Positions 1 through 64,000 of a stretch of DNA of 64,000 bases are shown one piece after another. Each line of letters starts with the position of its first letter. Positions within the stretch are counted from its first letter, which is position 1. The notes below the pieces were generated by a model that was not told where the DNA came from, made no database searches, and worked only from the letters and a program-made list of their open reading frames with translations. A program made the translations under genes and the position numbers. The stretch spans positions 62,001-126,000 of the forward strand of contig VGAE01000002.1 in assembly GCA_016870975.1 (NCBI GenBank). The letters run 5' to 3'. The DNA comes from Actinomycetota bacterium (lineage in GTDB: Bacteria > Actinomycetota > Actinomycetes > Nanopelagicales > Nanopelagicaceae).

Positions 1-128
1 CCCGCCCTCAGTGATTTAACTTCTGTACCCATTAGAACTAAGCCTGCTTCAAAAACCTCATCAATAAAATAATCATGGCGGCCTTTTTTATTTTGGGCAA
101 TTAATTTACGCCCAGTCTCCTTAACCAT
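1..128 (-). CDS. smpB: SsrA-binding protein SmpB (partial, N-terminal 42 residues)
   Basis: Reading the minus strand from the ATG at 126-128 gives a protein with the SmpB motifs [16 protein letters not shown] and [11 protein letters not shown]; the rest runs off the window start. SmpB binds tmRNA and delivers it to stalled ribosomes for trans-translation. The gene lies just downstream of the S41 protease, ftsX, ftsE and prfB on the same strand, an order common in actinobacteria. The tmRNA gene ssrA often follows smpB but would lie outside this window. Identification is firm although only the N-terminus is visible. Confidence 0.93.
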
Positions 129-248
129 AGTTACGTCACCATAAATTCGTTAGCGTTTTTGCCTGCTGAGATCACGCTCTAAGGGTAATCAAATTTGTTG
201 AACAATTCCGACTATTGCAATTCAACTTTAGAGGCTTTTTATTGAGTC

Positions 249-1577
249 TCACTCATTGACTGGCCGATTTAGCACAGAAAGCCCACCAAGGATTTGTAAC
301 GCCTTCAAGTTCAAATCTTCGGCTCTCACAACGAGATCAGGAGTCACGCCAACATTCTCAATTGTCCGACCAGATGGGGTTAGGTAAAGCGCGACCGTAA
401 GCTCAATTCTTGAGCCATCTCGAAGAGTTACAAAGTCTTGTATGGAACCCTTTCCATATGAACGTTCTCCAATTACAACTCCACGATTTCTATCCTGGAT
501 AGCGGCAGCAAGAAGTTCAGCGGCGCTTGATGTTCCACGATTTATCATCACAACAATTGGAGAAAGTATTGGATTTCTGTTTCTAGCATTGAATACCCGC
601 TCTTCGCCCAAAACTTTGTAAGAAGTTATCAATCCATTGCCGATAAAAATTTCTGCGACACTCACTGCCTCTTGGATTTGTCCTCCCGGATTGTTCCTTA
701 AGTCAAGAATAACTCCGTTACGAAAATCCAAGCTCGAGATCGCGCTTTTAGCTTCATCAGCAGTTCTCAAGGCGAAATTTGAAATTGCTAGATAAGCAAC
801 TCCGTTATCAATTTGCGAGCCCTCAACTGTATTTAGATTTACTCGCTCGGTCGCAACTCTAAATTCAAACTTTTCAGAATTTCTTAGCACGCGCATCTGT
901 AGTTCTCGACCTATCTCGCCACGAATCAAGGCGCCAACTGTCGCTAACGAGGCACCTTGTACATCTGTCTCATTCACCTCAAGAATCTGATCGCCAGCAA
1001 GCAAACCTGCTTTTTCTGCAGTTGTGCCACTAATCACCTTAACAATTTCAATGGCACCTGATCTGGCTTTCTTTAAAGTAACTCCGATTCCAGTCAAAAT
1101 ATTGGAATTTCGCTCCTCTAATTTATCAATCGCAGACGAAGGAAAATAATTTGCCCACTGATCACCAGAGGCTTTAAGTGCTCCCTCAATCGCTGCGCGT
1201 TCTAGCACTTGTCTACTAATTTCACTTGGCGCATTCTCTGTTAGTAAATCAATCGCGCTATCAACTACTGAATCTCTATCTCTGCCTCCGATGCCAATTC
1301 CAATAACTAGTGTGAGGATAAGTAAAAATACTATGAGAATAGAGTTTCGTATCTGCTCACTTCTCTCTTGATTCGTTATTGATGTGGCGCCCGCAAATCC
1401 CTCGTTTTTCGGCGATAATAAATTTTTGTGGCTCCTTGGTTTAGCGGTTTCGGCTTGTTTAGATATTTCGGCTTGTTTAACTTTCTCGATTTGCTTAACT
1501 ACTCCTGAGCGAGTTTTTGGGCTTGAGGCCATGCCAGATCGAATCGTTTTTTTGCGACGATTCGCGGCTTTGGACAC
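249..1577 (-). CDS. C-terminal processing peptidase, S41 family (membrane-anchored)
   Basis: Serine protease of the CtpA/Prc family that probably trims cell-envelope proteins outside the membrane. The 442-residue product has a basic cytoplasmic N-terminus with a short KQAE-type repeat (about 27-45), one membrane segment (about 79-98), a PDZ domain (about 155-240) and an S41 domain. The catalytic serine is probably S351 in GTSSAAE and the general-base lysine K376 in SYGKGS. The start is a GTG preceded by AGGAGAG. It follows ftsX in the same direction and precedes smpB, the usual actinobacterial order, so co-transcription with the FtsEX division complex is likely. Confidence 0.9.
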   Translation of the reverse strand: MSKAANRRKKTIRSGMASSPKTRSGVVKQIEKVKQAEISKQAETAKPRSHKNLLSPKNEGFAGATSITNQERSEQIRNSILIVFLLILTLVIGIGIGGRDRDSVVDSAIDLLTENAPSEISRQVLERAAIEGALKASGDQWANYFPSSAIDKLEERNSNILTGIGVTLKKARSGAIEIVKVISGTTAEKAGLLAGDQILEVNETDVQGASLATVGALIRGEIGRELQMRVLRNSEKFEFRVATERVNLNTVEGSQIDNGVAYLAISNFALRTADEAKSAISSLDFRNGVILDLRNNPGGQIQEAVSVAEIFIGNGLITSYKVLGEERVFNARNRNPILSPIVVMINRGTSSAAELLAAAIQDRNRGVVIGERSYGKGSIQDFVTLRDGSRIELTVALYLTPSGRTIENVGVTPDLVVRAEDLNLKALQILGGLSVLNRPVNE

Positions 1578-1632
1578 GAGGACTCTCCTAGGAATTTAAA
1601 TTATCTGCTGGGCGACCCTATCGAGTTCTTAA

Positions 1633-2535
1633 TTAGACCTTCAGATACTTTCTTAGGGTAAGAGTAGAGGCTACGGTCGCTACTAGTAAACCTGTCCCAA
1701 GTAAGTATGCGGAGCTCAGCCAAACATCGTTCCACGTAAAGAAATTTGTGAAAGATAGTAATGGCGCTATTCGGTCATCAATCACATATTTCAGTCCAGA
1801 AAGAAGTCCAACGCTAAAGCTCCAGCCGACTAAAGATGCAAATATACCTTCCAAGATAAAAGGTAATTGAATCGAAAATGATGTCGCTCCAACAAGTTTC
1901 ATAACGTTTGTTTCACGACGTCGATTAAATGCAGCAATTCTCAAGGTGTTGCTAATTAGCAACGCAGCCGTTAGCACGCTCGCAAAACCGATTGCTAAAG
2001 CGCCATCTCTAAGCACATTCAATAATCGGAAGAACTTTTCAAGAATTGATCTTTGATCTTGAACTACATCAACTCCGGGTCTACCGGAGAAAGCACTATC
2101 AATTACGGCAAATTGGGTTGGATCTTTAAGTTTTACTCTAAAAGACTCGGGTAATTGATCAACCGTGACATTTTGTGAGATTGCAGAGTTCTTAAATCGC
2201 TCTTGGAATCTTTCGTATGCTTCTGATTGGGATTCATAGTAGACAGTGTCTACAACCGGTAGCGCTTCTAAATCGCGTTGAATTTCAAGACGTTGTGGCG
2301 CCGTTACTGATCCAGAAGGGCAAGATGCTGAATCTGAAAGCGTTCCACATAAGAATACGGAGACTTCAATTTTGTCATACCAGTAATCCTTCATTACTCG
2401 AACCTGGGCATTTGAGAGTAAACCGATCCCCAGGAGCGATAGTGAAATTGCAACCGTAACTACCACAGCAAATGTCATCGTCAAATTGCGGCGGAGTCCG
2501 ATTCCGACTTCATTAAGAATGAAACGTGCTCTCAT
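1633..2535 (-). CDS. ftsX: Cell division protein FtsX (permease-like)
   Basis: Membrane partner of FtsE. In actinobacteria FtsEX activates peptidoglycan hydrolases during division rather than acting as a true transporter. The 300-residue product has a first membrane segment at about 18-42, a large extracellular loop that includes two cysteines (about 63-72), and three more membrane segments at about 178-198, 226-248 and 268-290, the normal FtsX topology. It starts 9 bases after the ftsE stop, which implies one transcript with ftsE. Confidence 0.95.
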   Translation of the reverse strand: MRARFILNEVGIGLRRNLTMTFAVVVTVAISLSLLGIGLLSNAQVRVMKDYWYDKIEVSVFLCGTLSDSASCPSGSVTAPQRLEIQRDLEALPVVDTVYYESQSEAYERFQERFKNSAISQNVTVDQLPESFRVKLKDPTQFAVIDSAFSGRPGVDVVQDQRSILEKFFRLLNVLRDGALAIGFASVLTAALLISNTLRIAAFNRRRETNVMKLVGATSFSIQLPFILEGIFASLVGWSFSVGLLSGLKYVIDDRIAPLLSFTNFFTWNDVWLSSAYLLGTGLLVATVASTLTLRKYLKV

Positions 2536-2544
2536 TTCGCCAAC

Positions 2545-3234
2545 CTATCCTGTGTATCCATAAACACCACGGGCTTGGTCTCGGATTACATGTCCAGCAT
2601 CTAATTCGATAACTCGTTTACGCATCTGATCCACGATTCCCGAATCGTGAGTAGCCATAACGACAGTGGTGCCTTCTCGATTAATTCGATCTAGAAGTTT
2701 CATAATGCCAACCGATGTTGCTGGGTCGAGATTTCCTGTTGGCTCATCTGCAATAAGAATGGCTGGATTACTTACATAAGCTCTCGCAATAGCGACTCGT
2801 TGTTGCTCACCACCAGACAATTCGTTCGGTTTACGATCTCCTTTATCCTCTAATCCAACAAGTTCGAGAGCTTCTGGGACTTCTCGATCAATTTCTTTAC
2901 GCGAAAAGCCGAGTACATGAAGAGTAAAAGCCACATTCTCAGAAACGGTTTTATTTGGAAGTAAGCGAAAATCTTGAAACACCGTCCCAACTTGTCGGCG
3001 GAGCTCAGGCACCCTCCAATTAGAAAGCGAGGTTAGATCTTTTCCGGCAACGTGAATCTTTCCGGCCGTTGGTTTCTCTTCACGCAGTACCAAGCGAAGG
3101 AACGTTGATTTACCAGATCCAGAGAGTCCAACTAGAAATACAAATTCTCCCTTCTCAACATCAAGAGAGACATTGTCTAAAGCCGGTTTGTCCGACTTTG
3201 AATAGACCTTTGTTACGCTCTCGAATTTAATCAC
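2545..3234 (-). CDS. ftsE: Cell division ATP-binding protein FtsE
   Basis: ABC-type ATPase that energises FtsX at the divisome. The 229-residue protein shows Walker A GLSGSGKST (about 37-45), the ABC signature LSGGEQQRVAIARA (about 139-152), Walker B ILIADEPTGNLDP and the switch histidine in MATHD. The start is GTG. It lies between prfB and ftsX on the same strand. Length and motifs are typical and nothing is missing. Confidence 0.96.
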   Translation of the reverse strand: MIKFESVTKVYSKSDKPALDNVSLDVEKGEFVFLVGLSGSGKSTFLRLVLREEKPTAGKIHVAGKDLTSLSNWRVPELRRQVGTVFQDFRLLPNKTVSENVAFTLHVLGFSRKEIDREVPEALELVGLEDKGDRKPNELSGGEQQRVAIARAYVSNPAILIADEPTGNLDPATSVGIMKLLDRINREGTTVVMATHDSGIVDQMRKRVIELDAGHVIRDQARGVYGYTG

Positions 3235-3313
3235 GGTGCGATTCTAGATAGTGGAGCGCGAGAATCTCGGGATATATCAAGCGTGAATGTTGTGAATTAG
3301 GTGAATTTTTCCA

Positions 3314-4426
3314 CTAGCGAGAGCGGCGCCACTTGATTCCTGCTTGCACGAAGCCCTCAAGATCACCATTCAAAACAGCTTGGGTATTTCCAGTCTCAAA
3401 ATCAGTGCGATGATCTTTAACCTTTTGATATGGATGAAGTACATAAGAACGAATTTGATTTCCCCAAGAACCAGAGTTGTCACCCTTAAGTGCGTCAATT
3501 TTCGCCCGCTCTTCTTGATTTCTTCGTTCCAATAATTTTGATTGCAGTACGGCCATAGCTGTAGCTTTATTTTGAATCTGAGATCTTTCATTCTGGCAAG
3601 AAACAACAATTCCGGTGGGTATATGCGTAATTCTTACCGCTGAATCGGTTGTATTTACACCCTGTCCTCCAGGACCAGAGGATCGATAAACATCGACGCG
3701 AATCTCTTTCTCATCAATCTCAATGTGGTCGCTTTGTTCAACTACCGGAACGACTTCAACTCCGGCAAAAGAAGTATGCCTTCGATTTTGGCTATCAAAA
3801 GGTGAAATTCTTACAAGTCTGTGCGTTCCTTGTTCAACGGAAAGAGTTCCGTAGGCATATGGGCCAGAAACTTTAAAGGTGGTTGATTTGACTCCCGCCT
3901 CTTCTCCATATGAAGTTTCGAGAACTTGTACAGAGAAATCTTTTTTTTCACAATATCGTAGAAACATGCGGGAGACAATTTCCGCCCAATCCGCAGCATC
4001 GACTCCGCCAGCTTCTGAGCGAATTGTTACGAGCGCACCTCGATGATCATATTCACCGCTAAGGAGTGTCCGCACTTCAAGTTCTCCGATAGCTTCCTGT
4101 AAAGATGTTAGTTCGCTAGTTAGATCGGAGGTCATTCCATCACTTGATGTTGTACCATCACGGAAGTTGGCAAGTTCCAACATAACTGGAAGATCTTCTA
4201 CTCTCTTGCGCAAAGAGGTTAATTCAGAAATTAGCGATTGGCTGCGTGATAGAGCGCTTGTTACTTTTTGAGCGTTCTCCGGATTGTTCCAAAGGTCAGG
4301 AGCTGCTGCTTTGCTCTCGAGATCTAATACGTCTGCCTGCAACTGAGCAATATCCAAAACGGATTCTATGCCCGCGAATGTTTTTGAAAGATGTGAAATC
4401 TCGCTTTGAAAATCTCTATCGGTCAC
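3314..4426 (-). CDS. prfB: Peptide chain release factor 2
   Basis: RF2 recognises UGA and UAA and triggers peptide release on the ribosome. The 370-residue protein carries the stop-codon-reading SPF tripeptide (208-210) and the GGQ motif (253-255) that reaches the peptidyl-transferase centre. The frame is continuous from a GTG start, so the programmed +1 frameshift found in prfB of many bacteria is absent, as usual in actinobacteria. It heads the prfB-ftsE-ftsX-S41-smpB run. The roughly 230 bases upstream, up to the tRNA-His gene, hold no ORF that I can support. Confidence 0.96.
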
Positions 4427-4658
4427 GACTCAAGGATAGTGGAACAAAAAGTATCAAATTTAGGGGCAAGGTTATGACTTCCAATCAATGAAACACATTT
4501 CAGTTTTTACCTGGTACGTTGCATTGAGAAATCCGCTCAACCAGTGTCTGCTAATTTGGAGAGTGCCGTTGGTGTCAATTTTGTTCAAGTTTGAATCCAT
4601 TTTGATGCCTGTGAAGGATAATGGCGTTATCCGATAGACTCTCCTATGCAGTTCAATG

Positions 4659-4734
4659 GTGGGCGTAGCTCAGCTGGTAGAGCACCCGGTTGTGGTCCGG
4701 GATGTCGCGGGTTCGACCCCCGTCGCTCACCCCA
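4659..4734 (+). tRNA. tRNA-His (GTG anticodon)
   Basis: A complete cloverleaf. The acceptor stem is GTGGGCG with CGCTCAC, the anticodon loop contains GTG, and the T arm contains GTTCGAC. The 3' CCA is encoded (4732-4734). The base before the gene (4658) is G, which would serve as the G-1 identity element of histidine tRNA opposite discriminator C73. The gene stands between prfB (divergent) and kgd (same strand). Confidence 0.95.
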
Positions 4735-4801
4735 ATGAATTTAGCGAATTCCGGTGGAATGAATCGCTCGCGCGCAGATAGGCTTACTTTCTGTGGTAGG
4801 T

Positions 4802-7800
4802 ATGACTCCCGACAACAAATTTGGTGGCTCATTCGGCCCCAATGAATGGCTTGTCGATGAGATGTATGAACGGTACCTTCGAGATCCAAACTCAATCGAT
4901 GAAAAGTGGCGAGCATTTTTCGCCGGATATAAACCTGGAGCTAATGGTTCGAGTGGTTCGAGTGGTCTAGCTGCCGGAGCGCCGCCGGTTCCAAAGCGAG
5001 AACAGCGGAGTAATCAACAAGTGAACCCACCACAAGTTGTAAGTAATGAAGTGAAGGTTGAGGTAAGTCCAACCCAAACAAGCGAAAACTCGAGCGCCGT
5101 TCAGAGAAATCAACCGGTAGTGCGCCAAGCAAAGTTAAATTCTCCAACTCCAGCCCAACCAATCTCTCGCCCAGTTAAAGAGATAAGCACCCCGAGCGCT
5201 GCACGAGTTGAACCTTTGCGAGGAGTCGCAAGTCGAGTTGTTGCAAGTATGGAGGCATCGCTCTCGGTACCAACCGCAACCAGCGTTCGCGCAATCCCCG
5301 CAAAATTAATGATTGATAATCGAACTGTTATTAATAATCACTTGAAGCGCGCTCGTGGCGGAAAAGTTTCATTTACACACATTATTGGCTACGCGATGAT
5401 TCGCGCTCTGCGCGAGATGCCAGAGATGAATGTGTTTTTTACCGGGCAAGACGGTAAACCTGCTGTCGGATTCCCGGAGCATATAAATCTTGGAATCGCA
5501 ATCGACTTAGCTAAAGAAGATGGCACACGCCAACTTCTTGTTCCTTCAATAAAAGGTTGCGAGTCACTCGATTTTGGTCAGTTCTGGGCCACCTATGAAT
5601 TTCTAGTTAAGAAAGCACGCAAAGGTTCACTCACCGTAGAGGATTTTGCTGGAACAACTTGCTCTCTAACTAATCCGGGAACGATTGGCACGGTTCACTC
5701 AGTTCCCCGGCTAGTACAAGGCCAGGGTTTAATTCTGGGCGTAGGCGCGATGGATTACCCCGCCGAATTCCAGGGCGCAAGCGGAGAAACTATCGCTCGC
5801 CTTGCAATATCTAAAGTCGTAACCCTCACCTCAACCTACGATCACCGTGTTATCCAAGGTGCGCAATCAGGTGATTTCTTACGTCGTGTTCATGAAATTC
5901 TGCTTGGTGAAGATGGCTTCTACGATGAGATTTTTGCAGCTCTTCGAATTCCATATGTACCAATCCGTTGGCATACCGATGTTCACTTTAATAGCCAAGT
6001 AAGTCTTAGCAAAGAAGCTCGCATTCAACAGTTAATCAACGCTTATCGAACCTTCGGCCATTTAATGGCGGATATTGATCCTCTGGAATATCAACAACGC
6101 ACTCACGCTGACTTAGATATAGCTACTCATGGACTAACGCTCTGGGATCTTGATCGTGACTTTGCAACCGGCGGCTTTGGCGGAAGAAATTCTGCAAAAC
6201 TTCGAAATATTCTGGGAACGCTCCGTGATTCATATTGCCGCTCTATCGGTGTGGAATATATGTATATCGAGACTCCGGAAGAACGTCATTGGATTCAAAA
6301 TCAAGTAGAAGTTGGCTCTCCCTTCTTTCCAAGGGAAGAGCAGCTCCGCATTCTGCGCAAATTAAATTCTGCTGAGGCCTTTGACACTTTTCTACATACT
6401 AAGTTTGTTGGTCAGAAACGCTTCTCGCTCGAGGGTGGCGAATCTGTAATACCTCTTCTCGACACTATCGCGCGCTACGCCGCTAAAGCAAAGCTTGATG
6501 AAGTCTGTATCGGTATGCCACATCGTGGTCGCTTAAATGTTCTCGCCAATGTCGCTGGAAAATCTTATGGTCAGATTTTCCAAGAGTTCGAAGGCCACTA
6601 TCAAGCAAATTCTGTTCAAGGCTCTGGCGATGTTAAATACCATCTTGGTACATATGGTGATTTCATTACTGAAAATGGTGAGAAAACTAAGGTCTATCTC
6701 GCTGCTAATCCTTCACATTTAGAGGCAGTAAATCCGGTTCTCGAAGGAATTGTTCGCGCCAAGCAAGATAAGAAGAATGTCCTTAACGCCTTCTCAATCC
6801 TTCCGGTCTTAATTCACGGCGATGCTGCTTTTGCTGGGCAAGGTGTAGTCGCAGAAACTCTAAATATGTCGCAACTACGTGGATACAAGACCGGCGGAAC
6901 AATTCACGTAGTAATTAATAACCAAGTTGGTTTCACTACCTCCCCTGAATCTGCGCGCTCTTCAAGATATGCAACCGATGTTGCGAAAATGATTCAAGCG
7001 CCGATATTCCATGTAAATGGTGATGATCCAGAGGCCTTGGTCCGTGTGGCACGAGTTGCATTCGAGTATCGACAGACTTTCCATAAAGATGTCATCATCG
7101 ACATGGTCTGTTACCGTCGCCGTGGCCACAACGAAGGCGATGAACCAAGTTTTACCCAGCCGCGCATGTACCAGATGATTGATTCAAAGCGCACTACGCG
7201 AGTTCTTTATGCTGAAGCTCTCGTTGGTCGTGGTGACATTACGCAAGAGGAGGCAGATGGCATCGCGAAAGAGTTCCAGACGCAGCTAGAGGGGATCTTT
7301 GCAACCGTTCATGACAAGATGCCAGAAAAACCAGAATTTGACCAACTTCAAGAGGCGGATCCTCGAAGCACAAATACTGCAATCTCTGAGGCGGTAGCGC
7401 GCAAAATCGCAGCGACTCAAATTGCCATTCCGGAAAATTTCAAAGTTCATCCCAAACTCTTGCCACAATTACAGCGTCGCGTATCGATGTTAGATGATGG
7501 CACGATTGATTGGTCTGGTGGTGAGATGTTGGCATTTGGTTCGTTACTTCTTGAGGGCCATCCTGTTCGAATCGCTGGTCAAGATGTCGGTAGAGGTACA
7601 TTCTCAAATCGACATGCAGTAATTAGAGACCACAACGATGGAAGTGAGTGGCTACCACTTCGCGCGCTAATTGAAGATAACAATCAATTTTTTGTCGTTG
7701 ATTCACTCCTCTCCGAGTACGCAGCTATGGGATTCGAACATGGTTACTCGCTACAACGAGATGATGCGCTAGTTCTCTGGGAAGGACAGTTTGGAGACTT

Positions 7801-8524
7801 TGCTAACGGCGCTCAGACAATTATCGATGAGTTCATCTCATCTTCACTCCAGAAATGGGGAGAACGCACCTCGCTCGTACTACTTCTGCCACATGGCTTT
7901 GAAGGTCAAGGTCCCGATCACTCATCCGGGCGCATCGAAAGATTCTTAACGCTCTGCGCTGAAAACAATATGACGGTTGCGCAGCCATCATCGGCCGCAT
8001 CCTTCTTCCACTTATTGCGTTGGCAGATTAAGAATCCTGCCCGCAAACCATTAATTGTCTTCGAGCCAAAGTCAATGCTTCGCCTAAAAGCTGCAGCTTC
8101 GCAATTAAGCGACTTTACAAGTGGAAACTTCCAACCATTTATAAAAGAGAATTCCTCTGAACTCGAGGGCGTCGAGCGTTTGATCCTATGCAGCGGCAAA
8201 ATTTATTGGGAGTTAATCGGCGAACGTGCAAAGCGCGGCGATAAGAAAACTGCAATTGCAAGATTAGAACAGCTTTACCCCCTCCCAACCGAAGAGATAA
8301 TTGCCGAAATCAAACGATTCCCAAATGCCAAAGTTCTCTGGGTCCAAGATGAACCAGCAAACCAAGGACCATGGCCATTCTTCGCTGCGACGATGAGTGA
8401 GGCGCTTCCTGGAAACGCCATTCAACGCATCTCGCGCCGCGCATCTGCCAGCCCAGCTACTGGAAGTGTCCATGTGCATGAAGAAGAACAGAAAGCTTTA
8501 ATTGCTGAGGTATTTGCAAAGTAG
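4802..8524 (+). CDS. kgd: Multifunctional 2-oxoglutarate decarboxylase/dehydrogenase (fused E2o-E1o)
   Basis: TCA-cycle enzyme of actinobacterial type that joins the succinyltransferase catalytic domain (E2o) to the ThDP-dependent 2-oxoglutarate decarboxylase (E1o). The 1240-residue protein has an E1o N-terminal helix (NEWLVDEMYERYLRDP), a Pro/Ser/Gln-rich linker (about 45-150), an E2o domain with active-site motif DHRVIQGA (about 350), and a full E1o region (about 390-1240) with GMPHRGRLNVLANV and GDDPEAL. There is no lipoyl domain, as in the mycobacterial and corynebacterial enzymes. ATG 4802 is chosen because the protein then starts MTPDNKFGG; a GTG three codons earlier is possible. No strong ribosome binding site precedes either, so translation may be leaderless. 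Confidence 0.96.
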   Translation: MTPDNKFGGSFGPNEWLVDEMYERYLRDPNSIDEKWRAFFAGYKPGANGSSGSSGLAAGAPPVPKREQRSNQQVNPPQVVSNEVKVEVSPTQTSENSSAVQRNQPVVRQAKLNSPTPAQPISRPVKEISTPSAARVEPLRGVASRVVASMEASLSVPTATSVRAIPAKLMIDNRTVINNHLKRARGGKVSFTHIIGYAMIRALREMPEMNVFFTGQDGKPAVGFPEHINLGIAIDLAKEDGTRQLLVPSIKGCESLDFGQFWATYEFLVKKARKGSLTVEDFAGTTCSLTNPGTIGTVHSVPRLVQGQGLILGVGAMDYPAEFQGASGETIARLAISKVVTLTSTYDHRVIQGAQSGDFLRRVHEILLGEDGFYDEIFAALRIPYVPIRWHTDVHFNSQVSLSKEARIQQLINAYRTFGHLMADIDPLEYQQRTHADLDIATHGLTLWDLDRDFATGGFGGRNSAKLRNILGTLRDSYCRSIGVEYMYIETPEERHWIQNQVEVGSPFFPREEQLRILRKLNSAEAFDTFLHTKFVGQKRFSLEGGESVIPLLDTIARYAAKAKLDEVCIGMPHRGRLNVLANVAGKSYGQIFQEFEGHYQANSVQGSGDVKYHLGTYGDFITENGEKTKVYLAANPSHLEAVNPVLEGIVRAKQDKKNVLNAFSILPVLIHGDAAFAGQGVVAETLNMSQLRGYKTGGTIHVVINNQVGFTTSPESARSSRYATDVAKMIQAPIFHVNGDDPEALVRVARVAFEYRQTFHKDVIIDMVCYRRRGHNEGDEPSFTQPRMYQMIDSKRTTRVLYAEALVGRGDITQEEADGIAKEFQTQLEGIFATVHDKMPEKPEFDQLQEADPRSTNTAISEAVARKIAATQIAIPENFKVHPKLLPQLQRRVSMLDDGTIDWSGGEMLAFGSLLLEGHPVRIAGQDVGRGTFSNRHAVIRDHNDGSEWLPLRALIEDNNQFFVVDSLLSEYAAMGFEHGYSLQRDDALVLWEGQFGDFANGAQTIIDEFISSSLQKWGERTSLVLLLPHGFEGQGPDHSSGRIERFLTLCAENNMTVAQPSSAASFFHLLRWQIKNPARKPLIVFEPKSMLRLKAAASQLSDFTSGNFQPFIKENSSELEGVERLILCSGKIYWELIGERAKRGDKKTAIARLEQLYPLPTEEIIAEIKRFPNAKVLWVQDEPANQGPWPFFAATMSEALPGNAIQRISRRASASPATGSVHVHEEEQKALIAEVFAK

Positions 8525-8549
8525 TTATCTCGCCAACAAATTAACCGGT

Positions 8550-8876
8550 TTAGCTGAGCGCATACCTCTTCGATTTGATGGCGCGCCCTCGTATCTCATG
8601 CGCCTGGATATAACCCCAAGTTCTCGAATCTTGCATTCGCGCCGATAAGTCTTGGTTATCTCCCTCTACCCAGTAGCTGTTGCCATGCGACCTCTGAACT
8701 CTCTTGATATAAAGAATTCCTGGCTGTTCATCTCGTTCAATCAGCACCACAGTTCCCAGCCGAATCTCATGAGGAATCGAATCGAATAACCGGACCCAGA
8801 TGACTTCACTATCCCGGTATGTCGGCGCCATCGAATCTCCAGTTATGCGCGCCCTGTGGATCGGCCATTTTTTCAT
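8550..8876 (-). CDS. sodX: Nickel-type superoxide dismutase maturation protease (S26/S24-like)
   Basis: Small signal-peptidase-like serine protease expected to remove the N-terminal propeptide of NiSOD so that His1 can bind nickel. The 108-residue product has the catalytic serine in GDSMAPT (about 14-20) and the lysine in LYIKRVQR (about 55-62), followed by the VEGDNQDLS box. It has no clear membrane segment. It lies back-to-back with sodN with 78 bases between the start codons, so a shared divergent control region is likely. This context supports the SodX assignment over a generic LexA- or LepB-like protein. Confidence 0.88.
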   Translation of the reverse strand: MKKWPIHRARITGDSMAPTYRDSEVIWVRLFDSIPHEIRLGTVVLIERDEQPGILYIKRVQRSHGNSYWVEGDNQDLSARMQDSRTWGYIQAHEIRGRAIKSKRYALS

Positions 8877-8954
8877 TGGCGAGAGTTTCCCATGGCAGGT
8901 ACGCTGACTCCAACATCTAAGTAGCCAATTAAAAGCCCTACTAGAAGTGAGGAA

Positions 8955-9332
8955 ATGATGTTAAACGTTTATGCCCACTGTGATCTTCCTTGTGGAGTTT
9001 ACGATCCCGCGCAAGCAAAGATTGAAGCTCTATCTGTGAAAGCTTGCATGGAAAAGTACGCAGCTTCCAACGATTCAGATTTCAAATCTCGCGCGGTCTC
9101 AATTAAAGAAGCTAGATCTAATCTAGTTAAGGAGCATCTCTGGGTGCTCTGGACCGATTACTTCAAGCCAAATCATTTCGAGGCCTATCCACAACTTCAT
9201 GGTCTATTTAATGAGGCAACAAAATTGGCTGGCGCCGCAGGTACTAAAGGAACCACTGATGTAGCCGTAGCAGAGAAGTTAATCTCCAAAATTGATGAGA
9301 TTGCGGAGATATTCTGGGCTACGAAGAAATAA
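8955..9332 (+). CDS. sodN: Nickel superoxide dismutase
   Basis: Cytoplasmic superoxide dismutase that uses nickel bound by the N-terminal nickel hook. The hook HCDLPCGVYDPAQ begins at residue 8, with His1, Cys2 and Cys6 of the mature protein present; the mature part is about 118 residues, normal for the family. Cleavage is expected after VYA. The propeptide is only 6-7 residues long: two adjacent ATGs (8955, 8958) follow a GAGG element, and the upstream in-frame codons contain no start before a TAG at 8922. The partner protease gene sodX is divergent next door. Confidence 0.96.
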   Translation: MMLNVYAHCDLPCGVYDPAQAKIEALSVKACMEKYAASNDSDFKSRAVSIKEARSNLVKEHLWVLWTDYFKPNHFEAYPQLHGLFNEATKLAGAAGTKGTTDVAVAEKLISKIDEIAEIFWATKK

Positions 9333-9348
9333 TCTTTAAGCTAAGAAA

Positions 9349-9768
9349 TTAATCGCGCGGCGCTTGTTGTGACATCACAGCGAGCGCCGCACTCTTTGCT
9401 AGAAAAGTAACGCGGTCCACAAGTTTTCGATTCATCGTTCCTGTCGCCACCATTCGCTGACCATCATGAATCTCGCAGAAAAATATTAGATTGCCATCGC
9501 TAAATGAAGTGCAAGTAGCGGCTCCCTGGAGTTCCGTGCCAATTCCAACTGGATGCAAGACTTCAAATTGAAGATCTGTTAAAACTGTGGTGTCGCCATT
9601 TTCAATCAGATCAGCTAAAGACGAATTACATGCGCTCTCCATTAACGTAACAAAGAAGCTGGCGGAAAGAATCGCCATATCGCCACTGCCATGAGCCAAA
9701 GAGGTATCACCAGGTCGCACCGTCATCTGCGAGATTCCGACCGCACCAATAGCTGATTCGTTTAGCAT
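9349..9768 (-). CDS. Hotdog-fold acyl-CoA thioesterase-like protein
   Basis: A 139-residue single-domain hotdog protein. The region HGSGDMAILSASFFVTLMESACNSSLADLI (with alanine- and serine-rich helix) followed by the strand FEVLHPVGIGTEL resembles fluoroacetyl-CoA-type and PaaI-like thioesterases. A substrate cannot be read from sequence. It is convergent with sodN (16 bases apart) and divergent from the VUT-family transporter gene. The start is the ATG at 9766-9768. Confidence 0.65.
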   Translation of the reverse strand: MLNESAIGAVGISQMTVRPGDTSLAHGSGDMAILSASFFVTLMESACNSSLADLIENGDTTVLTDLQFEVLHPVGIGTELQGAATCTSFSDGNLIFFCEIHDGQRMVATGTMNRKLVDRVTFLAKSAALAVMSQQAPRD

Positions 9769-9801
9769 CAGGTTTAATCTAACGGGTAAGAGGTTAAATC
9801 T

Positions 9802-9817
9802 CCGGTATCTTTACCGG
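9802..9817 (+). promoter_or_regulatory. Hairpin or operator palindrome abutting the transporter start codon
   Basis: CCGGTA (9802-9807), TCTT (9808-9811), TACCGG (9812-9817) is a perfect inverted repeat; with flanking T9801 and A9818 the stem is 7 bp. The ATG of the following gene begins at 9819, directly after it, and no Shine-Dalgarno sequence is visible. It could be an RNA hairpin that masks initiation or a DNA operator overlapping a leaderless promoter. Function is inferred only from position. Confidence 0.5.
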
Positions 9818-9818
9818 A

Positions 9819-10481
9819 ATGAATTCGCAACACCTCTCGCAGAGCGGCGCTGGCCACTTGAGAAGCTACTACCCCATACTTGCCGCAATATTCTGTTCAC
9901 TCCTCTTAATCTCAAATATTGGGGCGGTTAAATTCATCGATTTCGGTCCAATTAAGACTGATGGTGGAGCATTTCTCTTTCCGCTTACCTACATCCTGGG
10001 CGACGTTCTGACCGAGGTATATGGATATAAAGCTGCTCGTAGAGTTATCTTTACCGGGTTCGGTATCGGAATACTTGCTGGATTTACATTCTGGTTGATC
10101 CAAATCTCGCCGGCTGCATCTAGTTGGGAGAATCAAGCAGCATTTGAAGCAATCCTTGGATTTGTTCCCCAAATAGTCGCAGCTAGCGTGATTGCATTCT
10201 TACTTGGACAACTTTCAAATTCATGGACTTTGGTTTGGATTAAAGGTAGAACTCATGGGAAAAAACTTTGGGCGAGACTTATCGGCTCTACTGTAGTTGG
10301 CGAGTTTGTAGATACCTTGGTATTTACCTTAATTGCCTCGCTGGGCAGATTAAATTTTCAAGAGTTCTTAAATTATCTTGCCACTGGTTATGTTTATAAG
10401 ACCTTATTTGAAGTAATTCTCTTGCCCATTACCTACCGAGTGATCGCAAAAGTTAAGCAACATGAGGCAATGACCTCGTAA
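9819..10481 (+). CDS. Queuosine precursor transporter (YhhQ/VUT family)
   Basis: Integral membrane protein of the DUF165 family, which imports queuosine precursors such as preQ0/preQ1. The 220 residues form about six membrane helices starting with YYPILAAIFCSLLLISNIGAVKF (about 17-39). Family landmarks are the GGAFLFPLTYILGDVLTEVYGY stretch (about 50-71) and RLIGSTVVGEFVDTLVF (about 148-164). No other queuosine gene is visible in the window, which fits a salvage-only lifestyle. No preQ1 riboswitch was recognised upstream; instead there is a tight hairpin ending at the start codon. The exact substrate is family inference. Confidence 0.88.
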   Translation: MNSQHLSQSGAGHLRSYYPILAAIFCSLLLISNIGAVKFIDFGPIKTDGGAFLFPLTYILGDVLTEVYGYKAARRVIFTGFGIGILAGFTFWLIQISPAASSWENQAAFEAILGFVPQIVAASVIAFLLGQLSNSWTLVWIKGRTHGKKLWARLIGSTVVGEFVDTLVFTLIASLGRLNFQEFLNYLATGYVYKTLFEVILLPITYRVIAKVKQHEAMTS

Positions 10482-10500
10482 CTACTTCTCTTATATATCG

Positions 10501-10884
10501 TTAATCTAGCGGGAAATCTCGACGAATTTCATGCGAGGTCTCTATCTCAATCTGGGTCTGGCCATCGATGGTGATTTCAGTTCGTCGATACTGCGTAATA
10601 ATCTCGGTCTGGCTGAAACCTGCCATCTGCTGTAATTGAATTAGATGTAATTGGTGTGCAATCCGCTCTTGCAAAGTTGTTGGCGCGGTTTCGCAGCAGG
10701 TTCTGACCAGAAGAGCTCGTACAACATCTATGGTGCGACGCTCAATCTCTAGTTGATTTCTGCAATCAGCGCAATCTTGGAGGTGGAATGCAATCTCATT
10801 AAATGTTGCCGAATCCTCGATCTGGTTATCGATAAATGGGATCAGCCATTCCTGACATTGGAGACAGTTAATCGACTCCATCAT
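10501..10884 (-). CDS. rsrA: Zinc anti-sigma factor, RsrA/mycothiol-system type
   Basis: Small redox-sensing anti-sigma factor that binds the adjacent SigR-like sigma factor and releases it when its thiols are oxidised. The 127-residue product has the zinc-associated HxxxCxxC motif as HLQDCADC (about 31-38), preceded by a cysteine pair CLQC (about 7-10). It overlaps the sigma gene by four bases (ATGA-type coupling), the standard arrangement for co-regulation. The C-terminal part (after about 95) is charged and not assigned. Confidence 0.88.
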
Positions 10885-11534
10885 GACCCTCCCTTTACAT
10901 ATCCCAGTTCACGGGCATACTCGGTCAACTTCTCCCGGAGCTGTTTTCTTCCCCGATGGAGGCGGGACATAACAGTTCCCGTTGGGACTCCCACGATTTC
11001 GGCGACTTCTTTATAAGAGAAGCCCTCTACATCAGCTAAGTAGACGGCGATACGAAACTCCTCGGGAATCTCTAATAGCGCCCGTTTGATATCGCTATCG
11101 GGAAGATTCTCTAGAGCAACATCCTCTGCAGATTTACCTTGATCACTAGTGTGGGATGCGGCTTCCGCTAATTGCCAATCTTCCGCCTCGTTATCTGAGG
11201 TCTGTGGCCGTCGCTGGTCTTTTCGATAAGTATTTATAAAGGTAGTAGTAAGCACGCGATAGAGCCAAGCTTTCAAATTAGTACCAGGCTCAAATTGATG
11301 AAATGAGGTGTAGGCCTTTGCATAAGTATCTTGAACTAGATCCTGGGCATCATCGGGATTTCTCGTGTAGCGAAGTGCAGCGGCGTAAAGTTGATTCATA
11401 TATTGCAAAGCATCTTGCTCAAAGCGCTTTGCACGCTGTGCTGCCGATTCCTTTTCGCGATCCACGCGAACCAATTCACCGGCTCCGGAGTTGGAATCTT
11501 TACTCAACTCTCTCCGCTCTTCTTTTTTCGCCAT
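10881..11534 (-). CDS. sigR: ECF RNA polymerase sigma factor, SigR/SigH type
   Basis: Alternative sigma factor of the thiol-oxidative-stress family. The 217-residue protein has region 2 ([24 protein letters not shown], about 51-74) and region 4 ([32 protein letters not shown] with helix-turn-helix, about 153-184). The gene for its anti-sigma factor follows with a 4-base overlap. By family precedent it would control thioredoxin, mycothiol and proteolysis genes. I did not find an unambiguous GGAAT/GTT-type autoregulatory promoter in the 54 bases upstream. Confidence 0.9.
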
Positions 11535-11588
11535 CGCTGCTAAGGATATCGCCTCAATACCGCATTGGATAATTATCTGCGCGGAGCT

Positions 11589-12302
11589 CTAGAAGAGCGT
11601 CTCTGGATCTCCAACTTCGAGAGGTTCGATTAGCTCGGCCCCATTATTCTTAATTGAATTTACTAATGGGCGAACTGGCCAGAATTGCAACGCGCTATCG
11701 TCCTCTCGCGAATTTACCAATTCAATAAGAGGTTTGGTCTCAGTTAATTCTGGATCTAACCAGCTATCCCATAAATCTCTCGGCAAAAATACCGGCATCC
11801 GATTATGAACTCTAGCTAGTTTGCCAACCGCATCACAGGTCAAGATTGCTGCGCTCTTTCGCTCGACTCCTTCAGGTGAACGCCAGGTATCGAAGATTCC
11901 AGCGAAAGCAAGTAGATGAGAATCTTGGCGTGAGATGTAAACCGGCTGTTTAGATTTAAGTTCACCGAATTCCGTAGCCCACTCGTAATATCCGCTGGCT
12001 GGAATTAGACATCGCTTCTTATGGAATGCATTTCGAAAGGTTGGTTTCTCAAATACAGTCTCCGATCGCGCATTAATTGCCTGGGATTGAGAGCGTAACG
12101 CCGCTTCGCCATCCTTGCTCCAAGGTGCAATCAATCCCCAACTAACAACTTCGAGATTTCTCTCGTGAGATTTAATTATGTAAATATCTTGAGTCGGCTT
12201 GATATTCCAATCAACCGGTAAAGTGCGATTCGGTTCACCATTTGTAGTGAATTCCTCAGCAATTTCTGCTGCCATCGCCGAGAGCGCAAATCTTCCGCAC
12301 AT
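11589..12302 (-). CDS. SRAP domain protein (YedK/HMCES family)
   Basis: Protects abasic sites in single-stranded DNA by forming a covalent thiazolidine link through its N-terminal cysteine. Cys2 (MCGRF) is present and exposed after methionine removal. Other family residues are N77 (AINARSE), E107 (ASGYYEW) and H166 (VHNRMPVFL). Length (237 aa) is typical. It diverges from aroA with about 50 bases between start codons. Confidence 0.95.
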   Translation of the reverse strand: MCGRFALSAMAAEIAEEFTTNGEPNRTLPVDWNIKPTQDIYIIKSHERNLEVVSWGLIAPWSKDGEAALRSQSQAINARSETVFEKPTFRNAFHKKRCLIPASGYYEWATEFGELKSKQPVYISRQDSHLLAFAGIFDTWRSPEGVERKSAAILTCDAVGKLARVHNRMPVFLPRDLWDSWLDPELTETKPLIELVNSREDDSALQFWPVRPLVNSIKNNGAELIEPLEVGDPETLF

Positions 12303-12354
12303 ACTGACATTTAAGTCGACTTCTTCGATTTAAGCCAACAGGTAGAATTCCGTA

Positions 12355-13626
12355 ATGAGCGATTGGCAAGCACCATTTAGAGGTGATAAGCCGATATCTG
12401 CAACTTTGACTATTCCCGGATCTAAATCTGCAACAAACCGTGCCCTGGTGCTCGCTGCATTGGCGCAGACCCCTTCAACCTTGATTCGCCCACTTCATTC
12501 TCGTGATACCGAATTAATGATCAAAGCGCTTAAGGCGTTAGGAACTGAAATTTCAATTACGACTTCGGGAAGTGATGCGACAATCCAAGTTAATCCCAAG
12601 AAACTTATGGGTCCGGCTTCTATAGATGTTGGAAATGCTGGAACGGTAATGCGTTTCATTCTACCAATTGCCGCACTTGCTCAAGGGTTAATTCATTTTG
12701 ATGGAGATGCCAGATCTCATGAACGACCAGTGGGACCACTGATCAAAGCTTTAACTGATCTGGGAGTTTCAATTAAACATGATGGGAGATTTGCGCTACC
12801 TCTTACGATAAATGGTTCTGGTGGTATCGCAGGTGGTTCGGTTGCGGTTGATGCTAGTAAATCCAGTCAATTCTTATCCGCACTTCTGCTTGCCGCACCT
12901 GCTATGCGCAATGGTCTTGAGGTTCGACATATCGGCGAGCGCCTGCCTTCCCTTCCCCATATTGAGATGACGCTCGACCTATTAGCAACTTTCGGCGCGC
13001 AAGTAAGTGTTGCTGACAATCTTTGGAAAGTGACAGGTTCACTTTCCGGAAAAACTATGGCTATTGAGCCCGACCTCTCCAATGCCGCTCCCTTCTTAGC
13101 CGCAGTTATGGTCTGTGGCGGCGAAGTAATAATCAAAGATTGGCCCATCAAAACTAATCAGCCAGGTGATCGACTTAGAGAAATCTTTACTCAAATGGGT
13201 GCAAATATGGAGTTTGTTCAATCTGGGTTAAGAGTTAAAGGTAATGGTGTTGTCCGAGGCATAGATATTGATCTCCATAATGAGGGTGAATTAACTCCAG
13301 TGATCGCTGCGCTAGCTGCTCTCGCAGATTCGCCTTCGCGCCTGACTGGTATTGGACATCTTCGCTTACATGAAACTGATCGTTTGAGCGCTCTTAGAAA
13401 TGAATTAGAGCTACTCGGTGGCAAAGTGACTGAAGGGCCAGATTCACTTTTGATTGAGCCAAGGACGTTGCACTCAGGAACATTTCACACCTATGAAGAT
13501 CATAGATTGGCAACTGCGGGCGCACTCTTGGGGTTAAAAGTTTCTGGAATAAGAGTTGAAAACATTGAAACCACTCGCAAGACCCTCCCTGATTTTGTCG
13601 AACTTTGGAGCACTCTTCTCAGATGA
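12355..13626 (+). CDS. aroA: 3-phosphoshikimate 1-carboxyvinyltransferase (EPSP synthase)
   Basis: Sixth step of the shikimate pathway: transfers the enolpyruvyl group of PEP to shikimate-3-phosphate. The 423-residue protein has the N-terminal substrate loop PGSKSATNRALVLAAL (about 21-36), GNAGTVMRF (about 92-100), DASKSSQFLSALLLAAP and the C-terminal LHETDRLSALRNELELLGG. It is the first gene of a tight plus-strand run with rsgA, hisN, copA and terC. Its TGA overlaps the rsgA ATG. Confidence 0.96.
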   Translation: MSDWQAPFRGDKPISATLTIPGSKSATNRALVLAALAQTPSTLIRPLHSRDTELMIKALKALGTEISITTSGSDATIQVNPKKLMGPASIDVGNAGTVMRFILPIAALAQGLIHFDGDARSHERPVGPLIKALTDLGVSIKHDGRFALPLTINGSGGIAGGSVAVDASKSSQFLSALLLAAPAMRNGLEVRHIGERLPSLPHIEMTLDLLATFGAQVSVADNLWKVTGSLSGKTMAIEPDLSNAAPFLAAVMVCGGEVIIKDWPIKTNQPGDRLREIFTQMGANMEFVQSGLRVKGNGVVRGIDIDLHNEGELTPVIAALAALADSPSRLTGIGHLRLHETDRLSALRNELELLGGKVTEGPDSLLIEPRTLHSGTFHTYEDHRLATAGALLGLKVSGIRVENIETTRKTLPDFVELWSTLLR

Positions 13627-14615
13627 GAAAACGGTATGACGAGGCAGATGCAAGAATTCGTGCTCCCCGTTCCAAGCCTAGAAGAAGTAAGGATCGACCT
13701 GATTATTCATCGCTTGCCGTAGCTACTGTGATTACTGTCGATCGTGGCCGAATCACTTCGATTTTGGATAATGGTCAAATCGTTATGGCGATGAAAGCTA
13801 GAGAATTAGGAAAAAACGCAATAGTTGTCGGAGACTTAATTAAATTAGATGGAGATCTATCCGGCGCCCCGGGCACGCTAGCGAGAGCGGTCGAGGTTGA
13901 GCCACGACGTAATGTTCTATCTCGCACAATTGATGATGCGGGGGCGCAAGAGAAAGTTGTTGCTGCAAATGTGGACCAGCTCTTAATTGTCGTTGCCGCT
14001 GCAAATCCGCAGCCGCGTCACGGTTTCGTAGATCGTTGTCTCGCCGTCGCTTTTGACCAGGGAATTAAGCCGATTCTCGTTATAACTAAATCAGATCTTG
14101 CCAATCCAGTTGGGTTTATTGCAGATTACGAACTCCTTGATATAGATATCTTCAAGAGCGCGCTCCCGAGAGAGAACCGGAGCGAAAGCGCTAAATCAGA
14201 GGAGATAAATAAGTTAAAAGGCGCGCTAAAAGGTAAGCGCTCTGTTCTCATTGGACATAGCGGTGTTGGTAAATCAACTTTAGTAAATGCAATTACGGAG
14301 AGCTCGCTTCGCTCAACCGGAGATGTTAACGAAGCAACTGGTCGCGGACGTCATACATCTTCAAGTGCCTATGCCTTTGAAATTCCTGGCTCCGGTTGGA
14401 TTATTGATACCCCGGGAGTTCGTTCATTTGGTCTCGAACATATAGATAGAAATCGAATTATCGGTTCATTTGAAGAATTGGCACGCTTGATTGTGAAGTG
14501 TCCAAAGAATTGCTCACATGATGAAGCAGGTTGTGCGCTAAATGGGGCGAGTGAAAGCGGAGCGAAGCGACGTATCTCGGGTCTGCGCCGAATACTTGCC
14601 GCCAGCGAACGCTAA
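13623..14615 (+). CDS. rsgA: Ribosome small-subunit-dependent GTPase A
   Basis: Circularly permuted GTPase that helps 30S subunit maturation. Motifs occur in permuted order: TKSD (G4), then P-loop GHSGVGKST (about 212-220), then DTPGVRSFG (G3), followed by the zinc knuckle CPKNCSHDEAGC near the C-terminus. The start is ATG 13623, which overlaps the aroA stop (ATGA), giving 330 residues; the open frame extends slightly upstream into aroA but without support. An OB-fold N-domain is present (about 30-95). Confidence 0.95.
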   Translation: MRKRYDEADARIRAPRSKPRRSKDRPDYSSLAVATVITVDRGRITSILDNGQIVMAMKARELGKNAIVVGDLIKLDGDLSGAPGTLARAVEVEPRRNVLSRTIDDAGAQEKVVAANVDQLLIVVAAANPQPRHGFVDRCLAVAFDQGIKPILVITKSDLANPVGFIADYELLDIDIFKSALPRENRSESAKSEEINKLKGALKGKRSVLIGHSGVGKSTLVNAITESSLRSTGDVNEATGRGRHTSSSAYAFEIPGSGWIIDTPGVRSFGLEHIDRNRIIGSFEELARLIVKCPKNCSHDEAGCALNGASESGAKRRISGLRRILAASER

Positions 14616-14624
14616 TCTAGCGCT

Positions 14625-15443
14625 ATGAAAACTTCTGGTGCGAGCGAAATTGAACTTCTTAAAGTTCTCGCAGATATCTCAGATGAGATATCAATGGCGC
14701 GTTATCACGCAATGGATTTAAAGGTTGAGACCAAGCCTGATCGGACTCCCGTAACTGATGCAGATCGTTCTGTAGAAGAGGCGTTGCGAAAAATACTTTC
14801 GAGAGATCGGCCTGATTATTTAATCGTGGGTGAAGAATTTGGATCTCCAAAAGAGATTTCCAATGGGAGTCGTTATTTTGTAATTGATCCGATTGATGGA
14901 ACTAAGAACTTCTTACGAGGAGTTCCGATTTGGGCAACGCTGATTGGTTTAGTGGAGCGTAATAACTCGGGTACTGACCGGGTGATTGCCGGCATGGTTA
15001 GCGCACCTGCATTATTTCGACGTTGGTATGCAGCTGCTGGTTTTGGCGCTTTTACCGAAGTAAATGGTGGTCCCGCAACCCAGATACAGGTATCTAAAGT
15101 TGCAGAGTTAAGTGATGCTTCAATCTCTTTTTCAGATTTAGCAGACTGGGGCGACCGTAAAGAAAGTTATTTAGCAATACTCGATCAAGTCTGGCGAGTT
15201 CGTGGTATCGGAGATTTCTGGTCACATATGTTGGTTGCAGAGGGGGCAGTTGATATCGCGGCTGAACCTAAACTAGCGCTCTGGGATATGGCAGCGCTCG
15301 CAGTCATTGTTGAAGAGGCGGGCGGTATCTTCTCTGATTTCCAAGGGGCGCTAGGACCATTTGGCGCTGGCGGAATCTCCTCCAATCGCGCACTGCATCC
15401 GAAATTCTTAAGCGCTATCAATTCTGGAAAAATTGGCAATTAG
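14625..15443 (+). CDS. hisN: Inositol-monophosphatase-family phosphatase, probable histidinol-phosphatase HisN
   Basis: Mg-dependent phosphatase with motifs GEEFG (about 66-70), DPIDGTKNF (about 89-97) and WDMAALAVIVEEAGG (about 220-234). In actinobacteria the gene in this position downstream of aroA-rsgA encodes the last-but-one step of histidine synthesis (histidinol phosphate to histidinol). Sequence alone cannot exclude inositol phosphate or other substrates. It starts 9 bases after rsgA and ends one base before the copA start. Confidence 0.82.
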   Translation: MKTSGASEIELLKVLADISDEISMARYHAMDLKVETKPDRTPVTDADRSVEEALRKILSRDRPDYLIVGEEFGSPKEISNGSRYFVIDPIDGTKNFLRGVPIWATLIGLVERNNSGTDRVIAGMVSAPALFRRWYAAAGFGAFTEVNGGPATQIQVSKVAELSDASISFSDLADWGDRKESYLAILDQVWRVRGIGDFWSHMLVAEGAVDIAAEPKLALWDMAALAVIVEEAGGIFSDFQGALGPFGAGGISSNRALHPKFLSAINSGKIGN

Positions 15444-15444
15444 A

Positions 15445-17697
15445 ATGTCGAATAATCTTGATTTAGAGCAGGTCGATCTACAAATTGCCGGGATGACCTG
15501 CTCATCATGTGTCGCAACCATTGAAAGATCTCTCAACAAAGTTCCTGGCGCACAGGCCACGGTGAATCTTGCTACGGAGAGCGCACATGTCTTGGTACCG
15601 CGCGGAACTCGCAGTAAGGATTTAATTGATGCGGTAGAAGGAGCTGGATACTCGGCTAAATTGCGAACTGATGAGAGTGAGAGCTTCTCACATACCCGAA
15701 AGATGGGGCTTCGCACGCTACTTTCAATACTCTTTACTATTCCAGTCATCGTTATATCTATGGTCCACACGATTCATAGCGATGTTGATAGCTATATTTT
15801 GAAGCTGCTTGATCAATTTGGTCTGCCAAATCCGCTGTATTCTCCGAGCGGCTGGTTAGCGATTTCACTTACCGCTCCAGTTGTCATCTTTATCGCTTGG
15901 CCAATTCACCGCGCCGCACTGCGCAATCTCACACATCCCACTATGGATAACTTGATCTCGCTTGGATCTATTACTGCTTTTCTCTGGTCAATTTATGCAA
16001 ATTCCACAGGAGCTGGCGATATCTATGCTGAAGTTGCCGCAGCAGTTATCACCTTTATCGTCTTTGGGCGATACCTAGAGTCACGCGCAAAACGTCGCGC
16101 TGGAAGCGCACTCGCAAAATTGATTTCACTTGGAAGTAAAGAGGTAAGAATTCTTAGAGGTAGCGAAGAGATTGTTGCCCCGATTGAGAATCTGCAAGTT
16201 GGCGATAATTGCATTGTTCGCGCAGGAGAGCGGATTACTACTGATGGCAGAGTTGTGGAAGGCGCCAGCTCGGTAGATAACTCTTTGCTAACTGGAGAAT
16301 CACTTCCTATTGAGGTGAGTATCGGATCTGAAGCAATAGCTGGCGCGATAAATCGATCTGGTCGGCTAGTAATCTGCGCAACGCGTGTGGGAAGCGATAC
16401 CGAACTCTCTCGAATCACGAAGATGGTGCTTTCCGCCCAGAGTGAGAAAGCGCCGATTCAACGACTTGCAGACCGAATTAGCGCTGTGTTTGTTCCAATT
16501 GTCTTGTTATTCGCAATAGCGACCTTAGCAACATGGATCTACCTTGATAATCCGATTTCTAACTCAATCTCAGCAGCTGTTGCCGTATTGGTAATCGCCT
16601 GTCCATGTGCACTTGGACTAGCTACGCCTGTGGCGCTCCTTGTTGCTACTGGTCGTGGCGCACGCAGTGGAGTCATCTTGCGAAGAACAGCGGTGCTTGA
16701 AGTTGCTCCAAAAATTGATGCAGTTATCTTGGATAAGACTGGAACCATTACCACTGGTCAGATGCAAGTTATAAATGAAATCTTTGATTACTCTCCCAAA
16801 ATTGGTATCACAGAAGAAGCTACGAGATTAGCAATTTTGACTGTAGCACGAGAAAGTAATCATCCCGTTGCCAGAGCAATTGCTAGATCTCTCTTAAAAG
16901 AAATCCCGAACGGAGTGGTACTTCCTTTCAGTGATTTAATAGAGACAAGTGGCCAAGGGATTGCGGCTCGGGTGCAATTTGCAGCTGCTGGCTTACCGGT
17001 AATAATTGGTTCGCCCAATGCAATTCGTAAAGCAACCTTAAATATTCCAGATTCTTTTGAAAGCCTTATTGGAGGAGCCCAGAAAAATGGAAACTCAATC
17101 GCCCTAGCTGCGATCGATGGAATTGCCGTAGCAGCTTTTGAAGTAGGCGACACGATTCGCCCTGATTCATCAAGAGCAATCCGTGAGCTACGAGAACGCG
17201 GATTAAGCATTTATCTTGCTTCTGGCGATAACGCAGCGGTTGCTAAGCGAGTTGCTAGCGAAGTTGGAATCGATGATAACTTGGTTCTGGCAGACGCTAC
17301 TCCAGAGATGAAGATTGAAAAAGTTAGAGAACTCCAAACAAATGGCTCAAAAGTCTTGATGGTTGGAGATGGCGTAAATGATGCTGCGGCTTTAGCTGCC
17401 GCTGATTTAAGTATTGCAATGGGCACTGGAACTGATACGGCAATTGCAACCGCAGATATTACGTTGATGCAACCAAATCTTGGTAGCACATTAAAGGCGA
17501 TTGATCTCTCTCGGAAAACTCTAAGAATTATTCGTACCAATCTTGGTTGGGCTTTTATTTATAACGTTATTGGTATTCCAATTGCTGCAATTGGTGCGCT
17601 TGATCCAATGTATGCCGGAGGGGCAATGGCATTTTCCAGTCTTTTTGTCGTTTTAAATTCGCTTCGACTCAATCGGGGCACTAACCTCTCCCGGTGA
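15445..17697 (+). CDS. copA: Copper-translocating P1B-type ATPase
   Basis: Exports copper (probably Cu+) across the membrane at the cost of ATP. The 750-residue protein has one N-terminal heavy-metal domain with GMTCSSC (about 16-22), eight predicted membrane helices, the CPC transport motif in ACPCALGLATP (about 388-398), phosphorylation site DKTGTIT (about 427-433) and the hinge GDGVNDAAAL. ATG 15445 starts one base after hisN stops; a TTG four codons upstream is less likely. Its stop overlaps the terC GTG. No copper chaperone or CsoR-type repressor gene is adjacent. Confidence 0.94.
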   Translation: MSNNLDLEQVDLQIAGMTCSSCVATIERSLNKVPGAQATVNLATESAHVLVPRGTRSKDLIDAVEGAGYSAKLRTDESESFSHTRKMGLRTLLSILFTIPVIVISMVHTIHSDVDSYILKLLDQFGLPNPLYSPSGWLAISLTAPVVIFIAWPIHRAALRNLTHPTMDNLISLGSITAFLWSIYANSTGAGDIYAEVAAAVITFIVFGRYLESRAKRRAGSALAKLISLGSKEVRILRGSEEIVAPIENLQVGDNCIVRAGERITTDGRVVEGASSVDNSLLTGESLPIEVSIGSEAIAGAINRSGRLVICATRVGSDTELSRITKMVLSAQSEKAPIQRLADRISAVFVPIVLLFAIATLATWIYLDNPISNSISAAVAVLVIACPCALGLATPVALLVATGRGARSGVILRRTAVLEVAPKIDAVILDKTGTITTGQMQVINEIFDYSPKIGITEEATRLAILTVARESNHPVARAIARSLLKEIPNGVVLPFSDLIETSGQGIAARVQFAAAGLPVIIGSPNAIRKATLNIPDSFESLIGGAQKNGNSIALAAIDGIAVAAFEVGDTIRPDSSRAIRELRERGLSIYLASGDNAAVAKRVASEVGIDDNLVLADATPEMKIEKVRELQTNGSKVLMVGDGVNDAAALAAADLSIAMGTGTDTAIATADITLMQPNLGSTLKAIDLSRKTLRIIRTNLGWAFIYNVIGIPIAAIGALDPMYAGGAMAFSSLFVVLNSLRLNRGTNLSR

Positions 17698-18689
17698 ATA
17701 TAACTCTCTCAATCTGGTTAGCGACTGTTGCTTTAATCGTAGGTCTCTTGCTCTTTGACTTATTGACCTCGACTCGCAAGGCTCATGATGTCTCTTTTAA
17801 AGAGGCCACTTTCTGGTCCATTTTCTATATTGCAGTAGCAGTTATATTCGGAATCTGGGTCTGGGCAGATTTTGGAACGCAATTCGGGAGAGAATACTTC
17901 GCGGCCTATATCGTTGAAAAATCACTATCAATGGATAATCTATTTGTATTTATAATCATTCTAAGTAATTTTGCAGTACCCACGATTTACCATCAACGTG
18001 TATTGATGGTGGGTATCGTCCTAGCTTTGATTATGAGAGCCATCTTTATTGCGATTGGAGCAGCTGCCCTTGAAGCTTTTGCCTTCACCTTTGTAATCTT
18101 TGGTGCGGTCTTACTCTGGACTGGTATCAAGTTAATGCAGCACTGGGATGAAAATCCTGATTTGAGTGAAAATCCCATCGTGAATTATGCGCAGCGTAAG
18201 TTTAATTTCACCGATAAGTATCATGGTACAAAGCTATTTATAAAAGAGAATGGAAAGCGCTTTGCTACCCCACTTCTTCTAGTAATGATTGCGATTGGCG
18301 CTACCGACCTTCTCTTTGCTTTAGATTCCATACCTGCGACTTTTGGCGTTACACAAGAACCATTCTTAGTCTTTGCCGCCAACGCTTTCGCTTTACTTGG
18401 TCTGAGAGCGCTCTATTTCCTTATGAAGAACCTGGTCCAAAAACTAATCTACTTCTCACTAGGACTCTCTTTTATCCTGGTCTTTATCGGAGTCAAATTA
18501 ATGTTGCTCTGGGCTTACGAAGAATTCGACGCTCCAACTAAGATTTCAACGAATATCTCGTTAATAGTAATCGGCTCAATTATTGCGATATCGACCATTG
18601 CTAGCTTGATCAAATCAAAGAGAGATCCATCTGCGGTAGCCCACGCCGGTCGAATGTCTGATCCCAAAAAATCGAAAGAGGTTAAATAG
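17694..18689 (+). CDS. TerC/Alx family integral membrane protein
   Basis: A 331-residue protein with about nine membrane helices. Family hallmarks are the acidic membrane motif FGREYFAAYIVEKSLSMDNL (about 64-83) and ATDLLFALDSIPA (about 203-215). Relatives are linked to manganese or calcium handling and to tellurite resistance. It starts with GTG overlapping the copA stop codon by four bases, so a metal-homeostasis partnership with CopA is plausible but inferred from position. Confidence 0.88.
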   Translation: MNITLSIWLATVALIVGLLLFDLLTSTRKAHDVSFKEATFWSIFYIAVAVIFGIWVWADFGTQFGREYFAAYIVEKSLSMDNLFVFIIILSNFAVPTIYHQRVLMVGIVLALIMRAIFIAIGAAALEAFAFTFVIFGAVLLWTGIKLMQHWDENPDLSENPIVNYAQRKFNFTDKYHGTKLFIKENGKRFATPLLLVMIAIGATDLLFALDSIPATFGVTQEPFLVFAANAFALLGLRALYFLMKNLVQKLIYFSLGLSFILVFIGVKLMLLWAYEEFDAPTKISTNISLIVIGSIIAISTIASLIKSKRDPSAVAHAGRMSDPKKSKEVK

Positions 18690-18767
<78 letters not shown>

Positions 18768-18828
18768 TCGGTAAGTCGAACAATAGAGGTTGTTTACTAA
18801 AGGAACCAAATCTCTACTTTGAGAAGTG

Positions 18829-21711
18829 CTAGCGGCGTTGTGCGTTAACCGCCGCTTCAATCGCTGCCTTCAAACGATCCTGTGCCTTTCCATAAGCAGC
18901 AAAATCTCCGCGAGTCAACGCTGCTTGCGCGTCAGCAAGCGCTCGCTGTGCACTCTCTAACGCTTGTTGTAAATCATTGCCACCGCTGCCAGTTCCTGGT
19001 GTAGTTGAAGTATCGCTACCTGGAATATCTCGGGAACCGCTATCGCCACCAAATACTTCATCGAGAGCACCACGCAACGTATCGTCGAATCCAATTTTCT
19101 CACCAAAGGAGACGAGAACTTTCTGGAGAAGTGGATATGCCGCAGTATTAGCAGTCGCTCTTACGTAGACTGGCTGCACATAAAGCAAACCACCACCAAC
19201 TGGAAGCGTTAGGAGATTTCCGAGCACAACATCTGATCCGCCTTGACGCAATAATGAGAGCGAGAGCGCGACAGTTGGATTAGCTTCGAAGTTAGAGGCA
19301 ACCTGTGATGGACCAGCAATATTTGTGGAACGCTGCAATTGCAGAACGGTAAATTTGCCATAGTTATCACCAGGATCAGAATTTACGACTGCGAAGGCAG
19401 AGAGATTCTCTCGTCCACCTCTCGGCACAAACGGCGTGGTCAATGAGAACGAGGCCTTCTCCTCGCCCGGTAATTTCAAGGTATAGAAATACGGTGGTTG
19501 CGCGCCTGCATTGGCTCCAAGTGTTGAAGGATCTCTCGGCACTCTCCAGAAATCTTGTCCGCCGTAGAAGGCATTGGAATTCTTCACATGGTAAAGCGAT
19601 AAGACATCTCGTTGTACCCGGAAGATATCTTCGGGATACCTAACATGTGACGTCAAAGCCTCACTCATCTCACTGCGCGGCTTTACCACAGCAGGAAAAG
19701 CTTTGGTCCAAGTCTGCAGTACTGGATCTTTCTCATCCCAGGCGTAGAGAGTGACAGTGCCGTCGTAGGAATCGACTGTCGCCTTAATTGAATTTCTAAT
19801 GTAATTGATCTTCGAATTAGGAACCGCTGTTAATGGGTTGCTATTAATATTAAGAGCATCAGTTGTGGCGCCCGAGACATCTACAGTTCGAGAGTATGGA
19901 TAACCGGCGCTAGTTGTGTAGCCATCGATAATCCAGAGAATTTTGCCATCAACAATTGCGGGATATGGATCTCCATCAAGTTTCAACCAAGGCGCAACTT
20001 TGGCAACCCGGTCGCGTGGTACACGATTGAAGATAATCTTTGATTCAGAGTTAATCAGGTTAGATAGAAGAATTCGCTGTTCTTGGTAATGGATTGCGAA
20101 TAGCAATCTTGAGAAGAGCGAACCCATCGGTACTCCACCAGTGCCGGTATATGTGTAGTTCTTCTGGCCATTTGGCGAGGCATCATCCGGGTAATCGAAC
20201 TCGACTTGGTCACCGCCTTTAAGGGCGCCGATAATCGAATACTCTGGATTATTTTCACCGAAGTAAATTCTTGGTTGAAAATCGCCCAAAATCCCTTTTG
20301 GTGGGATATCACCCATTGTGAATACAGGTTTTCCATCTATATCTTGAGCATTTCCGTAGGCACCGACAAAACCAAAACCATGAGTGTAAACGAGGTGATC
20401 ATTAATCCAATTTCTATTTGGATTACCTTCGATATTTAATTCACGGACTGCTACGACCATATCGCGCATCTTTCCGTCAATTAAATAGCGATCTACATCT
20501 AAAGATTCCGTAAATGTGTAATAAGGCTTAATCTGTTGGAGTTGGCGAAAAGTTGAAGAGAGGACATTTGGGTCCATCAATCTTATGTTGGCGACAGTAT
20601 CGACATCATTATTTAACTGACCCGCGCTAGTGTCGATAGTGGCCTGGTAATCCTTCACTTCGACTTTATCTAAACCATAAGCAGCTCTCGTTGATTCGAT
20701 ATTGCGTTGGATAAATGGCGATTCTTTGGCAGATTCACTTGGTTTTACTTGGAATTGTTGAATCAATGCGGGATAGACGCCGGAGATTAAGAAAGATGAT
20801 ATTCCAAGCAACGCTAGTCCCGCCGCAGGTAAAACCCATGAGCGGCGGATGATATTGGCAAAGAAAAGAAGAGAGCAGATTATTGCAATACCGGTAAGAA
20901 TTGATTTTGCTGGAAGGACGGCGTTGACATCGGTGTAGGTAAGACCGGTGATGATTCCTTGATCGGAGGTAGCTAGAGCAAATCGATCTAGCCAGTAAGC
21001 AATCGCCTTAATGGCAACTATCGCCCCCAAGAGAATTGAGAGTTGTACTCGAGCGGTTACGGTTGTGCGATCTTCGCGAACTTGCGGGCGAATACCACCG
21101 TAGATGTAGTGGACGACAGTCGCAGCGATTGTTGCCAATATCAAAGTCGAAATCGCCCAGCTCACAAGCGATTGCCAGAATGGCAAGGTAAACATAAAGA
21201 ATGAGATATCGCGGTTGAATTGTGGATCTAATACGCCAAATGGAGTTGCATTTCTATATAGCAACCAGCTCTCCCAGAACTTTGAGCCAGCAGATCCAGC
21301 GAAGTAGAAAATCGCGAGGAAGATACCGACGATCGCAGCCTTCCTAATTGGCTCAATTTGAGATCGATACCGCTCTAAATTATCAGCCTCTGCCGTCGTA
21401 GGAACATAGATTGGTCGACGCTTATAGGCCACGATTATGTTGGTAACTATTACAAGTGCGGTGACCAATCCAAATGCAACAAATAAGGTAACTTTAGTAA
21501 TCAGAAGCGTTGACCATACTGATGCATAATCAACTGATCTAAACCACAAGTAATCGACATAGAAGCCACTTAGCGAGACCAGAACAACCGCTAAAACGGT
21601 AAGAATAATTACCGTTAAAGGGAGCGCGCCTAATCGTCGAGGCTGACCCAGATTTCTCTTGGAAAAATTGAAGTTACGGAATGGATTTTCTGGGCCGCTA
21701 CCAAATGTCAT
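18829..21711 (-). CDS. UPF0182 (COG1615) family large membrane protein
   Basis: A 960-residue membrane protein conserved in actinobacteria and cyanobacteria. About seven membrane helices occupy the first 330 residues, followed by a large outer domain and a C-terminal low-complexity Gly/Ser and Ala/Gln-rich tail (after about 895, ending in a helical stretch of Ala, Gln and Asp). No enzymatic function is known. It overlaps the upstream PDZ protease gene by four bases, an actinobacterial neighbour pair that suggests shared expression. Confidence 0.92.
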   Translation of the reverse strand: MTFGSGPENPFRNFNFSKRNLGQPRRLGALPLTVIILTVLAVVLVSLSGFYVDYLWFRSVDYASVWSTLLITKVTLFVAFGLVTALVIVTNIIVAYKRRPIYVPTTAEADNLERYRSQIEPIRKAAIVGIFLAIFYFAGSAGSKFWESWLLYRNATPFGVLDPQFNRDISFFMFTLPFWQSLVSWAISTLILATIAATVVHYIYGGIRPQVREDRTTVTARVQLSILLGAIVAIKAIAYWLDRFALATSDQGIITGLTYTDVNAVLPAKSILTGIAIICSLLFFANIIRRSWVLPAAGLALLGISSFLISGVYPALIQQFQVKPSESAKESPFIQRNIESTRAAYGLDKVEVKDYQATIDTSAGQLNNDVDTVANIRLMDPNVLSSTFRQLQQIKPYYTFTESLDVDRYLIDGKMRDMVVAVRELNIEGNPNRNWINDHLVYTHGFGFVGAYGNAQDIDGKPVFTMGDIPPKGILGDFQPRIYFGENNPEYSIIGALKGGDQVEFDYPDDASPNGQKNYTYTGTGGVPMGSLFSRLLFAIHYQEQRILLSNLINSESKIIFNRVPRDRVAKVAPWLKLDGDPYPAIVDGKILWIIDGYTTSAGYPYSRTVDVSGATTDALNINSNPLTAVPNSKINYIRNSIKATVDSYDGTVTLYAWDEKDPVLQTWTKAFPAVVKPRSEMSEALTSHVRYPEDIFRVQRDVLSLYHVKNSNAFYGGQDFWRVPRDPSTLGANAGAQPPYFYTLKLPGEEKASFSLTTPFVPRGGRENLSAFAVVNSDPGDNYGKFTVLQLQRSTNIAGPSQVASNFEANPTVALSLSLLRQGGSDVVLGNLLTLPVGGGLLYVQPVYVRATANTAAYPLLQKVLVSFGEKIGFDDTLRGALDEVFGGDSGSRDIPGSDTSTTPGTGSGGNDLQQALESAQRALADAQAALTRGDFAAYGKAQDRLKAAIEAAVNAQRR

Positions 21712-22772
21712 GAGGTGAGGCTATCTAAACTCTCGCAAGTAAGAAATTTGTAGTTATCTGGGGCTCGGAGGGAGGTAATTGCTTCTGCCAGGGTAGTAAC
21801 TGGGATTACCTGCAATCCGTTGGGAATATGTCGGATATCTCCACAATTTTCTCGCGGCGCAAGGAAAATTGTGGCTCCTTTGCGCGAAGCACCGATCATC
21901 TTCCCTTCAATTCCTGAAATCGCACCAACTCGACCACTCGGTGTTATGGTTCCCGTCCCAGCAACCGACCTTCCTCTCAGCAAGTCCTCAGCACCAAGCT
22001 TCTCAACTAAGCCGAGGGCAAAGATTAAGCCGCCGCTTGGACCGCCTACTCCGCGAAGATTAAAAGTGACATCTATTGGGAACTCTGCGCTTGTGCCAAC
22101 CAAGATACCAATCGCGGGACCGTTTCCACTATCAATATTTTTTGTGAGTTCTACATCAACCGAAATTCTCTTGAGTTGTCCATCAATAACTCTCTCAACT
22201 TCAATTCTAATTACATCGCCAACTTCGCGACCTTTATACGCATCCCTGATCTCTTCAATTTCCTTAATAACTTTTCCATCAACAGCTCGAATTCGATCTC
22301 CTTCTTTGAGAATTCCAACTGCATTGGAGTAATCGCGAACTTTACTTACGACGTAATCTTCCGTTATCTCGTAGCCAAGATAATTTAGAGCGGCCGCGGT
22401 TGCTGCGGTGCGAGATACCGCCATTTCAACCCTAGAGTCTCGTTGTCGTTCTACATCTCTACTTGCAGGCGGATAAACGCTCTCGCGTGGCAGAACTGCG
22501 TGCGGACCAATCGCCCAATTGTAGAGGGTTTCGGCTCCAAAAACGGAAGATTGTGGATTAGTGACAAGGATTGAGGTTAAGTAGAGCTTGCCATTTGGCT
22601 TATATGTTTGGGCCCGCTCAATTGTGATTAATTTTCCAGTCACATCATTGGGAACACCTGGCTTGAAATAGACGTACGGAATTGGTGCTGCTAGCGTTAC
22701 TATCGTTAGAAAAAAGAAAAAAATTCGTGCCGACAATGGCCAGCGATAACGAAGCGGGGAAATATCTTGCAT
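21708..22772 (-). CDS. PDZ and Lon-like (S16) domain protease, YlbL type
   Basis: Membrane-anchored serine protease with a Ser-Lys dyad. The 354-residue protein has an N-terminal membrane segment (about 14-34), a PDZ domain (about 140-215) and an S16 proteolytic domain with the catalytic serine in GGPSGGLIFALG (about 244-255) and the lysine in EGKMIGASRKGA (about 287-298). It has no ATPase domain. Related proteins in other Gram-positives affect sporulation or envelope stress. It is coupled to the UPF0182 gene by a 4-base overlap. Confidence 0.9.
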   Translation of the reverse strand: MQDISPLRYRWPLSARIFFFFLTIVTLAAPIPYVYFKPGVPNDVTGKLITIERAQTYKPNGKLYLTSILVTNPQSSVFGAETLYNWAIGPHAVLPRESVYPPASRDVERQRDSRVEMAVSRTAATAAALNYLGYEITEDYVVSKVRDYSNAVGILKEGDRIRAVDGKVIKEIEEIRDAYKGREVGDVIRIEVERVIDGQLKRISVDVELTKNIDSGNGPAIGILVGTSAEFPIDVTFNLRGVGGPSGGLIFALGLVEKLGAEDLLRGRSVAGTGTITPSGRVGAISGIEGKMIGASRKGATIFLAPRENCGDIRHIPNGLQVIPVTTLAEAITSLRAPDNYKFLTCESLDSLTS

Positions 22773-22781
22773 TAGATCAAA

Positions 22782-23039
22782 TTACTCATCGTTCTTCAAG
22801 GTGGGATTGAGCCGGGAATCTGGCGATGGATTTTTCTCAGTACTCTTAAATGAATTTTGAAATTTTTGAAATCTTCCGACCGAGCGATTGATTTGATTGT
22901 CGTATCTGCTCTTTAATTTTGTCGCCCAATAAGCATAAGCAAGGCCGCCGACAAGGGCGAGTGCCGGGATAATCAACCAGACCAGGGCTGAAATCGGGGC
23001 GCCGGCAGAATCGCTAGCGAGTTGCGTCAACATACTCAT
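22782..23039 (-). CDS. Small single-span membrane protein, unknown function
   Basis: An 85-residue protein with one hydrophobic helix (about 17-42, ALVWLIIPALALVGGLAYAY) and a charged, flexible C-terminus. It lies 9 bases upstream of the PDZ protease on the same strand and would be the first gene of that transcript. I do not recognise the family. Spacing and strand make it likely to be real. Confidence 0.7.
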   Translation of the reverse strand: MSMLTQLASDSAGAPISALVWLIIPALALVGGLAYAYWATKLKSRYDNQINRSVGRFQKFQNSFKSTEKNPSPDSRLNPTLKNDE

Positions 23040-23143
23040 AGCCTAGGTTAGGGTGGCTGAGAAAGCGCGGAGAAAACAGTTCGGGAAGAAATTTGATGCC
23101 GGCGTGGTTTAAGAGAGTCTAAGAAATCAACTTGTGAAGGTGG

Positions 23144-24460
23144 GTGGTGAAATTGGGTAGTCTCGGATTTTCACCTGATGATTCATCTAAGGATCCTAAA
23201 GATCCCAATAATCCCTTTGATTTCCAGGAAATTCTCAAACAGTTCTCTGGCCTTGGTTTAAATCTACCTGGATTAATGGCATCACTTTCTGGTCAAGCAT
23301 CTCCAGCTGCGCTCTCTAAAGAGTTGATAAGAGATATCTCGAAGAAGTTTCTCTCGGTACATGGTGATGTACCAGTAACACTCGCAAGCCAGAACCAAGT
23401 TCGCGAAGCTCTCGAGATTGCAGATCTCTGGATGAACGAAGCCACCGTCTTTCCAAATCTTCCAATCCCAGAAGGTTCTGCCTTAAGTCGACGCGATTGG
23501 ATCGACTCCACACTCGCGGGGTGGCAAGAAATTGCTAAACCCCTGGTCGCCGGAATGAGTGAGGCGATGACCCAACTATTTGAGGAGAATTCTGGCGCTG
23601 CCGAAGAGATAACAATTCCGGGCGCACCCTTTAATCTCTCAAAATCCACTATTACCTCCATAATCTCAACCTTTATGAGTTCGATGATTAGTTCTCAACT
23701 TGGCCAGACAATAGGTGCGCTCTCAACTAGCGTAACCGGAGCCAATGATGTGGCGCTCCCCCTTCTAAATCCGGTAAGAGCACAACTCGTTCCTCAGAAT
23801 GTAACTATCTGGGGCTCAGGTCTCGATATCGATGAGCGCGAGATTCGAATCTATCTCGCGCTTCGAGAAGTTGCTGCCGCACGATTATTTGCTGGCGTAC
23901 CTTGGCTCCGCGCCCACATTAACTCCGCAATCGCAACTTACGGAAAAGGAATTAGAGTCGACATCACCGCCATGACCGAACAAGCACAGAGCGCGATTGA
24001 TTCCGGCGAATTAGATATAAATAATCCAGAATCAACGACCTTAGCTATGTCCGGCGGTCTCTTTACCCCGGAAGAGACTCCGGCTCAACTAGCCGCCTTA
24101 GAGAAGTTAGAGACCTTGCTTGCACTTATTGAAGGATGGATAGATTCAGTAGTTGCCGGGGCGGTCCAAAATCGCTTACCTGACTTTGCGAAATTAAGTG
24201 AGACCCAACAGCGACGCCGTGCCACCAAATCTCCGACGCAACAGTTATTTGCTTCGCTAGTTGGCTTAGAAGTTTCGCCCCGACGTACCCGTGAAGCAAG
24301 AGAGTTTTGGAACCAAGTAGCAAAATTGCGCGACATAAGTGATCGAGATGCGATCTGGGATGAGGCAGTACTACTACCAAGTGCGGAACAACTCCTTGAT
24401 GTTGAGGGCTTTCTTAAGGCGATGACTGTTCCAGATGATCTCTCTGGTCTAAATCCATAG
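23144..24460 (+). CDS. DUF2342/TIGR03624-type protein (putative zinc metalloprotease family)
   Basis: A 438-residue actinobacterial protein with the family architecture: a disordered acidic N-terminus (SPDDSSKDPKDPNN), a Gly/Ala-rich segment and the conserved RLFAGVPWLR and ALIEGWIDSVVAGA motifs, then the LVGLEVSPRRTREA and LLPSAEQL blocks near the C-terminus. The start is GTG. From memory, relatives have histidines around the RLF-x-x-VPWL motif that are proposed zinc ligands; here those positions read alanine and glycine (EVAAARLFAGVPWL), so activity is doubtful. It stands alone, divergent from the protease operon. Confidence 0.8.
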   Translation: MVKLGSLGFSPDDSSKDPKDPNNPFDFQEILKQFSGLGLNLPGLMASLSGQASPAALSKELIRDISKKFLSVHGDVPVTLASQNQVREALEIADLWMNEATVFPNLPIPEGSALSRRDWIDSTLAGWQEIAKPLVAGMSEAMTQLFEENSGAAEEITIPGAPFNLSKSTITSIISTFMSSMISSQLGQTIGALSTSVTGANDVALPLLNPVRAQLVPQNVTIWGSGLDIDEREIRIYLALREVAAARLFAGVPWLRAHINSAIATYGKGIRVDITAMTEQAQSAIDSGELDINNPESTTLAMSGGLFTPEETPAQLAALEKLETLLALIEGWIDSVVAGAVQNRLPDFAKLSETQQRRRATKSPTQQLFASLVGLEVSPRRTREAREFWNQVAKLRDISDRDAIWDEAVLLPSAEQLLDVEGFLKAMTVPDDLSGLNP

Positions 24461-24462
24461 AC

Positions 24463-24494
24463 GTTCCAGTGCCTAGAAGTTCCAGTGCCTAGAA
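24463..24494. repeat. Two perfect tandem copies of a 16-bp unit
   Basis: The unit GTTCCAGTGCCTAGAA occurs at 24463-24478 and again at 24479-24494, directly after the DUF2342 stop codon. It appears only as a pair and shows no coding role; a simple slippage duplication in intergenic DNA is the most likely origin. Confidence 0.9.
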
Positions 24495-24632
24495 GCTTCA
24501 GATAAAAGCGAAGCCCCCGGGCGCACAATTCATTATCTGCCTTCCCCTTGCAGATAAAGAACGGTTATCCGGGGACTTCGTGGTCGCAAAATACGACATG
24601 ACGAGGGAAATAATCAACTTCTTTCAGCAAGT

Positions 24633-25307
24633 TTGTCCAACAAAAGACTCAGGTACACCTCTAGAGTTATGCGCGCAGAGTTTGGTTTAGAGAGGCGTTG
24701 GCGTGTGGATGACTACATCCAAGATGAATTGTTCGGGGCTAATCTCGCCGGAATGCGGACAAAGACGAAGAAAAGCACCGAGCGAATTCCACCAATGGAA
24801 GTCTCGGGCGGCGCTGAGATCAAAGTAGTTCGAAGCTCAAGAAGAAGCCGCTCGATAAGCGCCTATCGTGAGCATGGCTCAATTGTCATTCAAGTTCCGG
24901 CACATCTCTCTAACTCAAAGATCCAAGAGGTTATCCCTGAGATGGTTGAAAAAGTACTCGCTCGAGAGGCCCGTGAAAAAATTAGCGATAACGATCTCTT
25001 TGCTAGAGCCAAGACTTTACTGGCCCGTTACTTGCCAGAATTTCAAGTAGATGCCGCCAGCGTCAAATGGCGGAATATGGATGAACGTTGGGGTTCTTGC
25101 ACAACTGTTGATCGAACAATTCGAATCTCCTCAAGGTTAAATGGTTCACCAGATTATGTGCTCGACTACATATTGGTACATGAACTTATCCATCTGGAAA
25201 TTCCAGATCACGGCGAAAATTTCCATGCGCTACTTGCGAGATATGAGAGGAGCGACTTAGCCAACTCCTATCTTGAAGGGTATGAAGCTGGTGCTCGCGG
25301 CCAATAG
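24633..25307 (+). CDS. YgjP-like M48-type metallopeptidase
   Basis: Zinc metallopeptidase of the SprT/YgjP group. The domain shows RWGSCTT (about 151-157), the zinc motif HELIH (about 186-190), and a third histidine in FHALL (about 200-204). The N-terminal 75 residues are charged and weakly conserved, so the start is uncertain: the frame opens at a TTG (24633) and an ATG lies at 24669. In actinobacteria it commonly neighbours the DUF5679, ABC1-kinase, whiB7 and uvrD2 genes, as it does here. Substrate is unknown. Confidence 0.85.
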   Translation: MSNKRLRYTSRVMRAEFGLERRWRVDDYIQDELFGANLAGMRTKTKKSTERIPPMEVSGGAEIKVVRSSRRSRSISAYREHGSIVIQVPAHLSNSKIQEVIPEMVEKVLAREAREKISDNDLFARAKTLLARYLPEFQVDAASVKWRNMDERWGSCTTVDRTIRISSRLNGSPDYVLDYILVHELIHLEIPDHGENFHALLARYERSDLANSYLEGYEAGARGQ

Positions 25308-25419
25308 AGCTCCAAAAACCTCATTTCGAGGTGAAAACTTGCTTTTGAACGAGAAAACGCCCTCAGCGTGCTTGGTTTGCGTCATTTTGAAGCTAGCCCG
25401 GGGGTATGGTCAGGGTATT

Positions 25420-25436
25420 CACAGGACAAACCTGTG
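25420..25436 (+). other. Leader hairpin before the DUF5679 gene
   Basis: CACAGG-ACAAA-CCTGTG forms a perfect 6-bp stem with a 5-base loop, ending 6 bases before the strong ribosome binding site GGAGGG (25443-25448). It may be a 5' stabilising or regulatory hairpin; no known riboswitch was recognised. Confidence 0.4.
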
Positions 25437-25452
25437 AGGATCGGAGGGAGAA

Positions 25453-25611
25453 ATGGCTGAGACATACAAAGGTGAGGCCTACTGCGTTAAGTGCAAAGAG
25501 AAGCGTCAGTTCGAAGGGTTTGTAAACGTATCCGACTCTGGTCGTCGCATGGCGAAGGGCAAGTGCCCTGTATGCGGCACCACTGTTAATCGCATCCTTG
25601 GCAAGGCTTAA
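25453..25611 (+). CDS. DUF5679 small zinc-ribbon protein
   Basis: A 52-residue protein starting MAETYKGEAYCVKCKEKR, with two Cys-x2-Cys pairs (C11/C14 and C38/C41, the second as KCPVCGT) expected to bind one zinc ion. Small basic proteins of this family are widespread in actinobacteria; function is unknown. An excellent ribosome binding site (GGAGGG) lies 4 bases before the ATG and a perfect intrinsic terminator follows, so it is a single-gene transcript that is probably strongly expressed. Confidence 0.92.
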   Translation: MAETYKGEAYCVKCKEKRQFEGFVNVSDSGRRMAKGKCPVCGTTVNRILGKA

Positions 25612-25631
25612 TAGCTAATTCAGGAAGTTTG

Positions 25632-25659
25632 AAAGCGGGGGCAACGCCCCCGCTTTTTT
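25632..25659 (+). terminator. Intrinsic terminator after the DUF5679 gene
   Basis: The stem AAGCGGGGGC pairs perfectly with GCCCCCGCTT around a 3-base AAC loop and runs into a T tract (25654-25659). It sits 21 bases after the stop codon. It is the clearest plus-strand Rho-independent terminator in the window. Confidence 0.95.
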
Positions 25660-25750
25660 CTTTCCCAAAAGTTAAACAGAGCGCATATCTCTTCACATAA
25701 AGTGTGGGTGGCCCTAAGGGTGAGCCTTAGTTTCATCGGAATATCCAGCC

Positions 25751-26812
25751 ATGGCACCGCGATTGAAAGCTGGCATCTCCATTTGGTGCTGCGGTGAACG
25801 GCTCTATATCGGAGATCAATTTAGATATTTTCTCCTCCCTGAAAAGATTGGTGAGATTCCATGTATTCAAAGCCTGCACCGTCTAACAAATAATTCACTC
25901 GAGAATATAGATCAACCCCTACTGGAGGCGTTGGCGCGACTCGACCTTATAGATCAGAGAGTAACTGAGATTTCATATCGATATCGAGCCGACCGGTTCT
26001 TTCTAAGTTCGATAGATGGAACACGTAGCCTCGCGCTCCAACAGTTCCTAAAGAGATTTCAAATCGAATCCGATAGCGCTTCTCATCGATTAGGTGATAT
26101 CGATAGCGGACGTTCGAAATTGCTTGCTGGGAGGAACTTTTCCATTGAAATTGCAACTTCGCCAAACTCATCAAATCGAATCGCACTTAATCTCTTTGTT
26201 GCGCTAAAGGCTGCTGGCTTTGAGAGAACTTCACTACAACTCCCTGGAGAGAGTGCAATTGGAGATTTAAACGGTACTCAAATGCAGAAATGCGAATTAG
26301 AAGTAAATCGCTCAGATGTTGTAAAGCGTATCGATAGAGATGCCTCGCTCTACCCAGAACCCATTGATCCACCTGATGAATTCTTATTTGCAATAACCAT
26401 CGGAGCGCCATCACCTGATATCCAACATCGATGGCTAAATAATGGCATCAATCACCCTCTTATCAACTAAGTCTGAGATTCGGTCAGAGTTGGTCCAATA
26501 GTTATTGCTGGGAAGACTCCCTGTACTAACTGTCTCGCCATATCTGAGATTGAAACCGGGGCGAATCCAGCGAACGGGAGTTACATTTTTAAAGTTTCGG
26601 GCCGAGAAGTTGGTGCAGCGCTCGCAAATCTTGCGGCATCAATTGCAACCCTTGAGGTAATGAGATTTGCCGATTCAGCAACAAGTGCTCTTATTGGCAA
26701 GAGCGCTGATTACAGAAGCTCTCAGTTTATTGCGCCCCAGATCACAAATTGGCAGCTCCAACCTAGGTGCGGCTGTCGAAATCTGCCTTCAACTCGCGTC
26801 ACATCCACTTAA
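25751..26812 (+). pseudogene. ThiF/cyclodehydratase-like gene broken by two in-frame stop codons
   Basis: The first 239 codons (ATG 25751 to TAA 26468-26470) begin PRLKAGISIW and end WLNNGINHPLIN, resembling the N-terminal half of the actinobacterial ThiF-like or cyclodehydratase-like protein found beside ABC1-kinase, whiB7 and uvrD2 genes. The same frame continues past TAA and a second stop TGA (26474-26476) with DSVRVGPIVIAGKTPCTNCL and then about 90 coherent codons, including CGC near the end, to TAA 26810-26812. Family members read through this point as H-LPV...VGPLVVPGRTPCLRC with matching spacing, so the stops replace sense codons without a frameshift. Decay or sequence error are both possible. 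Confidence 0.75.
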
Positions 26813-26828
26813 GTAAGAGACTTCGTGG

Positions 26829-28160
26829 GTGGCCCATGAAATCCCCCGCAAGACCAGCACTCGTAGCGCCAAGTTGGCAAGTATTCCGCTCTCGGTAGCG
26901 GGACGTGGTGCACTTGGACTTGGCCGACAATTAATTGGCCAATCGCCACAATTTGCATTTGCGGAATTACAGGAGAAGACCGCTGAACAAGTTTTTAAAG
27001 TTCTCGGTGAATTAAAGGGCGGAGCTATGAAATTTGGTCAAGCGCTCTCAGTCTTCGAAGCCGCGCTTCCTGAAGATATCGCGAGGCCCTATCGACAGAC
27101 CCTGGTAAAACTTCAAGAAGCTGCGCCACCGCTACCGGCAAAGGTAGTTCATAAAGTTCTCGCGAAAGAGCTTGGTGAAGATTGGCGAGATAACTTCGCC
27201 GAATTTGAAGATAAGCCGGCCGCCTCAGCCTCAATCGGCCAAGTCCATCGCGGACGTTGGAAAGATGGACGGGTGGTTGCAGTAAAAATTCAATATCCGG
27301 GAGCTGCCGAAGCCCTTGTCTCTGATTTAAACCAGATTGAGAGATTCTCAAAGATCTTCCAATTATTTATGCCAGGTCTTGAGATGAAGCCTCTCCTTGA
27401 AGAGTTAAAGGCTCGAATTATTGAAGAGGTTGATTATCGATTTGAGGCTCAGGCCCAAGAAGCATGTTGGAACGCTTATTTAAATGATCCTGATATCGCG
27501 ATTCCCAAAGTTGTCTTAGCTACCGATCGAATTCTGGTCAGTGAATGGTTAGAGGGTAAACCCCTTGCTCGCGTTATCGCAGAAGGCGATCAAGAGGAGC
27601 GAAATAAGGCGGGAATTAAATTAGCAAGATTCCATTTCACTGCTCCGATGCGAGCCGGCTTGCTACATGCCGATCCTCACCCAGGCAACTTTAGAGTTCT
27701 TGCAGATGGCAGATTGGGAGTGCTTGATTTTGGTGCTTGTAATCGTCTGCCCAATGGATTTCCTGAACCATTTAAACGGTTACTCCGCAATGCGTTAGAG
27801 GGCGATGCGCTAGCGCTATACAACGGTTTTAAGGAGGATGGATTTATCCTTCCCGATGTTGATGTGGATCCACAATTGGTACTTGATTATCTCTTACCTC
27901 TAGTTGAACCGCTACGTGCAGCTTATTTTGAATATACCCGCGAATGGTTGCGTGAACAAAGCGTTCGAGTTGGCGATCCGAGAAATCCAACTGCAAAAAT
28001 CGGCTTCCAACTAAATCTTCCAGCGGAATACGTTTTGATACATCGCGTTACTTTAGGAACAACCGGAATTTTCTGTCAGCTACGTGCTCAAGGAAACTTT
28101 AGGGATGAGGCGCTCTCTTGGTTTCCCGAGATAACGCCCTCCCATCTACAGCAGGTTTAG
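26829..28160 (+). CDS. ABC1/AarF-type atypical kinase (UbiB family)
   Basis: A 443-residue member of the ABC1 protein-kinase-like family with the KxGQ motif (MKFGQALSVFE, about 66-76), an Ala-rich nucleotide loop (AASASIGQVHRG, about 129-140), the lysine in VVAVKIQYPGA, and HADPHPGNFRVL with LDFGA in the catalytic region (about 280-304). Relatives regulate isoprenoid-quinone or lipid metabolism. The start is GTG, 17 bases after the pseudogene. It is convergent with whiB7. Confidence 0.92.
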   Translation: MAHEIPRKTSTRSAKLASIPLSVAGRGALGLGRQLIGQSPQFAFAELQEKTAEQVFKVLGELKGGAMKFGQALSVFEAALPEDIARPYRQTLVKLQEAAPPLPAKVVHKVLAKELGEDWRDNFAEFEDKPAASASIGQVHRGRWKDGRVVAVKIQYPGAAEALVSDLNQIERFSKIFQLFMPGLEMKPLLEELKARIIEEVDYRFEAQAQEACWNAYLNDPDIAIPKVVLATDRILVSEWLEGKPLARVIAEGDQEERNKAGIKLARFHFTAPMRAGLLHADPHPGNFRVLADGRLGVLDFGACNRLPNGFPEPFKRLLRNALEGDALALYNGFKEDGFILPDVDVDPQLVLDYLLPLVEPLRAAYFEYTREWLREQSVRVGDPRNPTAKIGFQLNLPAEYVLIHRVTLGTTGIFCQLRAQGNFRDEALSWFPEITPSHLQQV

Positions 28161-28162
28161 AA

Positions 28163-28513
28163 CTAGGCGCTTGCTCCCGCCAATTCAACGAGGCGAGGTC
28201 TTCCAGGAGTTCGCTTCTTAGCAATTACCTGGCCATCTTCAAATAACTCTCCACCCCAAACCCCACATGGTTCTTCACGTGAGAGCGCTCCAGCTAAACA
28301 TTCTCGTCTAACGGGACAGGCGCCACAGAGGCTCTTCGCTAATGCGATCTCTTCACTCCTCTCCGAGAAGAAAAGTTCCGGGTCAGAGTTGTGGCATGGC
28401 AGGGTTACTGCGCGTTGATCGCTAGATGTGCCAGTGATGTAATCAAGGCCAAGCTTTGCGCTCTCGCCTTCTGCCCATCCTGGAACTAATAACTCACTAA
28501 AGAGAACTGTCAT
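28163..28513 (-). CDS. whiB7: WhiB-family iron-sulfur regulator, WhiB7/WblC type
   Basis: Transcription factor that activates intrinsic antibiotic-resistance and ribosome-stress genes with the housekeeping sigma factor. It has the four Fe-S cysteines (in LPCHNSDPELFF, CGACP and RREC), the GVWGG turn, and an AT-hook TPGRPR near the C-terminus, which marks the WhiB7 subtype. ATG 28513 is chosen; a GTG three codons upstream (28522) is possible. Its neighbours, an ABC1-kinase gene and uvrD2, match the whiB7 locus of other actinobacteria. A leader ORF and terminator precede it and probably control its transcription. Confidence 0.9.
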   Translation of the reverse strand: MTVLFSELLVPGWAEGESAKLGLDYITGTSSDQRAVTLPCHNSDPELFFSERSEEIALAKSLCGACPVRRECLAGALSREEPCGVWGGELFEDGQVIAKKRTPGRPRLVELAGASA

Positions 28514-28576
28514 AGTTCTCACCTCTCCCTTTCTTCTTCTCGTTTGGTATTGGCTCTTCGGTTCTTGACCGGGGAT

Positions 28577-28614
28577 AGAAAAAGGGGCCCGAATCCATTT
28601 GGATTCGAGGCCCC
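28577..28614 (-). terminator. Strong intrinsic terminator between the leader ORF and whiB7
   Basis: On the minus strand AGGGGCC-T-CGAATCC pairs with GGATTCG-GGCCCCT around an AAAT loop: 14 base pairs with one bulged T, followed directly by TTTTC. It lies 20 bases after the 52-codon leader ORF and about 60 bases before the whiB7 start. A terminator in a 5' leader points to attenuation: read-through is expected when leader translation or ribosome movement changes. Confidence 0.9.
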
Positions 28615-28634
28615 TGGGCTTCTCTATCTCTTAC

Positions 28635-28793
28635 CTACTCGATAGAGGCTCCAGGTTTCGAACCCTTGGTATTTGTCGCAAAATAGGTGAAAACCGACTC
28701 TGTCGACGGAGCGGACCAATGGGCAGCCCAATTGCGGTGAGCACGCTTAGCGGCCACCGTTGAGATGATCTTCTTCATCGAAGTTGTCTTCAT
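28635..28793 (-). CDS. 52-codon leader ORF (uORF) upstream of whiB7
   Basis: Minus-strand ORF from ATG 28791-28793 to TAG, starting MKTTSMKKIISTVAAKRAHR and ending KPGASIE. It is basic at the N-terminus and has no recognised domain. It sits between uvrD2 and a strong terminator, with whiB7 after that. In Streptomyces and mycobacteria whiB7/wblC is known to be controlled by a translated upstream ORF plus an attenuator terminator; this layout matches. No clear Shine-Dalgarno precedes it. It could alternatively be an independent small protein. Confidence 0.75.
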   Translation of the reverse strand: MKTTSMKKIISTVAAKRAHRNWAAHWSAPSTESVFTYFATNTKGSKPGASIE

Positions 28794-28837
28794 GGAGCTA
28801 AGGGTAAGCCAAGCCCATCTCTGCTGGCAAACGAGTT

Positions 28838-30469
28838 TTAAATCAGCCCTGCCTCACGGAGAAATGGGCTTGCCTCACCGGCATAACTGAGATGTAGGGC
28901 GCGTTTTGCGCGAGTAACCCCAACATAGAAGAGGCGGCGCTCCTCATCTATCGGCTCAGCCAGGGGTAGATATCTAGCCGATGCTCCGGCGAGATAGACG
29001 CTCTCCCACTCCAAACCTTTGGCGCTATGTAACGTGGCGATTGTTACTCCAGGAAGATCAGGTGGATTGTTCTGATCAGCGCGCTCCTCTAGTTCTCGAA
29101 GGAATGCTCGCATTGAATCAATTCCATCATTTGATAATTCTTGAGCCAACTGAATCAAAGCTCTTACATATTTATCTTCAGCGCCAAATGATTTTAATAA
29201 GTCCCTTAATTCGCCTAGCCAATCCCCGGATGAGAGTACGGAAGCGCTGCGAATCGCCGCCATCATGGATCTGACATCACCTCTATCAAAGAAGCGTTCT
29301 GCGCTCCGTATCTGATTCTCAATCCCTGCGTTATTCAAGGCCGCTTCAATTGCATCTAGTTGAGAATTGGTACGAGCGAGTACTGCTAGTGATTTAACGC
29401 CAGTAGATATCTCACTCTTAACAGTTTCGGCAAGGGTTAATAGCTCTTCCGCCTCTGAATTTACTGAAACAACTTTAGGTCGATCGCCATGGGTGTTAAT
29501 GGCATCTAAATCGTGACCCAACTCGCCACTTCTCAAGATTGAATTAGCAATATTTATAATTTCTGGGGTGGAACGATAGCCAGCGCTAAGCCGAATAACT
29601 TCAGCGTTTGGATATTTCTTCGTGAAGTTCAGTAAAAATGCTGGAGTTGCTCCAGCAAAAGAATAAATGGTCTGGGCGGGATCTCCAACGACACAGATAT
29701 CTTCGCGCTTGCCTAACCAGAGATCAAGTAGTCGCTGTTGTAACGGAGATACATCCTGGTATTCATCAACAGTGAAATAACGGTACTGATCGCGTATCCG
29801 ATCTCGGATCTCTCTTATCTCCTCTAACATGCCAACTGTTAATAAAAGTACATCCTCGAAATCAATTGCTCGTTCTTGCCGCTTTAAACTCTCATACGCC
29901 TCGTAAGTTTTGGCAATATCCTCAAGTCCAAACTGTTCTCTACTCTTTCGAGCGCTAACTCGAACGGATCGAGAATTAGTCAAGGCAGATTCAATATACT
30001 CATCGCTTGGAATCTGTTGCACTTTGGCCCATTCAATTTCACTCGAAATATCGCGGAGCAGAGTGGGGCTCTTAATTAATTTCAATCCAGCGCGATCAAT
30101 TGCCTCACCAAGAAATGTGCTCTTGCTCGTCAATAGCGAGGGAAATCTGCCGCCGAGGGCTTCCGGCCAGAAATATAGAAGTTGCTTTAGCGCTGCCGAG
30201 TGAAATGTGCGCGCTGCAATTGCGGGAACTCCTAAGGTGCGAAGTCGCGATCTCATCTCACCAGCAGCCCGCGCTGTAAAAGTTAGCGCGAGAATTCGAT
30301 TTGGCTCGATAATGCCAATATCAACGGCGTAGGCCAATCGATGGGTGATTGCTCGCGTCTTTCCCGTTCCAGCGCCGGCAATTACGCAGACTGGACCTCG
30401 AACAGCGGTAGCAACTGTGCGTTGCTCATCATCTAATGCCGCCAGGATCTCTTCAGCGGCCGACATCAC
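28838..30469 (-). CDS. uvrD2: UvrD/PcrA-type ATP-dependent DNA helicase (UvrD2-like, short)
   Basis: Superfamily 1A 3'-5' helicase. The 543-residue protein has Q motif LDDEQRTVA, Walker A AGAGTGKT (about 31-38), VDEYQDVSPLQQ (motif II), GDPAQTIYSFAGA (motif III), TLHSAKGLEWESVYLAG (motif V) and RRLFYVGVTRAKRAL (motif VI). It ends soon after motif VI. Mycobacterial UvrD2 is about 700 residues with a C-terminal HRDC domain, which is missing here. The start overlaps the nudC stop by 17 bases, so the two are co-transcribed. Confidence 0.93.
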   Translation of the reverse strand: MMSAAEEILAALDDEQRTVATAVRGPVCVIAGAGTGKTRAITHRLAYAVDIGIIEPNRILALTFTARAAGEMRSRLRTLGVPAIAARTFHSAALKQLLYFWPEALGGRFPSLLTSKSTFLGEAIDRAGLKLIKSPTLLRDISSEIEWAKVQQIPSDEYIESALTNSRSVRVSARKSREQFGLEDIAKTYEAYESLKRQERAIDFEDVLLLTVGMLEEIREIRDRIRDQYRYFTVDEYQDVSPLQQRLLDLWLGKREDICVVGDPAQTIYSFAGATPAFLLNFTKKYPNAEVIRLSAGYRSTPEIINIANSILRSGELGHDLDAINTHGDRPKVVSVNSEAEELLTLAETVKSEISTGVKSLAVLARTNSQLDAIEAALNNAGIENQIRSAERFFDRGDVRSMMAAIRSASVLSSGDWLGELRDLLKSFGAEDKYVRALIQLAQELSNDGIDSMRAFLRELEERADQNNPPDLPGVTIATLHSAKGLEWESVYLAGASARYLPLAEPIDEERRLFYVGVTRAKRALHLSYAGEASPFLREAGLI

Positions 30470-31358
30470 GCCAACTCTCTTTGGCGACCAACTCGCGAGC
30501 CGATGGACCGCACCAAGAGTTGATCATGGCTCGCGCTACTGAAATGGCTGGTGGGAGTAAGAGTTCTTGGGAAGCAACTTTTGCTTTTAACAGTTCTCTA
30601 TCTAGCCAGATTATCTCTTCAATCTCTTCGCCGTCGGCCTTAGTCGTTCCTGGATTTGAGATTACGGCCTCGTAGGCAATCATGATGGAAGCCGGAAATG
30701 GCCAAGGTTGCGAGCCAAGATATTTCATTGAAATAACTTGGCCACCACACTCTTCAGCGACTTCTCGCAAGACCGTGCTCTCAAAAGATTCACCTGGTTC
30801 GACAAAACCAGCAAAGGTTGAGAATCGTTTTTCCGGCCAAACTTTCTGGCGACCAAGAAGTATTCGATCACTTTCATCTTTTACTAAGACAATTACCGCT
30901 GGGTCAGTCCGAGGATGGTGTTCGGCAGAACAAGCTGAACATTTTCGAATTGCACCCGCCATGCCAATCACTGTTGCGCCGCCACACTTTGCACATCGCT
31001 GGTGGCTCTCATGCCACTGCGCTAGGGCAAGTGCATGAACAGCGGCACCAATCTCAAGATCAGCTAACTTCTTTCCAATGGTACGCAAGCTCTGAAATTC
31101 ATCAGAGGTGCTCTCCACGAAGCCTTTCCGATAAGCGACAAAATAAGGAGCACCAGCTTTATCAAGCCCTAAGAAGAATCGATCGCCCTCAGTTTCTGGT
31201 GAGACATAATCGAGCGACTCATCTTTGATGCGGAATTGATCATCAATCAACTCAATTATTTTTGCCCGTTGCCACATCTCAGCGAGCGCAGCCAGATCAC
31301 CGCGTAGATGAGCCGCGCGGTCTAATTCGCATCGGGAGAGCGGCAGATCGAGCAGCAC
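30453..31358 (-). CDS. nudC: NAD(+) diphosphatase (NADH pyrophosphatase)
   Basis: Nudix hydrolase that cleaves NAD(H) and can remove NAD caps from RNA. The 301-residue protein has a four-cysteine zinc ribbon (CAKCGG ... CSACSAEHHPRTDP, about 122-147) and the Nudix box GFVEPGESFESTVLREVAEECGG (about 187-209), followed by the SQPWPFPASIM motif typical of NudC. It is divergent from the EEP hydrolase and leads into uvrD2 with overlap. Confidence 0.95.
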   Translation of the reverse strand: MLLDLPLSRCELDRAAHLRGDLAALAEMWQRAKIIELIDDQFRIKDESLDYVSPETEGDRFFLGLDKAGAPYFVAYRKGFVESTSDEFQSLRTIGKKLADLEIGAAVHALALAQWHESHQRCAKCGGATVIGMAGAIRKCSACSAEHHPRTDPAVIVLVKDESDRILLGRQKVWPEKRFSTFAGFVEPGESFESTVLREVAEECGGQVISMKYLGSQPWPFPASIMIAYEAVISNPGTTKADGEEIEEIIWLDRELLKAKVASQELLLPPAISVARAMINSWCGPSARELVAKESWRDVGR

Positions 31359-31404
31359 GGGGCGACCTTACTAGCGACCCCGATACTCCAGTAACCTTGC
31401 AAAT

Positions 31405-32202
31405 ATGAAGGGATTCACGCTCACCTCTTGGAACATTCTCCACGCAATGGCGATACCGCCTAACTCTGGCGGCACTCTGCGGAGCGCCCTTAAATCACTT
31501 CAGAAAGATGTATCGAGCGATCTAATTGCGATTCAGGAAGTTGATGTTCATCAAGATCGCTCCGGTGACGGTAATCAAGTTCGTCAGATTGCCGAGGAGA
31601 TTGGCGCCCCTTATTGGGCCTTTGCGCCATCTATATATGGAACTCCGGGCCAGAAGTGGCATGGCGTTACCGAGGATATTATTTTTGATAATGCTTCACC
31701 GATTCCACCCGATGCCATGTATGGAATTGGCATAGTTTCTAAAGTTCCAGTGAAGCGATGGCATCGGATAAATCTTGGCCGAGCACCAATAGGTATGCCA
31801 TTACTTGTGCCCGGTGAAAAGCGACCTCAATTTATTTATGTTCATGACGAACCGCGATCAGCGCTAGTCGCTGAATTAGAAAACGGTATCTGCGTTACTA
31901 CTACCCACCTCTCATTTGTACCACTGAAAAATTGGAGCCAACTCCGCAAGATCGCAAATTGGGTCGAGAAATTACCGGGACTTCATATTATGACCGGAGA
32001 TTTCAATCTACCGTGGGGGCTTGGTCCGAAGTTAATTGGTTGGAATGATTTAGTAAAAGGTGCAACTTATCCATCATGGAAGCCAAGCATTGAATTTGAT
32101 TACATAATGAGCAAGGAGCTAACAAGTAGCGAGGTAGATGGCAAGATACATAGCCACTTAGGTATTAGTGATCATCTAGCAACAAGCGCAACTATTAAGT
32201 GA
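31405..32202 (+). CDS. Endonuclease/exonuclease/phosphatase family protein
   Basis: A 265-residue single-domain protein of the EEP superfamily. Metal and catalytic motifs are present: SWNILHAMA (about 8-16), IAIQEVDVHQDR (about 42-53), TTTHLSFV (about 170-177), MTGDFNLPW (about 196-204) and SDHLATSA near the C-terminus. No signal peptide is visible, so it is probably cytoplasmic. The substrate (DNA, lipid or phosphoester) cannot be told from sequence. Confidence 0.87.
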   Translation: MKGFTLTSWNILHAMAIPPNSGGTLRSALKSLQKDVSSDLIAIQEVDVHQDRSGDGNQVRQIAEEIGAPYWAFAPSIYGTPGQKWHGVTEDIIFDNASPIPPDAMYGIGIVSKVPVKRWHRINLGRAPIGMPLLVPGEKRPQFIYVHDEPRSALVAELENGICVTTTHLSFVPLKNWSQLRKIANWVEKLPGLHIMTGDFNLPWGLGPKLIGWNDLVKGATYPSWKPSIEFDYIMSKELTSSEVDGKIHSHLGISDHLATSATIK

Positions 32203-32205
32203 TTA

Positions 32206-32748
32206 TCAAGCAACTTCCGCGTTTTTTATTAGATGACTCCGCTTATCGTTAAATGCTCGAAGTAGTTCGCTTCGTTTTCCTTCCGGCATATTGAAGGTAG
32301 CTGCGTAGGCTGACCAAGCTCCTAATTGCTCTTGGGTGGAGCAGGAAATTAATTGTTTCAATAGCGATTCATAATCACCGCTCTGGAGCTCTTTCCTCGC
32401 CACGCCGCGCATCGCCTTTACCATCTCTTCTCGACTTGGTCGCTTTCCTTTAGCAGCAAAACCGAGATTCGCTAGACAGCGTCCGATACTTGATGTTTCA
32501 CAGTTTTCACTCGCGTTAGCTCGATTAATCGGAGAGGTTCCCTCGATCTCAGTTGCGTAGCCAGTTGCCTGGGGGCGAAGTTCTTCTAAGTTTATATAAG
32601 CCTCAGTACGACAGATCCATTCAACGCGTCCGTCAGCGCGTTCAGTTCTATTTAAATCGGTAAGTAATCGACCATTTGGATACTTCGACCAGAATGCGCG
32701 GATTCGGTTCTCAACGGGTTCGTAGTGTTCGAGATTAAAGTAACCCAT
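32206..32748 (-). CDS. Phage-type single-strand annealing protein (Erf-like), tentative
   Basis: A 180-residue protein with the sequence INRANASENCETSSIGRCLA (about 74-93) preceded by TGYATEIEG. Very similar signatures occur in phage-encoded recombination or ssDNA-annealing proteins (Erf-like). From them I infer a role in DNA annealing or repair. Its ATG overlaps the stop of the upstream gene by one base (TAATG), so the two are translationally coupled. No integrase, terminase or structural phage gene is near, and base composition looks like the neighbours, which suggests domestication. Confidence 0.6.
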   Translation of the reverse strand: MGYFNLEHYEPVENRIRAFWSKYPNGRLLTDLNRTERADGRVEWICRTEAYINLEELRPQATGYATEIEGTSPINRANASENCETSSIGRCLANLGFAAKGKRPSREEMVKAMRGVARKELQSGDYESLLKQLISCSTQEQLGAWSAYAATFNMPEGKRSELLRAFNDKRSHLIKNAEVA

Positions 32749-33245
32749 TACTGGCCCACCGCCATTAGCAATTCTTCAGCCATAACTTCATTAGGAGTTA
32801 GCGCGCCAGCTCTAAAAGTTTCGATCAACGCTTCACGTCCGCCATCTTTAAATCTCGTAGCGATATATGGTTCTCTAGAATTAAAGTTAATGAAGTCGAG
32901 AACTTCACCGGTACGTGGATAGATTGCTTTTCCATCAACATTCTCAACACTCTCTAAGATATGTTTACGGAAGGAGTCTCGAACGCTCTCAACAATCTCG
33001 TACTCCCAATTCTCTTTAACCCACGATACAAATAAGTTCTCATTTCGTACTTGGGCGGAAGTTTTTGGATGTACGAGTGAGACTTTTGCAATCTCTTCGC
33101 CAGCAAGCATCGCCGTAGCAGCATCGGCGCCAACTTCATCTAGCGCACTTGCAAATTCGCGTCGCAACCGTTCTTTAGCCTCTTTAGCGGCATCGACAAT
33201 CAAGGTAATGGCCGAGAGTTGGAAGGCGAGTTCACGGAGGTTCAT
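32748..33245 (-). CDS. Phage-type hypothetical protein coupled to the Erf-like gene
   Basis: A 165-residue, mostly helical, acidic protein starting MNLRELAFQLSAITLIVDAA and containing SWVKENWEYEIVESVRDSFRKH (rough residues 85-106) and a GREALIETFRAGALTPNEV tail. I do not know its function. Similar proteins with a preceding charged coiled helix and an x-WV-x-x-N segment occur beside recombination genes in phages; this is memory-based and uncertain. ATG 33245 is chosen; in-frame starts up to 33275 exist. No Shine-Dalgarno is visible. Confidence 0.55.
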   Translation of the reverse strand: MNLRELAFQLSAITLIVDAAKEAKERLRREFASALDEVGADAATAMLAGEEIAKVSLVHPKTSAQVRNENLFVSWVKENWEYEIVESVRDSFRKHILESVENVDGKAIYPRTGEVLDFINFNSREPYIATRFKDGGREALIETFRAGALTPNEVMAEELLMAVGQ

Positions 33246-33297
33246 GTAGGGCATTAGAGCGGAGCCCACTGACAAACCGCCCCAGGGGCGTGTCGCG

Positions 33298-35202
33298 CTA
33301 CTCCTGGTTGGCTTTTTTCGCCTTAGAAGTTAAGCGGGAGCGTTCATTCTGGTCGAGAACAACTTTTCGGATCCGCACATTTACCGGAGTCACTTCGACG
33401 CATTCATCCTCACGGCAATACTCCAAAGCCTGCTCGAGATTTAAGATCTTTGGTGGAATCAAACGTTCATTTTCATCAGAACCAGCTGCGCGCATATTGG
33501 TTAATTTCTTCTCCCGAACAATATTTACATCCATATCTTCTGGGCGCGAATTCTCACCAATCACCATCCCTTCATAAACATCGGAGCCTACTTCAGCGAA
33601 GATGGTGCCGCGCTCTTGTAGTCCAAAGATTGCATAAGAGGTAGCGGTTCCGGCTCGATCTGAGACTAAGGAGCCAGTTGGACGCGTGCGAAGCTCACCG
33701 CTCCACGGTTCGTATCCATCGAAAACATGGTGCAACAATCCGGTTCCACGAGTCTCGGTTAGGAACTCAGTTCTAAATCCAATCAAACCGCGAGATGGAA
33801 CTGTGAAATCCATTCTGATCCAACCAGTGCCGTGGTTGACCATCTGTTCCATTCGTCCTTTGCGAAGCGCCATAAGTTGAGTTATTACACCCAAATAATC
33901 TTCCGGTGCATCGATAGTTAATCGCTCCATCGGCTCATTTAATTTGCCATCGATAATCTTCGTTACAACTTGAGGTTTTCCAACTGTTAGCTCGAAACCT
34001 TCACGGCGCATCATCTCAACTAAAACTGCCAATTGGAGTTCGCCGCGACCTTGGACCTCCCAGGTATCGGGGCGGTCGGTGTTGAGAACTCTAAGTGAAA
34101 CATTTCCGACCAATTCACTATCTAACCAATTCTTTACAAGTCTTGCCGTTAATTTCTTGCCGATTCGGCCAGCAAGTGGCGAGGTATTGATACCAATCGT
34201 CATAGAGATGGAAGGTTCATCGACAGTGATTGGAGGTAACGCGTGAGCATTCTCGCTATCTGCCAAAGTTTCACCAAGAGTAATGGTCTCGATTCCAGCG
34301 ACTGCGATGATGTCGCCTGGACCAGCTTCAGCAACCGGAATTCGCTCCAGACCTTCAGTCATCATCAGCTCAGAAATCTTTACCTTTTCTTGGGAGCCAT
34401 CGCTCTTAAGCCACGTTACAAGTTGTCCCTTCTTTATCTTGCCTTCATGGACCCGGCAGAGTGCCAATCGTCCAAGATATGGCGAAGAGTCAAGGTTTGT
34501 GACATGGGCTTGTAACGGTGCGCCCTCATGAAATTTCGGCGAAGGAATCGTTTTGAAAATTACATTGAAGAGCACGTCAAGATTCTCTTGATCCGGCATT
34601 CCCCCATCGCTCGGTCGATTTAACGAAGCGCGACCAGCTTTAGCAGAGGTGTAGACAATCGGAAAATCAATCTGAGTTTCTGTTGCATCAAGATCTAAGA
34701 ACAATTCATAAGTCTCATCTACCACCGCCGCCACTCGGGCATCTGGTCTATCTACTTTATTAATTATCAAAATAACTGGAAGATTTTTCTGAAGCGCTTT
34801 TCGCAGAACAAATCGAGTCTGTGGCAATGGACCCTCGGATGCATCGACCAAGAGCGCAACGCCATCAACCATTTCTAGCCCGCGTTCAACCTCGCCGCCG
34901 AAATCTGCGTGGCCAGGGGTGTCGATGATATTTACTATCGTGTTTCCACGTTTGACCGCAGTGTTCTTCGCAAGAATTGTGATTCCTTTTTCTCGCTCCA
35001 AGTCCATCGAATCCATTACTCGATCTTGTGATTTAGATTGGTCTTTATGAGCCGCAAAGGCTCCGCTCTGCCAGAGCATGGCATCAACGAGTGTGGTCTT
35101 GCCATGATCCACGTGGGCGATGATTGCGATATTTCGCAATTCATCACGTTCTAGCAGAGGCAATCCGGTGAGGTGAGCGGTTGATTTCTTTATCTCAGAC
35201 AT
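33298..35202 (-). CDS. typA: Translational GTPase TypA/BipA
   Basis: Ribosome-binding GTPase that helps 50S assembly and adaptation to stress. The 634-residue protein has G1 AHVDHGKTT (about 29-37), G2 REKGITI, G3 DTPGHADFGGEV (about 89-100), G4 NKVD, then the EF-G-like domains III and V and the TypA-specific C-terminal domain (GTATSYAIFGLQERG and later). It overlaps ychF by 8 bases on the same strand. Confidence 0.96.
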   Translation of the reverse strand: MSEIKKSTAHLTGLPLLERDELRNIAIIAHVDHGKTTLVDAMLWQSGAFAAHKDQSKSQDRVMDSMDLEREKGITILAKNTAVKRGNTIVNIIDTPGHADFGGEVERGLEMVDGVALLVDASEGPLPQTRFVLRKALQKNLPVILIINKVDRPDARVAAVVDETYELFLDLDATETQIDFPIVYTSAKAGRASLNRPSDGGMPDQENLDVLFNVIFKTIPSPKFHEGAPLQAHVTNLDSSPYLGRLALCRVHEGKIKKGQLVTWLKSDGSQEKVKISELMMTEGLERIPVAEAGPGDIIAVAGIETITLGETLADSENAHALPPITVDEPSISMTIGINTSPLAGRIGKKLTARLVKNWLDSELVGNVSLRVLNTDRPDTWEVQGRGELQLAVLVEMMRREGFELTVGKPQVVTKIIDGKLNEPMERLTIDAPEDYLGVITQLMALRKGRMEQMVNHGTGWIRMDFTVPSRGLIGFRTEFLTETRGTGLLHHVFDGYEPWSGELRTRPTGSLVSDRAGTATSYAIFGLQERGTIFAEVGSDVYEGMVIGENSRPEDMDVNIVREKKLTNMRAAGSDENERLIPPKILNLEQALEYCREDECVEVTPVNVRIRKVVLDQNERSRLTSKAKKANQE

Positions 35203-36268
35203 TGAACCTAAATTCCACTACGTCGCCATCTTGCATTACGTAATCCTTTCCTTCCATTCGAACTTTGCCGCGCGCTTTGGCTTCCACCATGGAACCAGCT
35301 GCAACTAAGTCTTCAAATGAGATCACTTCGGCTTTAATAAAGCCTTTTTGGAAATCGGTATGAATTACTGCAGCAGCAGCGGGTGCGGTATCACCTTTAT
35401 GGATAGTCCAAGCCCGCGCCTCTTTCTCGCCCGCAGTTAGATAAGTTTGCAGACCAAGAGTTGTAAAACCGACTCGTGCCAAGGTACTTAGGCCCGGCTC
35501 TGTTAAACCGATTGACTTTAGTAAATCCAAAGCCTCATGATCATCGAGTTCCGTCAATTCAGATTCAGTCTTCGCATCTAAGAATATTGCCTCAGCTGGC
35601 GATACTATTTCTTGTAATTTATTGCGGAGCACAGCATCACCCAATTCGCTCGCATCAACATTGAAGACATAAAGAAATGGTTTTGCGGTGAGTAAGCCAA
35701 GCTCTTTTAGTAAATCTAAATCGATTCGGGAACCAAAAAGGAGCTTTCCTTCGCAAAGAATTGCCTGGGCCTCTTTCATAACTTCAAGAAATTTGGCTCG
35801 GTCTTTATCTTGACGCGCCTCTTTCTCAACTCTTGGGATCGCTTTCTCCAATGTTTGTAGGTCGGCAAGTTGTAATTCAGTGTTAATAGTTTCGATATCA
35901 CTTGAGGGATCTACACGCCCATCAACATGAACCACATCAGGATCGGTAAAAACGCGAATAACCTGACAGATTGCATCGCTCTCGCGAATATTTGCGAGGA
36001 ACTTATTGCCTAGGCCAGCTCCTTCAGAAGCGCCCTTCACAATTCCCGCGATATCAACAAAAGAGACTGCGGCCGGGATGATTCGTTCTGAGCTAAAGAG
36101 TTTGGCGAGGACTGGTAGGCGGGAATCTGGAACGCCCACGACGCCGACATTAGGTTCGATGGTGGCGAAGGGATAGTTGGCCGCCAGGACGTTGTTCTTC
36201 GTTAAAGCATTGAAGAGGGTCGATTTTCCAACATTGGGAAGGCCGACGATTCCGATAGAGAGGCTCAC
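35195..36268 (-). CDS. ychF: Redox-regulated ATPase YchF (Obg family)
   Basis: P-loop NTPase that prefers ATP, associated with ribosomes and stress. The 357-residue protein has [15 protein letters not shown] (about 8-22), [18 protein letters not shown] (about 71-88), the altered G4 motif NVDASE and the C-terminal TGS domain (TFFKxGE-like region with [18 protein letters not shown], then [20 protein letters not shown]). It starts with GTG and diverges from rmuC. Confidence 0.96.
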
Positions 36269-36313
36269 GAGGGGTAGAGCCTAACCGTCAATGTCAGCCC
36301 CGACTGCCACGAT

Positions 36314-37468
36314 ATGTGCATGAACGGCGCTCTCTCACTTCTGATTGGTCTCATTATCGGCCTCGCTATCGGCGCCTTAATCGCAACTCTGCGCACAAAT
36401 AGCGAACGCGGAAAAGTCGCGTTACTTAACGCGCAACTTGAAGAGATGCGAAAAGAAGAGGCGCGACTTACCACTTTAAATGAACAGCTTCGCTCAGTGA
36501 CAGTAGGCATGACGCAACTTGCCACCCAGAGCCAAGAGGCTGAAGTGAAACGCGCTCGAGCAGAGAGTGAGATGCGCACTCAAATAGAGACGATGCGTCT
36601 CGGTAACGAAAACTTACTTCGCGAAACCACAAAGCTAGCCGGCGCGCTCTCTAACTCACAGACACGCGGTAAATATGGTGAAGCCCAATTAGAGACGCTC
36701 TTGGAGAGCGCGGGACTTCTCGAAAATGTTCATTTCTTCAAACAAGATTATCGAGCCAGCGGAACTGAAATCACTAAACCAGATATAAAGATTGCTGTTC
36801 CTGGTGGAAGTGAAATATTTATTGACTCTAAATTCCCCTTTGATCGTTTTCTAGATGCCGTGGTTGAAAAAGATCCAATTGAGCGAAATCGATTAATGCA
36901 GCTCCATGCAAAAGATTTGGTGGGCCATGTAAATGCCCTCGCTAAGCGAGGCTACCAAGAGAGCAGCAACTCTCCTGATTATGTTGTTCTATTCGCCCCC
37001 TTTGAATCGATACTTTCGGAGGCGCTAGAAGCAGAACCCCAACTTCTCCATAAAGCCTTCGAAAAGAATGTCTCTATCGCAACGCCCACAACGATGATGG
37101 CCTTACTTAGAACAGTTGCTTACGTCTTTAGTCGAAGCGAACTTGCTAAGAATGCCCAGGAAATCACCGACCTAGCTGGCGAACTCTTAAAGCGAATCGG
37201 AAAAGTTCATAGCAAGATCGAAACGCTTGGAGAGCGGATTAAATCCTCAGAGCGCGCATTTAATGACCTAGTAAAGAGCGCCGAAGAAAATATTTTAAAA
37301 CCAGCCCGAAAAATGGTGAAACTTGGCGCACCTTCCAGCAGCAAGCTAAAAGCAATAGAAGATGTCGATGATGAACTTCGTCAAATTGCGCCTAAAGAGT
37401 TAACGACCGGCGACCTATTTGATGAAGGAAGCGATGAAGATTTAGGAGATGATGACGATGCGAAGTGA
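36314..37468 (+). CDS. rmuC: DNA recombination protein RmuC homologue
   Basis: Membrane-anchored protein of the RmuC family with a PD-(D/E)XK-like fold, thought to limit DNA inversion or recombination. The 384-residue protein has an N-terminal membrane helix (about 7-27), a coiled-coil (about 30-100), then GKYGEAQLETLLESAGL (about 118-134), the DIKIAVPGG...IDSKFPFDRF core (about 153-174) and a very acidic C-terminus. The end overlaps the following DUF6542 gene. Confidence 0.92.
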   Translation: MCMNGALSLLIGLIIGLAIGALIATLRTNSERGKVALLNAQLEEMRKEEARLTTLNEQLRSVTVGMTQLATQSQEAEVKRARAESEMRTQIETMRLGNENLLRETTKLAGALSNSQTRGKYGEAQLETLLESAGLLENVHFFKQDYRASGTEITKPDIKIAVPGGSEIFIDSKFPFDRFLDAVVEKDPIERNRLMQLHAKDLVGHVNALAKRGYQESSNSPDYVVLFAPFESILSEALEAEPQLLHKAFEKNVSIATPTTMMALLRTVAYVFSRSELAKNAQEITDLAGELLKRIGKVHSKIETLGERIKSSERAFNDLVKSAEENILKPARKMVKLGAPSSSKLKAIEDVDDELRQIAPKELTTGDLFDEGSDEDLGDDDDAK

Positions 37469-37880
37469 CCTGCCCCAACCACCATTCAAATCTCCTGTAA
37501 AAGGAGCTGGCCTAACTAAGCAAGGAATTGCAATTCTGCAGTTTCTCTTGATCTCCTTCGTGGCCATCGTAGAAATATTCTTCAGCTCCAATATTGGATT
37601 TCTCACCGGAATCTCAATCTGGGCAACGTACTACGGTGGATTAATCTATGGAAGAACTGGAGCAACTTACGTTGCCGTCGTTAATCCCCCAATTGCTCTC
37701 GCAATCGCAACTTTAGTTCTTTTGCCGACAGTAGGTGGCTTCTCTCTCAGCCTTACTCGACTTGGCGTAGATCTTGTAACTGGTCTTGCCAGCGTTGCGC
37801 CATTCTTAATAACGGGCTCACTATTTGGTTGGTGGTACTACTTCCGAGAAGCGAAGCGGCTACTTTCCAGCGGCGCGTAA
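37458..37880 (+). CDS. DUF6542 family membrane protein
   Basis: A 140-residue protein with about four membrane helices ([31 protein letters not shown] and so on). Members of this family sit beside ispH, xseA and ychF in many actinobacteria. ATG 37458 is chosen because AGGAG (37444-37448) is spaced 9 bases before it; ATGs at 37449 and 37452 overlap that site. It overlaps the rmuC end by 11 bases and, tail to tail, overlaps the ispH 3' end by 21 bases. Function unknown. Confidence 0.8.
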
Positions 37881-38813
37881 ATCTTGTCTTAGTTCGGGAG
37901 GAAGCGCGAATAAAAGGCTCTCTTCCATCGTAGTAATCTCTTTCACATCGTTAAAACCTCGCTCTGCTAAGTCACTTAATAGTTCTCTTACCAATAACTC
38001 AGGAACTGAAGCGCCACTTGTAACGCCGATAGTTTCGACTCCGTTAAACCACTCTTCTTTTACCTCACTTGAATAATCGATTAGATATGCCTGTTTTGCC
38101 CCATATTCTCTGGCAACTTCAACGAGGCGGACTGAGTTTGATGAATTAGTTGAACCCACCACCAAAACTAGATCAGCCTCGGGAGCAATCTGTTTTATAG
38201 CAATCTGGCGATTTTGGGTGGCGTAGCAGATGTCATCTGATGGTGGATCTTGAAGCTGCGGAAAACGTTCCTTTAAGATCGCAACGGTCTCAAGAGTTTC
38301 GTCAACGCTAAGTGTTGTTTGGGATAGCCAAGCGACCGGGCGCTTTGGATCGATCTCAATCTTCTTGGCATTATCAAGGCCATCTACTAATTTGATGTGC
38401 TCCGGCGCTTCGCCGGCGGTTCCCTCCACCTCTTCATGGCCATCATGACCGATAAGAAGTATCTGAAGATCCTCCGCTGCAAACCGACGCGCTTCCTGGT
38501 GAACTTTAGTTACCAAGGGACAGGTCGCATCAATCGTTTTTAGATTTCGATCCGCTGCCTCTTGGTGGACTTTGGGAGAGACTCCGTGCGCCGAAAAAAC
38601 AACGCGAGCGCCTTCTGGGACTTGATCGGTCTCATCAACAAAAATTGCACCACGCTTTTCAAGTGATTCGACCACGTGCTTGTTATGAACAATCTGTTTG
38701 CGTACATATACCGGCGCTCCATACAACTCAAGAGCTTTTTCCACAGTTATGACTGCGCGATCTACGCCTGCACAATAACCACGTGGCGCAGCGAGCAGAA
38801 CTCGTTTTGGCAT
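37860..38813 (-). CDS. ispH: 4-hydroxy-3-methylbut-2-enyl diphosphate reductase
   Basis: Last enzyme of the MEP pathway, making IPP and DMAPP with a 4Fe-4S cluster. The 317-residue protein has the three cluster cysteines in [11 protein letters not shown] (C13 region), [11 protein letters not shown] and [10 protein letters not shown], and the SAHGVSP and THxxGHE-like [11 protein letters not shown] motifs. It is convergent with DUF6542 and divergent from xseA, 34 bases apart. Confidence 0.96.
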
Positions 38814-38847
38814 AGGCGCATCCTATCGGCGCCATTACTATCGTGTC

Positions 38848-40011
38848 GTGCTAGAGACCTCAGCAGAAAAACCAGTTCCGGTGAGAGTTGTCTCAGAAGC
38901 AATCAGTGATTATATAAATCGTCTTGGACAGATCTGGGTTGAGGGCGAGATAGCACAGCTCAATGATCGCGCTGGCTCTGGAATGGTCTATATGAGATTA
39001 AGAGACTCCAGCGTTGATATGTATTTAGAAGTTATCTGCCCGAGATCAGTATTTAAATCAATTGCACCGTTGACTGAAAACGCTCGAGTGGTAATCAATT
39101 CGAAAGTAAATTTCTATACTACTACCGGGCGACTCTCTTTAAATGCCCAGGAAATCCGCCAAGTTGGAGTGGGCGAATTACTAGCCAGGTTAGAGGCGTT
39201 AAAGAAACTGTTGGCAGCTGAAGGACTTTTTGCAGCTGAACGAAAGAAACCACTGCCATTCTTGCCACGGAAAATTGGCTTAATATGCGGACGCGGCAGC
39301 GCTGCTGAGAAAGATGTAAAAGAGAATGCCAAGAGACGTTGGCCATCGGTTCAATTTGAAACTAGAGAAGTTGCGGTGCAAGGAGCCGATGCCGTAATTC
39401 AAGTATCTGCAGCTCTCAAGGAGCTTGATGCGAGCCCAGATGTCGATGTCATAATCATTACTCGCGGCGGCGGATCATTTGAAGATTTGTTGCCCTTTTC
39501 AGATGAAGGACTAGTAAGGCTTGCAGCAAATTGCACGAAGCCAATTGTCAGCGCAATTGGCCACGAACAAGACACGCCCTTGCTGGATCTTGTCGCCGAT
39601 CTTCGAGCCTCTACTCCAACTGATGCGGCTAGGCGAGTCGTGCCTGATATCAAAGAAGAGCTCGAGAGGATTCGCCAATTAAGGAATCGAGCTGATCAAA
39701 AGATTAATGATCGAGTAATTCTTGAAATGACCAAAGTGGTGAATTTGATGCAACGCTCTTTTGCCAGCATCAACTCTCGCATTATGAGAGCAAGCGATGA
39801 GCTAAACCATATGCTCAACCAGGTTCGCGCGCTCTCGCCACAAGCCACTTTGGATCGCGGATATGCTGTGGTTCAGAAGAGTGATGGCTCAATTGTGAGA
39901 ACCCCGACAGCATTAGCAAAAGGCGAGGCGCTGCGACTAAGACTTGCCGAAGGTGTGGCTCTGGCGACAGCAACCGGAGAATCTGAGCTTGATCGAATCA
40001 GAGGTGAGTAG
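38848..40011 (+). CDS. xseA: Exodeoxyribonuclease VII large subunit
   Basis: Nuclease subunit that degrades single-stranded DNA in both directions. The 387-residue protein has the OB fold (VEGEIAQLNDRAGSGMVYMRLRD, about 33-55), the catalytic domain with IGLICGRGSAAEKD and VDVIIITRGGGSFEDLLPFSDE (about 190-213), a coiled-coil and the C-terminal ALDRGYAVV-type motif. It is somewhat shorter than the E. coli protein (456). The start is GTG. The small subunit gene follows 9 bases later. Confidence 0.95.
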   Translation: MLETSAEKPVPVRVVSEAISDYINRLGQIWVEGEIAQLNDRAGSGMVYMRLRDSSVDMYLEVICPRSVFKSIAPLTENARVVINSKVNFYTTTGRLSLNAQEIRQVGVGELLARLEALKKLLAAEGLFAAERKKPLPFLPRKIGLICGRGSAAEKDVKENAKRRWPSVQFETREVAVQGADAVIQVSAALKELDASPDVDVIIITRGGGSFEDLLPFSDEGLVRLAANCTKPIVSAIGHEQDTPLLDLVADLRASTPTDAARRVVPDIKEELERIRQLRNRADQKINDRVILEMTKVVNLMQRSFASINSRIMRASDELNHMLNQVRALSPQATLDRGYAVVQKSDGSIVRTPTALAKGEALRLRLAEGVALATATGESELDRIRGE

Positions 40012-40020
40012 ATTACGAAT

Positions 40021-40215
40021 ATGGCGAAGTTGAGCTATGAAGTGGCGAGAGATGAGTTGGCAAAAGTTGTCTCCGCTTTGGAGTCGGGCGGTCTGGGCCT
40101 TGAGGAATCGCTAAAACTTTGGGAACGTGGCGAAGAACTGGCCAACATCTGCCAAGAGTGGCTCGATAGTGCGCGTGCTAAATTAGAGGCTGCAAAACAG
40201 GTATCTGATGAGTGA
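40021..40215 (+). CDS. xseB: Exodeoxyribonuclease VII small subunit
   Basis: A 64-residue helical protein with the XseB pattern [37 protein letters not shown]. It forms the multi-copy small subunit that binds the XseA coiled-coil. It lies directly after xseA and overlaps the fumarase start by 8 bases. Confidence 0.94.
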
Positions 40216-41860
40216 ATTTATATACGAAGATCTACTTCCGATAGGTCCAGATAAGACGGAATATCGCAAGATTTCTGGAGACGGGGCCTCTACTTTTACC
40301 GCCGATGGCAAGACCTTTGTAAAAGTATCTCCGGAAGCAATTCGTAATCTCACTGAGATTGCCATGCACGATATTTCGCATTATTTGCGAGGCGAACATC
40401 TCCAGCAATTAGCTAACATTTTAAAAGATCCCGAGAGTTCGCCGAACGATAGATTCGTCGCCCTTGATCTTTTGAAGAATGCCAATATTTCAGCTGGCGG
40501 AATCCTTCCGATGTGTCAAGACACCGGTACTGCGATTGTTATGGGTAAGAAAGGCCAATACGTAATTACCAGCGAGCGAGATGAATCCACAATTTCACGA
40601 GGTATTTTTGATGCTTTTACTAAACTAAACCTTCGCTACTCACAATTAGCTCCAGTAACTATGTGGGAAGAAAAGAACACCGGAAATAATCTTCCAGCAC
40701 AGGTTGAAATCTATTCTGATTATGAGAAGAGCGATGAATATAGTTTCTTGTTTATCGCTAAAGGTGGAGGTAGCGCCAATAAATCTTTCCTCTATCAAGA
40801 GACAAAAGCCATCTTAAATCCAAAAACTTTCCTAACTTGGCTCGAGGATAAACTCCGCTCACTTGGTACCGCTGCTTGTCCCCCGTATCACTTAGCAATT
40901 GTGATTGGTGGAACGAGCGCCGAGTTCACTGCAAAAGTTGGCAAACTTGCCTCGACAAAGTACTTGGACTCGCTTCCAACAACCGGAGATGCCAAGACTG
41001 GACGCGCCTTCCGCGACCCAGAGATGGAGCGGGCCGTCTTTGAGCTCACTCAAAAACTAGGAATCGGTGCCCAATTTGGCGGAAAGTATTTCTGTCATGA
41101 TGTTCGGGTAATTCGATTGCCGCGACATGGCGCATCGCTTCCAATTTCAATTGCCGTCTCCTGCTCTGCAGATCGACAAGCAAAAGCAAAAATTACAAAA
41201 GAAGGCGTATTTATTGAGAAATTAGAGACGGATCCGGCTCACTATCTTCCTGAAACTACTGATGATCATTTAGATGATGAAGTAGTACGAATAGATTTAA
41301 ATCGCCCAATGCCAGAGACAACCGAGAAATTGAGCAAGTATCCGGTTAAAACTCGGTTATCGTTAAATGGAACTATGGTTGTAGCGCGCGATTTAGCTCA
41401 CGCCAAGTTGAAAGAGTTGGTTGATTCCGGTAAGCCATTACCTGAATATTTTAAGAAGTATCCAGTTTATTACGCCGGTCCCGCTAAGACCCCGGCTGGC
41501 TTTGCCTCCGGTTCGTTCGGACCTACTACCGCAGGTCGAATGGACTCTTATGTTGAACAATTCCAAGCTCTTGGTGGATCATTAATTATGTTGGCAAAAG
41601 GAAATAGATCGCAACAAGTTACTGACTCTTGCAAGAAATATGGCGGCTTTTACCTGGGTTCAGTTGGTGGACCTGCGGCGCGACTAGCTCAAGATTGTAT
41701 TAAGAAAGTAGAGGTACTTGATTACGAGGAGCTTGGTATGGAAGCGATTTGGCGAATTGAAGTTGTAGATTTTCCGGCTTTTATCGTGGTTGACGATAAA
41801 GGAAATGATTTCTTCGCCGAAACTACACGTCCATTAACAATTGGAAGTAGACCAAGCTAA
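40208..41860 (+). CDS. fum: Fumarate hydratase, class I (4Fe-4S)
   Basis: Interconverts fumarate and malate in the TCA cycle using an oxygen-sensitive 4Fe-4S cluster. The 550-residue FumA/FumB-type protein carries cysteines at the expected places: PMCQDTGTA (about 97-105), [10 protein letters not shown] (about 218-227) and [14 protein letters not shown] (about 314-327). The C-terminal beta domain contains [22 protein letters not shown]. It is coupled to xseB by an 8-base overlap. The iron-sulfur type is notable in a cell that also relies on NiSOD for superoxide defence. Confidence 0.94.
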
Positions 41861-41868
41861 ATCTTGAA

Positions 41869-42420
41869 TTAGTAGTATCGCGAGCGTTTAAATTTGGCGA
41901 GCGCTCGGCATGGCGTCTCATATCGAATACTGATGTATCGCAATCCCCACTCAATCTGGGTGATGGGATTACTTCGCCAATCAGAGCTAATGATCTCCAT
42001 CCGAGTAGCCGGTAGCGCTTGTGGAATTCCATGAGCGCCAGTAATTGGATTTCTAGCACGGTAATTCCAATGGCTCTCTCTAGTCCAGAGAGTATTTAGA
42101 CAGGAATACTGGTAGCTGCCCCAACCATAGTTCTCTTTCGCCAACTCTTTACCGACAGCCCTGGCCCCTTTTGGTTTTCGAGCTGCTTCAACCTTTGCAA
42201 CCACCACTGAGACCATTGCCATCTCCATTGAGTCGACTGATGAGGCCTCGCTCATCTCAAGCAGGGTCGACCAGGTCGGTTCAGAGTCTCCGGGTGGAGA
42301 GACCTTTAGACGCGCATCAGGAAGATCTAGAGCGACCTGGGCCGGCTGCGCATGGGCGCTATTGACCGTGGTGAAGAGAATGGCAGCAGCCATCAGAGGC
42401 GCTAGTGCCTCTCGCTTCAT
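41869..42420 (-). CDS. Secreted lytic-transglycosylase-like protein
   Basis: A 183-residue exported protein. ATG 42420 gives a clear signal peptide (MKREALAPLMAAAILFTTVNSAHA), preceded by GGGAGGG; an in-frame start at 42519 would disrupt it. The C-terminal domain matches small actinobacterial lysozyme/transglycosylase proteins: YGWGSYQYSCLNTLWTRESH with the catalytic glutamate in RESHWN, then GAHGIPQALPATRM and WRSNPITQIEWGLRYI. It probably cleaves peptidoglycan. The leader carries a long hairpin. Confidence 0.85.
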   Translation of the reverse strand: MKREALAPLMAAAILFTTVNSAHAQPAQVALDLPDARLKVSPPGDSEPTWSTLLEMSEASSVDSMEMAMVSVVVAKVEAARKPKGARAVGKELAKENYGWGSYQYSCLNTLWTRESHWNYRARNPITGAHGIPQALPATRMEIISSDWRSNPITQIEWGLRYISIRYETPCRALAKFKRSRYY

Positions 42421-42441
42421 AAACCCTCCCTCGCTCCGCCC

Positions 42442-42476
42442 ATGGTCAAAGCCCGCTCTTTCGAGCGTTTGACCAT
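42442..42476 (-). promoter_or_regulatory. Long hairpin in the leader of the transglycosylase gene
   Basis: ATGGTCAAA (42442-42450) pairs with TTTGACCAT (42468-42476), and an inner CGCTC/GAGCG stem (42454-42458 with 42463-42467) closes on a TTTC loop; only a 3-base bulge interrupts it. It ends about 20 bases before the start codon of the secreted muralytic enzyme, on its coding strand. A structured leader before such enzymes recalls c-di-AMP (ydaO) control in actinobacteria, but I could not match that consensus. Confidence 0.5.
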
Positions 42477-42644
42477 CGGGGATGACCGTTAGGCTGACAA
42501 AGGAGCAGAGCAGTTGCAAATCTAAATAGGCGCGTGGCGAGAAAAAGAGAAATCTCTCAGTAATTGTGGATAAGAAAAGCCCTGTTCATCAACGGGAATG
42601 TCCGAAAAATACCTTTTAATGCTTTTACCTGTTTGGAGGGCTCT

Positions 42645-43970
42645 CTAGGCAAAGAGTTGAATCGGGTCCTCCAACATCTCAGTCACTAGAGCTGCGATCT
42701 GGGAGCGCTCAGAGCGGGTCAAGGTCACATGGGCAAAGAGGGGATGGCCTTTAAGAGATTCGATGACAGCTACCACTCCATCGTGGCGACCGACGCGCAA
42801 GTTATCTCGCTGGGCAACATCATGGGTTAGAACTACCCGTGAACCCTGGCCGATACGAGATAAAACAGTCAGTAGTACTCCTCGCTCTAGAGATTGGGCT
42901 TCATCCACTATGACGAAGGAGTCATGGAGCGAGCGTCCACGGATATGAGTGAGTGGAAGTACTTCGATCAGACCGCGATCCATAATCTCTTCAATTACTT
43001 GATTAGAAACTAGAACGCCCAAAGTATCGAATACTGCTTGAGCCCAAGGAGACATCTTCTCGCCCTCGGTTCCAGGTAAATAGCCAAGTTCTTGCCCGCC
43101 TACGGGATAGAGCGGACGGAAAATTATAACTTTCTTATGTAAGCCCCGTTCCATAACCGCCTCTAGTCCGGCGCAGAGCGCTAGCGCTGATTTACCAGTT
43201 CCGGCGCGGCCACCGAGTGAAATAATTCCGATCTCATGATCTAGAAGTAGATCAAGAGCTACCCGTTGTTCGGCCGATCTTCCATGGATTCCAAATGCAC
43301 TTCGGTCACCGCGAATTAAGAGTAAAGATTTATCGGCGGTCACTCGAGCGAGCGCACTTCCTTTTTCAGAGTGGAGAACTACTCCGGTATGACAAGGCAG
43401 ATTCTCTGCCAATGGATCGCTAACACGTGCGCCGGCATAAAGCGCATCAATCAATTTACTTCCAACGCTCTCCTCCACCATTCCAGTCCAACCGCTATTA
43501 GGGACTAGCTCAGCGCGATACTCCTCAGCATCAATTCCAACAGAAGATGCTTTTACCCGCAGCGGTAAATCTTTGGTGACGAGAACAACGTGCTTACCTT
43601 CGCTAACTAAATTTCTAGCAATCGCAAGAATTCGAGAATCATTTGTGCCATCGCGAAGAAATCCCAATGGTAGTGAAGTAGTGTCGGTATGGTTTAACTC
43701 AACCGAGAGTAAGCCACCCGCTGCATTAATTTGCACTGGTTTATCAAGGCGTCCATGGGCAACTCGGAGATCATCAAGAGTTCGCAGCGCAGCTCGAGCA
43801 AAATATCCCAGCTCTGGATGGGCACGCTTGCTCTCGAGTTCGCCAATAACAGCAATTGGAATGATGGTTTCATGTTCTACGAAGCGAAAAATTGCGGTGG
43901 GGTCGGCTAGAAGGACACTCGTATCTAAGACGTAAGTCTTTATCTCACCGCTGGAGCTCTTACGGGCCAA
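42645..43970 (-). CDS. PhoH family ATPase with N-terminal PIN domain
   Basis: A 441-residue fusion of a PIN-type ribonuclease domain (about 10-150, with [12 protein letters not shown] and acidic residues D16 and in TNDSRILA) and a PhoH ATPase domain (about 225-441, Walker [14 protein letters not shown], Walker [15 protein letters not shown]). Related PhoH2 proteins act as RNA helicase-nucleases. It is transcribed alone on the minus strand. Confidence 0.93.
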
Positions 43971-44104
43971 TTGCTTCCTTTTACTTATTCTGTTGTCTAG
44001 TTACTAAAAATTGGGCGGTTTGCCTAATTTGTGGGAGAGGATAAAAGGTAGATCCTCGCCCGAGCACTTTTCAGGCGACACGCTCAAGTAGAGGTTGAGG
44101 TTTT

Positions 44105-44896
44105 TTAGCGACCTAACCTTCGCACTCTCTGGGCATAAGAACGGAGCGCTCTTAAGAAATCTACTTTTCGAAAATCAGGCCAGTAAGCCTCACAGAAATA
44201 AAACTCAGATTGATGGCTCTGCCAGAGAAGAAAACCGCTAAGTCGCTGCTCGCCCGAAGTTCGAATCACCAATTCGGGATCGGGTTGTCCCGCGGTGTAA
44301 ATATAGCGACCGATCACTTCAGCAGATATCTCTCGCTTAATCTCATCCAGAGATTTCCCTTTGGCGCCCTCCTCATCTAGAAAACGCTTTACCGCATCAA
44401 CAATCTCCAATCGACCACCGTAGGCGACTGCTACATTTACCGTTATGCCATCAATTCCGGAAGTTCGCTTCTCCACTTGGCGAAGTTGATTTTGCAGATC
44501 ACTTGGTAAGGCTTCGAAAGATCCCATGGGATGAATCTGCCACCTTCTCGTACTCTGTAATTTGGCGACCGTTTCCGTGATTATTCGATAGAGCGAGGCA
44601 AGTTCTTCTGGATCTCGATTTAAGTTATCGCTCGAAAGTAACCAGAGCGTGACAACCCTAATCTCCGTCTCTTCACACCAATTGAGTAGTTCAAGGATTT
44701 TTTCAGCGCCCGCTTGGTGGCCTCGTTGAGATGAGGTATCTCCTGTTGGTGAAGGATTCTCCCTAGACCAACGGCGATTTCCATCAAGTATTAAGGCGAT
44801 ATGTTCTGGGGTATTCGCTAGATCTAGATTCGCTAGAAGGCGACGTTCATAAATTGGATAAAGCGTGGATTTCACTAGAGATTTTAGCTTTGACAT
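44105..44896 (-). CDS. uppS: Isoprenyl transferase (undecaprenyl or Z-decaprenyl diphosphate synthase type)
   Basis: Cis-prenyltransferase that elongates farnesyl or geranyl diphosphate with IPP to build the lipid carrier for cell-wall synthesis. It has HIALILDGNRRWSREN (about 31-46), GHQAGAEKI, TLWLLSSDNLNRDPEEL and the C-terminal PDPELVIRTSGEQRLSGFLLWQ. ATG 44896 is chosen: it starts one base after the DUF3817 stop (TGAGATG). Product chain length cannot be told from sequence. Confidence 0.93.
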   Translation of the reverse strand: MSKLKSLVKSTLYPIYERRLLANLDLANTPEHIALILDGNRRWSRENPSPTGDTSSQRGHQAGAEKILELLNWCEETEIRVVTLWLLSSDNLNRDPEELASLYRIITETVAKLQSTRRWQIHPMGSFEALPSDLQNQLRQVEKRTSGIDGITVNVAVAYGGRLEIVDAVKRFLDEEGAKGKSLDEIKREISAEVIGRYIYTAGQPDPELVIRTSGEQRLSGFLLWQSHQSEFYFCEAYWPDFRKVDFLRALRSYAQRVRRLGR

Positions 44897-44897
44897 C

Positions 44898-45200
44898 TCA
44901 CTGGTAATTTCTAGCAACTCTCCGCTCTGCAATAAAAGATAAAATTGGCAAAGTTCCCGCAAGAATTAGGGCAATCATCTGGCGAACGGTAAATCTAGCC
45001 TTCGCTGCAAAATGGATTGCAGTTAGAACATAAAAAGCATAGATATAGCCATGCACAAATGGGATCCACTTAACTTTCTCAGCTAGCTCTGGAGCGTCTA
45101 AAAGATAAACCACAGGTAGCTCCACAAACCAGAGCAAGAGCGACATGACGCCAGCCAGAAGCGCCATTACTCGAAAACGGATAACTACGCCGCGTTTCAA
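44898..45200 (-). CDS. DUF3817 family integral membrane protein
   Basis: A 100-residue membrane protein with about three helices (ALLAGVMSLLLWFVELP, GYIYAFYVLTAIHFAA, IALILAGTLPILSFI) and the actinobacterial DUF3817 core VKWIPFVHGYIY. The start is inferred to be TTG 45200, overlapping the SURF1 stop (TTGA) with GGGAG about 8 bases upstream. Function is unknown. It is translationally coupled between SURF1 and uppS. Confidence 0.8.
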   Translation of the reverse strand: MKRGVVIRFRVMALLAGVMSLLLWFVELPVVYLLDAPELAEKVKWIPFVHGYIYAFYVLTAIHFAAKARFTVRQMIALILAGTLPILSFIAERRVARNYQ

Positions 45201-45907
45201 TTTAGCTCTCCCTTCGTGCGCCGTTCGCGCCCATTTGAATAGAGCAGTAGGAAAAGTACTACGCCGGCCATAAGCCACCAAATAACGACATAGGCAATGT
45301 GCTGCCAATAGTAACCAGGGACAGTGGGTTCAGTGGGATCTGCTGACACTCGACTGGATTCAACAATCTGACGTCCATTTCTCTCTTCACTCATCGCAAT
45401 TACATATCCGTCGTAATAATCGCCCGAGTACTCAGCAAGAAGTAGCGAAGGATCTATTCTGCGGAGCTGACCCGAAGACAAAGTTGCCTCCGGTGCACGA
45501 TCTTCAAATTGTCGATGATAAAGACGTCCCTTAACCGCAATCTCACCACGCGGAGTTTCAATTAACCCTTCGCCTCGAACGACCAGCAAAACTCCACCAC
45601 CATCGACCTCCATGAGCGCCACGCTCCATTCGCTGGTTTCAAATTCTTTATTAACCGTTTGTTTCGGTGCCAGATATTGCGTTACGTAACTTCCTGAGAA
45701 CTCTACGATTCGATTGACCGCATCCCCCGATAAGTTAGTGCTCGATGTTGATATTTCCGAGAGCGCAATTAATGGCAATTCTTGAAAAGGCTTTTGCAAC
45801 TCTCTTACTTGAGCGGCGCGATCTAGCTGCCAGAATCCAAGAAAAACAAAAAGCGTCGCAAAAGCTACAGCAATTATTACGTTAGCAAAAGTTCTACTTC
45901 TGCTCAT
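45197..45907 (-). CDS. SURF1 family protein (cytochrome oxidase biogenesis)
   Basis: Membrane protein of the SURF1/Shy1 family, which aids heme-copper oxidase assembly. It has two membrane helices, near the N-terminus (about 8-28, including FLGFWQLDRAAQ) and C-terminus (about 210-230, HIAYVVIWWLMAGVVLFLLLY), flanking an outer domain. ATG 45907 follows an in-frame TTG at 45913. Upstream lies a 47-codon ORF whose end overlaps this start. Confidence 0.87.
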   Translation of the reverse strand: MSRSRTFANVIIAVAFATLFVFLGFWQLDRAAQVRELQKPFQELPLIALSEISTSSTNLSGDAVNRIVEFSGSYVTQYLAPKQTVNKEFETSEWSVALMEVDGGGVLLVVRGEGLIETPRGEIAVKGRLYHRQFEDRAPEATLSSGQLRRIDPSLLLAEYSGDYYDGYVIAMSEERNGRQIVESSRVSADPTEPTVPGYYWQHIAYVVIWWLMAGVVLFLLLYSNGRERRTKGELN

Positions 45908-46037
45908 CTTCAAATCGACGTTGCTCCATCCTTTTATAACGTTTGTAGAAACTGCGGAAAAGAATTATGGAGGCGAGGGTAAGAAATATCATGGTTAATG
46001 AGCCAGCAATACCCTGATCTAAATAGTCCTCACGCAT
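45894..46037 (-). CDS. Small single-span membrane protein upstream of SURF1 (tentative)
   Basis: A 47-codon ORF starting MREDYLDQGIAGSLTMIF with one hydrophobic helix (about 11-28) and a basic C-terminal tail (RSFYKRYKRMEQRR). Its last 14 bases overlap the SURF1 start in another frame, as expected for coupled genes. It starts 15 bases from the divergent DUF4307 gene. I do not recognise a family. The hydrophobic helix plus positive-inside tail argues for a real protein, but there is no homology evidence. Confidence 0.5.
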   Translation of the reverse strand: MREDYLDQGIAGSLTMIFLTLASIILFRSFYKRYKRMEQRRFEDEQK

Positions 46038-46051
46038 GCGAGAATCATCCC

Positions 46052-46477
46052 ATGTCCGATAAAGATTTGTCCGGGGGAAACGAAGAGCTTATGCGGCAAC
46101 GCTATGGCCGGCGTAACACTCGCAGCTGGCGCTATGTAGCGCTAATCATTTCTCTCGTCGGAATTCCGTGGCTGATATGGAGCGCTTGGAGCTTTGCAAA
46201 TCCTCCATTTAAAGCCACAGTCATTAGTTATGAAACGCTCTCTGATGAAAAGATAACAATCACATTCACACTCGCTAGACGCGACGAAGCTCAGCCTTTT
46301 CTCTGCACTTTACTAGCCGAAGATTTTGACCGAAATGTTGTTGGCGAAATCGAATTCCTCGTTAAACCCGGACTCGATAGAAATAGGTTAACAACTGAGA
46401 TACCCACTCGACTCCGCCCGGTAGCAGCCTCGATACTCTCTTGCAGCGCCGCTCCGACTGGGCAAGCGGTCGAGTAA
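46052..46477 (+). CDS. DUF4307 family membrane protein
   Basis: A 141-residue actinobacterial protein with a short charged N-terminus (MSDKDLSGGNEELMRQRYGRR), one membrane helix (about 31-51, YVALIISLVGIPWLIWSAW) and an outer beta-rich domain containing FTLARRDEAQPFLCTLLAED and IPTRLRPVAASILSC. Start ATG 46052 is chosen over an in-frame ATG at 45998, which would overlap the divergent gene. It precedes greA by 19 bases, the usual actinobacterial pairing. Confidence 0.85.
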   Translation: MSDKDLSGGNEELMRQRYGRRNTRSWRYVALIISLVGIPWLIWSAWSFANPPFKATVISYETLSDEKITITFTLARRDEAQPFLCTLLAEDFDRNVVGEIEFLVKPGLDRNRLTTEIPTRLRPVAASILSCSAAPTGQAVE

Positions 46478-46496
46478 ATAAGTAATCTTATCCTCT

Positions 46497-46964
46497 ATGT
46501 CTAAAACCTGGTTAACTCAAGAAGCCGCCGATCGACTTCAGGCAGAACTCTCTAAATTAGAAACCACTGGAAGAGTTGAAGTGGTTAAAAAGATTGAAGC
46601 AGCTCGCGCCGAAGGTGATTTAAAGGAGAATGGCGGTTATCACGCAGCACGTGAAGAACAAGGAAAACTCGAAGCACGAATTAGACAATTGAAGGCGCTT
46701 CTAGAGAACGCAGAAATTGGAACCCCAGTTGGCGCTAGCGACCAAGTTAATCCAGGCATGAAGGTGACTGTTGAGATCATGGGTAAAGAGATGCAATTTC
46801 TCCTGGGATCAAGAGAGATTGCTAGTGATCTAGATGTTTATAGCGAACAGTCGCCGCTTGGTACAGCTGTGTTAGGCGCCAAAATTGGTGAGAGCCGAAC
46901 ATATACCGCACCCAATGGTAAATCGATAACCGTAAAAGTCGTTGCCACAGATATTTTTGTTTAG
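46497..46964 (+). CDS. greA: Transcription elongation factor GreA
   Basis: Rescues backtracked RNA polymerase by stimulating transcript cleavage. The 155-residue protein has the N-terminal coiled-coil with acidic tip (AEGDLKENGGYHAAREEQGKLEARIRQL, about 38-65) and the C-terminal FKBP-like domain ending SPLGTAVLGAKIGESRTYTAPNG. It follows DUF4307 and converges with the ABC permease gene. Confidence 0.95.
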   Translation: MSKTWLTQEAADRLQAELSKLETTGRVEVVKKIEAARAEGDLKENGGYHAAREEQGKLEARIRQLKALLENAEIGTPVGASDQVNPGMKVTVEIMGKEMQFLLGSREIASDLDVYSEQSPLGTAVLGAKIGESRTYTAPNGKSITVKVVATDIFV

Positions 46965-46969
46965 CTACT

Positions 46970-47788
46970 TTATTTCTTGGCGCTAGCCCTTACATACTTT
47001 CGAACGCTGAGCGGCACGAAAATAGCCATGATTACAACCATATAGAGCAATGACATCTGTAGTGGATGTTGGCTAGGTAATGAATTGGCAGTAACTCCGA
47101 ATAGATTCTCTAAACCGAATAACTCACGGCAGCCAGCCACCATTGTTGAAACCGGATTCCACTCCGCAAAGTACTGAAGTGCTTTGGGCATTCCAGTTGT
47201 AGGAGCAAAAGCATTGGATAGAAAAGTAAGTGGGAATACTGCAATAAAAACTACGGAGCTGGCAACTCGCGCTTCTCGAACAGATAGACCTATTAAGATT
47301 CCAACCCAAGCCATAGCGAATCCAAAGAGAAAAAGAAATAGAAAACCAAGAAAGATATTGAGGGCTCCAGAACTTGGACGCCAACCTACGATAAATCCGG
47401 TAATTCCCATGACTGTAAGTACAACTACATTCAGCAACCCGTCACCCATCGCTCGACCAAATACAACTGCGCTCCGTGAAATCGGAAGTGATCGGAAGCG
47501 ATCGATAAGTCCCTTTTGCATATCCTCAGCTAAACCGACAGCGGTGCCGGCAAGGGTGAAGGCAACGGTTTGGACAAAGATTCCCGGCATTAATAGTTGA
47601 ACATAATCAACACCAGGTAGGCCCGTCGATATTGAGCCGCCAAAAACGAATCTAAAAAGTACTACGAACATTACGGGTTGAATTGTCGAGAAAATTAATA
47701 CTTCCGGTACACGGAAAAGCTGCAACATCTGACGTTTTGTAATGATTAAAGCATCGGAAATTGCTCTAGTAGATTTTGTATTGGACAT
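46970..47788 (-). CDS. ABC-2 type transporter permease (DrrB-like)
   Basis: A 272-residue permease with six membrane helices, including the ABC-2 signature around LSNAFAPTTGMPKALQYFAEWNPVST (about 205-230) and the loop MQKGLIDRFRSLPISRSAVVFGR (about 89-111). With the upstream ATPase it forms an exporter of the daunorubicin-resistance type; the real substrate (drug, lipid or glycolipid) is unknown. Its ATG overlaps the ATPase stop codon. Confidence 0.9.
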   Translation of the reverse strand: MSNTKSTRAISDALIITKRQMLQLFRVPEVLIFSTIQPVMFVVLFRFVFGGSISTGLPGVDYVQLLMPGIFVQTVAFTLAGTAVGLAEDMQKGLIDRFRSLPISRSAVVFGRAMGDGLLNVVVLTVMGITGFIVGWRPSSGALNIFLGFLFLFLFGFAMAWVGILIGLSVREARVASSVVFIAVFPLTFLSNAFAPTTGMPKALQYFAEWNPVSTMVAGCRELFGLENLFGVTANSLPSQHPLQMSLLYMVVIMAIFVPLSVRKYVRASAKK

Positions 47789-48777
47789 TAACGGCCTCGC
47801 TTTCCTGCCTTGACTTCCGGTTCAGATTTTTCGTCCTCTGCGGCATGGCCAGTTAACGCAATAAAAACATCATCGAGTGACGGTCGCTTCAGCCCAATAT
47901 CAAGCGGATGAATGGAGCTCTCATCTAATTGGCGAGCGGCATCTATAAGCGCTCGAGAACCGGTGCTAACTGGAGCTGAAATCCTTCCCAGGTCTTCCTC
48001 CACATTTACTTTTCCGCTCGCCACCTTTGCGACAATCTCTTGACTCTTTGCTAGATCTGTTAGCTCTACAACGATTTCCAGTCGCTCGCCACCAATATCT
48101 CTCTTCAAGCTATCCGCAGTCCCGCGAGCAATAACTTTTCCATGATCCACAACAACGATTTCGTCTGCGAGTTGATCGGCTTCCTCTAGATATTGGGTAG
48201 TTAAAAGCAGCGTCGTTCCCTCTTCAACAAGACCCTTAATAACTCCCCACATCTCTTTTCGTCCACGTGGGTCTAATCCAGTTGTTGGTTCGTCTAAGAA
48301 AAGAATCTTTGGATGAACAATTAATGACGCCGCTAGATCTAATCGGCGCCTCATGCCACCTGAGTAAGTTTTTATCGGCCGCTTAGCCGCATCAGTTAAG
48401 TTAAATTGGTCAAGTAATTCCGTCGCTCGAATCTTGGCTTGGGATGCTGATAAATGATGGAGACGACCAAACATAATTAAGTTATCCCAACCGGTTAAAG
48501 TTTCGTCGACAGCTGCATATTGGCCACATAAACCAATTACTTCACGAACTTTTTCTGGATGCTTGATTACATCTATTCCAGCTATTTGGGCATTTCCAGA
48601 ATCAGGAGTAATCAGAGTGGACAACACACGAACCGTTGTTGTTTTGCCCGCACCATTTGGGCCAAGAACTCCCAACATTGTGCCTTCACTCACATCTAAA
48701 CTCAATCCATCTAACGCTCGTATGCGTCCATTGTCATAAGTCTTAACGAGATTCTCGGCGATTACGCTTTTCATCAT
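47788..48777 (-). CDS. ABC transporter ATP-binding protein (DrrA-like)
   Basis: ATPase partner of the adjacent permease. It has Walker A GPNGAGKTTTVRVL (about 39-52), the signature TYSGGMRRRLDLAASLI, Walker B ILFLDEPTTGLDPRGR, and the C-terminal DrrA-type extension with RPSLDDVFIALTGH. The start is set at ATG 48777 (MMKSVIAENL) rather than an upstream ATG (48819) that would crowd the divergent MFS gene. The two genes overlap by one base. Confidence 0.92.
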   Translation of the reverse strand: MMKSVIAENLVKTYDNGRIRALDGLSLDVSEGTMLGVLGPNGAGKTTTVRVLSTLITPDSGNAQIAGIDVIKHPEKVREVIGLCGQYAAVDETLTGWDNLIMFGRLHHLSASQAKIRATELLDQFNLTDAAKRPIKTYSGGMRRRLDLAASLIVHPKILFLDEPTTGLDPRGRKEMWGVIKGLVEEGTTLLLTTQYLEEADQLADEIVVVDHGKVIARGTADSLKRDIGGERLEIVVELTDLAKSQEIVAKVASGKVNVEEDLGRISAPVSTGSRALIDAARQLDESSIHPLDIGLKRPSLDDVFIALTGHAAEDEKSEPEVKAGKRGR

Positions 48778-48827
48778 CTTGAGAGTAGTAGCCTCTCCGC
48801 CATAGACAAAATCAAGCAAAGGGATTC

Positions 48828-49670
48828 ATGTCGAAGAGAACCAAGATAGACCACTCCAAACCCTTAACACATCGCGAAATTCTCATAATTATGAGCAGCC
48901 TGATGACAGGATTACTTTCAGCAGCGCTGGATCAAACGATTGTCTCTACCGCGCTCAAGAAAATTGTGGAGGATCTCAACGGCTTAAATCACTACTCGTG
49001 GGTGGTGACCGCGTATCTATTGACCTCAACTGCGTCAACGCCACTTTACGGAAAAATTTTGGATCTATATGGTCGTCGCCCGGTTTATCAATTTTCCATA
49101 ATCGTTTTCTTATTAGCATCTTTTCTTTCAGGCGTCGCCTCATCTATGGATCAATTAATTGCATTTCGCGCCATCCAAGGATTGGGCGCGGGCGGGTTAA
49201 TGGGACTTACCTTCGTCATTGTCGGAGATCTCGTTGCGCCCCGCGAGCGTGGAAAATATCAAGGAATGTTTGGAGTGGTTTGGGGACTTTCATCAGTAGC
49301 TGGCCCATTACTTGGCGGCGCCTTTGGTACTGCAATCTTTGGAACTATTCTTAATCAGCAAGTTAATTCAAATTTGAAGAGTGGTTTCGCAGATTTAGCT
49401 AGTAGTAATCCCGATCAACTAGGAAACCTTGATCCATCACTTCTGGACTCACTTCAGAACAACACCGAAGCAATCACAACGCTTTCCCCTCTTCTCCAGA
49501 CCACCGTACTTGAGTCGTTTGCCGGTGCATTTCAAACGATCCTCTGGGTAGCTCTTCCGGTTGTGTTAATCGGTTTTATTTTTGCCCTATTCCTAAAGGA
49601 GAAGCCACTTCAATCGAGCGCCGAACACGCTAGTGCGCGCAGTGATGCTGCCGGCGATTCGATGGGATGA
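48828..49670 (+). pseudogene. Internally deleted DHA2 (EmrB/QacA) MFS transporter
   Basis: A 280-residue frame with the N-terminal five helices of a 14-helix DHA2 drug exporter (SAALDQTIVSTALKKIVEDL, LYGKILDLYGRRP, FRAIQGLGAGGLMG) up to SSVAGPLLGG, then directly the C-terminal part (AFGTAIFGTILNQQ ... helix ... KEKPLQ). Intact members have about 480-530 residues and read GPLLGGFF at the first site and QIGGAFGTA at the second, so roughly 200 residues are missing. The join (about 49314-49321) lies in GGCGGC, consistent with deletion between short repeats. The frame is kept, so a truncated protein may still be made. The next gene overlaps by 4 bases. Confidence 0.8.
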
Positions 49671-50890
49671 GATTTCCTAAATCTCCTTTTAAAGGTCTTC
49701 CTCGCGAAGTTTCCGTGCTCACATCAATTTCATTTCTAGTCGCGATAGGTTTTGGATTAATTATCCCAGCGATTCCTATTTTTGCTCAAACTTTTGGCGT
49801 ATCAAATACGCTAATTGGCTTGATTGTCTCCAGTTTCGCAGTGATGCGATTTACCTCCGGATTGATAGCGGGGCGATTAGTAGAAATATTTGGCGAGCGG
49901 TTAGTGCTTGGCTTTGGATTAATGATGGTCTCTGGTTTTACTCTCCTTGCAGGTTTAGCACAGAGCTATTCACAACTACTGATTTCTAGAACAGCTGGCG
50001 GCTTAGGCTCTGCGATGTTCTCGGTTTCCGCCGGTGCGCTAATTCTTCGAGTAGTTTCGGATAGCCAGCGTGGACGTTCCCAATCTCTCTATAACGGTGG
50101 CTTTATCGCTGGCGGCGTTGCTGGTCCTGCATTCGGTGGCGCGCTCTTGGCAATCTCGCCACGTGCTCCGTTTTTTATCTATAGCGCGCTCCTCCTTGCC
50201 GCGAGCATAGTCTCATTCATTTTTTTACATGAAAAACGACTTGGCGAAAAAGTTGCTGATAAGCAAGAAGAGGCAGTTATAAATCTACGAGAAGCGCTAC
50301 GTATTCGCCCATACTTGTACTCATTATTTCTGGCATTCTTGGGAAGCTGGATTTTCTTTGGAATGCGCTCTTCCATTTTGCCACTTTTTGTTATCTCAGA
50401 TCTAGGTGCAACTACAGCAGTAGTCGGACTTAGCTTTACCTTGGCTCTAATCGCTCAAGGATCAGTAATGGTACGAGCTGGAAAATACTCAGATAAGAAA
50501 GGTAGACGACCAGTAATTGTTGCTGGATTCTCAATTACGATGCTCGCGCTAGCAATCCTGGTCTTGGCAAATAGCGTTTTAATTTACTTAGTTGCGATGG
50601 TGGTTATGGGTATCGGAGCTGGTTTTGCCGCCTCGGCGGGAGCAGTTGTCGGAGATGTAATTAAAGGGCGCAGCGGTCGAGTCTTTGCAGTATTTCAAAT
50701 GGCCGGTGATGCTGGGATGATCGTGGGACCGCTATTGCTTGGAGTGATCGCAGATTTGTTCTCATATCGAGATGCAATTCTGGTGAGTACAGTTATCTTT
50801 TCGCTGGCAATCTTCTTTGCAATAAGAATCCCCGAGACTAATACTGTTCGTCTCGGGGATTCTCAGAAGCCTGCGCTTCGTGAAGAGTGA
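49667..50890 (+). CDS. MFS transporter (DHA1-like, 12 helices)
   Basis: A 407-residue intact major facilitator protein, with FAVMRFTSGLIAGRLVEIFGER (motif A region, about 56-77), RTAGGLGSAMFSVSAGALI, GFIAGGVAGPAFGGAL, and the second-half repeat YSDKKGRRPVIVAGF (about 273-287). Substrate is unknown; drug or metabolite efflux is likely. It is coupled by ATGA overlap to the deleted transporter gene. A perfect inverted repeat lies inside its last codons. Confidence 0.88.
   Translation: MRFPKSPFKGLPREVSVLTSISFLVAIGFGLIIPAIPIFAQTFGVSNTLIGLIVSSFAVMRFTSGLIAGRLVEIFGERLVLGFGLMMVSGFTLLAGLAQSYSQLLISRTAGGLGSAMFSVSAGALILRVVSDSQRGRSQSLYNGGFIAGGVAGPAFGGALLAISPRAPFFIYSALLLAASIVSFIFLHEKRLGEKVADKQEEAVINLREALRIRPYLYSLFLAFLGSWIFFGMRSSILPLFVISDLGATTAVVGLSFTLALIAQGSVMVRAGKYSDKKGRRPVIVAGFSITMLALAILVLANSVLIYLVAMVVMGIGAGFAASAGAVVGDVIKGRSGRVFAVFQMAGDAGMIVGPLLLGVIADLFSYRDAILVSTVIFSLAIFFAIRIPETNTVRLGDSQKPALREE
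50826..50862. repeat. Perfect 13-bp inverted repeat at the MFS gene end
   Basis: GAATCCCCGAGAC (50826-50838) and GTCTCGGGGATTC (50850-50862) are exact reverse complements separated by 11 bases, lying inside codons for the last 22 residues of the MFS protein. The gene is convergent with the BI-1 gene 2 bases away, and no intergenic space exists for a terminator. It may act as a bidirectional 3' end or mRNA-stabilising hairpin; no T tract follows. Confidence 0.75.
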
Positions 50891-50891
50891 G

Positions 50892-51665
50892 CTAGTCGTT
50901 ACCGCCACGCAAGATCGATAACAATCTCAGAATTTCTAGATAGAGCCAGACCACTGTCATTACAAGACCAAATCCGGCGCGCCAAGACTCTTCTTGTGGG
51001 ACTCCCATGCGTACACCTTGTTCGGCGGCATCAAAATCTAGAATCAAGAAGAAGCTAGCGATTGCTACGCCAACAAAGGCAAGCATTGGACCAAAGAGGC
51101 TTAGCGAGTAAAGGCTACCGCCGCCAAGAAGAACGCTAATCAAACTTCCAAAAGCGAGAACTAAATATCCCAGCGCAGCGCCCAAGAGAACCTTGGTGAA
51201 TTTAGGAGTAGCGCGCAATCTTCCACTCTTATACATAAATAACATTCCGACAAATGTGGCAACCGTTGCAACGATCGCTTGTTGAACAATTCCAGGATAG
51301 AAGAGTTCAAAAGTCTTGCTGAGGATTCCGAGAACTAAACCTTGGAAGACGGCGTAGGTTACATAAAGCGCAGGTCGAACTTTTTTGCTAAATGCGCCGA
51401 TGAGGCCTGTTACTAAACCGCCAATAAAACCTACAAAAAGAAGTGCAGGTGGAAGATTTAAATACCAGGCAGCAGCGCCAACTAAAACTGCGGTTCCTAG
51501 CAAGAACGCAGTGCGTGCCACGACATCATCCATCGTCATTCTTCCGGTACGTAGCGATGATGCAGCTGGAGCGTTGAAACTCTCTTCCAACTCAGGAATG
51601 GTATCCATAGCAGCGTAACCGCGCCGGCTATATGCGCGGTTTAGTACTGGATTAGAACTGTTCAT
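50892..51665 (-). CDS. Bax inhibitor-1/YccA family membrane protein
   Basis: A 257-residue protein with seven membrane helices, starting MNSSNPVLNRAYSRRG and containing GLVTGLIGAFSKKVRPALYVTYAVFQGLVLG, the usual BI-1-like family core. ATG 51665 follows GGAGAG; an in-frame start at 51758 would run into the tRNA region and is rejected. Physiological role in actinobacteria is unknown; possible ion leak or protease-related functions are reported for relatives. Confidence 0.92.
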   Translation of the reverse strand: MNSSNPVLNRAYSRRGYAAMDTIPELEESFNAPAASSLRTGRMTMDDVVARTAFLLGTAVLVGAAAWYLNLPPALLFVGFIGGLVTGLIGAFSKKVRPALYVTYAVFQGLVLGILSKTFELFYPGIVQQAIVATVATFVGMLFMYKSGRLRATPKFTKVLLGAALGYLVLAFGSLISVLLGGGSLYSLSLFGPMLAFVGVAIASFFLILDFDAAEQGVRMGVPQEESWRAGFGLVMTVVWLYLEILRLLSILRGGND

Positions 51666-51733
51666 TGCTCTCCTCTTTTTCTTAAGTTTTTTTCTTAAGT
51701 TATACCTTAAGAATCTAGTTACTACTTTGGTCG

Positions 51734-51806
51734 TGCCCCCGGTGGGGGTCGAACCCACACTGGGACGATTTTAAGTCGTCTGCCTCTGCCATTGGGCTAC
51801 AGGGGC
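51734..51806 (-). tRNA. tRNA with UAA anticodon (Leu by codon), class I shape
   Basis: Minus-strand cloverleaf: acceptor GCCCCTG with CGGGGGC, anticodon stem GACGA/TCGTC around CTTAAAA, variable loop CCAGT (5 bases), T arm GTGGGTTCGACCCCCAC, discriminator A. The anticodon is UAA, which decodes UUA leucine codons. Bacterial tRNA-Leu normally has a long variable arm, which is absent, so identity by anticodon and by shape disagree. The 3' CCA is not encoded. Its first 10 bases overlap the end of the upstream udgB gene. Confidence 0.82.
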
Positions 51807-52501
51807 CTTGCGTGGGCAAATCTACCTGCCTTACGTACAACAGAATCCAATTGGGATCGCGTTAACTTTCCCGTGAAAGTGTTCTGCTGGCTAGGATGGT
51901 AACTTCCAATCACCATTCTATTATTCCCATCGCTTCCTTGAAACTTGAAATTGGCTCCATGGCCGAAGTTCGGGCGTTTTCTAGGCATTTCCTCACCAAT
52001 CGCGCTGAGAGCCAGGAGCGTTGATTTCCAAGCTATCGCGCCCAGCGCCAAGAATGCGCGAGCAGTGGGAAGCACGGCAGCAATTTCTAACTCCAACCAA
52101 GTTGCACAATTCGCAATCTCCTCAGTTGTTGGCTTGTTTTCGGGAGGTGCGCAATGAACCGCGCAAGTTATTCTCGTGTCAGAAAGTTCTTGGCCATCAT
52201 CTTTACTGACACTTGTTGGAATTCGCGCCAGCTTTGCGTTGTAGAGCGCTATAAAAAGCCAATCACCAGAACTATCCCCAGTAAAAATTCTTCCAGTTCT
52301 ATTTGCGCCATGTGCGCCCGGAGCTAAGCCAATAATAATTAGGCGAGCATCTTTTGGCCCGAAGCCGGGGACCGGCTTTCGCCAATATTTTTGATTCTTA
52401 TATGACTTGCGTTCTGTAACTGATTCTCGCCAATCGGCTAACCTTGGACATTGGTTGCATTTAATTAATTTCTGATCTATTACCTCTAATTCTCTAATCA
52501 A
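51797..52501 (-). CDS. udgB: Uracil-DNA glycosylase, UdgB (family 5) type
   Basis: Removes uracil and possibly other deaminated bases from DNA. The 234-residue protein has four cysteines of a Fe-S cluster (CNQCPR near the N-terminus, C113/C117 region in ITCAVHCAPP, CATWLELE), motif GLAPGAHGANRTGR (about 58-71) and the C-terminal SYHPSQQNTFTGKLT. The TAG stop (51797-51799) falls inside the downstream tRNA gene. The start overlaps the ppx gene stop by 4 bases. Confidence 0.9.
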   Translation of the reverse strand: MIRELEVIDQKLIKCNQCPRLADWRESVTERKSYKNQKYWRKPVPGFGPKDARLIIIGLAPGAHGANRTGRIFTGDSSGDWLFIALYNAKLARIPTSVSKDDGQELSDTRITCAVHCAPPENKPTTEEIANCATWLELEIAAVLPTARAFLALGAIAWKSTLLALSAIGEEMPRKRPNFGHGANFKFQGSDGNNRMVIGSYHPSQQNTFTGKLTRSQLDSVVRKAGRFAHARPL

Positions 52502-53424
52502 GACTTCGCACCGCTTGCAATCGACCAGACCATTCCGTCGAGAATATCTGACTCGGATGCTACAAACTCGGTGGCGCCAGATCTCTTCAAAATTCGATCG
52601 AGAATAAGTGATCCAGCGGCAATCACATCAACTCGTCCCGGATGCATGTAACCAAGTGATGCGATTTCATCTCGTTTCATCACCAAAAAACGCTCGGTTA
52701 TTTCACTTACTTTAGATGATGAAATTCTTGAAAGATGAATGGCATATCGGTCATAACTTGCTAAATCCAAACTCGCAGCTGCAACTGTTGTGGCTGTGCC
52801 GGCAACTGCAATCACAGTTGCTGCACTAGCAATCGGTACTTGCGCAGCTGCATCTTCAATTGCGGCATCGATATCTCTAATACTTGCGGCTATAGCCTCA
52901 CTGCCCGGTGGCCCATTCTTGAAATGTCGTTCGCTCATTCGAACACATCCAATGTTTACGCTCTTCGCTGCTTCAATATCGGAAACGCCAATTACGAATT
53001 CAGTTGACCCACCGCCGATATCAACGACTAGAAAGGGCGCATCTGTTTGATGGAGCTGGTGTATTGCGCCTTTGAAGGTTAGGCGAGCCTCTTCATCACC
53101 ACTAATTACCTCGGGTCTTACTCCTAGAATTTCAAAAACACCATTGATAAATTCATCTCGATTTGATGCATCTCGAGTAGCGCTAGTTGCACAAAAACGA
53201 ATCGCTGTCACACCTCGCCGCCTAATTTCCGCGGAGAATTTGGATACGGCGCGTAGGGTTCGTTCAATTGCAGCCGGTGAAAACTTCCTCTCTCGATCAA
53301 CTCCCTCTCCGAGTCTGACAATCTCCATAGTCCGGTAAATGTCACGGAAATTTTCCCCTTCAATATCTGCGACAAGAAGGCGAATTGAATTTGTCCCACA
53401 ATCAATCGCTGCCACTCGACTCAT
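52498..53424 (-). CDS. ppx: Exopolyphosphatase/guanosine pentaphosphate phosphatase family protein
   Basis: A 308-residue ASKHA-fold phosphatase for polyphosphate or pppGpp. Motifs are AAIDCGTNSIRLLVAD (about 4-19), GDEEARLTFKG, VVDIGGGSTEFVIG (about 138-151) and AVAGTATTVAA. It follows DUF501 with a 4-base overlap and precedes udgB, part of the conserved eno-divIC-DUF501-ppx block. Confidence 0.92.
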   Translation of the reverse strand: MSRVAAIDCGTNSIRLLVADIEGENFRDIYRTMEIVRLGEGVDRERKFSPAAIERTLRAVSKFSAEIRRRGVTAIRFCATSATRDASNRDEFINGVFEILGVRPEVISGDEEARLTFKGAIHQLHQTDAPFLVVDIGGGSTEFVIGVSDIEAAKSVNIGCVRMSERHFKNGPPGSEAIAASIRDIDAAIEDAAAQVPIASAATVIAVAGTATTVAAASLDLASYDRYAIHLSRISSSKVSEITERFLVMKRDEIASLGYMHPGRVDVIAAGSLILDRILKRSGATEFVASESDILDGMVWSIASGAKS

Positions 53425-53941
53425 TTGTTCTCAGATCTTCTCTCTAGACAATTTCCATTTACCCACCAGCTATCAAGTAAATTGAGCGCCTCATCACCTA
53501 AGGGATTCACGCCGCTTCCTACAGCTAATGATTGCGCAATTAATGAATGCAAGCACTTAACTCGATCTGGCATACCTCCGGCAGAAATCTCTGCGACTTC
53601 TGGTACTTCCTGTTTCAACTCTCTAGCAAGCGCACTTCTTGCTGCGATGTAATCATCATGAGCCGCGTGATACTCGCCAGCTAACTCCAAATCTGTTGTC
53701 AATCTCTGGTTCATTTCATCCATTAAAGGACTATTTTCTAGGGTAGAGATTGCAGAAGTTAAATTGGGGCAGGTTGCGTAATAGAAAGTTGGGAAAGGCG
53801 TACCGTCGCTCAGCCGAGGCGGTGTTTCAATAACCGCGGGATTTCCGCATAGACACCGATATGCAATTGCATGGACATCCCGGGCTTTTCTTCCAAGTTG
53901 AACCTCTAGAGCGATCAAATCTTCATCCGAAGGGCGTTCGC

Positions 53942-53945
<4 letters not shown>
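53421..53945 (-). CDS. DUF501 family protein
   Basis: A 174-residue actinobacterial protein beginning MSERPSDEDLIALEVQLGRK, with conserved CLCGNPAVIETPPRLSDGTPFPTFYYATCP (about 30-59, two cysteine groups) and PDRVKCLHSLIAQSLAVGSGVNPLGDEAL near the C-terminus. The function is unknown, although the fixed place after divIC suggests a link to division or envelope. ATG 53945 is chosen; it overlaps the divIC end. Confidence 0.9.
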
Positions 53946-56300
<2,355 letters not shown>

Positions 56301-56307
56301 TAGACGA

Positions 56308-56904
56308 CTACTTGTTTGTTACTGCGTTACCCGCAGGTTCCGTGCCGATTACTGAGATTGTGGCCGTATCCCAGATGCCATAACGAGGATTAACAACAAC
56401 CCTAATTTCATCGGATTTACGTGTCACCAAAGTTTGGATCGCTTGATTGATAGTTGCATCATCCGCTCCGGATTCAGCGAGCGTCGTTCCGATTTTTCGC
56501 AAGATTAAATCTCTTCGTAAGACATCGTTTAAAGCGTCTGGGGCTATTGAGGCATTGACGAGTACCTCAGGAAGCCTGCGTTCGCCGCCAATACTTCCGT
56601 AAATTTCTAGGCGATAAGCTTCTAAATCAGAATTTGAAACTTCAATCTCTATGTCTTTGGCAATTTCATCCAAAATAATATTTGAGATTAAGAATGTGAG
56701 TTGGGAGCGCGCTAAGACATCACCACTTTCTAGACGCATCTGAGAGGTGTCGATTTTTAAACGCTCAGCGAGAATGGCATCAACGCGGCCTTGTAGAGTT
56801 TCTAACTTAATTTCAGTAGTTCCGACGGTCGCAGCAGAATCCATACGAGCGCAGCCGGTCAGTAGTAGAGCTAAGCTCGCTAAAAGAACTGCTAGTTTTT
56901 TCAC
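56308..56904 (-). CDS. SurA N-terminal-like lipoprotein
   Basis: A 198-residue exported lipoprotein with a signal peptide ending in lipobox LLTGC (cysteine at about 18). The remainder is a SurA/PrsA-type N-terminal helical domain followed by the VNPRYGIWDTATISV tail, which is characteristic of the actinobacterial lipoprotein between mfd and mazG. No parvulin domain is visible. A chaperone role outside the membrane is plausible. It overlaps the mfd stop by four bases. Confidence 0.86.
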   Translation of the reverse strand: MKKLAVLLASLALLLTGCARMDSAATVGTTEIKLETLQGRVDAILAERLKIDTSQMRLESGDVLARSQLTFLISNIILDEIAKDIEIEVSNSDLEAYRLEIYGSIGGERRLPEVLVNASIAPDALNDVLRRDLILRKIGTTLAESGADDATINQAIQTLVTRKSDEIRVVVNPRYGIWDTATISVIGTEPAGNAVTNK

Positions 56905-59900
56905 GTCTTAACCTCTCTAGATTTCAGCTGGGTTAAGACTTCGCTTACCCATTCCAAGGCCGAAGTATCTCCTATATTTGTACTCTCTTTCGACCAAGCG
57001 GCCACTACTGGGCGCGCAACCAACAGGGTCTTAGTCACAGATTTGTAGATTGATCCGGGATAAATCCGTTCGATGCGAAGTTGAAGAGATTCACTTAATG
57101 CTACTTGTGAAATTCGAAGATGGAGTCCATGAATTGCTAAATCCGAGATTTCTAGACTCTTGGCCATAATACGCAATTTTGCGATTTTAAGTAATCGACT
57201 TGCCTCTTCAGGTAGATCTCCAAATCGATCTTGCAGCTCTTCGGCAATTCCATCGATATCACCAAAATCATTAGAGTCCGCCAATCTGCGATAGATATCG
57301 AGGCGTAATCGATCAGATGGCACATACTCCGTTGAGAGATGCGCAGTAATTGGAAGTTCGACTTTGCATTCCTTATCTTCTCTCCCATCATCAATAATTC
57401 CACGCTTGTATTCATTTACCGCTTCACCCACCATGCGCATATACAAATCGAACCCGACATCGGCAATATGACCAGATTGTTCGCCTCCGAGAAGATTTCC
57501 AGCGCCTCTAATTTCGAGATCTTTAAGCGCAACCCGCATACCAGAACCTAACTCGGTATTGAGCGCAATCGTATTTAGTCGTTCCAAGGCAATTTCAGTT
57601 AATGGACGATCGCTTGGATATAGAAAATATGCGTACGCGCGCTCGCGACTTCTGCCAACGCGACCTCTTAATTGATGTAACTGGGAGAGACCAAATTTAT
57701 CCGCTCGCTCTACGATCAAAGTGTTTGCATTTGCGACATCTATTCCATTTTCAACTATGGTTGTGCAAACCAAAATATCGTACTCTCGATTCCAGAATGC
57801 AAGTACTACCTGCTCAAGAGTTCCTTCGTTCATCTGGCCATGCGCAGTTGCAATCCGAGCCTCCGGAATTAATCGTCGCAATCGAGCGGCAGTCTCATCA
57901 ATACTTTCCACGCGATTATGGATATAGAAAACCTGACCGTCCCGTAACAGCTCTCTATGAATTGCTGCCACCACTTGTTTATCGTCTTGCGGACCAACAT
58001 AGGTAAGTACTGGATGCCTCTCTTCTGGCGGCGTAGTGATTGTGGACATTTCCCGAATTCCAGTAATCGCCATCTCTAGAGTTCTCGGTATTGGGGTAGC
58101 AGACATCGCAAGAACATCTACCGTGGCACGTAACCGCTTTAAGCGCTCTTTATGCTCAACGCCAAATCGCTGTTCCTCATCGACAACGATCAATCCCAAA
58201 TCACGAAACTTGATGTCGTCAGAGAGTAATCGATGAGTTCCAATTACGACATCTAAGGTTCCATCAGAAATTCCCTTAAGCGTCTCACTTATCTCTTTAT
58301 TCGAATTAAATCTGGATAGTGAATTTACTCGGATTGGAAATCCCGAGTAGCGCTCAGTAAACGTAGCTAAATGTTGCTGTACTAGCAAAGTTGTTGGGAC
58401 CAATATGGCAACTTGTTTTCCATCTTGTACCGCCTTAAATGCAGCCCGTACCGCAATCTCAGTCTTTCCATACCCGACATCACCGCAGACAATTCGATCC
58501 ATTGGATATGGTTTTTCCATATCCCGTTTTACTTCTTCGACTGTTACTAGTTGATCGGCAGTCTCTACATATTCAAATGAATCTTCTAATTCTCTCTGCC
58601 ATGGCGTATCAGGAGCGAAGGCATACCCAGGAAGCCTGGTTCGCGCTGCATAGAGGCGGATTAGCTCTCCTGCAATTTCCTTAACCGCCTTCTTGGCGCG
58701 CGCTTTACTCTTTACCCATTCGCCACCTCCAATCTTATGAAGCGTTGGAGTTTCACCTCCGATATATGAGGTCACTAAATCCAATGAGTCCGTCGGCACA
58801 AAGATGCGATCTGCGGGTTGGCCGCGCTTGGATGGCGCATATTCGATTACAACATATTCCCGCTCAACACCAAGCACTTTTCTCTTTATCAATTCTTGAT
58901 ATCTACCAACTCCATGAATTTCATGAACAACGTAATCACCCCGCTTGAGTTCGAGCGGATCAATTGCTTTCTTCCTTCGGGTTGGCATCTTTGAGATAGC
59001 GCGCCGATCTCTAGTTCCTGTTATATCGGCTTCCGTAATTAATAGAACGCGATTTACGAGATCTTCGTAGCCAAACTCAATAGGACTTTGAATCAGAGAG
59101 ACAATCTCCGTTTTCAGTGGTGTAGCAATCTCCGAAATTATGCGAGCTGGAATACCCCCCTCAGAGAGAAGTTGCAGATACCTCTCAGTTAAACCGTGAC
59201 CATAAAATGAAAGAACGACCGATTTACTATCTTTAACAGCAATTCTTACATCCGAGATTAATTTTTCGAAATCTCCTCGATAGGAGGGCGCTTCGCGATA
59301 TTGATCTAATTTGGCATCCTCCGCATCACCAAAGAGATTTAAGCTTCGCCAGCGGATTTTTCTCTTTTTCGCATTCTCTTCAACATCTGAGAGCGTCACA
59401 TATCCAGCCCGCTGTAACTCACTTCTTAAAGGAACGTTGCCATCTAGAGCAGCGGTTGACCAGGCTGCTTCTAGAAACTCTTCACTACTCTTAATCAAAT
59501 CTAGTGAGCGATTACGAATTCGCTCATCTTCTAAGAGAATAACTTCAAACGAATCATTTAGAAAATCGATTAAGAGTTTAGTTTCAGGATGTAGCACACC
59601 AACAATCGATTCCATACCTGGTGGGTAAATACCTTCAGAAATTTTGCTACACATCTCTAGGAGTTCAGGATAAAGATGACGAAGCGCATCAGCTCGCTCT
59701 CTTACTCCGCTATCGATAAGTAATTCCCTGCCAGACAGAATCGAGATAGCGCCTACTTCATCTTGAAAGGTCCGTTGATTGGCAATTTCAAAACTTCTAA
59801 TTTCCTCAATCTCATCACCAAAGAATTCAACTCGCACTGGATAGTCGCGCCCTGTTGGGAAAATATCGATTATGCCGCCTCTTACCGCGAATTCACCTCG

Positions 59901-60380
59901 CCGCTCAACCATATCTACCCTTGAATAAGCCCGCTCTACCAGCGATCGAATTAGCCCTTCAAATTCCAAACGTTCACCTTTGCGCAATTCCAGCGATGGT
60001 TTCTCCAATACATTGGAGACTATTGGTTGCACGAAAGCGCGAATTGGAACTACCAGAATTGGAATTTCTGTAATGGAATGTAGAACTTCGATTCGTCGGG
60101 CAATCGTGTCGCCATTTGGACTTAACTTTTCATGAGGCAAGGTCTCCCATGAAGGAAACTCTCTTACACCATCAAAATAACCGGATAATTCGCGTACTAA
60201 CTCCGCGCTTCGTTTACTCGAATGGGTAACTACGACCAATTTCTTTTCTTGAGCTCGTTGCGCAATAAGCTGAGAAAAAAGAGGCGCTGGTGCAATTAAT
60301 ACATCGCTATCTTCAAGATAATCTAAAGTTTTTGTAGATGGCGCAATTAGCCCACTTATTCTGGACATATCCGCCTCCAA
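56901..60380 (-). CDS. mfd: Transcription-repair coupling factor Mfd
   Basis: Removes stalled RNA polymerase and recruits UvrA. The 1159-residue protein has a UvrB-like N-terminal module (about 30-320), the RNA polymerase interaction domain (LKRGDYVVHEIHGVGRYQEL, about 475-494), RecG-like translocase motifs with GDVGYGKTEIAVRAAF (about 634-649), DEEQRFGVEHKERLK and LRGRVGRSRERAYAYFLY, and the TRCF C-terminal domain. A start four codons later (MSRISG) is also possible. It is upstream of the lipoprotein-mazG-eno run. Confidence 0.96.
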   Translation of the reverse strand: MEADMSRISGLIAPSTKTLDYLEDSDVLIAPAPLFSQLIAQRAQEKKLVVVTHSSKRSAELVRELSGYFDGVREFPSWETLPHEKLSPNGDTIARRIEVLHSITEIPILVVPIRAFVQPIVSNVLEKPSLELRKGERLEFEGLIRSLVERAYSRVDMVERRGEFAVRGGIIDIFPTGRDYPVRVEFFGDEIEEIRSFEIANQRTFQDEVGAISILSGRELLIDSGVRERADALRHLYPELLEMCSKISEGIYPPGMESIVGVLHPETKLLIDFLNDSFEVILLEDERIRNRSLDLIKSSEEFLEAAWSTAALDGNVPLRSELQRAGYVTLSDVEENAKKRKIRWRSLNLFGDAEDAKLDQYREAPSYRGDFEKLISDVRIAVKDSKSVVLSFYGHGLTERYLQLLSEGGIPARIISEIATPLKTEIVSLIQSPIEFGYEDLVNRVLLITEADITGTRDRRAISKMPTRRKKAIDPLELKRGDYVVHEIHGVGRYQELIKRKVLGVEREYVVIEYAPSKRGQPADRIFVPTDSLDLVTSYIGGETPTLHKIGGGEWVKSKARAKKAVKEIAGELIRLYAARTRLPGYAFAPDTPWQRELEDSFEYVETADQLVTVEEVKRDMEKPYPMDRIVCGDVGYGKTEIAVRAAFKAVQDGKQVAILVPTTLLVQQHLATFTERYSGFPIRVNSLSRFNSNKEISETLKGISDGTLDVVIGTHRLLSDDIKFRDLGLIVVDEEQRFGVEHKERLKRLRATVDVLAMSATPIPRTLEMAITGIREMSTITTPPEERHPVLTYVGPQDDKQVVAAIHRELLRDGQVFYIHNRVESIDETAARLRRLIPEARIATAHGQMNEGTLEQVVLAFWNREYDILVCTTIVENGIDVANANTLIVERADKFGLSQLHQLRGRVGRSRERAYAYFLYPSDRPLTEIALERLNTIALNTELGSGMRVALKDLEIRGAGNLLGGEQSGHIADVGFDLYMRMVGEAVNEYKRGIIDDGREDKECKVELPITAHLSTEYVPSDRLRLDIYRRLADSNDFGDIDGIAEELQDRFGDLPEEASRLLKIAKLRIMAKSLEISDLAIHGLHLRISQVALSESLQLRIERIYPGSIYKSVTKTLLVARPVVAAWSKESTNIGDTSALEWVSEVLTQLKSREVKT

Positions 60381-60388
60381 ACGCCGAT

Positions 60389-60416
60389 TGGCCCCGCTCC
60401 TAGAAGAGGGGGGCCA
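60389..60416. other. Inverted repeat in the pth-mfd gap
   Basis: TGGCCCC (60389-60395) and GGGGCCA (60410-60416) are exact reverse complements with a further partial CTC/GAG pairing inside. It fills much of the 56-base gap between pth and mfd, both on the minus strand. It may be a weak terminator or processing hairpin; the T tract of a standard terminator is lacking. Confidence 0.45.
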
Positions 60417-60436
60417 GCTTTAATTCTACGATGAGG

Positions 60437-61012
60437 TTAAGAGTTAAAGCGAGTTTGTGCGATATCCAATCCATTGGTGACTAGAGATTCAACCGCGCCA
60501 GCTCCGTTACTGATGAAATCTTCGAGTGCTCCCCGTTCTTGCGAACTAAATGGCTTTAAGACGAAATCGGCTGGATCTTGCGCGCCAACTGGTCGGCCTA
60601 TTCCCATTCGAATTCTTAAATAATCAGCACCTAAGGTCTTGGTGATGCTCTTTAAACCATTATGCCCGTTGTCGCCGCCACCAATTTTCAATCTAATCGC
60701 CTCAAATGGAATGTCGAGTTCATCATGGATAGCAATCAAATGATCTGGCTTTATCTTGAAATAATCTGCAAGAGCTTTGGTGGTACCACCGGACTCATTC
60801 ATGTAGCAACGAAGTTTTGCGGCAACAATCACTGATCCGTTTAATTTGAATTCAGCAATGTCGGCACGCGATTTATGATTGGAGAATTTCGCGCTATTTG
60901 AAGAGGCTAATTGAGATACCACCATCGCTCCAATGTTGTGGCGAGTTCGTTCGTATTCAGCGCCAGGATTTCCAAGGCCAATAACTAACCAACGTTCCTT
61001 AGAACGAAACAT
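60437..61012 (-). CDS. pth: Peptidyl-tRNA hydrolase
   Basis: Releases peptides from dropped-off peptidyl-tRNA. The 191-residue protein has GLGNPGAEYERTRHNIG (about 13-29, catalytic His in TRHN), MNESGG and IHDELDIPFEAIRLKIGGGDNGHNGLKSI (about 94-122). It follows rplY on the same strand, the usual actinobacterial pair. Confidence 0.95.
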   Translation of the reverse strand: MFRSKERWLVIGLGNPGAEYERTRHNIGAMVVSQLASSNSAKFSNHKSRADIAEFKLNGSVIVAAKLRCYMNESGGTTKALADYFKIKPDHLIAIHDELDIPFEAIRLKIGGGDNGHNGLKSITKTLGADYLRIRMGIGRPVGAQDPADFVLKPFSSQERGALEDFISNGAGAVESLVTNGLDIAQTRFNS

Positions 61013-61034
61013 GAAGAAAGGTTAGTAGGAAGCC

Positions 61035-61703
61035 TTACTTCTTGGCTTTAGCTTCAGCTCCGCCTTCAGCAGGAGCGGCACCTTCAGCAGGAGCGGCGCC
61101 TTCACCTTCAACAGGAGCGGCGCCTTCACCTTCAACAGAAGCGGCAACAGGAACAATCTCTTCAATCGCTGCGCGTACCGATAGGTGAACAACTACCATC
61201 TTTGGATCACTCTTAAGAATGATTCCTTCAGGAAGTACAACATCAGATGCCAACTTCGAATCGCCAGCCATTAGACCAGTGAGATCCAATTCAAGGAATT
61301 GTGGGATAGCTGTAACGTCAGCTTCAACCTCAATTGTGTTGTGAACGTGCTCGAGAATACCTTCTGGATCATGCTTACCTGACGCATGAACTGGAACATT
61401 AACAACAACTCGCTCGCCGCGGCGAACAATAATTAAATCGATATGTTCCAAAGTTCCTTTAAGTGGATTACGAACAATGGACTTTGGAAGAACTAATTCT
61501 TGTTTTTCGCCAAGATCAATATTAAGCAGAACGTTTGAAGTCTTAATCGCAACGCCAACTTCACGAGCTGGAAGAGAGATATGTGTTGGCTTCTCACCGT
61601 GGCCATAGATGACCGCTGGAACTAAACCATCACGTCGGATTCTGCGGGATGCGCCTTTGCCGAATTCATTACGGAGCGCGCCTTGAATTGCTACTTCTGC
61701 CAT
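61035..61703 (-). CDS. rplY: 50S ribosomal protein L25/general stress protein Ctc
   Basis: Binds 5S rRNA. The 222-residue TL5/Ctc-type protein has an L25 domain (RNEFGKGASRRIRRDGLVPAVIYG, about 11-34) and the Ctc C-terminal beta domain. After about residue 183 comes a repetitive Ala/Glu/Gly/Pro tail built from near-identical VEGEGAAP and AEGAAP units encoded by tandem DNA repeats, ending in AKAKK. Acidic tails occur in other actinobacterial L25 proteins. Confidence 0.94.
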   Translation of the reverse strand: MAEVAIQGALRNEFGKGASRRIRRDGLVPAVIYGHGEKPTHISLPAREVGVAIKTSNVLLNIDLGEKQELVLPKSIVRNPLKGTLEHIDLIIVRRGERVVVNVPVHASGKHDPEGILEHVHNTIEVEADVTAIPQFLELDLTGLMAGDSKLASDVVLPEGIILKSDPKMVVVHLSVRAAIEEIVPVAASVEGEGAAPVEGEGAAPAEGAAPAEGGAEAKAKK

Positions 61704-61791
61704 TGTCTTGCCTTTCGTCGATTACGGGGGCTACCCCCTCGCCGTGAAGCGGAAGGCTACCGAGCCAGACTGCAATTCGACAAATCGACAA

Positions 61792-63144
61792 CTATCTTCG
61801 AATGCAAAGGAAGATTCGCCAGCCGATAATGGAAACTAGCGCCAGCGCCACGTAATGCCAGAATCCAAATGGGAAACGAGCGTGAACTGGAAGTACCGGA
61901 TCAACGATATTTGCTCCCCTTGGCAACTCGATAGTTGCTACGACGCCAGCATGATCAGAGGCAAAACATTTCTTATTTCCGCAATCCCAGATGGAAGAAC
62001 CATCTGGATAAATATTTCCAATCATTTTAGAACTTGAGTTGGCGTAAACATTTTTCGTAAATATATAATCTAATCGATCAGTAAATCCATATTGATTTCC
62101 ATAACTTTTCGCAACGGCCGCGCGATCTGTATCTGGGCCATCAAGAAGCGCGCCCGCTCCCCAGGAAAAAAACTTTGGATCTTTCGCATCCGGTGATGCG
62201 TTAAGAAAACCGGCATCAAGCATTGTTTGATAAGCGTTACATTCGCTAGCCCCTGAGATCGGGCAAGCCTCACTAACGACTGGCTGCAGACCCGGGTTGG
62301 GTGCATCGATAGAACGCGGGTCGCGATAATCTGCATTGAAATCACCAAGAACAATTAGCGGCATCTTTGCATTCGCCAAATCTGAGACTAATTGCCTCGC
62401 TTGAATCGCCGAATTTGGAACTTTATTCTTATCCCAAATAGATTCTAAATGAGTGGAAACAACTCGAACCAACGAATCTGAGACTTGGTAATCAACCCAG
62501 GTGTATCCGCGATAAACTTTCATGATCGTTGGAACAATTGAATAAATCTGATCGTATTCGGTATTTCCTACTTGCTTAATTGAACCGGCAACATCAGAGC
62601 GAACCAGAATGGCATCTCCGATTGTGAAACCACAGGCAGCAGTATCGCTATTGAAAATGGCGGGGAAAATATCAGGATCTTTAACTTTGGTGAGATATGG
62701 AATGGCGGCAATTGAGTAGCCGGGGTTGAAAGCAGAAATGCCATTTGCGGTTGCTAATTCAAAGCTAACGCTAGTTACTTTTGTGGCGTCAATAAATTGC
62801 TTGAGAAAATCAAAGACCACAATTTTTTCATCCCACAAGTTTTTCTTGCAGTACCACTGGGTTGCCTCTTGAATACCTATCAAGTCAGGCTTCTCAGCCG
62901 CTGCTTCACCCGCTAGTTTAGAAACTCGCTTATTGAAATCGGTGGCCTTTACCTGATCCCACAAAAATTGGGCCGCCGTCGGAAAATTAGGGATCAATTC
63001 GAGAGCCACACCGACGTCAGCGCCTAGATAGAGGTTACGTGACATCACGGTGACTTGATATGGCTCAGCTGATTTAGCAGCTGGTAACGGTAGAGAGATT
63101 AACGAAATTAAGGAAATCGCGAGTAAGCGATTAAGTTTAGGCAT
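61792..63144 (-). CDS. Secreted, membrane-anchored EEP-family hydrolase (sphingomyelinase/endonuclease-like)
   Basis: ATG 63144 gives a signal peptide (MPKLNRLLAISLISLISLPL...AKSA). The mature domain is an endonuclease/exonuclease/phosphatase fold with TVMSRNLYLGADV, LIGIQEATQWYC (about 109-120 from the signal peptide start), STHLESIWDKN, LGDFNADYRDPRS and ASDHAGVVATIEL. The C-terminus ends in a membrane helix and basic tail (YVALALVSIIGWRIFLCIRR), anchoring it outside the cell. Nucleic acid or phospholipid scavenging is possible. Its start overlaps the prs stop by 8 bases. Confidence 0.85.
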   Translation of the reverse strand: MPKLNRLLAISLISLISLPLPAAKSAEPYQVTVMSRNLYLGADVGVALELIPNFPTAAQFLWDQVKATDFNKRVSKLAGEAAAEKPDLIGIQEATQWYCKKNLWDEKIVVFDFLKQFIDATKVTSVSFELATANGISAFNPGYSIAAIPYLTKVKDPDIFPAIFNSDTAACGFTIGDAILVRSDVAGSIKQVGNTEYDQIYSIVPTIMKVYRGYTWVDYQVSDSLVRVVSTHLESIWDKNKVPNSAIQARQLVSDLANAKMPLIVLGDFNADYRDPRSIDAPNPGLQPVVSEACPISGASECNAYQTMLDAGFLNASPDAKDPKFFSWGAGALLDGPDTDRAAVAKSYGNQYGFTDRLDYIFTKNVYANSSSKMIGNIYPDGSSIWDCGNKKCFASDHAGVVATIELPRGANIVDPVLPVHARFPFGFWHYVALALVSIIGWRIFLCIRR

Positions 63145-64000
63145 GGCCGTCGAAGAGGCTAGTGACTGATCCATCTTCGAAAACCTCTCTAATTGCGCGA
63201 GCAATTAGTGGTGCAATTGAAAGTACGGTGAGATTTGCGAATCGTTTCTCATCTGAAATTGGCAGAGTATTAGCAACTACAACTTCACTTACCTTCGAAT
63301 TTACTAAGCGTTCTGCAGCTGGGCCGGAGAAGACTGGGTGGGTTGCTGCGACCATTACTTCTTTAGCGCCATCGTTATAGAGCGCCTCTACCGCTTTTGT
63401 TATGGTGCCTGCAGTATCAATCATGTCGTCGATAACGACACAGGTCTGACCTTTAACTTCACCGACAACTCGTCCTGTGACAGCTTCGTTGGGCAATCTT
63501 GGATCTCGCGTTTTATGAATGAATGCAATCTGGGCACCACCTAAAATATCGCTCCAGCGTTCTGCAACTCGAACTCGTCCAGAATCCGGAGAAACAATCG
63601 TCAAGCGAGAGCGATCTACTTTTGAGCCAACATAATTTGCAAGAAGTGGCAAGGCATGTAAGTGGTCGACAGGTCCATCGAAGAATCCTTGAATCTGGGC
63701 AGAATGTAAATCAACTGTCATTAATCGATCGGCGCCGGCAGTTTTGAAGAGGTCTGCCATTAATCGAGCTGAAATTGGCTCGCGGCCCCGATGTTTTTTA
63801 TCTTGTCTTGCGTACCCATAAAAAGGAGCGATAACGGTAATTCGTTTTGCGGAAGCGCGTTTAAGCGCATCTACCATTATGAGTTGCTCCATTACCTGTT
63901 TATTTACGGGATTGGAATGGCTTTGAATAACGAAGGCATCGCAACCACGTACGCTCTCTTCAAATCGAATAAAAATTTCACCATTGGCAAAGTCGTAAGC
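63137..64000 (-). CDS. prs: Ribose-phosphate pyrophosphokinase (partial; N-terminus beyond the window)
   Basis: Makes PRPP from ribose-5-phosphate and ATP. The frame is open to the window edge, so the 3' 287 codons are present; the first visible residues are AYDFANGEIFIRFEESVRG. Motifs are FYGYARQDKKHRGREPISA, VSPDSGRVRVAERW and the PRPP loop CVVIDDMIDTAGT. The internal ATG at 63892 is not the start. It overlaps the start of the EEP hydrolase gene by 8 bases. Confidence 0.95.
   Translation of the reverse strand, partial: AYDFANGEIFIRFEESVRGCDAFVIQSHSNPVNKQVMEQLIMVDALKRASAKRITVIAPFYGYARQDKKHRGREPISARLMADLFKTAGADRLMTVDLHSAQIQGFFDGPVDHLHALPLLANYVGSKVDRSRLTIVSPDSGRVRVAERWSDILGGAQIAFIHKTRDPRLPNEAVTGRVVGEVKGQTCVVIDDMIDTAGTITKAVEALYNDGAKEVMVAATHPVFSGPAAERLVNSKVSEVVVANTLPISDEKRFANLTVLSIAPLIARAIREVFEDGSVTSLFDGHA

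Follow-up and report, generated by a model that had tools for sequence, protein, structure and literature searches.

A phage-related gene pair occupies the adnAB locus in a genus of Nanopelagicaceae

In one genus of the Nanopelagicaceae two short phage-related genes, here called A and B, lie between typA and a gene for an endonuclease/exonuclease/phosphatase (EEP), and gene order across the family shows that they stand in place of adnAB, whose product belongs to the RecBCD/AddAB class and is found in actinobacteria. No AdnAB was found in these genomes, and the viral cassette takes up precisely the position of the host enzyme in nearly all of one genus and in at least two further lineages. We consider it likely, with a probability of roughly 0.6, that a captured phage module for end binding and annealing has displaced AdnAB and serves at double-strand breaks instead. 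The preliminary description of this DNA had missed both the adnAB slot and the absence of AdnAB, which point to the replacement of a DNA-repair machine and not to an additional recombination module alone.

The gene pair and its locus

The window, by which we mean the whole stretch of 64,000 nucleotides that was analysed, carries the pair and the flanking genes collected in Table 1, with ychF following beyond typA on the upstream side of the pair. Reading the ORFs and their junction (GGCCAGTAATGGGT) in the sequence confirmed the TAATG overlap by which the two genes had been said to be joined, and a translational coupling of A and B via this overlap is likely. The ATG start chosen for A is supported by the relatives, nearly all of which begin with MNLRELA or MNLKELA; the mechanical ORF begins farther out at a TTG (33275). 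In the gap between typA and A there is a small G+C-rich inverted repeat, at which a terminator scan made no call. The composition resembles that of the neighbours, as described before (GC 0.465 for the pair and 0.463 for the window), and among the ORFs next to the pair none was noticed that would encode a phage structural protein or an integrase. The nearest of the three tRNA genes of the window is more than 13 kb away. The earlier view of a domesticated module without phage surroundings is supported.

Table 1: Features of the adnAB/pair slot and its flanks in the window.
Feature	Position	Strand	Basis
Gene A, 165 aa, Gam-like, probable dsDNA-end-binding protein	32748..33245	-	PHROG matches, phage relatives, AlphaFold
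Gene B, 180 aa, putative single-strand annealing protein, Rad52/Erf/Sak3-like predicted fold	32206..32748	-	PHROG 11717, AlphaFold, Foldseek
TAATG, gene A stop overlapping gene B start	32746..32750	-	sequence
typA, upstream flank of the adnAB/pair slot	33298..35202	-	flank common to adnAB and pair genomes
EEP gene, bordering the slot downstream in convergent orientation	31405..32202	+	flank common to adnAB and pair genomes
nudC, neighbour kept alongside adnAB in relatives	30453..31358	-	synteny
uvrD-type helicase gene (UvrD2-like), neighbour kept alongside adnAB in relatives	28838..30469	-	Pfam UvrD-helicase 7e-55, synteny

Replacement of adnAB

The preliminary description had proposed to follow the synteny between typA and the EEP gene in relatives, and it is this comparison that revealed the swap: the pair is kept between both flanks, whereas other genera carry adnAB there. 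In the genus of the window as well as in the other carriers the order is uvrD-nudC-EEP(convergent)-[B-A]-typA-ychF, and in other genera of the family it is uvrD-nudC-EEP(convergent)-[adnB-adnA]-typA-ychF, so that AdnAB and the pair share the slot on the typA side and on the EEP-nudC-uvrD side. Thirteen other genera of the family carry the genes for AdnA and AdnB at this locus. In eight of them (L314, L315, L317, L318, L319, L322, L324 and L331) these genes adjoin typA as well as EEP. For the remaining five a partial neighbourhood was covered, and one of these (L323) showed no EEP match. The displaced ORFs of one such relative (G024; 1027 and 1109 aa) contain UvrD and PDDEXK_1 domains and match the PDB entries 6ppj, 6ppr and 6ppu, which we take to be mycobacterial AdnAB, at 7e-119 and 4e-171. 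Both the UvrD motor and the PDDEXK nuclease domain are thus present in the displaced genes of relatives and in neither A nor B; in comparison to AdnAB with its about 2100 residues, helicase motor and PDDEXK nuclease, the pair has 345 aa and no sequence or domain in common with it.

The absence of AdnAB is also visible at the level of whole genomes. In a sample of 60 relatives PDDEXK_1 (PF12705) is absent from all 24 genomes of the genus and from G036, and each of the 12 other genera sampled from the family and each of the 23 outgroups possesses it. In a survey of 151 genomes of the family, each at least 80% complete and most of them draft metagenome assemblies, from which the absence of AdnAB is read, gene A occurs in 16. 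Fifteen of these carriers lack PF12705 and none of the 16 has an AdnAB-type protein, while 133 of the 135 genomes without gene A possess PF12705 and two have neither system. The mutual exclusion of A and PF12705 gives a Fisher p of about 1e-19, but since the genomes are not independent, what counts is how many separate lineages show it. One pair carrier (G091) initially qualified as a genome with both systems and was rejected, as its PF12705 match is a stand-alone protein of 251 aa and not AdnA or AdnB. This PD-(D/E)XK nuclease (L329:1465-2220) from a genome without AdnAB, together with small stand-alone PDDEXK_1 ORFs in G029 and G030, is noted here because a protein of this kind is a possible candidate for a nuclease partner of the pair.

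To count these lineages, trees of the flanking genes can be used. In the typA tree there are three changes between the adnAB and the pair state, all forced by well-supported (starred) branches, and the ychF and EEP trees require three changes each, two of them being forced for ychF and one for EEP. According to all three flanking-gene trees the swap is therefore found in about three lineages, with the direction of change between the two states not being rooted. In the tree of B the host sequences group as a single clade, separate from those of phages (SH-aLRT 90), and the tree of A gives no decision. Either a single capture moved between lineages through exchange across the flanks that they share, or related captures or reversions took place more than once.

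Conservation of the pair

Among the 60 relatives searched, gene B is present in 21 of the 24 genomes of the same genus and in one genome from another genus of the family. Gene A was found in 20 of the 24 and in the same outside genome, with an additional weak match in one outgroup genome, and the genomes without a match for A or B are fragmentary or of low completeness. The two genes are adjacent and at the same place in every relative in which both are covered. Median dN/dS values of 0.028 for A and 0.030 for B (from pairs with usable dS) indicate that both are under strong purifying selection. Adjacency, low dN/dS and presence throughout the genus together argue for a chromosomal pair that has been kept for long and against a leftover. 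Housekeeping genes border the pair in every genome where the flanks are covered, and an active or recent prophage was rejected on account of these neighbours and of the lack of a nearby tRNA gene. In one assembly (G015) the pair is seen twice, terminally on contigs C3 and C43, which most likely reflects overlapping assembly of a single locus rather than a duplication.

Gene B

Gene B belongs to no Pfam or NCBIfam family and has no sequence relative in the PDB, and it matches two PHROGs of unknown function including PHROG 11717 at 3e-32. The signature that had drawn attention to this gene, INRANASENCETSSIGR, is indeed present in B, and the pair carrying it is conserved across the genus. The conserved core of the family comprises Y9, V12, R15, G63, A65, E67, N75, E81 and N82 and the motif E84-T-S-x-I-G-R-x-L92. 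From 94 relatives of B a few match the PHROGs ‘RecT-like ssDNA annealing protein’ (3e-6) and ‘single strand annealing protein’, and one shows a weak match to Pfam Rad52.

An AlphaFold model based on the alignment of these 94 sequences (mean pLDDT 81.5, about 80-96 in the core) predicts a helix, three strands and a long helix (H12-22, E27-36, E42-51, E61-68 and H73-97) followed by a helical C-terminal part. The protein can be divided into an N-terminal annealase core (residues about 9-110) and a host-specific helical C-terminal domain (about 120-180). The core of the annealase superfamily has been described as a three-stranded sheet that is traversed by a helix (PMC11783212), and the predicted fold of B shows this arrangement of the Rad52/Erf/Sak3/RecT superfamily. 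In a Foldseek comparison with predicted viral structures the model matched Essential recombination function proteins (2.8e-9 and others), SAK3 (1.9e-5), Exo8/PDDEXK (2.7e-4), RecT (4.7e-4) and Rad52/59/22 (1.3e-3), and every match below 2e-3 that bears a functional name is either an annealase or a nuclease with an annealase-like domain. Against solved structures in the PDB no fold match below 1e-3 was obtained, the best ones being dsRBD folds. As the pairing domain of Rad52 is filed by SCOP in the dsRBD-like fold, these matches of B would agree with the assignment.

The preliminary description had called the gene Erf-like, which is correct for a phage-type annealase as judged from the predicted fold and does not extend to Pfam ERF (PF04404). 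For the latter no hmmscan match was found, the family is absent among those matched by the 94 relatives, and hhalign of B against a phage ERF profile gave a probability of 0.1%. We therefore assign B, on the basis of its model, to the Rad52/Erf/Sak3 annealase superfamily and not to Pfam ERF. When the 60 relatives were searched for Pfam ERF none was found, so that B does not represent an additional copy alongside a canonical Erf.

The C-terminal part of B (window 32206-32400) is helical in the host, and several phage relatives (L060, L061 and L258) contain cysteines there (CDHG...C...C). A single pairwise hhalign comparison between the host C-terminus and that of phage ERF proteins partnered with A gave an E value of 0.002 at a probability of 5-13%, which is a hint that the host helices might be derived from a phage ERF C-terminus. 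Among the structural matches, a phage protein named Exodeoxyribonuclease 8 (BFVD A0A6J5S1P5) aligns with the annealase part of the B model, suggesting a natural fusion of annealase and nuclease. Relatives of B with about 40-48% identity also occur on Gemmatimonadota contigs (L100-L128) in a conserved chromosomal cluster without gene A, in which two further ORFs follow B in most of the ten loci compared; possibly this is a second chromosomal use of the B annealase family.

Gene A and its phage relatives

Gene A matches PHROG 5168 and 11955, both of unknown function, and gave no Pfam match and no PDB fold match. The PHROG 2205 ‘Mu Gam-like end protection’ is matched by 23 of 33 relatives of A with a best value of 8.7e-5, and by A of the window itself at 0.006. 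The AlphaFold model (pLDDT 89.8) begins with a long helix, after which comes a mixed alpha/beta region, and phage relatives are annotated as ‘dsDNA binding protein’, ‘Ku-like dsDNA break-binding protein’ or ‘Mu Gam-like protein’. A is thus probably a distant Mu-Gam-like protein and a putative binder of dsDNA ends, with its membership in Gam being weakly supported. Its similarity to Mu Gam consists of a weak profile match, a likely end-binding role and a helical N-terminus, whereas it lies below Pfam detection and matches no solved structure. A whole-genome search with PF07352 (Gam) found no match anywhere, and as the controls were equally silent it is uninformative. Membership in Ku (PF02735) was rejected, since no match appeared at E values up to 1.

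The closest phage relatives reach 54-57% identity for A and up to 57% for B. On environmental phage contigs relatives of A with 54-57% identity have a gene for a Pfam ERF protein (7e-25) directly behind them. In prophages of M. abscessus A precedes ERF and in Streptomyces phages (Raleigh, Darolandstone) it comes after ERF, the genes usually overlapping, and in one M. abscessus prophage an A relative adjoins a RecA-like recombinase. Mu-Gam homologs have also been described upstream of erf-ssb modules in surveys of Firmicutes phages (PMC8093625). Another set of phage contigs (IMG/VR L258-L270) shows the same two families as the host, with a B relative first and an A relative slightly overlapping its end, and other B relatives are located near a lambda-type exonuclease gene (phiPsal1) or near exonuclease and SSB genes (LL-Ku, ctDrO704). 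From these neighbourhoods A appears as a standing partner of annealases and B as filling the annealase position. The idea that the first gene could be a nuclease-inhibitor partner gains support from the PHROG matches of the A family and from its place next to ERF in phages. The host pair differs from the phage Gam plus Erf/SSAP modules in being chromosomal, in having no ssb, exonuclease or replication genes alongside and in taking its annealase from a family other than Pfam ERF, and from the environmental phage pairs in the reversed gene order and in the helical instead of Cys-containing C-terminus of B.

Proposed role of the pair and alternative explanations

If the pair acts at the ends of double-strand breaks, its task would be the same as that of AdnAB, and from the exchange at the locus we infer a functional takeover. 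In the proposed mechanism A would bind and shield broken dsDNA ends like Mu Gam or Ku, and B would coat ssDNA exposed by another nuclease and anneal it to complementary DNA, with or without RecA. Binding of Mu Gam at double-strand ends is known to block the loading of RecBCD (PMC12407980). RecA was found in every genome of the genus searched and RecO in all of the more complete ones. The stronger version of this model, in which a free-living lineage has repeatedly exchanged AdnAB for a phage Gam-plus-annealase cassette at one locus and break repair now depends on a viral end-binding and annealing pathway, is tentative, and we would give it slightly less than an even chance.

The pair encodes neither a helicase nor a nuclease and is hence unable to perform the work of AdnAB by itself. 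This fact is also the starting point for a different explanation, namely that the swap is real but AdnAB was lost and the pair is used for something else, such as the integration of ssDNA during natural transformation or the rescue of replication forks. SSAPs act on ssDNA of any source, and the retained RecA and RecO could repair breaks without AdnAB. Yet the same exchange is seen in about three lineages in the three flanking-gene trees, which would be difficult to account for if adnAB and the pair had nothing in common in their use, and we regard this explanation as unlikely, though to be taken seriously.

A role of A mainly as a Ku-like end-joining factor, which would bridge ends for a housekeeping ligase with B aiding micro-homology annealing, is improbable. 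Pfam Ku was found neither in the genus nor in the one other family genome sampled (G024), one phage relative of A bears the Ku-like annotation mentioned above, and Mu Gam is a relative of Ku that can mediate NHEJ of host DNA (review PMC8987985). But the Gam membership on which this role would build is itself weak, the phage partners of A are annealases and not ligases, and G024 is also without Ku, yet has AdnAB and no pair. The pair as an element of phage conflict (superinfection interference or defence) or as a prophage leftover at this locus by chance would fit the close phage relatives of both genes and the interaction of DNA-end-binding proteins with defence systems such as Gabija (PMC12407980), but is very improbable, because the lack of phage flanks, the one conserved housekeeping slot, a dN/dS of about 0.03 and the near-universal presence in the genus are unlike the sporadic pattern of defence genes or leftovers.

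The capture of phage recombination genes by bacteria is already known, for example from RecET of the Rac prophage in E. coli (review PMC8987985), where phage genes are likewise used by the bacterial chromosome. Rac occurs sporadically, can still be recognised as the remnant of a prophage and stands beside an intact RecBCD, in contrast to the genus-wide host pair, which has taken the place of the RecBCD-class enzyme. In a partial search of the literature we did not find a Gam-plus-annealase pair that takes over the slot of a RecBCD-class enzyme throughout a genus. If function follows the exchange of genes, a helicase-nuclease of about 2100 residues could be traded for about 345 phage residues in a streamlined genome, and the genus would offer a testable natural model for Rad52-like annealing substituting for recombination of the RecBCD type. 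Recombination rate, susceptibility to phages and genome engineering in these abundant freshwater bacteria might then be affected as well.

Additional observation

Apart from the locus described above, the window contains an ORF for a DHA2-type MFS transporter (48828-49670) of just 280 aa, which seems to have been shortened internally, as it lacks the middle membrane segments.
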